In this document: in pieces, positions 1-35,422 of the stretch
How the letters are laid out: the number at the start of each line of letters is the position of its first letter
How positions within the stretch are numbered: the first letter of the stretch is position 1
Origin: a virus
Direction: 5' to 3' (one strand)
DNA length: 35,422 bases
IMG/VR virus record: IMGVR_UViG_3300042988_000324
Location: 1-35,422 of that record
Translations under genes and position numbers: made by a program
Notes under the pieces: generated by a model
The model's database searches: none
What the model saw: the letters and a program-made list of their open reading frames with translations, nothing else
What the model was told of the DNA's origin: nothing

Positions 1-3000
1 ATACTTTGCACGTGAGTATAAGTAGTGATTCCTAATTGAGCTAGGTCGGTGTCACTACCAGTAATGTCTAATTTGTCATGTACTGTTAGAATTGTTCTGT
101 CTGTTAAACTTATGGTAAACGCACCAGATGAACTTGGTGTTGATGCATTTACGTTTGTTGGTTCTTGTGCGTTGATAGTATCAACAACATCTTGCGCGGT
201 CATACCAGTAGTCAGAGCGATTAAGTACCCATCAATAAAGATACTCACATCAGAAGTGAGAGTTGTTACTTTCGCAGAGACGATACCATAGCGTTGACCA
301 GCGTTTACAAAACGGTGAGCAGCGCCTTCAACGTTGCGTACTCCATCAACTTCACCCAATTCGTATGGTGCACCAATTACTACTTCATCACCATATCTGT
401 TAGTATCTACAGAGATGCCGAAGTTGCCGCCGATATGTGGCTTAGCACTAACTACACGTTGCTTGAACGTGAGAGTACCGGAGTCAACAATAATGGTGGC
501 GCCGTCATCTGGTGCGGTAGTGAATGACAATGTGTTATTGGTAATTGAAATTGAGAACCCAGTAGTGACTGCGCGGCTATTAACTGTTACTCTAACGTTC
601 GTCGTAGTAGCATTCCAATCATACAACGGGAACGCATTGTTGTACTCATTAGGAACAGATGCGCCAATGTTTTGAATGAATGTCTGACTTGCACGTGCGT
701 AGATGTACGCAGCGCCACTGTCGTTAGTGATACTGTCCGCATCTTCATAAGCAGAACCAACAACCAATTTAGAACCATCACGTGTGGTAGCTAGACTTGT
801 GATTTCGTGACCAATGATAGTCTCATTTGTATTCGCATACCCAGTTTCGTTCCACATGTAAGTCTTAACGACAGTACCAGCAGCAACATACAACCATAGG
901 CCGTTGTCACTAACTGCGAAGTGTGAAGTTCCAGCTACTGGCACTGTTGGTGTCTGTGTCGTTGACCAAGTGACTGACCCATCAACAACAGTCTTCACAA
1001 TCTTATACACACCAGTGCTCGTACCAGCAAACACAACAGCGCTATCATTAACGACGGAGAGTGAGTGCACACCTGTTAACGGTACAGTGTATCCACTAAT
1101 ATGGACAGCAGTATCATCAGCCACAACAGTACCAAGAACGGCACTATGCGCTATCGCGCAACCGTATCCACTACTTTGTTGTAAGTCAGAACTAGCAGTG
1201 AATGCCACCTGTCCGGCCATGACCTTCCAGTTATCACCATAATCAGAATCTACCCAGTGTAGACGCTTAACAAAAGCACTATAAGTGTCATTGGTGATAT
1301 CAGAAGGTGAAGAATGGCGTCTAGACACCAGTTTAAACACGATACCAGTACCCACCAGCGTTTGTTTACTCTTGGTCAATGCACTTGCTACAGTTAGGGT
1401 GGTAGCGCTTCCTACCGTCTTTACCTTGTAATAGCCATCTACCAGCGTTCCAAAGCCAGTCATGTAGAAGTAATCATCCGCCACTAATCCGTGAGCAGAA
1501 TCAAATGTTAGTGTGATCGTACCATTCAGGTTGTTCTTTACAGTAGTAGCAACAGTGCCAACACTTACTGGTGTAAAGATATCCCAGCTACCAGCGTGAC
1601 TTGCCACCCAAATGATGTCACCACGATATAAGCTAGACAAACTCTCAGCAGAGTAGTTTAAGTCCATCAAGTTAAACACACTGAACTTAGTGTCGTCAAT
1701 GTTGACATAACCTGCAGTTGGTAAACCACGTTGTTCGATATACGAGCTAGTATAAGCTGGTAGGAACGCATCAGTCGATGGCTTAACACCATAGTTAATT
1801 AACTCGGCACGAGTAACAGTTTGATCAACAGTACCAGTATCGGTGCCAATACCAATCAAACTAGGATTACCAGTTAACAGGTCTTGACGTAATTGAATCT
1901 CAACGAAGTTACTGTTTAAGACACTGCCGAATTCACCATTCTTAATTGCCCAGTTTTCGAATACGTCATACTCAAGCGCGCCTTGGAGCGGTGTAGCATT
2001 TTTAAAGATGCCACTTGCTTGATTAGTACCCTTATTTTTAATAAGAGTTTGATACACGTTAATTTGTGTAGTGTCAGTAAGAGCAGCATTTACCATGTAA
2101 TCACGTGGTCTAAAGCCAATCAAACCAAATGCCAGCAAGTCTTGATCTTGCTCTAAGTTAGCAGTGTTGATGTCATATAGCTGAGAGATTTCATACGCCA
2201 TAGTTGATGGGTTTGGCAACAAGCCGCGCTTGATGTTGTCATAGCTACTTTGATTCCATAGGGTGTAGTCAAAGTCCACTGATGGTTGAATACCTGTTTT
2301 AGCAGACCAGTATAAATTCTTATAAGTGACAATAGTACCCTTGGCATACTTGCCGTTGCTTGACCATTCAGCGATATCACCTTGATTCAAGATAAAGCCA
2401 CTAGCATCAACTGAGCCAGTCCAACTTGCCGACTTTTTGCCTTGTAGAATCAATCGGCCTTGACGCAAGCCAGTAGTCTTGTCGTACAGAGTATCGCCAA
2501 AGATTGTTTGATTGTCAAACACAACTGCATGTTCAACGCAACTGAGATCCATGTTAGCATAAGCAACAGTATCACCTTCGTTCATTACTCTGATTGTAAA
2601 CTGTTCGTTTTTACGCAGTACTGCGATGTCTTCTGGTTGTAACGGAACTAAGTTTTGATTCAAGACAAAGTTGCGTTCACGAATTGTCAATGGTTGAACA
2701 ATTAGACCAGCTTTACCAGCTACAAATTCTGTAGCATTTGGGTTCAAGCTAATGGTACTACCAACACTCCAACTTTGTTGTGCCCAGTTCAAGTACTCAG
2801 CAATCATTGCTGTCCAGTCCATGGTAACGCCGTTGCGTGTGTTTACGAATTGTACACCGCGATCACCTAAGTAACGGCCGTAGTTACGTAAGAATTCAGC
2901 GACACCTTGTAGTGAATAGAACTCAGTGCCATAAGCGATAGTAACTGTGTTAAGTGAGTCGTATACGGTGCTTAATTGAACTGACACTGTACCGATTTTA

Positions 3001-6000
3001 ATTGTCTCTAGCGGACCAGAAGATGGTGTCACCACAGTAAAGTACGGGTTAGTAATTGAATTACCCCATACGGTATATCCACGTTCTGTCTTTTGAATCA
3101 CTACACTACTGTAGGTAATCTTATCAGATGCCACGTTGTCGTATAAGAGCACTGCGAAGTTGTCATCTGGAATTAACAGAGACGCAGCTGTACTGTTTGG
3201 TGAACTGTTTTCAGTTAAGAAGCGTAGGTAATCTTTATCAGAGAAGCCAGCAACTTTATAAGTTAAGCGAACATCTAAGTTCTTTAATAGATCCGATACA
3301 TAGCTGTGACCGTCTTCGCCTGTTTGATTGATGTAGTCAATGATCCAGTTTACATAACTGTTTTTTGATGTGCCAGCACCGTAGAGAACAACAGAGGCTG
3401 GGTCCAAGTGATAGCGCTCGTTGAACAAGTATTGTCCAGTGATGCTGTCGTATTTGTAATCATCAGTATCAACGCAGTAGTTATAGAACTGCGCTGGTTC
3501 AAAGATGCTTAATAGGCGCATTAGGTCAAATGGCCATGATGAACTGCGCAAGTACGATGCTTCTGCTGGGCCCACGTCACCAGCTACCCATTCACGCTTA
3601 AACGTGTTAGAATCATAGTTACCGACGATTGATTTAAGTGGATCCATTAAACGGCCAGCTTCGTCAACTGGTAAGGCGTTCAATAGACCAGGGCGCACTC
3701 GTGTAGAGTCAACATAGGAATCAGCATCAGCGTCATTCCAGATATAACCAGCAGCGATATCTTCCCACATGCGAAGATTACCACTTGTATATGGAGCGAC
3801 TCCGTAACGTTTGTCCCACCATTCTGGTTTAACCGTTAGTCCTAACATCTCCCATGGCGCACCAGCTGGATTAACTGTGTCGTACAACCATAAGTATACA
3901 CCGCGCCAGCCACCACTCTTCAATTGTGACTTGTCAAATTTATTGAATACTCGATTGTAGTTATAAGAGAATGGATTACCAACAGCGTAGAATTGCTCAC
4001 GATAGTTGATTCTGTTTTTACCAACCCAACGCATAAATGACGTTGTATAAGCTGGTAGAATCTCTTCAAAAGTATAGTCGGTAGTGCGCCATTGTCCAGG
4101 GAACAAACTAGCACGTGTCATCGGTGGCTTCTTGGTACCTTTGATGTTGTTGAACACACGTGTCTCGTACTCAAGTAGGGCGATATCGCGGAAGTCTACC
4201 AATGTGTCATTAGTAGCATCATACTCACCATATAAACGAGTGTAGCTACCATCGTGACCGACCAACATATAAACTGGGCTTTGCGCAGTTTCATCTAAGA
4301 CTACACCTGGTTTAGAAGCTGGGAATAGACCCATGCTTGTTGGTGTAGCTGGTACATAACTACCATATGTTTGTTGATATTCATTAACGATGATGGTATC
4401 AGTCTTTGTTAGTGTAGCACTTACCATCAAACTTTTTTCAGTGGTACTAACGGTGTAGTCAACACCACGAATCAATTGTTTTGTTACAGCATTACCGTCC
4501 ACAATCTTCTTGTGATATACAGCAATGCCTTTGTAGTTTGCTCGGTCAAAAAAGTAGATTTCTGATAACGGGAACACGGTGTTAGACACAGTTGCATTAA
4601 ATGTGTAGGTAGAAGTCTTATAAGGACTGCCACTTGGAAGCATATCGCTCCAGAAGAATGAATCAGCTTCGTTTTTAGTAGAACTGATTTGATAGATGAT
4701 GTCATCCAGAATCTGAGCTGGTGTTTGGTACACTGAGTAGTCACCTTTTTGTGCTAATTCAATGATGCTGTTTTTGTAATCCATGTACTCATCGGACGCA
4801 TATTGAAGAGCACTGCCTAAATTAGCTTTAGTCTTGCGCAAGAATACACCAGGTAGTACCAAGCTAGCACTGTTCTGAATGATTGTGGTACCGTACTTGG
4901 AGATTTCACCAAGTGTGTTTAAGTTGTTACTACCATAGATATTACCAGAAGCGCCTGGTGCATTGCTATAGATACTTGTATAGAAGTGCTTGATATCACC
5001 AGCAGATACGGACTTAATTTCTGTATTGAATGGATTGTTCTGCAAGTTAGTAGGAATCGCATAGAATGCCTTTGAGCTAACACTATCACTTAGCAGAGAC
5101 ACCGATACTTGATCACCGATACTTGGTGGATTCGTTTTAAAGATGATAGTAGTCTTGTTTGCAACCGTGTCACGAATTACCCTGTACTTACTGCTGTCAA
5201 CATAGTCACCGTTTAAATAAATTTGAACAGGATTCCAAAGAGTAACCGCTTCTTCACCAGCAACAACATCACACTCAAGTAGATATTGATTAGTAGCAGT
5301 GATATCAAAGACGAATACTTGATACTGTTTACTATCAGACGCAGCTTTGACCCAGCCATTACGCGCCTTGAATGTACCATCAGCGTAGTTAGTGTGAATG
5401 AATCCTGAGTTAACTCGTGCGATAGTAGCCGTAGTAGCAGCGCTAGTTGTTTTGTAAGTGAACGTGTCTTCGTTTAAGTAAACAGTGAACACAAAGTCAC
5501 CAGTAGAGGCGCCAGAACTGTACTTAACTGGGAAGCCAAGAACAGCGTCATTGTCACCAGTACCAACAGTGTAGCCAAATAGTTTTGTGCCTTTGAACGT
5601 AGAGGCGATGTACTTGGTGTCGTTGCTTAATTTATACTCACTGCTATCAAACACATCAAACATAGGTGGTTGATTGATAGAGACTTTCGTTTGAGACTCA
5701 TCCCATGAACTACCCGTCCACTGTAGAGCTTTGCCCAAATAGTCAACGCTTGGTCCTTTAGCAACATATACGGCACTGCCTGTTTCAATAGTGACACCGA
5801 CTTTTGGCACCAATGATACAATTTTTGCGCCATTTGGGCCTGCTGGTATCATACGCACTGTGTACACAGTCTTTTTAACTGTTGAGTTACTATCATGGGG
5901 GAACATGATAGTGCCGCCGTCTAGTACAGTAGTTGTAACGGTCTGACCAAGTGTACTACCAGCTGTTTTAATTGTAGTAGTAAATGTACAAGCATCGCTA

Positions 6001-7013
6001 CCAACAACGTTAGACATCGCATTAGTTTCCGTATCGTTTACGAAGTCAACGATAGTGCCGAATTTAGTACCACTGTCAAACAGTGCTAAGTCGCGTTCGA
6101 ATTCAATGATTGGTCGTTGCGCACGAGTTTGTGTGTTATAATCGTTAGTAGTCGCAACGCCATTGTACTTGATTACGGTGTCGATTACTGATTGATGGAA
6201 CCAGCGATTACCACGAGCCCACGCATTGCGTTCGCGACTGCGGCGATTAGACACAATATAGTCTGGGTTAACTGGAACATTCAAGCGAATAGACCATGAA
6301 CCACTGTCCCAACGGCCAATGTCCCAAGGGTTGTAGATACCGCCAGCGCATGTCTCAACGCATAGCAAGTCGTCAACTGGAATCAATTCAATACTTGTAC
6401 CAACACCTTCAACGTAGTATTCAACGAATTTAGCACCGAATCCATCTGCCGTAGCGGTTACGTTACCAGTAAACATTACCTTTAGGCCGTTTACGAATGT
6501 AGCTGCGCCCGCTGTGATGGCAGCAGCACTAGGGTATGTCTTAGCACCAATGATTGCTGAGAAGTCTGTATCACTGTCGATTAAGATAGCATCAGGGCCA
6601 AGTGGCAACCAGTGATATTGTGCGTAGTTTACAATCTTATCTAAGTCGATAAAGCTGTCCCAGCTGTAGAATTCACTAGAGAATAGTTTATTGTGGTTCT
6701 TATTGATGCCGCCTTCACGGGCGATAGCGTCGATGATGCCAGGATAGTCAATAAAGTCAACCGCTTCCTGTGTGTCGGTCTTTAAGAAGGTGACCGCTGG
6801 ATCTAGCTGGTAGTTATTGCGGACGTCTGTGGACTCCACAACGTATTTGTCATTCTGAGTAACTCCATAACCATATTTCGAACCAATTAAACCCTGCACT
6901 TTAAGCATGTCGGGTTGACTTGTTAGAACATCTAGCGTAGCCGCTAAGAATTGTTCATTGGTCTCCGTTTGGAAGACTTCTGGTAGAAATTGTAGGGTTC
7001 GGACTTGTGCCAT
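1..7013 (-). CDS. Giant virion structural (baseplate-region) protein, 3' end outside window
   Basis: An uninterrupted minus-strand frame runs from the ATG at 7013 to the left edge: at least 2,337 codons, C terminus missing. AGGTGA (7028-7023) lies 9 nt before the ATG. It follows the gp6-type gene, the place of gene 7 in T4, but is more than twice the length of T4 gp7 (1,032 aa), so gp7 identity is positional only. The N terminus (MAQVRTLQFLPEVFQTET) and a segment near 6180-6240 (RNAWARGNRWFH) look like large structural proteins of marine T4-type phages. The part encoded by 300-1080 contains beta-propeller-like blades, including two FG-GAP-like segments (LVVGSAYEDAD and EVVIGAPYELGEVDG). The last part (about 5-200) resembles the hook-IN motif of flagellar and phage surface proteins (TAQDVVDTINAQ ... 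LAQLGI). It is probably a baseplate or fibre-attachment protein on the outside of the virion. Confident it is one large structural gene; exact role unknown. Confidence 0.85.
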   Translation of the reverse strand, partial: MAQVRTLQFLPEVFQTETNEQFLAATLDVLTSQPDMLKVQGLIGSKYGYGVTQNDKYVVESTDVRNNYQLDPAVTFLKTDTQEAVDFIDYPGIIDAIAREGGINKNHNKLFSSEFYSWDSFIDLDKIVNYAQYHWLPLGPDAILIDSDTDFSAIIGAKTYPSAAAITAGAATFVNGLKVMFTGNVTATADGFGAKFVEYYVEGVGTSIELIPVDDLLCVETCAGGIYNPWDIGRWDSGSWSIRLNVPVNPDYIVSNRRSRERNAWARGNRWFHQSVIDTVIKYNGVATTNDYNTQTRAQRPIIEFERDLALFDSGTKFGTIVDFVNDTETNAMSNVVGSDACTFTTTIKTAGSTLGQTVTTTVLDGGTIMFPHDSNSTVKKTVYTVRMIPAGPNGAKIVSLVPKVGVTIETGSAVYVAKGPSVDYLGKALQWTGSSWDESQTKVSINQPPMFDVFDSSEYKLSNDTKYIASTFKGTKLFGYTVGTGDNDAVLGFPVKYSSGASTGDFVFTVYLNEDTFTYKTTSAATTATIARVNSGFIHTNYADGTFKARNGWVKAASDSKQYQVFVFDITATNQYLLECDVVAGEEAVTLWNPVQIYLNGDYVDSSKYRVIRDTVANKTTIIFKTNPPSIGDQVSVSLLSDSVSSKAFYAIPTNLQNNPFNTEIKSVSAGDIKHFYTSIYSNAPGASGNIYGSNNLNTLGEISKYGTTIIQNSASLVLPGVFLRKTKANLGSALQYASDEYMDYKNSIIELAQKGDYSVYQTPAQILDDIIYQISSTKNEADSFFWSDMLPSGSPYKTSTYTFNATVSNTVFPLSEIYFFDRANYKGIAVYHKKIVDGNAVTKQLIRGVDYTVSTTEKSLMVSATLTKTDTIIVNEYQQTYGSYVPATPTSMGLFPASKPGVVLDETAQSPVYMLVGHDGSYTRLYGEYDATNDTLVDFRDIALLEYETRVFNNIKGTKKPPMTRASLFPGQWRTTDYTFEEILPAYTTSFMRWVGKNRINYREQFYAVGNPFSYNYNRVFNKFDKSQLKSGGWRGVYLWLYDTVNPAGAPWEMLGLTVKPEWWDKRYGVAPYTSGNLRMWEDIAAGYIWNDADADSYVDSTRVRPGLLNALPVDEAGRLMDPLKSIVGNYDSNTFKREWVAGDVGPAEASYLRSSSWPFDLMRLLSIFEPAQFYNYCVDTDDYKYDSITGQYLFNERYHLDPASVVLYGAGTSKNSYVNWIIDYINQTGEDGHSYVSDLLKNLDVRLTYKVAGFSDKDYLRFLTENSSPNSTAASLLIPDDNFAVLLYDNVASDKITYSSVVIQKTERGYTVWGNSITNPYFTVVTPSSGPLETIKIGTVSVQLSTVYDSLNTVTIAYGTEFYSLQGVAEFLRNYGRYLGDRGVQFVNTRNGVTMDWTAMIAEYLNWAQQSWSVGSTISLNPNATEFVAGKAGLIVQPLTIRERNFVLNQNLVPLQPEDIAVLRKNEQFTIRVMNEGDTVAYANMDLSCVEHAVVFDNQTIFGDTLYDKTTGLRQGRLILQGKKSASWTGSVDASGFILNQGDIAEWSSNGKYAKGTIVTYKNLYWSAKTGIQPSVDFDYTLWNQSSYDNIKRGLLPNPSTMAYEISQLYDINTANLEQDQDLLAFGLIGFRPRDYMVNAALTDTTQINVYQTLIKNKGTNQASGIFKNATPLQGALEYDVFENWAIKNGEFGSVLNSNFVEIQLRQDLLTGNPSLIGIGTDTGTVDQTVTRAELINYGVKPSTDAFLPAYTSSYIEQRGLPTAGYVNIDDTKFSVFNLMDLNYSAESLSSLYRGDIIWVASHAGSWDIFTPVSVGTVATTVKNNLNGTITLTFDSAHGLVADDYFYMTGFGTLVDGYYKVKTVGSATTLTVASALTKSKQTLVGTGIVFKLVSRRHSSPSDITNDTYSAFVKRLHWVDSDYGDNWKVMAGQVAFTASSDLQQSSGYGCAIAHSAVLGTVVADDTAVHISGYTVPLTGVHSLSVVNDSAVVFAGTSTGVYKIVKTVVDGSVTWSTTQTPTVPVAGTSHFAVSDNGLWLYVAAGTVVKTYMWNETGYANTNETIIGHEITSLATTRDGSKLVVGSAYEDADSITNDSGAAYIYARASQTFIQNIGASVPNEYNNAFPLYDWNATTTNVRVTVNSRAVTTGFSISITNNTLSFTTAPDDGATIIVDSGTLTFKQRVVSAKPHIGGNFGISVDTNRYGDEVVIGAPYELGEVDGVRNVEGAAHRFVNAGQRYGIVSAKVTTLTSDVSIFIDGYLIALTTGMTAQDVVDTINAQEPTNVNASTPSSSGAFTISLTDRTILTVHDKLDITGSDTDLAQLGITTYTHVQS

Positions 7014-7021
7014 GTTCTTTG

Positions 7022-7064
7022 ATCACCTGTTATTACTGTATTTATCTATACAAAAACAGGTGAT
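7022..7064 (-). promoter_or_regulatory. Inverted repeat enclosing a late promoter and carrying the next gene's SD
   Basis: ATCACCTGTT (minus 7064-7055) and AACAGGTGAT (minus 7031-7022) are perfect 10-bp complements. The 23-nt loop contains GATAAATA. The 3' arm holds AGGTGA, the likely Shine-Dalgarno of the giant structural gene starting at 7013. A transcript reading through from gp6 could fold and hide that site; one starting inside the loop would lack the 5' arm. Confidence 0.7.
7039..7046 (-). promoter_or_regulatory. Late promoter octamer GATAAATA
   Basis: One base from the T4 late consensus TATAAATA. By T4 spacing, transcription would start near 7033, giving a leader of about 20 nt before the ATG at 7013. 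TTTTTG lies 4 nt upstream of the octamer, as in two other tail promoters here. Confidence 0.65.
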
Positions 7065-7071
7065 TTCTGAA

Positions 7072-10000
7072 TTAACGGCCCATATTTGCTGCGGTCAAGC
7101 TAGTAATCACAGAGATGTCAGACGCAGTGGCACCATTCACGAAGATTTGGTCTGGCTCACAACGCACCTCATACATGTCACCGAATTGGAGCGTAGGATC
7201 AGTTGGCACCAAGATAACCGAACTAATTAAACTGCCCAGCTGTGCATGGAGATAAGCTGATAATTCCGTAAAGTACATTACGTCACCGAAGTCCCAGTTT
7301 TCGATAGCAAAGTACGAGTTTAACGCCGATAAGACGCTACTGCGAATCTGGCTGTCACTGGCAGTTGACTTAGAGTTCTTTACTACCTTGATAGTAGCAC
7401 GTAATTTAGCTTCTGCTTTACTACCAAAGAGCGGCTTAAAGCGAACACTGTTTAACACAACCGCGTCACTGATCATCTTATAGCTGTTAATCTCAGCATA
7501 GGACTGCTGGAGCTCGTTAATGGTAGGCACAGATGGTTCTGCCACTCCACCAGTAGTATCCGTAATCCAGTTAGTGTACTGAGTATAGTAACTTTGTGTC
7601 ACCAAATACAAGTCAATGATGTTTGTAGTAGCAGGGTCGATTCTGCTAGTCTGACCAGAGTTATGGCGATACTGGAACTTGATTGAACTACCTTTACCAG
7701 GCTTTACCAGGTAATTAGGTGTAACGTCTGTCATAACAGTTACTGGTGGAATCACAGTTGCGTCTTCACTAGACTTGTAGAATCGGTTGATGATTGTCAC
7801 TGGTACAGGCTTTGGTTCACCAGTAATAGTGGTGCCGGTAATTATCGCATTAGATGAATTGGTCACTGTAAACGTTATAGTATTGGCAGAGTTCGCAACA
7901 GTTGATGCTCCTACCGTACCCTGATGTGTACCATTCAATACGCTGTAATCAACAGTAATGTTTGAATTGCTACTAGCATCCAAATACGTGTAACTATTAC
8001 TAGCACCAGTTATTTGAATAGTGACGTTACCAGTAGGAATCTTATGATTCATACTCGTAGTCGCAGTGACCGTGTATTGCGTATTGGCCGGTGCCGCGTT
8101 AGGCTTAGATACAACCAGATTAGCAGTCAACGCATCAACGCAATAGAACACAGTATCAACTGGATACTCTTCCTTCTTATTGTTCACCAAGTCAAATGTA
8201 CTCAATTCAGTAGTATAGATAACTTTACCAGCTGTTAGCAATTGTAGCGTTTCGATACCAGAAGTCTCAGTATCGCGTGAGAAGAACACAGCTGAATTTG
8301 GTTCCACAACAGTATTGCCATTCAGCTTAGCGGTAAAGAAGTCTGGGTTACTACTATAGCCAGTTGTAGCGTTAATAGGACTCACTGATACTTCAAAGTC
8401 GTTTTTAAATCCATCACTCTGTACTGGTTGATCTGTTACGTTAAGAACAATGTCAGTCTCAGTTAGCTTAACAAAGTCACTCAACACGGCGCCAGTCTTT
8501 GGGTCATACACTCGCTTATTAGAATCAAATAAGAATCGTACACCACTCACGCTTGCAAATGAATAAGTTACGTTGCGAACAGTCACTGTATATTTTGAGT
8601 CACTTGAACTGTAGGTAAACTTAACAAGATAAGAGGCCGGTGTAGTACCAGCACTCGCTGCTGCGATAACACTCCAGCGTTCAGAGGTTGGTGACAGAGT
8701 ATTATTATACTGTAACACAAAGTCTTTTTGTAATCTGATGTAACCAAGTGCTGAGCCGGCAATTGTACTACTCAGTGTGTTGTCAAATGATGGAATAATC
8801 GCACCAGTAGATGTATCATCATCATTACCAGTAGTAGAATCAATCACTATATCGTTAAACAACATAGTGCCGTTTGGAATATACGCGCTTAACGTAACTG
8901 GACCATGACCGTTTGCCAATTTACCAGTACCATAGTTGTAGCCGTCACCACTAACGTTGTCAACACCTACCCATAGATATTCTTTATCTGTTGTATTTGC
9001 CACTAGTCGATTGTTAGAATCAAAACGATAGTCCTTATTTACTGGCTGCAACTTAATCAAGGCACCAGTTGAGATAAACTTTAAATTGTCACTACTAAAC
9101 GAACCAAGAGCTTGTGGCGTTTGATTAGTAAGCACAGTTGTTGGTAGATTATCAGCAGTTGTATAGAAGTAACCAGTGACTTGACTACCACTAATAGTAA
9201 CCAACTGCCAGAATACTCGCTTCTTAGCATGTTCGACACCAACCGTACCTTTTTGTTTACCATAATACGTGTGATAATATTGTACACACTCAGCGCGATT
9301 CAACAGCGCGGGTAATGTACTGGTCAAAAACTCAGTTGCATAATTAGAGGAGCTTGTTGAGAAGGTAGTTACTGTAGACGTGTCGGAGAATGTCAACGCG
9401 CCGTCATCAGAGAAGATATTAGTTGACGAGTATTTACCAGTAGGGTCTAACAAGTCAAGATTACGAGACACGCCAATACTTGTGCGGTTTAACGCTTTCG
9501 ACTTGATGATTGAGTTGTACAAGGTGAATGGGAAGCTAGTATAATCTTCACCATTTACCATACGGTTCTGAGAGTAGAACTTAGCCGGTGCTCGTTCTTT
9601 GATATTAGTCAAAGTCTCACGATTCTGACTGGTACTGCATGGTACTTGTAACGAGAATGTAAATGTTAATTGCTCAGTGCGTTTTGTACGACTTACATAG
9701 TTGATGGTAGCAGTTAAGCCAGACATTTCACTAGTGTCAATTGTGTACTTTAGCGCATTACTACTGCGCAGATAAGCACGATAGCTACCAATAGGAATCT
9801 GACCAAAAACGCCGTCACCAAACACATAAGATACTTCGTCGTTTGCTCTACTAGCAACACTGTATAGCGTCTTCACACCAGTGGTACTGGTAGTACCAGC
9901 ATAGATACTTTCAACCTGAGTCCATAGCTTGTCAACAGTTCCCTGATTATCAACTGAGTATAACCAAGTGTCTTCGTTATTAACACCCTGCACATTAATT

Positions 10001-10839
10001 TGTTGTAAGTTGTTTTGAATCTTTTCTTTGAATGAGAAGTTACTGGTCTGTAACTGACCTTGTTTAAAGTAGAAGAAGAATCCTGTGTTGATACTTCCAT
10101 AACCCAGCTTGTCATTGCGATACAAGATATTAAACTGGCCGTTCGGCGCTGGTGGCACTTCATACAAATAAGTCTGATTCAAACTAGTGGTAGATACTAA
10201 TTCAAAGTTCATGATCTGGCCGTCTACTTGGGCCTGATATGGCATCACTGGCAAGATGCCAGATGGAATGTTCATTGTGTACTCATCAGTTTTGATATCG
10301 AGCAGCGTCTGGGAATTCCCTGGTTTACCAATGCGTTGATTGTTTAGTAGTGCTGCGTTTAAGATAGTGTTGAACTGCTCTTGCCAGCTGCTGTTGGCGG
10401 CGTCATTCCATAAGATTGTTTGGTTTGATAGATTAACGCCGTTGATGTCAGAGATGTTTTCAGTTGTGGAGATAGCGGTGACTTTTACCAGCCCCTGACC
10501 CGCGATGTTTCTCTTCGGATTGTAACCAACTAAATTTGCCAATTTAATGACGGAATCTCTACGCTGAGCAGTGTCAATAAATGATTCACGGGCGTTTAAG
10601 TCTGAACGGAATGCCAGTGCCTGACCCATATAAGCCATGACGTCCATGAGTGCTACGAATTCCGACGACTCCACATAATCATTGTATGCCTCGGGATATT
10701 GTTGGGTCAAATAAGCAATGAAGCCTGCACGTAGAGATTCGTAATCATATGACTGCAAATCGGCCGCACTATAAGCCTGATAGGCCTTTTTCCAGTCGGT
10801 GGTACCGAAGAGACTTGATTGACGAGATGTTGATGCCAT
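7072..10839 (-). CDS. gp6: Baseplate wedge protein, gp6 family (enlarged)
   Basis: 1,255 aa. gp6 is a core wedge subunit that forms a ring in the T4 baseplate. The family signature is at residues 79-111: LNARESFIDTAQRRDSVIKL followed by ANLVGYNPKRN. The C-terminal part (about 1130-1255) reads as the J-like wedge domain (RFKPLFGSKAEAKLRATIKV, then DVMYFTELSAYLHAQLGSLI). T4 gp6 is about 660 aa; the extra length is Ser/Thr/Asn-rich beta-type sequence in the middle, including an Ig-like stretch around 900-1000 (TGNVTIQITG). The gene lies between gp25 and the giant structural gene, as in T4-type tail clusters. The start at 10839 has AGGA 8 nt upstream and a GATAAATA late promoter at 10868-10861. 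Family confident; the role of the inserts is unknown. Confidence 0.93.
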   Translation of the reverse strand: MASTSRQSSLFGTTDWKKAYQAYSAADLQSYDYESLRAGFIAYLTQQYPEAYNDYVESSEFVALMDVMAYMGQALAFRSDLNARESFIDTAQRRDSVIKLANLVGYNPKRNIAGQGLVKVTAISTTENISDINGVNLSNQTILWNDAANSSWQEQFNTILNAALLNNQRIGKPGNSQTLLDIKTDEYTMNIPSGILPVMPYQAQVDGQIMNFELVSTTSLNQTYLYEVPPAPNGQFNILYRNDKLGYGSINTGFFFYFKQGQLQTSNFSFKEKIQNNLQQINVQGVNNEDTWLYSVDNQGTVDKLWTQVESIYAGTTSTTGVKTLYSVASRANDEVSYVFGDGVFGQIPIGSYRAYLRSSNALKYTIDTSEMSGLTATINYVSRTKRTEQLTFTFSLQVPCSTSQNRETLTNIKERAPAKFYSQNRMVNGEDYTSFPFTLYNSIIKSKALNRTSIGVSRNLDLLDPTGKYSSTNIFSDDGALTFSDTSTVTTFSTSSSNYATEFLTSTLPALLNRAECVQYYHTYYGKQKGTVGVEHAKKRVFWQLVTISGSQVTGYFYTTADNLPTTVLTNQTPQALGSFSSDNLKFISTGALIKLQPVNKDYRFDSNNRLVANTTDKEYLWVGVDNVSGDGYNYGTGKLANGHGPVTLSAYIPNGTMLFNDIVIDSTTGNDDDTSTGAIIPSFDNTLSSTIAGSALGYIRLQKDFVLQYNNTLSPTSERWSVIAAASAGTTPASYLVKFTYSSSDSKYTVTVRNVTYSFASVSGVRFLFDSNKRVYDPKTGAVLSDFVKLTETDIVLNVTDQPVQSDGFKNDFEVSVSPINATTGYSSNPDFFTAKLNGNTVVEPNSAVFFSRDTETSGIETLQLLTAGKVIYTTELSTFDLVNNKKEEYPVDTVFYCVDALTANLVVSKPNAAPANTQYTVTATTSMNHKIPTGNVTIQITGASNSYTYLDASSNSNITVDYSVLNGTHQGTVGASTVANSANTITFTVTNSSNAIITGTTITGEPKPVPVTIINRFYKSSEDATVIPPVTVMTDVTPNYLVKPGKGSSIKFQYRHNSGQTSRIDPATTNIIDLYLVTQSYYTQYTNWITDTTGGVAEPSVPTINELQQSYAEINSYKMISDAVVLNSVRFKPLFGSKAEAKLRATIKVVKNSKSTASDSQIRSSVLSALNSYFAIENWDFGDVMYFTELSAYLHAQLGSLISSVILVPTDPTLQFGDMYEVRCEPDQIFVNGATASDISVITSLTAANMGR

Positions 10840-10842
10840 AGT

Positions 10843-10860
10843 GTAGATCCTAATATCTAC
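10843..10860 (-). promoter_or_regulatory. Short hairpin over the gp6 ribosome binding site
   Basis: GTAGAT and ATCTAC form a 6-bp stem with loop ATTAGG. The Shine-Dalgarno AGGA lies mostly in the loop. The stem directly follows GATAAATA, so a late transcript (start predicted near 10855) would lack most of the 5' arm. The stem is short and AT-rich, so the effect may be small. Confidence 0.4.
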
Positions 10861-10868
10861 TATTTATC
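10861..10868 (-). promoter_or_regulatory. Late promoter octamer GATAAATA upstream of gp6
   Basis: The octamer lies in the 46-nt gap between gp25 and gp6, 21 nt before the gp6 ATG. TTTTTG lies 4 nt upstream of it. Predicted start about 6 nt downstream. Confidence 0.65.
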
Positions 10869-10885
10869 GCGCCAAAAAGCAGACT

Positions 10886-11341
10886 TTAACTCTGCGTGAT
10901 AGTCCCAGAACTCTTACTCATTGTCAAACTAAGAGTCTGACCACCGCCACCTGGGTTGTAAGAGACTTCCAGCTGGAGCAACACTGTGTCATCTGACATA
11001 TACACCAGCAGGGATTCGATATTTAGGCGAGGGTCCAAGCTAGCAACTCGGCGAATCTCTTCCTCTATGGCAGCTTGAGTGTCTGAATTAGATGGCTCAA
11101 AAACCAGATTCCAAATAGTGGTGCCATAAGTCGGGTTACCTGGCTTTTCACCCTGTTTGATTAACAGCGCATTTGTAAAGTCACGAATAATCAACTCTTC
11201 ATCTGTTAATCTGAATTTGCGTGTGGTGCGCGGCTTAGGAACACCATTAATGGCACCAGGCACAAACGCTGAGTCAGTGCTACTTTTAATAGCATTTGAC
11301 TTCAGCGCATTAATAGTTGAGAATCCAAAGTAGGTAGGCAT
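10886..11341 (-). CDS. gp25: Baseplate wedge subunit, gp25 (lysozyme-like fold) family
   Basis: 151 aa; T4 gp25 is 132 aa. gp25 forms the wedge core with gp6 and gp53 next to the tube and starts sheath assembly in contractile systems. The family pattern is visible: FTNALLIKQGEKPGNPTYGT near the middle, then TIWNLVFEPSN, then an amphipathic helix (AIEEEIRRVASLDPRLNIES) and a closing strand pair (VLLQLEVSYNPGG). Despite the fold name, the family is structural and I claim no lytic activity. It sits between the gp5-type spike and gp6. There is no Shine-Dalgarno; instead ACTAAATA ends 4 nt before the ATG, a spacing shared with two other genes in this window. Confidence 0.93.
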   Translation of the reverse strand: MPTYFGFSTINALKSNAIKSSTDSAFVPGAINGVPKPRTTRKFRLTDEELIIRDFTNALLIKQGEKPGNPTYGTTIWNLVFEPSNSDTQAAIEEEIRRVASLDPRLNIESLLVYMSDDTVLLQLEVSYNPGGGGQTLSLTMSKSSGTITQS

Positions 11342-11345
11342 ACTA

Positions 11346-11353
11346 TATTTAGT
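11346..11353 (-). promoter_or_regulatory. Late-promoter-like ACTAAATA touching the gp25 start
   Basis: It overlaps the stop codon of the gp5-type gene by one base and ends 4 nt before the gp25 ATG. With T4 spacing, transcription would start at the ATG itself, giving a leaderless or nearly leaderless message. Variant motif, so moderate support. Confidence 0.4.
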
Positions 11354-14300
11354 TAAGCTAGCGTCTGTGAGTAAGCGTCTTCCGCACTTGCCAGTGACTC
11401 TTTAGCAGAGTCTACTTTAGCCTGCTGGGAGGTAATCAGCGGATAAGCCTCGTCTTCAGTTAGAACACCATTCACCACCTTTTGGAATATAGCTGCTAAT
11501 TGTACTTCTTCCAAATTAAGCTGACTTCGTGCTTCATCAAGCGCAACAATCGCATCGGCAGATTTACTGGCGATCTCATCAGCATCAGCGGAGGCAACTG
11601 GAGCGTCACCAAATACCGGCACCGGAATCTTAGGATCACCAAGCAAACTGCCCATCTTAGCTGTCATAGACGCTTTATCAAATGTATTGGTAGCAGCAAC
11701 AGGAGGGTCATCACCAAAGAGACCACCTAGACTGCCAATACCAGTCTCAAGTTCTGCCATCATACCACTAGCAGAACTAGTTGCTGAATCAAGTGCACCA
11801 CTCACCGAATTACTTGCTGAACTAATAGCGTCAGACGCTTTGCCCATCATGTCGCCAGCTAATGATTGTGCATCAGCCAAGGCCGTACTTGGGTCAATGT
11901 CACCTACCTTCTTAAACAAGGACGTGATTGAACTTGCAGCACCTGTAACAGTAGCCATCAAACTTTTTAATCCACCTGGAAGCATAGATGTTCCACTTGA
12001 AGCTGTACTTGATTTCTTTGTCGTAGTTGTCTTAGAACCAGCTGTGGCAATGTAGGTAGTACCTAATTGTGCAACAGCCTGTTGCGCTAAATTATATCTG
12101 CGTTCTGCCGCCTGTAGAGTAGCATAGTCTTCAGCACTACCGCTGTTTCTGTGCGCTTGCTTAGCTGCCAAGTAAGCAACTTCAGCAGACTCGCGTTCAG
12201 CAATCGCAGCATCATAAGATTTACCTGACTTTGATGCAGCGCTATCAACAGCAACACTAGTCTTAGCACCAAGAGAGTTTGGTTTACCACCAGTTAAGCC
12301 AGCAAATGAAGTTTCAACCGCAGCAAACGCAGTTTGCATGCCACTCATTAGACTACCACCTAGTGACGATAGACCACCTAACGCTTTATCACCAAGTCCG
12401 CTCAAGCTAGACTTCAAGCCAGCAAAACTCATACTATCAGAAGCACCGCCAGCAGCTTTGCCGCCAGCAAACATATTGCCTAGTGAACCTACCATGCCAG
12501 AGACTGCACCAGCGCCCTTAGAGAATGCATCCTTCAGTGCGCCTGGTCCCTTCTTCAACAGACCAGTTACGTAACCAGCACCAGCTGTTGCAGCTGCCAT
12601 GATTGAACCACCGCTTTGTGCTGAACTTTCTTTACCAGTTAATAATCCCGCACGTTTTAGCATATCAGCACCACTACTTATAACTGATTGTACGATACCA
12701 GCTTGTGAACGGTTATTGCCCAACAGTGACGAAGGTGTACTTGGTGTGCCACCACCGGACATCAAACCACTTAATGCTTTACCAGCAGGCATGCCTTTAG
12801 CCATCAAGTCAGTTGCCAATTTAGATGCGCCTGGTAACAGTGCTTTACCAGCTTCTGCCATCTTAGCAGTTAAACCACTACTTGAATCTAACACACCAGC
12901 TTTAGCAGCATCAGCTGCCGATGCTCCTTGTGCTGCCAACGCTACTTGACCAGTCATCGCTGTTACAGCAGATGGGTTCACTGCATCACTCAAGTTAGAA
13001 GCAGCGGGTGCGGCTTTGATTTCCGCAGGAGAGACCGTCTCTGTTGGTGTAGCTGGTGTCTCGCTATTAGCTGTGTCAACTGAACTCGCTGGAGCTAATG
13101 GTGGTGCAACTGGATCGACTTTAACTGGGGCGCCAACACTCGCGCCTACCCAGGGTTGGTGAGCTGGTGCTCTGCTGGTAATACTAGACAGAGGTTGCGG
13201 CGCAGGATTCATCCAACCAGCCTTCTTACTAAACGTAGTATCAACGTGACTCTTACGAGCAATCGCCGGTGCTTCACCTGGTGACGTTGATGGGTCACCG
13301 CCGTTTAAATCTAGTTTAGCACCTTTGACGAATGCAGTACCGCCTGCCACGAATCCGCCTTCACCACTAGCGCTCAGTCCTAAGTTAGAGCCAGCTTTGA
13401 TTGTGTAGTTAGTAGCAGCGTAGCCAATGAAGTTTGCGCCTGCTCTGAATGACATATCTTTACCACTCTCGATTTTGACTCCGCCCCCATATAAATTCAA
13501 ACTAACACCAGCGTTGATGTTGACGTTCTTATCAGCGTGTAAATTCAAGTCACCTTGAGAGCGAACGTTGAATGAGTTTGTGGCATACATATCAATGGTG
13601 CCTTCTTTGCCCAATTCAATCCAAGTTTGACCATTAGAGTGAATGATGAATAGCGCCTGACCACTATCATTCATCATAATCTGATGTCCGCCTGAAGTAC
13701 GTAATCTCATTAATTGATCAGCACCGCTTATGGTACCATCATCCATCACCAATGAATGACCGCCAGTACGGCCGATGATCTTTAATTTATTAGTATCGGT
13801 ACCCTTTTTAACGGCAGACACAATTGTTGATGCAGTATAGCCACCTTCAAAAATTGGACCACCAGGAGTACTGATACCAAATACGCGACTTGGTGACTCA
13901 CGCTGAGCACTACTAGAGATTACACCACGAGTGTTATCACGAATCAATCCTTGGTTCGATAAGACACTTGCTTGGTACGAATGTACAGGCTTTGGTTCAT
14001 TGAACACCTGTGCACTCTTTCTGATACTTGGATTACTATAGTTGACTTCACTAGTAGGCAATCTGTCAGCGCCACCATAACTAGTGGCTTCTTCACCATT
14101 TGGCACCACATTAGTAGTAGCTCCGATTGCTGGTGTCATTGACAACAGTCCAGGCTTTGGAATACAACCGATGTAGAATCCCTGATCGATACGACCGTTT
14201 ACAAATATACAAACTACTTCAGTGCCTAAGTCTGGCGCACTAGCCCAGAATCCATAACTCTGTGGATTACCAGTAAACTTACCATAACCACTCTTATCAG

Positions 14301-14559
14301 GACCGTCTTTGTAATCATTGTTTGGACCAACTAGTCCCATGAACGGACTCATGTAACGAACTGGAATCCAGTTTTCTTTACTGTCAGGATTACTTCCACC
14401 GAATGAACCGATGTACACAAATATTTGACCACTGCGAGTTGGGTCTACGTTGTTCTTCACGACACCAATGACTGGTTCTGTAATAAGCGTAGACTTGCCT
14501 CTGTCATTCTTATACAGATTGTCTGTGCCATTCTTTTTAATATCGTCACGTGTTGCCAT
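11353..14559 (-). CDS. gp5: Baseplate hub spike, gp5/VgrG-like, without a visible lysozyme domain
   Basis: 1,068 aa. An OB-fold domain spans roughly residues 25-135 (SGQIFVYIGSFGG, ENWIPVRYMSPFMG, VVCIFVNGRIDQGFYIGCIP). After a linker, a beta-helix spans about 260-425, with short repeats such as GGHSLVMDDG, GGHQIMMNDSG, TIDMYATNSFNVRS and DLNLHADKNVNINAG. These match the gp5 spike and VgrG-type tips that pierce the outer membrane. T4 gp5 has a lysozyme domain between OB-fold and helix; none is recognisable here. The C-terminal 600 residues are Ala/Ser/Gly-rich with helical hairpins (nt 12065-12215 and at the very end), which is unusual for the family. SD AAGGA lies just before the ATG at 14559. 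Immediately downstream of the probable hub gene and upstream of gp25. Confidence 0.85.
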   Translation of the reverse strand: MATRDDIKKNGTDNLYKNDRGKSTLITEPVIGVVKNNVDPTRSGQIFVYIGSFGGSNPDSKENWIPVRYMSPFMGLVGPNNDYKDGPDKSGYGKFTGNPQSYGFWASAPDLGTEVVCIFVNGRIDQGFYIGCIPKPGLLSMTPAIGATTNVVPNGEEATSYGGADRLPTSEVNYSNPSIRKSAQVFNEPKPVHSYQASVLSNQGLIRDNTRGVISSSAQRESPSRVFGISTPGGPIFEGGYTASTIVSAVKKGTDTNKLKIIGRTGGHSLVMDDGTISGADQLMRLRTSGGHQIMMNDSGQALFIIHSNGQTWIELGKEGTIDMYATNSFNVRSQGDLNLHADKNVNINAGVSLNLYGGGVKIESGKDMSFRAGANFIGYAATNYTIKAGSNLGLSASGEGGFVAGGTAFVKGAKLDLNGGDPSTSPGEAPAIARKSHVDTTFSKKAGWMNPAPQPLSSITSRAPAHQPWVGASVGAPVKVDPVAPPLAPASSVDTANSETPATPTETVSPAEIKAAPAASNLSDAVNPSAVTAMTGQVALAAQGASAADAAKAGVLDSSSGLTAKMAEAGKALLPGASKLATDLMAKGMPAGKALSGLMSGGGTPSTPSSLLGNNRSQAGIVQSVISSGADMLKRAGLLTGKESSAQSGGSIMAAATAGAGYVTGLLKKGPGALKDAFSKGAGAVSGMVGSLGNMFAGGKAAGGASDSMSFAGLKSSLSGLGDKALGGLSSLGGSLMSGMQTAFAAVETSFAGLTGGKPNSLGAKTSVAVDSAASKSGKSYDAAIAERESAEVAYLAAKQAHRNSGSAEDYATLQAAERRYNLAQQAVAQLGTTYIATAGSKTTTTKKSSTASSGTSMLPGGLKSLMATVTGAASSITSLFKKVGDIDPSTALADAQSLAGDMMGKASDAISSASNSVSGALDSATSSASGMMAELETGIGSLGGLFGDDPPVAATNTFDKASMTAKMGSLLGDPKIPVPVFGDAPVASADADEIASKSADAIVALDEARSQLNLEEVQLAAIFQKVVNGVLTEDEAYPLITSQQAKVDSAKESLASAEDAYSQTLA

Positions 14560-14567
14560 TGTTTTCC

Positions 14568-17363
14568 TTAAGCAGTCTCATCGCCTGCGTCATAGTAGTC
14601 GGTGGCGCCTGTATACACTTTAGCGTCATCGTCTACACCAGAGACGCCATTAGTTGTAGTAAGCGTGTTGTTTGGTGTGTCCATAGCCGCAAGTACATCT
14701 TTTTCAGTTGGTGAAGTTTCTTCTTCACTGCGATCTGGCGGCGGCACTTCAACATTACTGTCACGCACTTCGGTACTAGACTCAGCGGGCGCACTAGGCT
14801 TACCGCTACTATTTGTTGTGGCTCTTCCACTCTGCACTTGATTCTTAGCAGACTTAGTATCACCAGCACCTTTAATAGTTCCAGTACCATCACTGTTATT
14901 GCCATCAGTTGCTCGTTGATCTGCGCCGACACTTGCATCACCAGTTACTAATTTATCTTCCATTACCAACAAGCAATCCAATACTTGTGTGAACGCGCCT
15001 TTGTTAAACGTACTCTCAACACTATTAACCATGTAAACAATACCCTGAATACCGGCCTTCTTTGTGCGATCAGTTTTGTAGAATTGAAGTTGGTCTGTGA
15101 CATCTAGTACGCCGTTGTCGGTATAGTCAGTTGACATATTAAATGACATCTCGATAAAGACCTGTGTGCCGAATGGCGATATGCTACCATCTTTACTATG
15201 GAATTTGTTTAGGTATCCATTACGCACACCAACACCAGTCATGATGTAATCTGGGTCACCAAGAATAGTGATCTTTGCAGAACTTTGGTCACTAGGACTA
15301 TACAGCTGCGCACGAACTTCATCGTTCAACATACTGCCTTTGTTTTGTGCGCCACTACTTTGATCGCTAGCAGAGCCGTTACTTGGTGCCGCTGGTGCAC
15401 CACCTTCTGCTTTAGCAGAATTACTAGTGTCGGTACTCATACTATTAACCGTATAGAACAAGTTGTCGTACTGCTGAGTATAAGAAGTCACTTCACTGTT
15501 TTCACCAGTGAACCAATATTTGTATTGTTTATACGGGCCAGGATATTTACTGGTGAGACCAGCTTTGTTTGTTCTGATATATGGAATCATAAACGGCTTG
15601 ATTTGATACGTGATATCATACTTCCACAAACCAGTAACTTTATCAACAGTGCCAACTTCAACGACCGGATTCACCGTATACCACTTTAATTTCTTAGTCA
15701 CTGCTTTTGCAATAGTGGTAGTCTCGACGTTTTCATCCGCGATTGCTTTGAGTGCGTCGGTGATATAATTACTTTTAACAATGATGTTGTCTAGTACGTT
15801 TAATATGTTTTGTCCATGAGCAACAGAGATTGTCTTTTTTGATTTGTCGATGCCGTTTGATTTAACCGAGTCAGCAATTGTGACTTCGTTAGTAGTTTTT
15901 GCAACTGAGATTGCACTAGTAGCTGCCGTGTATGTAGCATCGTTAATAAGACCAGCTGCCGCAATCTCACTGTTAGTTAATACTTTGCCAGCATCATTGA
16001 TGAATTCAAAAGCAACTTTACCAGGCGCTTCGACCAGTTTGCGATCCAATAGCGCATCTTTTTCGTTGTTAAGAACCGTAGCAAGACTGGTAATACCAGA
16101 ACCATCACCATTAATTACGTCACCAACAGTTGATCCAGATATCGTAAAGTCTTTTTTGATTGTTGCGTTAATTTTACCATAAGCCGCTTGCTCAGCAATT
16201 ACCAGTGCTTCACAATCATAAACAACAGTCTTACCATCAATCTTAAACTTCATATCACTAAACTTGATTGCGAAGTATCGATTAATAACACTAGCAGGAT
16301 CAGTTTTGTCACCGTTACTGTATTCTGAGAATCCAGGACTCGCGCTGGTAATCATCTCACCATTGACATCGTAACCATAGAACTTGATGCCGAGAATAAA
16401 GTGTTGATTAAACCCGTTTGGTTTACGGCCATCTGGTAGACTCTTTAAGAGTATACTTCGCGCATTTAATTCAGCAGCGCCACGGGCAATGTCTTGTAAG
16501 AATACAAAACTATTTGGTTCAATGATTTTGAATTTAATTGAAGTAGAAACAGACGCGCGGTTTTCGCCACCTGGTAAGAGGGTTTGTAGCTGCAGGTTGT
16601 CAATGTAGTAATCGTAACCTTCGCGACCGCCACCTAATTTGTGGTCGATAGTAAGCAAGCGATCTTCAACACTATTATTGATACCGCCACTCTGCGCAAC
16701 AACATAAACACCATCACCGCTGTCGCCTTTATTCTTGCCCTTGAGACCATTCAAGCTACCAGTTACTGTAAACTTGTTCATAGTTTCAGGAGTTACCATA
16801 TAGAGCGAGATTGCGTATGTGTAACTACTCAGTACACTAAGTGGATTAATCTTAGGTTTAATCGTGTCTGCTGATTCTTTATCGTCAGTTGTACCACTGC
16901 CTGCTTTTTGTCCACTCTTTACATCTGCGTTCTTTGATTCGTTAGCTGGTGTGGTACCAGAAGCTAATGACTGTTGCGTAGGATTATCTTGGTCACTCTC
17001 TGGCTTCTTGTCTTCATCTTCTTTGTTCTCAGCAGTCTTTTTTGTCTCTGCTGGTGCTGCGTTCTTTGCATCTTCTGATTCTTTTGCTTTAGTCTCAGCC
17101 TCGCGTTGCGCGGCTTCTGCTTCGGCTTTTACATCATTGGTCGCTTGATAGACTTGCGCCTGTAGTGACGCAACTTCCTTGTTTAATTCGCTAGACTTAG
17201 TTGCCAGTGCTTGATACTCAGCATCTTCAGACGGTTCACCACCAGAAGCAATGACCGAAGCTCTGCGTGATTCAGCAGCTGCTTCTGCCGCACTTGCTGC
17301 TGCTACTGCGCTATCATATTGCGCTGTTAAACTTGCTAATGTTGATTCTGCTGCCGTAGCCAT
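14568..17363 (-). CDS. Probable baseplate hub protein (gp27 position), 931 aa
   Basis: Not clearly assigned. The first 125 residues are an Ala/Glu-rich coiled-coil region followed by a Lys/Glu/Asp-rich linker. A folded part then begins (NPLSVLSSYTYAISLYMVTP). Near residues 690-820 there are hub-like strings, ITILGDPDYIMTGVG and IYMVNSVESTFNKGAFTQVL. These resemble the second barrel of gp27/Mu gp44/late-control-D type hub proteins, which hold the spike. The last 120 residues are polar and low-complexity. The gene is directly upstream of the gp5-type spike, which fits a gp27 role, but it is more than twice the length of T4 gp27 (391 aa). The ATG at 17363 lies 3 nt after the gp53 stop; AGGA about 9 nt upstream serves as SD. 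Structural role confident, gp27 equivalence inferred. Confidence 0.7.
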   Translation of the reverse strand: MATAAESTLASLTAQYDSAVAAASAAEAAAESRRASVIASGGEPSEDAEYQALATKSSELNKEVASLQAQVYQATNDVKAEAEAAQREAETKAKESEDAKNAAPAETKKTAENKEDEDKKPESDQDNPTQQSLASGTTPANESKNADVKSGQKAGSGTTDDKESADTIKPKINPLSVLSSYTYAISLYMVTPETMNKFTVTGSLNGLKGKNKGDSGDGVYVVAQSGGINNSVEDRLLTIDHKLGGGREGYDYYIDNLQLQTLLPGGENRASVSTSIKFKIIEPNSFVFLQDIARGAAELNARSILLKSLPDGRKPNGFNQHFILGIKFYGYDVNGEMITSASPGFSEYSNGDKTDPASVINRYFAIKFSDMKFKIDGKTVVYDCEALVIAEQAAYGKINATIKKDFTISGSTVGDVINGDGSGITSLATVLNNEKDALLDRKLVEAPGKVAFEFINDAGKVLTNSEIAAAGLINDATYTAATSAISVAKTTNEVTIADSVKSNGIDKSKKTISVAHGQNILNVLDNIIVKSNYITDALKAIADENVETTTIAKAVTKKLKWYTVNPVVEVGTVDKVTGLWKYDITYQIKPFMIPYIRTNKAGLTSKYPGPYKQYKYWFTGENSEVTSYTQQYDNLFYTVNSMSTDTSNSAKAEGGAPAAPSNGSASDQSSGAQNKGSMLNDEVRAQLYSPSDQSSAKITILGDPDYIMTGVGVRNGYLNKFHSKDGSISPFGTQVFIEMSFNMSTDYTDNGVLDVTDQLQFYKTDRTKKAGIQGIVYMVNSVESTFNKGAFTQVLDCLLVMEDKLVTGDASVGADQRATDGNNSDGTGTIKGAGDTKSAKNQVQSGRATTNSSGKPSAPAESSTEVRDSNVEVPPPDRSEEETSPTEKDVLAAMDTPNNTLTTTNGVSGVDDDAKVYTGATDYYDAGDETA

Positions 17364-17366
17364 ACT

Positions 17367-17666
17367 TTAAATTCCTAGTGCACGTTTAACAGCATCAGCA
17401 GTTGGCACATAAATGTAAGTACCAGTTACAAAGTCAAACAACGGGTCTTGAAGGGTATTAGGATTACGCTGAGCAAATACCCACCACAATCTACTATCAC
17501 CATAAAGATCACTTGCTAATAAGTCAGGGCGAAGATTGTACACGGTTGTGATTGCCCAGTGCTGGTCAGTGACCTCACCAGTAATCGGACGATTACGCAT
17601 CACATCAAGATACTTGTTGTCAACAACACGAGTTCCGTAATACGGACTAGTAACTGAATAAGCCAT
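17367..17666 (-). CDS. gp53: Baseplate wedge protein, gp53 family
   Basis: 99 aa from the ATG at 17666. gp53 bridges neighbouring wedges in the T4 baseplate. The family core is nearly the whole protein: TTVYNLRPDLLASDLYGDSR, then LWWVFAQRNPNTLQDPLFDF, ending in a LysM-like strand (GTYIYVPTADAVKRALG). T4 gp53 is 196 aa, so this is a compact version. The start is set by GGAGGT 8 nt upstream and by the coupled TAATG, where the stop of the preceding gene and this start share one base. A GTG two codons earlier (17672) is possible but badly placed relative to the SD. Translational coupling suggests production together with the tube-cap protein. Confidence 0.88.
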   Translation of the reverse strand: MAYSVTSPYYGTRVVDNKYLDVMRNRPITGEVTDQHWAITTVYNLRPDLLASDLYGDSRLWWVFAQRNPNTLQDPLFDFVTGTYIYVPTADAVKRALGI

Positions 17667-18931
17667 TACCACATACCTCCACCACTTCTGCCTTTACTAT
17701 TGAGCAATTCACCCTTAGCATACTTTTGCAAACTGAATTCATTACTAACTGCTCGACGGGTGGCAATTGGCAAGAACGTCAGAGTAATGCTCATCTTTGT
17801 AGGAACACGAGTTAGTATAGCTGCGCCGCCTCCGCCACCACCAACAGCGCCACTAATTGCGCCTCCCAACATACCACCAACTTTATCACCGGCCATCTTG
17901 CCTAGTTTACTGTCACCGAATGCACCTTTTAAACGCGAGATACCAGCGCCAGCAATTGAGTTAATCAAACCACTAGCGCTCATGCGACCAAGTGGTGAGT
18001 TCTTCAAATAAGGCGACAAATCTGCACCAGTAACACCAACAGTACCACCACTAGGATACGCATTAATATAATCAACGTCAGTCGGCAATGAATAGGTAAA
18101 GTTTTGCAGCACCACTGGATGATTATCAAATTGGAATTGACCAAAGCCACTCAAGTATAGGAGTGGTGGTGGTGTGCCTGCTCTTGGTGAAGTATCTTGT
18201 CCATAGAACATTTTGGTAGAAGAGCGTAAGAAGTGAATCACAGCTAACATATAGTTTGCTTCAGTCACATCTTGTGCCGTGAATTCACCAGTAACAGTAA
18301 CAGTATCAACTGAACTACCTTGATATTGATGGATCTTATAGTTACTATGTGTTGGTTGTAGCGATTCATAAGCAGCGCTGTACGCGACACTCACTGATGG
18401 AGTATACGGGAAGATAACTCCACGACCGCGAAGTGGCTCTAAGATACCAGCGTTACCAGGAGCGTTGTACAGATACTTTGCGCCAGGGGCAAGTGTAATT
18501 CTGAATCGCCAATCTGGTGGTTGTGAATAGTTAACCGCAGCTGTTTTGCCAGGAGCGGCACCCGCGCCGCCGGTCTTTGTATCTGCGCCAAATAAACTCT
18601 TTAGACCGCCGACAACAGTATCAGCAGCTCCACTGGCAAGATTAACAGCTCGGTCTGCCCAATATCCTAATGGATCACTGTCAATAACTGCTTGCTCAGT
18701 GGGAGACGACTCTTCTTCTTCTGCCGCGATTGCAGCAATTCTGGCAGCTTCAAACGGGTCCTCCTCGTTGACATCTTCGATATTCTTACCACTGGAGTCA
18801 TCGTAGCCGGCACCGATCCAAACAGGGTCGCCGTTTTCATCGGTCGACCAGCCATTGTTCAGATTGCCATCATCGTCATATGGTGTGCCTTGCGAACTTG
18901 GTTCTTCATCGACTGTTGTATCATCTGCCAT
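17666..18931 (-). CDS. gp48: Baseplate tail-tube cap/initiator protein (gp48/gp54-like)
   Basis: 421 aa. Residues 1-135 are acidic and look disordered. The folded part starts near residue 138 (PPDWRFRITLAPG). It contains GVIFPYTPSVSVAYSAAYES (171-190), THSNYKIHQYQGSSVDTVTV (194-213), FTAQDVTEANYMLAVIHFLR (217-236) and FQFDNHPVVLQNFTYSLP, then a Gly-rich insert (about 340-370) and a closing TRVPTKMSITLTFLPI. This pattern resembles the gp48/gp54 tube-associated baseplate proteins of marine T4-type phages, from which the tail tube grows. Whether it matches gp48 or gp54 is not decided. SD AAGGA lies 9 nt before the ATG, with GCTAAATA just upstream. First gene of the minus-strand tail operon. Confidence 0.72.
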   Translation of the reverse strand: MADDTTVDEEPSSQGTPYDDDGNLNNGWSTDENGDPVWIGAGYDDSSGKNIEDVNEEDPFEAARIAAIAAEEEESSPTEQAVIDSDPLGYWADRAVNLASGAADTVVGGLKSLFGADTKTGGAGAAPGKTAAVNYSQPPDWRFRITLAPGAKYLYNAPGNAGILEPLRGRGVIFPYTPSVSVAYSAAYESLQPTHSNYKIHQYQGSSVDTVTVTGEFTAQDVTEANYMLAVIHFLRSSTKMFYGQDTSPRAGTPPPLLYLSGFGQFQFDNHPVVLQNFTYSLPTDVDYINAYPSGGTVGVTGADLSPYLKNSPLGRMSASGLINSIAGAGISRLKGAFGDSKLGKMAGDKVGGMLGGAISGAVGGGGGGAAILTRVPTKMSITLTFLPIATRRAVSNEFSLQKYAKGELLNSKGRSGGGMW

Positions 18932-18951
18932 AGTATGTTGTCCTTATCTAC

Positions 18952-18959
18952 TATTTAGC
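18952..18959 (-). promoter_or_regulatory. Late promoter octamer GCTAAATA at head of tail operon
   Basis: It lies in the 53-nt gap between gp55 and the tube-cap gene, 20 nt before the ATG. TTTTTG lies 4 nt upstream, and the downstream GTAGATA is shared with the gp6 promoter, which supports a functional element. Confidence 0.55.
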
Positions 18960-18984
18960 GATGCAAAAACCAGCATTTCCAGCA

Positions 18985-19926
18985 TCATTCACCAGCAGTG
19001 TCTTCCATCCGTTTCATCTCACGAGCGTACTCTTCTTGAAATTGGCGCGTAAATGAGGGTGCAATACCATTAGCTTCCATTAAGTCGTCTCGGATACTCT
19101 GTGAGCGCTTTTCAGTATTCAATACTCGGCAGAATGCGTTACCTAATACTGCACTTAAATACGCGAATGGGTTACTACCCTTGGCTTCATTGAAGCGCAG
19201 TCCAACATATGTTAATTGTAACAGTGCGGATGACACCATCTCGTCATTGTAGGAATAGCCGCGCCAATTCCACTTGGTACCATAACGCTCACACAACTTC
19301 AAATACATCTTAGCCAGCGTATTGGTGATTTGACCTTTATCTCGGGCGAATTCACCAGTCACCATATCGCCTTCCCAGTGTGACTTACCAACACAGATTA
19401 AGCTGCCAGCTCCATCAAACTTGTAATGTTGGAATGGTGGGAAGTTTACTCTGACATGAACCAAGTCATCTAGTTTAACTGGCGCGTCTACTTCCAGATC
19501 CGCGAATGAGTCATCTTCATCTCCAAAGTCAAATATCTCTTTAGCACTCTTCTTCTTGGTGACCTTCTTTGGAGCTTTTGGTGCAAGTGGAATATGTGCC
19601 CAGGTCATGACGCGAATAATTAAGTCTTCTTTATCTATGGATTCTGGAGGAGTAGTGCCTTTAGGATTCCCAGCAACCGCATCTAAACGCAGGGCGCGGT
19701 TTGTCTTTGCTTGTAAGATAGTCTCTTCCCTGCAGGCATATTCTAAGTTTGCCTCTAAACTAGAATTGTCCAAATAGTCAACAATAAAGTCGTATTGATG
19801 ATATTCTGGCTGTGTGAATTGGCAGTAGGTGTTTTTGCTAAGATGAATCTGAACTAAGATATCTTTATTGGCCAAGTAATTGACGGGCTTCTTTGCTGTT
19901 GGTATTAGTGTTTGTTGTGTGCTCAT
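18985..19926 (-). CDS. gp55: Late-transcription sigma factor, gp55 family
   Basis: 313 aa. gp55 replaces the host sigma factor on RNA polymerase core and recognises the late promoter TATAAATA, working with the sliding clamp. The sigma-region-2-like part is at residues 200-282: ITNTLAKMYLKLCERYGTKW, then YSYNDEMVSSALLQLTYVGL, then NEAKGSNPFAYLSAVLGNAF and RVLNTEKRSQSIRDD. The C-terminal helix (SFTRQFQEEYAREMKRMED) may contact partners. T4 gp55 is 185 aa; here about 190 residues precede the sigma core, including a Lys-rich then acidic linker (118-148). The presence of late promoters in front of the structural genes agrees with this call. The gene has its own strong sigma70-type promoter, suiting early expression. 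No clear SD before the ATG at 19926. Confidence 0.88.
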   Translation of the reverse strand: MSTQQTLIPTAKKPVNYLANKDILVQIHLSKNTYCQFTQPEYHQYDFIVDYLDNSSLEANLEYACREETILQAKTNRALRLDAVAGNPKGTTPPESIDKEDLIIRVMTWAHIPLAPKAPKKVTKKKSAKEIFDFGDEDDSFADLEVDAPVKLDDLVHVRVNFPPFQHYKFDGAGSLICVGKSHWEGDMVTGEFARDKGQITNTLAKMYLKLCERYGTKWNWRGYSYNDEMVSSALLQLTYVGLRFNEAKGSNPFAYLSAVLGNAFCRVLNTEKRSQSIRDDLMEANGIAPSFTRQFQEEYAREMKRMEDTAGE

Positions 19927-19949
19927 AAGTAGTAGTTAATCAGAGTACC

Positions 19950-19978
19950 AGTATAACAAAAAGTATTCAATATGTCAA
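19950..19978 (-). promoter_or_regulatory. Host-type sigma70 promoter for gp55
   Basis: TTGACA (minus 19978-19973), a 17-nt spacer, and TATACT (19955-19950): a perfect -35 and five of six -10 bases. The start would fall near 19943, about 17 nt before the gp55 ATG. This is the best early promoter in the window. Confidence 0.8.
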
Positions 19979-20004
19979 GCGGTTAGTAGTACTTTTTTGT
20001 GATT

Positions 20005-20012
20005 TATTTAGT
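20005..20012 (-). promoter_or_regulatory. Possible late promoter ACTAAATA upstream of gp55
   Basis: A variant octamer 78 nt before the gp55 start and upstream of the sigma70 promoter. It could allow late autoregulated synthesis of gp55. Weak on its own because the surrounding DNA is AT-rich. Confidence 0.25.
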
Positions 20013-20056
20013 TGATTGATCCAATCTCATTGTTACTGGTATAGATGTCTGATAGA

Positions 20057-20325
20057 CTAATAACGATGAACTATTCGCCATCCCATATGTGAATTTCTAT
20101 GTCCTTTAACCAACAAAGACATCTTAGATGAATGTAAATTATCATACTTCATCTTCATATAAAACTGCGTCACGTTGGATTCTAATCTACCATCAATATG
20201 GGCAAAATTGTAAGTCAGTTCTGAATAGCGAGGATTATCTTTCCCCTTGTTGGCACCGAGTAAATTATGAGTGCCATTCTTAACTCTGTCAGTCTGAATC
20301 GATGTACCATCTTGTCTTTTTAAAA
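20057..20325 (-). pseudogene. Frameshifted C-terminal part of the GIY-YIG homing endonuclease
   Basis: In the -1 frame relative to the upstream ORF, reading continues without a stop for 88 codons to TAG at 20059-20057. It begins LKRQDGTSIQTDRVKNGTHN, continuing the repeat series of the upstream ORF. It ends in a segment (NPRYSELTYNFAHIDGR ... MGWRIVHRY) typical of the DNA-binding tails of phage homing endonucleases. The break falls in a run of five T and five A (20317-20326). One extra T would restore a 250-aa protein. It could be a mutation, a sequencing error in the homopolymer, or -1 slippage on TTT. Confidence 0.75.
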
Positions 20326-20808
20326 ATTATGAGTACCATTCTTTACTCTATCACCGGCAACCGATGAACCATCTGAACGTTTGAGCCAAGCATTGGTACC
20401 ATCTATCACTGAATCAGACGCGCGGGATGTCCCATCGGCCCTCTTTTGCCAATGATGTTTACCTTCCGAAACTATTTTCACCATGCGTCGATCACACTGT
20501 TCACTGGTCCAGCCTGGGCCACCACCAGTCTCTGGGATTAAATTTGCCCATATTTTATTACCATAATCATCGGCAGCAGTTACTACACGAAATAATGTAC
20601 TATAATATCTTCCCTGAGCATTCAACTCGCTTTTGGTAGTGGTTTTAAACAGTATCTCGGTATGGATATCTTCACCGAATTCCTTCAAATGCTTTGACCA
20701 GTCTACTCCAGAACCAGGGTATGTGTAGGGATTTTTTTGTCTAGTCTGACACAGATATTTTAGACCTGTTTTACGGTGGGTCTTCACCATTAAATAATAA
20801 ATAGTCAT
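20320..20808 (-). CDS. GIY-YIG homing endonuclease, truncated by frameshift
   Basis: 162 aa from the ATG at 20808. The start is chosen because AAGGAG lies 9 nt upstream and the nuclease fold begins at once. An ATG 20 codons earlier (20868) opens in frame but sits 3 nt from the late octamer and adds no domain. The GIY-YIG-like N terminus reads IYYLMVKTHRKTGLKYLCQT, then YTYPGSGVDWSKHLKEFGED; the usual GIY/YIG letters are altered. After GGGPG come repeats of about 19 residues (HHWQKRADGTSRASD, AWLKRSDGSSVAGD), probably NUMOD-like DNA-contact repeats. The ORF stops in the third repeat, and the rest of the protein lies in another frame (20057-20325). Such enzymes spread themselves by cutting cognate DNA; this one sits between gp55 and gp47. 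Activity of the truncated form is uncertain. Confidence 0.72.
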   Translation of the reverse strand: MTIYYLMVKTHRKTGLKYLCQTRQKNPYTYPGSGVDWSKHLKEFGEDIHTEILFKTTTKSELNAQGRYYSTLFRVVTAADDYGNKIWANLIPETGGGPGWTSEQCDRRMVKIVSEGKHHWQKRADGTSRASDSVIDGTNAWLKRSDGSSVAGDRVKNGTHNF

Positions 20809-20871
20809 GCTGACTTGCTCCTTCTTAGCAGTTAGAGAGGGTAGAGACGGCAATCTCGTGACCTTCATCTT

Positions 20872-20879
20872 TATTTATC
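20872..20879 (-). promoter_or_regulatory. Late promoter octamer GATAAATA for the homing endonuclease
   Basis: It lies in the divergent gap between the endonuclease and gp47. A start near 20866 gives a leader of about 58 nt before the preferred ATG at 20808, which carries a good SD. Confidence 0.5.
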
Positions 20880-20888
20880 CAAACCTAC

Positions 20889-20916
20889 TTGCGTTTTGTT
20901 TTTTGTGGTGTAGAAT
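20889..20916 (+). promoter_or_regulatory. Candidate sigma70 promoter for gp47-gp46
   Basis: TTGCGT (20889-20894), a 16-nt spacer and TAGAAT (20911-20916). It lies about 30 nt before the gp47 ATG in the divergent gap, where an early/middle promoter is expected. The spacer is one base short and the -35 is imperfect. Confidence 0.5.
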
Positions 20917-20946
20917 CAGTTATGTAAACTTTTATCCACCAATACA

Positions 20947-21966
20947 ATGTCAAATCTATTTCAAAAAGCCGCATTCTTTACTGATCTTCACTTCGGTGCA
21001 AAAGGCAACAGCGAACAACACAACGAAGATTGTTCAAATTTCATCGACTGGTTCATTGCTACCGCCAAGAAGGAAGATTGTGAAACATGCTTCTTCTTAG
21101 GTGACTACAACCATCACCGGGCATCTATTAATATCCAAACTCTACAGTATTCACTAAGAGGTTTGGAAAAACTCAGTGCAAATTTTAAAGATGTGTATTT
21201 CGTGGTAGGTAATCATGACATGTTCCATAGAAATAAACGAGATATTCATTCGGTAGAGTGGGCGAAGCACTTACCGAATGTTCATTTAATCGACAAAATC
21301 ACGACTAAGGGTAACATGACCATATGTCCGTTTTTGGTCGGCGATGAGTACAAGGCAATAAAGGACATCAAATCGAAATATTTGGCCGGCCACTTTGAGC
21401 TGCCACACTTTATCTTAAATGCAATGATTGAGATGCCTGATCATGGTGAATTACAGACCGAACATCTAACACAATTCAAGCGAGTGTTTACCGGTCACTT
21501 CCACAAACGCCAACACAAGGGCAACGTATCGTATATCGGTAACGCATTCGCGCATAACTACAGTGATGCTGGTGATGACGAACGCGGTATGATGACATTA
21601 GAATGGGATTGCGAACCAGTTTACCATAACTGGGAAGATGGTCCAAAATATCGAATTCACAATTTGAGTGAATTAATTGAAGACCCAGATAAACTTTTGG
21701 TTCGGAACAGTTATGTCAAAGTAAATCTTGATATCGACTTGAGCTACGAAGAGAGTGCCTTCCTTAAAGAGACACTTGTCCAACAATATAGCTTGCGAGA
21801 GATGTCGTTGATTGCCCAGAAGTCTGATATTGAAACTGACAACACCGATTACTCCAATACCGAATTCGAAAGTGTTGACCATATCATTCAAACACAAATT
21901 GAAGAATTGGAAGAAGGCACCGCCTTTGACAAAAAACTATTACTAGATATTTACCGTAACCTGTGA
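20947..21966 (+). CDS. gp47: Recombination nuclease subunit gp47 (SbcD/Mre11-like)
   Basis: 339 aa, the same length as T4 gp47. It is the metallophosphoesterase half of the gp46/gp47 complex, which resects DNA ends for recombination-dependent replication and for host DNA breakdown. Metal-binding motifs are complete and in order: TDLHFG (D13, H15), GDYNHHR (from G52), GNHD (88-91), AGHF (H149) and GHFHKRQ (183-189). The C-terminal part from about residue 240 would contact gp46. It is the first gene of a plus-strand operon, 7 nt before gp46, divergent from the homing endonuclease. No clear SD is seen before the ATG at 20947. All active-site residues are present. Confidence 0.95.
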   Translation: MSNLFQKAAFFTDLHFGAKGNSEQHNEDCSNFIDWFIATAKKEDCETCFFLGDYNHHRASINIQTLQYSLRGLEKLSANFKDVYFVVGNHDMFHRNKRDIHSVEWAKHLPNVHLIDKITTKGNMTICPFLVGDEYKAIKDIKSKYLAGHFELPHFILNAMIEMPDHGELQTEHLTQFKRVFTGHFHKRQHKGNVSYIGNAFAHNYSDAGDDERGMMTLEWDCEPVYHNWEDGPKYRIHNLSELIEDPDKLLVRNSYVKVNLDIDLSYEESAFLKETLVQQYSLREMSLIAQKSDIETDNTDYSNTEFESVDHIIQTQIEELEEGTAFDKKLLLDIYRNL

Positions 21967-21973
21967 GATTCAA

Positions 21974-24058
21974 ATGATTAAGATTAATAACATCAAAGCA
22001 AAAAACTTCCTGAGTTTTGGCGCAGTAGAGCAGACTCTTGAATTGGACAACGAACAACTCACACTTATCTTAGGCGAGAACATCGACTTAGGCGGCGCTG
22101 CTGAAGGCGCTAAGAACGGTTGTGGTAAATCATCACTATTTCAAATGATTAGCTATGCGCTGTTTGGCACTGCCATCAACAGTATTAAACGTGATAATTT
22201 AATTAATAGAACTAACGAGAAGAACATGTCGGTAACTATCGATTTCTCTGTTGGTGCTATCGACTATAAGATTACACGTGCGCGGAAGCCCAACTCTTTA
22301 AAGTTTTTCATCGACAACAAAGAACAAGAAGTTACCGATGACGCACAAGGTGATAGCCGTGAGACTCAAGAAGCGATTGAACGTGTACTTGGAATGTCAA
22401 ACACCATGTTTAATCACATTGTTTGTTTAAACAGCTACACAACTCCATTCCTGTCACTCAAAGTAAGTGAGCAGCGTGAAGTAATCGAACAGTTGTTGGG
22501 AATTACCCTCCTGTCTGAGAAGGCAACAGCAGTCAAAGAATTGATTAAGGCAACTAAAGGCTCTATCACAGCTGAAGAATTCAGAATTCGTGGCGTAGAA
22601 GATGCCAATAAGCGTATCACTGAACAAATCGAGTCGTTAAAGCGCCGACAGGTGTTGTGGCAAAAGAAGTATGACAGTGACTTGGCGTTTTTGATTGGCA
22701 AGTATGACAACTTAAATACTATCGACATTGATGCTGAATTGCTGGCACACAAGGATTTAGCAATTTACAACGAACAGCGCAAACAAGCTGACGTATATCA
22801 ATCAGTGGTTGATCGTCAGGCTGCATGGGCTAAAAAACACGCAGCTGAAGTTGCGGCGCTAGAGGCAGCGATCAAAGCTAATGGTGACTTCGACTACGAA
22901 GCTGAAGCGGCGGCGCATGTGGCATTAGCTGCATGGTTGGAGCAGAGTGCTAAAGTAACTGAGTTGAAGCGTTGGATCTCTGCGTGTGAAGTAGCAGAAG
23001 CACGTGAACAAAAAGTTATCGATGCCCTCAAATCTGAGATTGCTGATTTAGAAGCGCATAAGTGTTACGCATGTGGTCAAGAATTCCACGATGAGAAGCA
23101 TGGCGCAGTATTGGAACAAAAACGCACTGCGTTACAGGAGGCAGCTCTCCAAGCGTTGTCAACTAATACACAGTATCTAGAGCACACTACCGCGCTTCAA
23201 GCGCTCCTGCCGCTTCCTGAGCGCCCCACGACCCATTATAAAACTGAAGCCGAAGCTGTACGTGCCATGACCGAAGACGCAAACATGTGTCGCGCTGTAG
23301 CCGACAAGTTGGGAGAAACTGATCCATACGCTGCTCAACTAGCAGAATTGACACCGATTACCCTTGGTGTTCCGCCAACTACCATTTATCGCACTGAGAA
23401 CGAAGCTGTCTCCCATAAAGCAAACGTAGCGCACTTAGAAGCACAGATTCTTGAGAAACACGCCGAGTTGGACCCATACAGTGAACAAATCACGGAGATG
23501 CAACGTGACGCACTACAAGAAGTCGATTACACAATCATCGATGAGTTGAATCGCGTACTCAAACATCAAGATTACCTGTTGGACCTATTGACCAACAAAA
23601 AGTCATTTGTGCGTAAGCGAATCATCGAGCAAAACTTAGGTTACTTGAACACACGCTTGAGCTACTATCTAGATAAGTTGGGATTGCCACACCGCGTGAC
23701 ATTCTTGAACGATTTAAGTGTTGAGATTACAGACTTTGGTCGTGATACTGACTTTGACTCATTCAGTCGCGGTGAACGCAATCGTGTTATCTTAGGTCTG
23801 TCATTCGCATTCAGAGATGTATGGGAAAACTTGTACCAACCGGTTAACTTGTTGATGATTGATGAACTGATCGACTCGGGTATGGATGCAGCTGGCGTTG
23901 ATAGCGCACTGGCAATTCTTAAAGACTTCTCGCGCACTCGTAACAAGAGTGTATGGTTAGTGTCCCATAAGGAAGAACTGGTAAGTCGAATCGACAACAT
24001 CTTAACAGTAGTTAAAGAGAATGGCTTCTCATCATTCAGACACGCAGAAGAAGAATGA
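21974..24058 (+). CDS. gp46: Recombination nuclease ATPase gp46 (SbcC/Rad50-like)
   Basis: 694 aa; T4 gp46 is 560 aa. This is the SMC-like ATPase partner of gp47. Walker A is GAKNGCGKSS (45-54), the Q-loop/LNS region follows (VCLNSYTTPF, 150-159), and the zinc hook CYACGQ has C364 and C367 in the middle of the long coiled coil (about 190-560). The signature motif is SFSRGE (596-601), Walker B LLMIDE (626-631), the D-loop SGMD, and the H-loop histidine is near 665 (LVSHKEE). Every catalytic element is intact. The extra length lies in the coiled-coil arms. It is transcribed with gp47; the next gene starts 26 nt downstream inside an inverted repeat. Confidence 0.95.
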   Translation: MIKINNIKAKNFLSFGAVEQTLELDNEQLTLILGENIDLGGAAEGAKNGCGKSSLFQMISYALFGTAINSIKRDNLINRTNEKNMSVTIDFSVGAIDYKITRARKPNSLKFFIDNKEQEVTDDAQGDSRETQEAIERVLGMSNTMFNHIVCLNSYTTPFLSLKVSEQREVIEQLLGITLLSEKATAVKELIKATKGSITAEEFRIRGVEDANKRITEQIESLKRRQVLWQKKYDSDLAFLIGKYDNLNTIDIDAELLAHKDLAIYNEQRKQADVYQSVVDRQAAWAKKHAAEVAALEAAIKANGDFDYEAEAAAHVALAAWLEQSAKVTELKRWISACEVAEAREQKVIDALKSEIADLEAHKCYACGQEFHDEKHGAVLEQKRTALQEAALQALSTNTQYLEHTTALQALLPLPERPTTHYKTEAEAVRAMTEDANMCRAVADKLGETDPYAAQLAELTPITLGVPPTTIYRTENEAVSHKANVAHLEAQILEKHAELDPYSEQITEMQRDALQEVDYTIIDELNRVLKHQDYLLDLLTNKKSFVRKRIIEQNLGYLNTRLSYYLDKLGLPHRVTFLNDLSVEITDFGRDTDFDSFSRGERNRVILGLSFAFRDVWENLYQPVNLLMIDELIDSGMDAAGVDSALAILKDFSRTRNKSVWLVSHKEELVSRIDNILTVVKENGFSSFRHAEEE

Positions 24059-24063
24059 TGTGC

Positions 24064-24093
24064 GCTTGCCATAATAAATAAAACATGGCAAGC
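24064..24093 (+). promoter_or_regulatory. Inverted repeat sequestering the nuclease start codon, late octamer in loop
   Basis: GCTTGCCAT (24064-24072) and ATGGCAAGC (24085-24093) are perfect 9-bp complements. The 12-nt loop starts with AATAAATA. The 3' arm begins with the ATG of the resolvase-like gene, so a transcript reading through from gp46 would bury the start codon. This resembles T4 gene 49, also a Holliday junction resolvase. Confidence 0.65.
24073..24080 (+). promoter_or_regulatory. Late-promoter-like AATAAATA in the hairpin loop
   Basis: It ends 4 nt before the ATG at 24085. By T4 spacing the transcript would start at or within the ATG, which would make it leaderless. No SD exists for this gene. 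Confidence 0.4.
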
Positions 24094-24588
24094 AAATCAA
24101 AACAAAAGGGGAGTTCATTTGAAAGAGATATTGCAAAATATCTCTCTGAACTCTATAACGAATCATTCCTGCGGAATATCACCGGGAGTGGGGCGTATAT
24201 TGGTGGACGCAATGTTCATCGTAAAGGCACAATGAGTGCTGGTCAGATTCAAAGCACAAAAGGCGACATCACTGCGCCAGATGATTGGACACACTTCAAC
24301 GCAGAAGCTAAGAACTACGCTGATATAGACTTTCACAATCTATATACTGGTAGCAAACAATTAGATGGTTGGCTCGATCAGCTGATGACTGTAGCTGATG
24401 ATGGCGACTTTAATATCTTAATGTTTAAGATTACTCGCAAGGGCAAGTATGTCGCTGTTCAAGAACATGAGGAGTTGTCTCTTGGTAATCACACAGTGTA
24501 CACAAATAAACATGGACGCTGGGTGATTACCGACTTTGATGACTTCTTTGCGCGGAACAAAGAACTGATTAAAAAGTTAAGTACTTAA
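24085..24588 (+). CDS. PD-(D/E)XK nuclease, probable Holliday junction resolvase
   Basis: 167 aa. The layout matches archaeal Hjc-type resolvases. A basic start with KGSSFERDIAKYLSEL (residues 9-24) supplies the conserved Glu. A Gly/Ser loop follows (RNITGSGAYIGG), then the catalytic pair GDIT ... FNAEAKNY (Asp, then Glu-x-Lys) at about residues 60-78. T4 resolves branched DNA with an unrelated enzyme (endonuclease VII, gene 49); here the place after gp46 suggests the same job, clearing junctions before packaging. Function is inferred from motif and context; a repair or restriction nuclease is possible. Its stop overlaps the stop of the opposite-strand gene by 3 nt. Translation is probably controlled by the hairpin at 24064-24093. 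Confidence 0.72.
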   Translation: MASKSKQKGSSFERDIAKYLSELYNESFLRNITGSGAYIGGRNVHRKGTMSAGQIQSTKGDITAPDDWTHFNAEAKNYADIDFHNLYTGSKQLDGWLDQLMTVADDGDFNILMFKITRKGKYVAVQEHEELSLGNHTVYTNKHGRWVITDFDDFFARNKELIKKLST

Positions 24589-25715
24589 TCAGATTCAACA
24601 ATCTCAATCTCGAATCCAGTAGCAGCTTTGATATACGCGCTTGCTGCTACAGTATCAACCACATCTTCACATGACCAACCGTCATGCTCTAAGAAGTGAC
24701 CATTATCGTAGCTGTCCAAGTAATCAGAGACCGCGTTCAGCACCGTGCGCTCGATATCAAAGTAAACGCCCCACTTCTGTCTGCTACTGATTGGTAATAC
24801 CCGCTCAATACCATTCTTATCTTCAATAGTGCGTTTACCAATAGTCGGTCTGATTGCTTCCCAACAGTCTTTAATCTCTTCGCGCACACCTTTGACAAAG
24901 AAGTGCTCTCTGAACTCAGTGACCGCTTTGACACTTCCCAGTAGATTGAAGATAGCAAATCGCTCATTAGTACCACACCGTGCGCCACAAAAGAGAGCCA
25001 AGATTGCTCGTTTGACTGACTCTTCATCAACTCCCAAATCAATAGCCATTGATTCACGCACCGCGTCACGACACTCGATATAACCATAGATGTACTCGGG
25101 ATACGTTTCCATTCCTAAATTCTTAGCGTGACCTGCAATCAATGTCGGTGCACAGCAAACAATGTCATAGTGGTACTTCAAACCAGCATCTTCGAGTAGT
25201 TTAGTCTTGTACTCGCGCTTGATGTTCTGGATAGGGTGCCAGAGACGGCTGGACTTGTCATTGTAGATAAAGTTCAATGACGTGAGTTCTTCACCGTGTG
25301 TCGCGTGGTAGGCTTCTGAGACAGTCTCATGCGATAGTTTATGTTCATATTCGAGCGCCTGTTCAGAAGTAGTATCGATCCATACTTTACCTTCAAGATG
25401 GTCGTGGTATGTATAGTCGTTGTTCGGTGTATTGATCTGATAACGGAGGAAGTCTAAACCAGGTTTGTTTAGTTTGTATCGCTTTACAACACCATCGTGC
25501 ATTGAATATGGTTCAGCCGATCCAATCAACAGTAACCAACGAAGATAGCGACCCAAGTCACTATTGTGTAACCCAAGGTGCTTGTCTAACATAGTTCGGC
25601 TACATGGTACCCACTTTGCTTCACGCAGCATGGCTTTGGCGAAACCATGAGCGCGGCGGATTCTGGCAACTACTCGTTTGTCTTTGAAATTTGGAATATA
25701 TTGTTTTTTTGTCAT
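24585..25715 (-). CDS. Unassigned protein with polymerase-like palm motifs
   Basis: 376 aa, not recognised with certainty. The N-terminal ~90 residues look like a winged-helix DNA-binding part (RTMLDKHLGLHNSDLGRYLR). Three segments resemble motifs A, B and C of the family A DNA polymerase/single-subunit RNA polymerase fold. A: YHYDIVCCAPTLIAG (D184), preceded by SRLWHPIQNIKREY. B: VKRAILALFCGAR (K235, G244), with the same Lys-to-Gly spacing as T7 RNA polymerase around K631-Y639-G640, but Cys at the Tyr position. C: FLEHDGW (H344, D345). The protein is far shorter than known members and lacks an exonuclease domain. It is convergent with the resolvase-like gene (stops overlap) and stands alone on the minus strand. 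It may be a polymerase, a primase-like enzyme or a degenerate relative; existence as a gene is confident, function is inference. Confidence 0.75.
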   Translation of the reverse strand: MTKKQYIPNFKDKRVVARIRRAHGFAKAMLREAKWVPCSRTMLDKHLGLHNSDLGRYLRWLLLIGSAEPYSMHDGVVKRYKLNKPGLDFLRYQINTPNNDYTYHDHLEGKVWIDTTSEQALEYEHKLSHETVSEAYHATHGEELTSLNFIYNDKSSRLWHPIQNIKREYKTKLLEDAGLKYHYDIVCCAPTLIAGHAKNLGMETYPEYIYGYIECRDAVRESMAIDLGVDEESVKRAILALFCGARCGTNERFAIFNLLGSVKAVTEFREHFFVKGVREEIKDCWEAIRPTIGKRTIEDKNGIERVLPISSRQKWGVYFDIERTVLNAVSDYLDSYDNGHFLEHDGWSCEDVVDTVAASAYIKAATGFEIEIVESD

Positions 25716-25747
25716 TTAAATTGTTAAATCGGAGTTATAGTCTCGCT

Positions 25748-25777
25748 ATTTTAAACTAAAAATATCAAAAAAATCAA
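25748..25777 (-). promoter_or_regulatory. Candidate sigma70 promoter for the polymerase-like gene
   Basis: TTGATT (minus 25777-25772), an 18-nt spacer and TAAAAT (25753-25748), about 33 nt before the ATG at 25715. The AT-rich setting makes chance matches likely. No SD is visible before that ATG. Confidence 0.35.
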
Positions 25778-25823
25778 GCATTTTGGATCAACCGAAAAGT
25801 CACAAAGTTATACACAGAAATCG

Positions 25824-25841
25824 TCGGAAGTATCGCACTAT
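25824..25841. repeat. Direct repeat A, copy 1
   Basis: TCGGAAGTATCGCACTAT; matches copy 2 at 25911-25928 in 17 of 18 positions. Confidence 0.7.
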
Positions 25842-25910
25842 AAGTACACGGTTTTTGACGAATTATTCACATTTTTGCGTAAAGTAATCTACTATATTGC
25901 GAAATCATTC

Positions 25911-25928
25911 TCGGAAGTATAGCACTAT
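25911..25928. repeat. Direct repeat A, copy 2
   Basis: TCGGAAGTATAGCACTAT; starts 87 nt after copy 1 and differs at one base (A for C). Confidence 0.7.
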
Positions 25929-26026
25929 GGTGTGTATATGGTGTGTATTAAGGTGAACTCATATATCTTGCTGATTTACTAGTTATAAAATGGATAAATT
26001 GACTGCTATGGAACTGAAAAAGAAGT

Positions 26027-26103
26027 AATTTACGAGTATGCGTAGGCGATAGCCGGAGCAAACGAAGTAAATTGTGTGTACTCGTCGAAGACGGGTACCA
26101 CAC
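26027..26103 (+). ncRNA. Possible structured RNA element (strand uncertain)
   Basis: AATTTAC (26027-26033) pairs with GTAAATT (26067-26073), enclosing a small GGC-GATA-GCC hairpin. Directly after it, 26074-26103 can form a hairpin of 13 pairs: GTGTGTACTCGTC with GACGGGTACCACAC, one bulged C, triloop GAA. ACGAGTA (26032-26038) can instead pair with TACTCGT (26079-26085), so two exclusive folds exist. No promoter was identified and either strand could be read. Confidence 0.35.
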
Positions 26104-26120
26104 GTAATGGACACTGAATG

Positions 26121-26139
26121 ACACACGTGCGTAGCACCA
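26121..26139. repeat. Direct repeat B, copy 1
   Basis: ACACACGTGCGTAGCACCA, identical to the copy at 26165-26183. Each copy contains a small GTGC-GTA-GCAC hairpin and a CACGTG palindrome. Confidence 0.8.
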
Positions 26140-26164
26140 AGAGCGGATGAAGAATCTATAAAAT

Positions 26165-26183
26165 ACACACGTGCGTAGCACCA
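26165..26183. repeat. Direct repeat B, copy 2
   Basis: Perfect 19-nt copy, starting 44 nt after copy 1, about 20 nt from the terminator at 26206. Confidence 0.8.
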
Positions 26184-26205
26184 TGTACTCCATGTATAGA
26201 CCAAC

Positions 26206-26225
26206 AAAAAGCACCCGAAGGTGCT
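26206..26225 (-). terminator. Rho-independent terminator (UUCG loop)
   Basis: On the minus strand AGCACC-TTCG-GGTGCT forms a 6-bp GC-rich stem with the stable UUCG tetraloop, running into TTTTT. It lies 19 nt after the stop of the 70-codon ORF and ends the tail chaperone/hub operon. Confidence 0.85.
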
Positions 26226-26244
26226 CTTGTAGTTCTGAGTTAAA

Positions 26245-26457
26245 TCAGAAGAATGGCAAGCCCGACTTCTTAGTAGTCTCTAAGTTGTCATCGATAAGGG
26301 CGTTGATGTTATCAATCTCACTTGAACTCATGTTCAGTGCATCCGTGTAACTTAAACCACCACGCATGTACCAACTTATCTTTGCTGCGTTAGCTCTTAC
26401 TATGCCTTGCTGAGCGACATGCCATTCAAGAAACTTCTCTATCTCTTCATCGCTCAT
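26245..26457 (-). CDS. Small tail protein ORF, C-terminal part of a -1 frameshift fusion
   Basis: 70 codons from an ATG at 26457, read in the -1 frame of the preceding gene. The sequence SWYMRGGLSYTDALNMS then ETTKKSGLPFF resembles small conserved ORFs found beside baseplate hub/tail chaperone genes in T4-type phages. No SD precedes the ATG, and the ATG lies in the loop of the stem at 26431-26469. Translation therefore more likely comes by frameshifting from the upstream gene than by a fresh start. The frame is open from the slippery site through this ATG, adding RLRLLY before it. In other phages the frameshifted chaperone form binds the tape measure protein and tube subunits. Whether an independent 70-aa protein also exists is unknown. 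Confidence 0.75.
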   Translation of the reverse strand: MSDEEIEKFLEWHVAQQGIVRANAAKISWYMRGGLSYTDALNMSSSEIDNINALIDDNLETTKKSGLPFF

Positions 26458-26481
26458 ATAGAGAAGTCTTAGGCGAAAAAA
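26431..26481 (-). promoter_or_regulatory. Programmed -1 ribosomal frameshift signal
   Basis: Slippery heptamer T TTT TTC (minus 26481-26475) lies in frame (AGT TTT TTC GCC TAA). A -1 slip bypasses the TAA at 26471-26469 and enters the 70-codon frame, giving a fusion of about 351 aa. Seven nt downstream, ACTTCTCTAT (26467-26458) pairs perfectly with ATAGAGAAGT (26442-26433) around a 15-nt loop. Two more pairs extend the stem to 26469/26431. Heptamer, spacer, stem and frame all fit. Confidence 0.85.
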
Positions 26482-27299
26482 CTTGTGAAGTTCAGGATCA
26501 GTTGTTGCTCATACTCATGGTGACAGTGGATACATTCAATCTTAATAGGAGGTGTGTCGTTAGCTGTTTTGAGCTTGGCACTGAACTCTTTAATCTTGGT
26601 GTTCGTCTTTGTGTCACATTCGGCTAAGAACTCGCGGATGAATACTGGATCAGTGACGACTGTTTCTGGTGTAGCGATACTCTCAATGGTCTCGGCTATA
26701 ACGTCTAGGAGCATCGAATTGAGTTGGGACACACATTCCTTCATAAGTTGCTGTTTATCGTCTCCTTCGGGCGCACCATCAACTTGGGCTAGCATTCGTT
26801 GAACTTCGAACTGCTTCATTGCGTTAGCGTTGCTTTGGGCAAACGTGAGTGGACGGAATTGGAATACTAATTCATCAAGATTGAGTGGTGTAGTGTAGTC
26901 TACGTCACGCTTGGTAACCAGTAGACGCATAAGGTCGATGTCATACGTAGCATCTTCTTTACAAGATGGGCATGTTGATGCAATTTCAATCTTACCATCT
27001 ACGGAAGCTGCTCTGATCGCAATAATGATAGCTTCTAAGTCGATATCATTGAGCTTCCACGGGTCTTTGATAGCTGGGATACAGCTTTTGATTACGTCTA
27101 CTACGGCGGCGCCGTTAAATAGGGCGTCTGGTGTTCTGATAGTCAATTCGTCTATTGAAGTCATTGGATAGACTGGTAGTTCACCGTTTGGTGGTGTATC
27201 TACTACGCCGTCAGCATAGTACTTCGAACCTGATGGTAGCTTGAAGTAGATAGCAGGGCGTCTGAAATACGCTTTAAGTGGGTTATTGTCGTTACTCAT
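26469..27299 (-). CDS. Tail assembly chaperone / baseplate hub protein (gp26/gp51-type)
   Basis: 276 aa. After the N-terminal YFKLPSGSKYYADG comes a helical domain (DELTIRTPDALFNGAAVVDV, DIDLEAIIIAIRAASVDG). Two Cys pairs, CPSC (110-113) and CIHC (256-259), probably make one zinc site. The layout resembles the T4 gp26-type baseplate family (Pfam T4_baseplate), whose T4 members are needed for hub assembly. The ending in a frameshift signal, with a small downstream frame and the tape-measure gene next door (divergent), points to a tail assembly chaperone like lambda gpG/gpGT. SD AAGGAG lies 9 nt before the ATG at 27299; late octamer GCTAAATA at 27361-27354. Function is partly inferred. Confidence 0.75.
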   Translation of the reverse strand: MSNDNNPLKAYFRRPAIYFKLPSGSKYYADGVVDTPPNGELPVYPMTSIDELTIRTPDALFNGAAVVDVIKSCIPAIKDPWKLNDIDLEAIIIAIRAASVDGKIEIASTCPSCKEDATYDIDLMRLLVTKRDVDYTTPLNLDELVFQFRPLTFAQSNANAMKQFEVQRMLAQVDGAPEGDDKQQLMKECVSQLNSMLLDVIAETIESIATPETVVTDPVFIREFLAECDTKTNTKIKEFSAKLKTANDTPPIKIECIHCHHEYEQQLILNFTSFFA

Positions 27300-27329
27300 G
27301 TTGAGGATCTCCTTGTTGAGTTTTGGGTG

Positions 27330-27337
27330 ACTAAATA
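27330..27337 (+). promoter_or_regulatory. Late promoter octamer ACTAAATA for the tape measure gene
   Basis: It lies 38 nt before the ATG at 27376, which has GGAGG 4 nt upstream. Predicted start near 27343. It faces the minus-strand octamer 17 nt away, making a compact divergent late promoter region. Confidence 0.5.
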
Positions 27338-27353
27338 TAGTGTCACATGTGCA

Positions 27354-27361
27354 TATTTAGC
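27354..27361 (-). promoter_or_regulatory. Late promoter octamer GCTAAATA for the tail chaperone gene
   Basis: Identical to the octamer before the tube-cap gene (18959-18952). A start near 27348 gives a leader of about 50 nt to the ATG at 27299. Confidence 0.5.
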
Positions 27362-27375
27362 ACGGCGGAGGACCG

Positions 27376-30300
27376 ATGGACAACATTAGCGAAGCAGAGT
27401 TTAGACAATTAGTTGAACAGTTCAAGATATTTAACGATACCATGAGATCTGGTGGCGCGTTCAATTCTGGGACAGAGAAGGTTGTCGCTGCTCTTGGAGT
27501 TCTGGGCACTAAACTGGACAAATCGGAACGGAGTGCCAAGAAACAAGACAAATCGCTGGACGACTTTAACGCTGCGATTGAAAAGTCGATGAAGCGCCAG
27601 GAGGAGAGCACCAAGTCCACCAAGGCAGCTACTGATGCGACTGAAGCTGATACAAAGTCTACCAAGGCCCATACAACGGCCATGGACGAATACCAGAAGC
27701 GTGAGCAGGCGTATCACGACTTACGCAAGAAGATTACTGGGCAGGACGAGGAATACTACAAAGCCAATAAAGAGCGCTTAGAAAACACTCGCAACCTATC
27801 AAAAGCGATGCGTGATCATCAGGCGGCTTCTAAGTCTAGTAGCGCTGAGTGGTTTGATTCGATGAAGCAGCTGAGTGGCAACGGGTCGTTCCTAAAGGAC
27901 AAACTCTACGACTTAGCTGGTAACTCAAACGCAGCGCAGTTAACGCTACGTGGTCTCGGCGCTGCGGCTGAGGGTGTTACAAAGTCTCTGACTCAATACA
28001 GCGCTGCCATCTACAAAGGTGAACGCGGTGCTGTAGCATCAGCGAACGCGATTGAATCCCTGGCTAAGCCGGTGTTGGAATTTGGCGACATGATCGGTAA
28101 CATCATCACGTTTGCGTCGATGTTTGTTCCAGGAGGCATCTTAGTCAAAGCTGGTGTCGCATTAGCTGGTATGCTTATCAAAGGCGCTAGTGCTGCTGGT
28201 GAACTGGCGCTGAAGTTTAACAAACTTGCGGCTGAACAATCTGATAAACTATTTAAAACATTCAATGACTTGAGTAAGGCTGGTGTATCTGGTGTTCGTG
28301 GTATGACCGACGTGTTCGAGGGTGTGCAAACTCTCGGCATGACAATGGATCAGATCGATGAGTATAACAAGTTACTATCGACAAACGCCAAGACGTTGAA
28401 GATGTTTGGTGCGACTGCCGCTCAAGGTAGTAAGGCATTTGCTGAAGTTGCTGGTGGATTATACAAGAGTGATGTTGGTAGAAGTCTTGAGATGCTTGGT
28501 GTTACGGCTGAAGAGCAACGTGACAGTGCACTTGAGTACATGAGTCTACAAGCGCGTACAGGTCAGCTTCAATTAAACAACACAAAGAAGCTCATGGAAG
28601 GCAGCGCTGAGTTCGTCAAAGAATTAGACTTAGCTGCTCAGATGACTGGCACAACTCGCAAAGAGCAAATGGAAGCTCGTGAGATAGCTATGGCAGATGA
28701 TCGTCATCGCGCCGCGCTCATTGAAGCTCGTAACAACAACGATGAAAAAGAAATTAAGCGTCTAGAGAAGGCACAAAAGTTAGCTGGTATGTTGAAGGCA
28801 TCTGGCGACGAAGAAGGCGCAGCTGGTGTTCTTCAATACGCTGCGGGTGGCGCATATACAAAACAATCACAAGCGGCGATGCGCCAGTATGACCTCGACA
28901 ACACGCTCAGTAAAGAATCAATGGGTGAGATGTTCGATGCTGCTGCGAATGCAACACGTGATAATCAAAAAACATTTGCGGGTCTAAACAAGTATATTGG
29001 TAAGATCGACTCGATGCAAACTAGCATTGCTAAAGCAGATGACTTCCAACTAAGACAAAAGGCATTAGCAGAAGGCGCCTCTAAAGCTGGCTTTACTGGT
29101 AAAAACGCAATAGAAGACTTCCTAAAGACCGAGCAAGGTCAGAAGATGTACAGTGGTGACAAAGACACTGGTTTGATGGTAGATGCCAATCGCGCACAGC
29201 AGGCAGCAGGTCAAAAGATGGACGCTGTTGTAAAGACATTCAACGGCGCTGCGCAACTACACGAGAAGGCGGCAAAAGCATTTACTAACGCTGTTGATAC
29301 ATTCTCTAAAGTTGTTGGTGCAAAAGGCGTTACTGGCGGTGATATTAAAGTTGATGGTGTAAACAACGAATCAACTAAGTCAGCTGATGATATGTCATCT
29401 ATGGCCGAATTGAGTCCTGAAGATCGTCAATCTGCATACGCGCAACGCAGAAAAGAATTAGAGAATGCGCCGTTAATGGCCAGATGGTATGGTATAGGCG
29501 CTGACAAATATCTAAAAGAGAAAAACGAAAAAGAAAAAGCTGCGTCTAAAGAAGCGGCATTGACCAATGTATCTTCCTCATGGAACGAAGAAGCGTTTAA
29601 AAAGAAAGATGCAACGCAACACGCGGCGTACACCGCTAGAAAAGAAGCGCTAATCAAAGAGTCGCATGCCAAAATCAATGATGATAAATCTCTAAGCAAA
29701 GAACAAAAAGAAATTAAACTGAAGTCGGCATCGGCAAGCGCGACTAAAGCTGCTCAACAAGAGTTCGCATCTGTTGCTATCGAAGCTGGTGCTGCATCAG
29801 CTATCAGTAGTAAGACTGCTGACAGAGAAGTAATCACTCCAGAAAAAGTTTTGGACTTTGGTGACAAGAGCGGTGATAGAGAACACTTTGCTAAACTGGA
29901 TCTAGGATTGCGTGAGCGCGTGCTAGTAGCAGCAAATGATTACTTTAAAAAGACCAATAAGAAATTAAAAGTCAATAGCGCGGTGCGTGATTCTGAAGAC
30001 CAACAGCGTCTGTGGGATGAAACTGTTAAAGCTGGCCGTGAGGGCATAGGTCCAACTGGTATGTTGGTGGCTAAGCCAGGGACCAGTAAACATGAATTGG
30101 GTAACGCAGTAGACATTCAGCAAGGCAAGGGCGATAGTGATGCGTTGACTGCTCTTAAAGCAGCTGGTCTCAAGCAGCCATTCCCTGACAAAGACCCAGT
30201 TCACTTTGAACAAGCGCGTACTGGCGGTATCTTCAAAGGTCCTTCTTCTGGCTATCTGGTAGAGATGCACGGTGAAGAAGAGGTTAAACCAGTTAACAGC

Positions 30301-30468
30301 ACTGAAGTAACTAAGTCGCCACTAGGAACTGCCAGCAACGACAATGACAAATCATACGATGCGATGATGACTATGTTTGGTCAGATGATATCTAGATTGG
30401 ATGAAGTAATCAATCTACTTGATGACGGCAACAACTACAACAAAAAACTAGTCAACGCCCTCTCCTAA
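27376..30468 (+). CDS. Tail tape measure protein with M15 peptidase domain
   Basis: 1,030 aa. Residues 1-230 are mostly charged helix/coiled coil. A hydrophobic segment lies at about 236-275 (NIITFASMFVPGGILVKAG), then more long helices to about 640. This suits a tape measure that sets tail length and leaves with the DNA. Residues 837-945 form an M15 (VanY/endolysin-like) zinc peptidase: TSKHELGNAVD gives H906 and D913, DPVHFE gives D940 and H943. The spacings equal those of VanX and T5 endolysin. Such a domain would cut peptide bridges of peptidoglycan during entry. After it comes GGIFKGPSSGYLVEMHGEEE, a C-terminal motif common in tape measure proteins. In T4 terms it would replace gp29 and the gp5 lysozyme. 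Role confident from architecture; substrate inferred. Confidence 0.82.
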   Translation: MDNISEAEFRQLVEQFKIFNDTMRSGGAFNSGTEKVVAALGVLGTKLDKSERSAKKQDKSLDDFNAAIEKSMKRQEESTKSTKAATDATEADTKSTKAHTTAMDEYQKREQAYHDLRKKITGQDEEYYKANKERLENTRNLSKAMRDHQAASKSSSAEWFDSMKQLSGNGSFLKDKLYDLAGNSNAAQLTLRGLGAAAEGVTKSLTQYSAAIYKGERGAVASANAIESLAKPVLEFGDMIGNIITFASMFVPGGILVKAGVALAGMLIKGASAAGELALKFNKLAAEQSDKLFKTFNDLSKAGVSGVRGMTDVFEGVQTLGMTMDQIDEYNKLLSTNAKTLKMFGATAAQGSKAFAEVAGGLYKSDVGRSLEMLGVTAEEQRDSALEYMSLQARTGQLQLNNTKKLMEGSAEFVKELDLAAQMTGTTRKEQMEAREIAMADDRHRAALIEARNNNDEKEIKRLEKAQKLAGMLKASGDEEGAAGVLQYAAGGAYTKQSQAAMRQYDLDNTLSKESMGEMFDAAANATRDNQKTFAGLNKYIGKIDSMQTSIAKADDFQLRQKALAEGASKAGFTGKNAIEDFLKTEQGQKMYSGDKDTGLMVDANRAQQAAGQKMDAVVKTFNGAAQLHEKAAKAFTNAVDTFSKVVGAKGVTGGDIKVDGVNNESTKSADDMSSMAELSPEDRQSAYAQRRKELENAPLMARWYGIGADKYLKEKNEKEKAASKEAALTNVSSSWNEEAFKKKDATQHAAYTARKEALIKESHAKINDDKSLSKEQKEIKLKSASASATKAAQQEFASVAIEAGAASAISSKTADREVITPEKVLDFGDKSGDREHFAKLDLGLRERVLVAANDYFKKTNKKLKVNSAVRDSEDQQRLWDETVKAGREGIGPTGMLVAKPGTSKHELGNAVDIQQGKGDSDALTALKAAGLKQPFPDKDPVHFEQARTGGIFKGPSSGYLVEMHGEEEVKPVNSTEVTKSPLGTASNDNDKSYDAMMTMFGQMISRLDEVINLLDDGNNYNKKLVNALS

Positions 30469-30474
30469 TAAATA
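30467..30474 (+). promoter_or_regulatory. Late-promoter-like AATAAATA before portal gene
   Basis: It overlaps the stop codon of the tape measure gene and ends 8 nt before the portal ATG. The predicted start (about 30480) leaves almost no leader. No SD precedes the ATG. Confidence 0.45.
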
Positions 30475-30482
30475 AGACAACC

Positions 30483-32261
30483 ATGACACTCAAAAAAAGA
30501 TTCACCAACCACACTGGCAACATGAGCCCAATCTCAGGTGCAGCTGCGCCAGGGAATTGGAACAATCAATCGTCAGGCACCCCACCATCAAACACAAACG
30601 ACTTTGCATTCCGCAATTACCAGTCTCGTCTACCTGAAATTTATGCGGGCCATCCTAACCGTGTCGAAAGATACAATGCCTACGAGATGATGGACGCTGA
30701 CCCAGAAGTCAATGCGTGTCTGGATATCTTATCAGAATTCAGTACTCAAGAAAACGAATACAACGGCACACCATTCGACATTAAGTTTAATGGTAACCCA
30801 ACACAAACTGAAGTTGAGTTAGTTGGCAAACAATTGTACCAGTGGTGCAAGTTAAATGAATTCGACACTCGCGCCTTCAAATTGTTCCGTAACACAATGA
30901 AGTACGGCGATCAAGTATTCATTCGTGACCCAGAAACATTCAAGCTCTACTGGGTGGACATGGTAAAAGTTGTTAAAGTAATTGTGAACGAGAGCGAAGG
31001 TAAAGAGCCTGAGCAATACGTAGTTCGTGACCTTAACTTCAATCTGCAAAACTTAACTGTAGCAACAAAAACAACTTCCGACTTCTCTCAAGGTAGTACC
31101 GGCTTAGGCGGAGTTGGCGGCGGCGGTTCACCTCAAGGTTATCAAGCTCCATCGTCATCAAGTACATCTGGCTCACGCTTTGCATCTAACATCAATGAAG
31201 CTGCTATCGATGCGCGTCACGTAGTTCACTTGTCATTAACAGAAGGTCTTGATCAACACTGGCCGTTTGGACAATCTATATTAGAAAACATCTTCAAAGT
31301 ATTCAAACAAAAAGAACTACTAGAAGACGCGGTGCTCATTTATCGTATCGCTCGTGCCCCAGAACGCAGAGTGTTTAAGATTGACGTTGGTAATATGCCA
31401 AGCCATATGGCAATGAGTTTTGTAAACAGAATCAAAGATGAGATTCATCAACGCAGAATTCCAACAACATCTGGCGGTGGCAGTAATATCGACGCCACTT
31501 ATTCGCCAATGTCAACAAACGAAGACTTCTTCTTCCCTGTTAACAGCGATGGCCGTGGCTCTTCTGTGGAAGTATTACCAGGCGGTCAAAATATAAACGA
31601 AATCAGTGATCTTCGTTGGTTCAACAACCGTCTAGCTCGTGGTCTCAGAATCCCTAGTTCTTATTTACCAACTGGCCCAGATGATCAACCAACACCAATG
31701 AGCGATGGTCGTGTTGGCACTGCCATGATTCAAGAATTCCGCTTCAATCAATACTGTGAGCGCCTGCAAAAATATATCTCTCGTAAACTAAATGAAGAAT
31801 TCAAATTGTTTATGCGATGGAGAGGCTTCAACATTGATGCATCTATCTTTGACATCAAGTTTAATCCACCACAAAACTTTGCCAGCTACCGTCAAGCTGA
31901 GATCGACACCGCGCGTGTTGGTACATTCACCACACTAGCGGCTCTGCCTTATATGTCTACTCGCTTTTGTATGGAACGCTTCCTAGGTCTGTCACAAGAA
32001 GAGATCAAAGAGAATCAGAAGTTGTGGGAAGAAGAGCGAATTGAGCCAACAGAAGAAAAGCCAAAAGGCAGTGACCTTCGTGGCATCGGATTGTCTTCAG
32101 CTGATGTTGAAGGTGATCTTGAGATGGGCGACGAAATGGAAGCCAATGGTGATCTCAACGGACAACCTGGTACCGAGCCTGGTGCTCAACCTGATGCTCC
32201 TGGCATGATGCCTCCAGTTCAGAACATGGCTGGGCAACCGCCAGCTCCAGGCGGACTATAA
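30483..32261 (+). CDS. gp20: Portal vertex protein gp20
   Basis: 592 aa; T4 gp20 is 524 aa. Twelve copies form the head vertex through which DNA is packaged and ejected and to which the neck is joined. Family strings in order: YEMMDADPEVNACLDILSEF near the N terminus, MKYGDQVFIRDPETF, GQSILENIFKVFKQKELLED, the hallmark IYRIARAPERRVFKIDVGN (about 285-304), VEVLPGGQNINEISDLRWFN, and RLARGLRIPSSYLPTG. A Gly/Ser-rich insert (about 198-236) and a Pro/Gly-rich tail (from about 560) account for the extra length. It begins the head-gene series, 14 nt after the tape measure gene, with a late octamer in between. Confidence 0.95.
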   Translation: MTLKKRFTNHTGNMSPISGAAAPGNWNNQSSGTPPSNTNDFAFRNYQSRLPEIYAGHPNRVERYNAYEMMDADPEVNACLDILSEFSTQENEYNGTPFDIKFNGNPTQTEVELVGKQLYQWCKLNEFDTRAFKLFRNTMKYGDQVFIRDPETFKLYWVDMVKVVKVIVNESEGKEPEQYVVRDLNFNLQNLTVATKTTSDFSQGSTGLGGVGGGGSPQGYQAPSSSSTSGSRFASNINEAAIDARHVVHLSLTEGLDQHWPFGQSILENIFKVFKQKELLEDAVLIYRIARAPERRVFKIDVGNMPSHMAMSFVNRIKDEIHQRRIPTTSGGGSNIDATYSPMSTNEDFFFPVNSDGRGSSVEVLPGGQNINEISDLRWFNNRLARGLRIPSSYLPTGPDDQPTPMSDGRVGTAMIQEFRFNQYCERLQKYISRKLNEEFKLFMRWRGFNIDASIFDIKFNPPQNFASYRQAEIDTARVGTFTTLAALPYMSTRFCMERFLGLSQEEIKENQKLWEEERIEPTEEKPKGSDLRGIGLSSADVEGDLEMGDEMEANGDLNGQPGTEPGAQPDAPGMMPPVQNMAGQPPAPGGL

Positions 32262-32263
32262 GC

Positions 32264-32271
32264 GATAAATA
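32264..32271 (+). promoter_or_regulatory. Late-promoter-like GATAAATA before the 75-aa ORF
   Basis: It ends 4 nt before the ATG at 32276, the same spacing as before gp25 and the resolvase-like gene. The predicted transcript would begin at the ATG. Confidence 0.45.
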
Positions 32272-32275
32272 AAAG

Positions 32276-32503
32276 ATGTTAATAAGAGAATTTACTGAAC
32301 CAAAAGACAATTCATACCACGACACCGAGGAAGACAACTCTCGTCCTAAGTGGGGCGAAGTTCGTAAGTCAAAATTGACTCTGAGCATGATTAATAAACT
32401 TCGCAAAATGAAGGAAGTGGAATCTTTTGAACGAGCAATTGAGCGTGAAAAACTCAGAAAACAATATCAACCACCGGCAGAACCAGCCGTCCCAGGACTA
32501 TAA
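32276..32503 (+). CDS. Small conserved protein between portal and prohead core genes
   Basis: 75 aa, highly charged. The middle part RKSKLTLSMINKLRKMKEVE and the ending KQYQPPAEPAVPGL resemble short ORFs found between gp20 and the prohead core genes in marine T4-type phages. One amphipathic helix and a Pro-rich tail are visible; no enzyme motif. Position suggests a head assembly role (T4 has gp67 and gp68 here). No SD; GATAAATA lies 4 nt before the ATG. Confidence 0.75.
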   Translation: MLIREFTEPKDNSYHDTEEDNSRPKWGEVRKSKLTLSMINKLRKMKEVESFERAIEREKLRKQYQPPAEPAVPGL

Positions 32504-32555
32504 CACCACAAAATGCTAAAAAATCGACTATTTTGAGTCGAATTTATCATTACGC

Positions 32556-32563
32556 TATAAATA
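32556..32563 (+). promoter_or_regulatory. Perfect T4-type late promoter TATAAATA
   Basis: The only exact consensus octamer noted among the gene starts. It lies 34 nt before the ATG of the acidic core protein (32598), which has TAGGAG as SD. Predicted start about 32569. It would serve the core-protease-scaffold-capsid series, the most abundantly needed products. Confidence 0.75.
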
Positions 32564-32597
32564 AAATAACACAGTCATTAACCTATAGGAGACTTAA

Positions 32598-33476
32598 ATG
32601 AGTGCAGCAAAATTTGACCGTTTGATCGATCTGATCGTAAACGAAGACCACGCAACAGCAGACCAGTTGTTCCACGATATCATTGTTGAGAAATCACGTG
32701 AAATCTATGAATCTATCATCGGTGAAGACGCCGTTGGTAACCTATTCGACGAGATCGATACCATCAGTAGCGAAGAAGAATCTGGCATGACAGAAGAATT
32801 CGAAGAAGAAGGCGAAGACTTTGGCGGCGAAGAAGAATTCGGTGCTGAAGACGAAGAAGGCGTAGAAGGATTCGGCGACGAAGACCTAGATGCAGTTGAC
32901 GCTGGTGAAGGTATGGATGAAGAAGACCTAGAAGACCGCGTTGTCGATCTAGAAGACAAGCTAGAACAATTAATGGCTGAATTCGAATCTGAAATGTCAA
33001 CTAACGCTGACAGTGAAGAAGAATTCGGTGGCGACGACGAAGCTGACTTTGGTGGTGAAGAAGACCTAGGCGACGAATTCGGCGACGAAGAAGGTGAAGA
33101 AGACCTAGGCGACGAGATGATGGAATCTGTTCAGCTAAAGCAAGTCGGTGGTAAGACATACGACAAGTTTGGCAAGATGGGTGACAACGGCGATCAAACA
33201 AAGAGTCCAACCCTACAAAACCCTAAGCGTCTAGAAACAGGCGGCAAGCCAGTACAATTCGATGGCGCAGAAAGTGTTCCTACAAGTGCTAAGAAGCCAA
33301 GTAACTATGCTACTAAAGGCCAAGGCGAAGAAGACTTCGGTAACATCAACAAAGTTGGTGGCAATGCCGGCAAGACTGCTTTCAAAACAAAAGCACCAGC
33401 ACCGAAGAACGAAGATCCAGGCAAGTCAAAGAGTCCAGTAGCTGAGTCTCGCAAGACAGTTAAGCGCCGTATCTAA
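32598..33476 (+). CDS. Acidic prohead core protein (gp67/gp68 position)
   Basis: 292 aa, extremely acidic. Residues 1-50 form a helical domain (DRLIDLIVNEDHATADQLFH, then EKSREIYESIIGE). Residues about 55-175 are repeats rich in Glu, Asp, Gly and Phe (EEFGGEEDLGDEFGDEEGEE type), broken by a short coiled coil (VVDLEDKLEQLMAEFESEM). The rest is a Lys/Pro/Gly-rich tail ending RKTVKRRI. T4 gp67 is a small, very acidic core protein encoded between portal and protease, and it is cut by gp21; this gene is in the same place but over three times longer. Position and charge support a core role; homology by sequence alone is weak. The stop is directly followed by the gp21 region. Confidence 0.65.
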   Translation: MSAAKFDRLIDLIVNEDHATADQLFHDIIVEKSREIYESIIGEDAVGNLFDEIDTISSEEESGMTEEFEEEGEDFGGEEEFGAEDEEGVEGFGDEDLDAVDAGEGMDEEDLEDRVVDLEDKLEQLMAEFESEMSTNADSEEEFGGDDEADFGGEEDLGDEFGDEEGEEDLGDEMMESVQLKQVGGKTYDKFGKMGDNGDQTKSPTLQNPKRLETGGKPVQFDGAESVPTSAKKPSNYATKGQGEEDFGNINKVGGNAGKTAFKTKAPAPKNEDPGKSKSPVAESRKTVKRRI

Positions 33477-33491
33477 TTGGACAGCCCTAGA

Positions 33492-34133
33492 ATGAATAAG
33501 CGTCTACTCCAAGAATACCTAGCACCATCCATGAGTCGGATGGTGACTGAATCAGAATCAAATTCTGATGGGGGTAAAAACTTCTATATGAGGGGCATCT
33601 TTATCGAGGGCGGTGTTCGCAATGCTAATGAGCGTGTCTATCCAGTGGATGAAATTGAACGAGCAGTTAATACAATCAGAGAGCAAATTAAAAACGGCAA
33701 CTCTGTGCTCGGCGAAATTGATCACCCCGAAGACCTAAAGATTAATTTAGATCGCGTTAGTCATGTAATTACCGATATGTGGATGGACGGCTCAACCGGT
33801 CAGGGCAAATTAAAAATCTTGCCAACACCTATGGGTGACGTTATCGCTAAGATGTTAGGCGCCGGTGTAAAGCTAGGTGTATCTAGTCGTGGTAGTGGCA
33901 ATGTTGATGAGATGTCTGGCAAAGTCAGTGACTTCGAGATTGTGACGGTAGACATCGTTGCGCAGCCAAGCGCACCAAATGCCTATCCTAAGGCGATCTA
34001 CGAGGGCTTGATCAATATGCCGCACGGCCATAACCTAATCGAAGCACTCAAAGGCGACCGCAAATCACCAGCAGTTCAAAAATATTTAAAAGATGAAGTA
34101 ACTCGTTTGATTCAGGAGCTCAGAATCAAATGA
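33492..34133 (+). CDS. gp21: Prohead core protease gp21
   Basis: 213 aa from the ATG at 33492; T4 gp21 is 212 aa. It is a serine protease that cleaves core proteins and the capsid protein N terminus during head maturation. Motifs: NFYMRGIFIEGGVRNANERV, then LGEIDHPE with the catalytic His (H78), then GVKLGVSSRGSG with the nucleophile Ser (S131 or S132), about 54 residues later as in T4 (H85/S140). A TTG at 33477, directly after the upstream stop, would add five residues (MDSPR); the ATG is preferred although its SD is weak (GGA at 33479). It lies between the core protein and scaffold gp22. Confidence 0.93.
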   Translation: MNKRLLQEYLAPSMSRMVTESESNSDGGKNFYMRGIFIEGGVRNANERVYPVDEIERAVNTIREQIKNGNSVLGEIDHPEDLKINLDRVSHVITDMWMDGSTGQGKLKILPTPMGDVIAKMLGAGVKLGVSSRGSGNVDEMSGKVSDFEIVTVDIVAQPSAPNAYPKAIYEGLINMPHGHNLIEALKGDRKSPAVQKYLKDEVTRLIQELRIK

Positions 34134-34149
34134 ACTCGACCAAATTGGT

Positions 34150-34165
34150 GGACAAGAACTTGTCC
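34150..34165 (+). other. Small hairpin between gp21 and gp22
   Basis: GGACAA-GAAC-TTGTCC: 6-bp stem with a GAAC loop in the 85-nt gap. No T-run follows, so it is not a standard terminator. It might be an RNA processing or stability element. Confidence 0.35.
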
Positions 34166-34197
34166 GTAATACTCGGCGCATCGGAGTCAAACGAGCA

Positions 34198-34205
34198 ATT
34201 AAATA
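34198..34205 (+). promoter_or_regulatory. Possible late promoter ATTAAATA before gp22
   Basis: A variant octamer 13 nt before the gp22 ATG. It overlaps the approach to a good SD (AAGGGG at 34206-34211). The transcript start would fall near the SD, so promoter function is doubtful. Confidence 0.25.
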
Positions 34206-34218
34206 AAGGGGAAATCTA

Positions 34219-35319
34219 ATGAGTGATAAATTCATTAAGACGTTGCTTGAAAGTGGTATCGTTAATACCGAGACTGCACAAGCCATCAATGAAGCCTGGG
34301 AAACCAAGCTAAACGAAGCCCGAGAAAGCGTCCGCGCTGAATTACGTGAAGAATTCTCACGTAAATACGATCACGATAAAAACGTAATCGTGGAAGCGTT
34401 GGATAAAATGGTTACTGAAGGTCTCGCAGAAGAACTCGCTGAGTTCCAAAGTGAGCGCGTAGCAATGAGTGAAGATCGTGTTCAAGCAAAGCAAAAACTT
34501 CGTGAGAGTGCAGCAAAATTCAATGACTTCATGGTTAGTAAATTATCCGAAGAAATCAAAGAACTGCGCAAAGAACGCCAAATTCAAAATGAATCCCGTG
34601 ACAAGCTAGAACAATTCGTTGTACAAGCATTAGCACGTGAAATCAAAGAGTTTGAAACTGATAAACGCGCAGTTGTAGAAGCAAAAGTAAAATTAGTTGC
34701 TGAAGGTAAAGCTCAACTCGAAAAGTTAAAGCAAAACTTCATCACTGAGAGTGCTAAGCGTATCAACACTATCGTAACTAAACAACTCAAGGGTGAAATC
34801 GTAGCTCTCAAAGAAGACATTCAATCAAGTCGTCAAAACGCATTTGGTGCCCGTCTATTTGAAGCATTTGCAGCAGAGTTCAGTGCAACCCACTTGAACG
34901 AAAAAGCAGAAACTCGCAAATTAATGGCTCAACTAGCAGCCAAAGAAGTGCAGTTAGCCGAATCCAAGAAACAAATCAGTCAAGCTCGAACCTTGGTTGA
35001 AAGTAAAGAACGTGAAGTTCGCATCATTAAAGAATCTAATCTCCGTGAGAAGACCCTATCTGAATTGCTAGGTACCCTCAACGAAGAGAAGGCAACTGTA
35101 ATGAAGGACTTACTAGAGAGCGTCCAGACACCAAAGCTAAAGGGCGCTTTTGATAAATATCTACCAGCAGTGTTGAATCAAGCTCAAGTAACGCCAGCAA
35201 AAAAAGCTGTAATTACTGAGAGTGTTGCAATCACTGGGGATAAATCTGCCACTAAGACTGAAGTTGATACCGAAGAACGTGATAACGTTATCGATATCAA
35301 ACGTCTGGCAGGGCTTTAA
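34219..35319 (+). CDS. gp22: Prohead scaffold (core) protein gp22
   Basis: 366 aa; T4 gp22 is 269 aa. It is the main inner scaffold on which the capsid shell forms and is then degraded by gp21. The sequence is almost entirely charged helix: FIKTLLESGIVNTETAQAIN at the start, repeated Arg/Glu/Lys coiled-coil segments (FNDFMVSKLSEEIKELRKER, QFVVQALAREIKEFETDKRA), and a shorter helical C-terminal part (KATVMKDLLESVQTPKLKGA). Order gp21-gp22-gp23 is T4-type synteny. SD AAGGGG lies 7 nt before the ATG. The C-terminal 40 residues are less structured and end VIDIKRLAGL. Confidence 0.92.
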   Translation: MSDKFIKTLLESGIVNTETAQAINEAWETKLNEARESVRAELREEFSRKYDHDKNVIVEALDKMVTEGLAEELAEFQSERVAMSEDRVQAKQKLRESAAKFNDFMVSKLSEEIKELRKERQIQNESRDKLEQFVVQALAREIKEFETDKRAVVEAKVKLVAEGKAQLEKLKQNFITESAKRINTIVTKQLKGEIVALKEDIQSSRQNAFGARLFEAFAAEFSATHLNEKAETRKLMAQLAAKEVQLAESKKQISQARTLVESKEREVRIIKESNLREKTLSELLGTLNEEKATVMKDLLESVQTPKLKGAFDKYLPAVLNQAQVTPAKKAVITESVAITGDKSATKTEVDTEERDNVIDIKRLAGL

Positions 35320-35346
35320 ATCGACATACTACTATAGGAGAAACAC

Positions 35347-35422
35347 ATGTCAAAAGTACTATTAGAGAGCCGTTGGGGTGAAACCAAAGAAGCCCTCCTA
35401 GAAGGTCTCAAGGGCACCAAGC
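35347..35422 (+). CDS. gp23: Major capsid protein gp23, 5' end only
   Basis: The first 25 codons before the right edge: MSKVLLESRWGETKEALLEG and five more. TAGGAG lies 7 nt before the ATG. Identity rests on its place directly after gp22, where T4-type phages encode the major capsid protein; the N-terminal peptide removed by gp21 is poorly conserved in the family. LLES and LLEG fit the gp21 cleavage preference (hydrophobic-x-Glu), as an inference. Confidence 0.75.
   Translation, partial: MSKVLLESRWGETKEALLEGLKGTK

Follow-up and report, generated by a model that had tools for sequence, protein, structure and literature searches.

Phage lambda makes two forms of its G/GT chaperone from a single gene that lies near the tape measure gene, a short one and a long one reached by -1 frameshifting, and the review describing this calls the frameshift device widely conserved except in T4 (PMC5009743). 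The lambda system has many counterparts in siphophages and myophages. Two-form tail assembly chaperones of T4-like phages are the subject of Vladimirov, Gautam and Davidson (2022, Virology 566:9-15). Later papers cite this work for the use of one short and one long chaperone gene, instead of frameshifting, in some T4-like phages (PMC10885494, 2024) and credit it with the poly-T slip signals of T4-like chaperone genes (PMC12846349, 2025). In T4, gp51 is reported to be needed for assembly yet missing from the particle, and both it and gp26 are classed as chaperones of hub assembly (PMC3004832). A search of the open-licence literature by title and abstract found no report of a frameshift in a jumbo-phage gp26-type gene.

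Here, we analyzed a virus record of 35,422 bases (the window), in which a gp26-type gene ends at a slippery heptamer, T TTT TTC, that leads into an open -1 frame. Comparative sequence analysis suggests, with a probability that we place at roughly 0.86, that this gene encodes a two-form T4-superfamily tail assembly chaperone made by -1 slipping. The locus resembles lambda G/GT in having a short form and a -1 long form from one gene near a candidate tape measure gene, as read here from the genes alone. It differs in that its heptamer is unrelated to that of lambda (G GGA AAG), its protein belongs to PF12322 and not to a lambda-type family, and its candidate tape measure gene lies divergently instead of downstream. 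It has in common with the phages of Vladimirov et al. the two chaperone forms, here as predicted products. The chaperone locus of Vandenendeviridae and Andersonviridae, as described in PMC12846349, likewise has a conserved -1 frameshift, at GTTTTT before the open reading frame (ORF) of a C-terminal domain (C-domain), although these are other families and the chaperone gene there lies upstream of the tape measure gene.

The junction at the end of the gp26-type gene

The gp26-type gene occupies 26469..27299 on the minus strand and has a 0-frame product of 276 aa, the predicted short isoform. This product matched Pfam PF12322 (T4_baseplate; E 3e-21, 76.5 bits, cut-off 24.5) and PHROG 150 (baseplate hub; E 2e-20). 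The minus-strand junction reads CTG AAC TTC ACA AGT TTT TTC GCC TAA GACTTCTCTAT ATGAGCGATGAAGAG ATAGAGAAGT, and locus L001 of our collection is identical. The slippery heptamer (26481-26475) is phased T/TTT/TTC for a -1 slip, 10 nt before TAA. It is followed by a 7-nt spacer, GCCTAAG (26474-26468), that includes the 0-frame stop TAA (26471-26469), and then by a perfect 10-bp stem whose 5' arm, ACTTCTCTAT (26467-26458), pairs with the 3' arm, ATAGAGAAGT (26442-26433). RNAfold draws 12 pairs, one of them G.U (L001).

From the heptamer, the -1 frame encodes a C-domain of 78 aa, FFRLRLLYMSDEE...TTKKSGLPFF, and then a stop (26245..26481, minus strand). In L001 it stays open for 37 nt ahead of the 0-frame stop and for 224 nt beyond it, the last coding base being 26248 and the stop 26247-26245. 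Because the -1 frame is open through the heptamer to this stop, a single slip would yield a 351-aa protein; on genomic evidence, the predicted products are thus a short one of 276 aa and a long one of 351 aa. A gene finder would call a 70-aa ORF here (26245..26457, minus strand), which begins at an ATG in the loop of the stem. Reading by eye, we saw no purine-rich Shine-Dalgarno sequence ahead of this ATG at 26457. A previous sequence-only reading had described the heptamer and its phase, the 7-nt spacer, the 10-bp stem (12 pairs with a G.U) and an exactly -1 open frame lacking its own Shine-Dalgarno sequence, and had proposed forms of 276 and about 351 aa. Each of these elements was confirmed in the sequence, as were the predicted lengths.

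We selected 19 main genes from the window's ORF lists and found 19 in-phase heptamers in their 8866 codons. Only the heptamer of the gp26-type gene lay within 45 nt of its stop, and only there did the -1 frame run past the stop. In a plain base shuffle, 78 codons stay open with a probability of 0.008. The surrounding genes encode a late sigma factor, gp46/47-like recombination proteins, a baseplate wedge, a portal and a head protease, and they fit a T4-superfamily myophage. The nearest annotated relatives (62 records, 25-33% identical) are jumbo phages such as PA5oct, Atu_ph07, 121Q, RaK2 and GAP32.

By eye, we noted a 19-base direct repeat, ACACACGTGCGTAGCACCA, in noncoding sequence downstream of the gp26-type gene, at 26121-26139 and 26165-26183. 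Past the stop of the -1 frame, a minus-strand hairpin, AGCACC-TTCG-GGTGCT followed by TTTTGTTG (26202-26225), is likely the terminator of the gp26-type transcript; the scan listed this hairpin on the plus strand only. A 376-aa ORF at 24585-25715 on the minus strand had no Pfam or PHROG match.

Relationship to T4 gp26 and gp51

PF12322 matches T4 gp26 over residues 1-206 of 208 and gp51 over residues 1-201 of 249, with gp51 alone extending beyond the family. Compared as family alignments, gp26 and gp51 matched each other with an hhalign probability of 99.3. The -1 C-domains were compared with gp51 in the same way, using shuffled decoys because hhalign E-values hold for one comparison. The C-domain of cyanophage and phiAS5-type relatives aligned with gp51 at about residues 199-252 (probability 96.5, score 58.3, best of 60 decoys 21.7), and that of the window group gave a moderate match (probability 59.8, score 31.4, best of 60 decoys 18.9). 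The corresponding hhalign comparison against gp26 found nothing (0.1). At full length, the family alignment of the window group matched gp26 at 97.2 and gp51 weakly, at 15.5. Comparisons with single T4 sequences were uninformative (gp51 probability 6.7; C-domain misplaced at 2.8), and the link to T4 comes from the family alignments, as single-sequence comparisons gave no such result. Judged by these alignments, the -1 domain and the C-terminal extension of gp51 are homologous, and T4 gp26 and gp51 are paralogues, so that T4 has a separate gene for each of the two forms.

The window protein and the two T4 proteins thus belong to one family, PF12322, and the -1 C-domain corresponds to the gp51 extension. 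T4 and five relatives differ in carrying separate gp26 and gp51 genes, and T TTT TTY was absent from the end of gp26 in all six. The end of RB43 gp26 has other in-phase heptamers, and the -1 frame of these either ends immediately or falls within gp51. In a phylogenetic tree, twelve T4-type gp26 and gp51 sequences fell on one side of a branch (support 99/97), as one duplication would give if the tree is taken at face value. The gp51 sequences formed one group and those of gp26 did not (2 changes), the gp26 of Aeromonas 31 and that of RB43 being long branches; placement nearest the phiAS5 types was weak (73/89). We infer the order of events, since the tree was midpoint-rooted.

The divergent neighboring gene

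A gene on the plus strand (27376..30468) starts 76 bases from the gp26-type gene and encodes a 1030-aa protein with a C-terminal VanY-type peptidase domain (PF02557, E 2.9e-8) and a hydrophobic, tape-measure-like stretch at about residues 233-285. It had no match to a tape measure family in Pfam or PHROG. In a tblastn search, only its peptidase domain was matched, by 31 Campylobacter phages that each covered about 10% of the query. A phmmer search against the divergent ORFs of the non-redundant loci (at most 70), with a cut-off of E 10, returned 30 sequences, the least significant having an E of 3e-5. The counterpart in RaK2 is annotated with a note of similarity to tape measure protein. Homology thus did not establish a tape measure identity, as the tblastn matches were confined to the peptidase domain and no tape measure family was matched; that the neighbor is a tape measure protein is plausible.

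A long ORF diverged from the gp26-type gene in 105 of 110 loci. Of the other five, Vibrio phage 2.275.O is a same-strand case, L003 and L033, which are one phage, were unclear, and two loci were incomplete. Gene 26 of T4 is also divergent from genes 51-27-28-29. The sequence-only reading had placed a tape measure gene next to the gp26-type gene on the opposite strand and called this unusual: the adjacency and the divergence stand, the orientation is no local oddity, and the gene's identity is plausible.

Predicted structures and the assignment to the baseplate hub

AlphaFold2 modeled the 276-aa protein with a mean pLDDT of 91.0 and the C-domain with 90.4, as four helices. Foldseek returned no PDB match at E 0.001 for the gp26 model. 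A second look with VIA-align gave helical-hairpin matches only (best Z 9.1 over 55 residues), and searching PDB sequences with a profile yielded no hit below E 0.37. The PDB searches therefore revealed no link to a solved chaperone, and with no PDB match at E 0.001, structure offers no independent tie to one. Against a viral library at E 0.001, the gp26 model had 55 matches and the C-domain model had none. Among the matches listed, the gp26 model resembled T4-like gp26 and several uncharacterized jumbo-phage proteins. Proteins of phiRSL1, PaBG, RP12, Motura and Erwinia Special G share its fold among these matches and, going by the models, may be unrecognized tail chaperones.

The alternative that fares best accepts the frameshift and takes the two proteins to be components of the baseplate hub, not chaperones of a tape measure protein. 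The Pfam and PHROG names both say baseplate, the presence of gp26 and gp28 in the hub of T4 is reported to have genetic support (PMC3004832), and the neighbor is a putative tape measure protein with no tape measure family match. We nevertheless regard this reading as unlikely. Short and frameshifted long forms are described as the hallmark of the lambda-type chaperone (PMC5009743), T4 gp51 is reported missing from the virion (PMC3004832), and later papers cite the T4-like chaperones as identified (PMC12846349 and PMC10885494). The earlier proposal that this T4-type protein is the functional counterpart of a tail chaperone is supported by the homology of its C-domain to the gp51 extension and by the short and long chaperone genes cited for T4-like phages (PMC10885494).

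Conservation of the heptamer and the -1 frame

Relatives were gathered by gp26 protein similarity, with search patterns placed outside the junction. Two of the gathering steps retained the top 80, one out of 588 and the other out of 591. Among these best-scoring gp26 relatives, an in-phase heptamer near the stop was found in 211 of 212 loci: 208 had T TTT TTC, two had T TTT TTT (Stenotrophomonas phage CM1 and XacN1), one had A AAT TTT (L045) and one had none (L222). In the first set of 110 loci, the in-phase heptamer near the stop was T TTT TTC in 107, T TTT TTT in two and A AAT TTT in one. T TTT TTC lay exactly 10 nt before the stop in all 84 cyanophage and phiAS5-type loci. It was present in 17 of the 18 loci of the third batch; the exception was L222, whose gp26 match is interrupted and ends early. 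As the 212 loci are redundant, they were reduced to 91 distinct junctions at 85% identity, 88 of which carried T TTT TTC. Among single GenBank records, the site is present in phiAS5, Sf-FS3 and IC12 and absent from Pseudomonas phage Cygsa01.

In the non-redundant first-set loci, T TTT TTC occurred in 67 of 70, compared with about seven expected from the amino acids and each gene's codon usage; the 70 rows share descent, so a simple probability does not apply to this excess. The codon ahead of the heptamer varied among these 67 (AAT, AGT, GAT, CAT, CGT, TAT and ACT), and because it changes, inheritance alone is an unlikely source of the conservation. Other Phe-Phe pairs in the same genes were written T TTT TTC in 1 of 21 cases. 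Selection also appeared to act on the -1 reading: pairwise identity at the first residue after the heptamer was 0.76 in the -1 frame versus 0.19 in the 0 frame. The -1 residue next to the heptamer was R in 61 of 70 loci, with L in the fourth place in 61 and in the fifth in 58, and the position of the 0-frame stop wandered from 10 to 40 nt past the heptamer. Complete -1 extensions measured 60-82 aa in 204 loci, and seven more ended at contig edges. All 211 extensions matched one of two C-domain profiles at E 0.001, most of them having helped to build those profiles. This conservation is the main support for the frameshift signal and argues strongly that the signal is not due to chance. The signal, its phasing, its conservation and the homology of the C-domain to gp51 can be read directly from the alignments, in which the heptamer and the -1 phasing proposed by the sequence-only reading were kept in 211 of the 212 loci.

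The C-domain could instead be made as a free protein, by termination and reinitiation at the loop ATG, with the heptamer unused. In the window this ATG lies 12 nt past the 0-frame stop codon, and an ATG occurs within the first 25 codons of the -1 frame in 44 of 70 loci. Annotators call the C-domain a separate gene in 121Q, GAP32, Sf-FS3 and others, and it is a separate gene in Pseudomonas phage Cygsa01 (L120:1992-2902), with a TAATG stop-start overlap and no canonical heptamer. From this overlap and the missing heptamer, a free C-domain seems enough in Cygsa01, whose arrangement is possibly a third way of making the domain. As a general account, reinitiation is improbable. The conserved FFR.RLL starts at the heptamer, ahead of any such ATG; the first 25 codons of the -1 frame lack ATG, GTG and TTG altogether in 13 of 70 loci, and a start codon accompanied by a Shine-Dalgarno-like stretch occurs in only 6 of 70. 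Reinitiation also leaves the conservation of the heptamer unexplained, and the domain is fused in T4 gp51.

Slipping by the polymerase on the T run, rather than by the ribosome, would give the long form from an edited mRNA. The run has six Ts and is longer in the two relatives with T TTT TTT, but six Ts is short for bacterial transcriptional slippage. Moreover, the seventh-base C was kept in 208 of 212 loci and the T before the Phe codons was also kept, which is what tandem tRNA slippage needs, and we consider polymerase slippage very improbable. A sequencing or assembly error that split one gene, although a single-base mistake could give such a break, has a negligible probability and is already refuted by the relatives: across many different isolates and assemblies, 211 of 212 loci show the identical break at this very heptamer.

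The stem-loop downstream of the heptamer

The stem of the window begins 7 nt after the heptamer and is not outstanding on its own, with a folding z of -1.31 over 63 nt and -2.25 over 50 nt. When the 50 nt past the heptamer were folded in the 70 non-redundant loci, mean z was -0.77, and control stretches taken from these genes gave -0.22 (Wilcoxon p 0.007); z was below -1 in 30 loci and not in the other 40. Across 21 related junctions, the window stem paired 53.3% of cells; shuffles gave 48.2%, and shifting the stem by +1 gave 44%. Among the nearest seven junctions, 75.7% of cells were paired versus 70.3%. Covariation was partial in this nearest clade: 4 of 10 stem pairs showed a two-sided change, a value as high being reached in 9 of 500 shuffles, and RNAalifold kept seven pairs, two of them with a two-sided change. 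In L106, the stem pairs one base out of register by eye.

A universal stem-loop stimulator was rejected, since the excess of structure is slight across the 70 loci and the stem is weak or absent in many. The stem is likely a clade-specific stimulator, judging from these comparisons, and not a defining part of the signal. The sequence-only reading had treated the signal as complete with its stem; the window does have that stem, but the feature does not extend to the relatives at large.

Proposed mechanism and implications

We infer the slipping itself, its efficiency, the role of the stem and the binding partners as follows. Most ribosomes would stop at TAA and release the 276-aa short form. 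A minority would slip back one base on U UUU UUC, on which the same Phe tRNA would be able to re-pair in both ribosomal sites, and would continue into the 351-aa long form with its small helical C-domain. Slipping is probably promoted, in the clade of the window, by the stem 7 nt past the heptamer. If the lambda G/GT analogy applies, the tape measure protein would be coated by numerous short copies and a few long ones, tail-tube subunits would be brought in by the C-domain, and both forms would then leave.

We think it fairly probable that a single frameshifting gene is the common state of the T4-superfamily tail chaperone, in groups ranging from jumbo phages to cyanophages and phiAS5-type Straboviridae, with T4 as the derived exception. 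The essential gp51, of unknown function, would then be the frozen long form, and gp26 the frozen short form, left by duplication and loss of the slip site. As part of the same proposal, the window-group chaperone would be transcribed away from its client, so that no shared messenger could set the ratio of short form to long form to client.

Beyond the known frameshifting of T4-like chaperones, the added value of this work is a broad survey of conservation. Gene finders should merge both frames. In many jumbo and marine phages, the reading as a -1 frameshifted chaperone gives a testable role to a gene annotated as baseplate hub and to the hypothetical small ORF that follows it.
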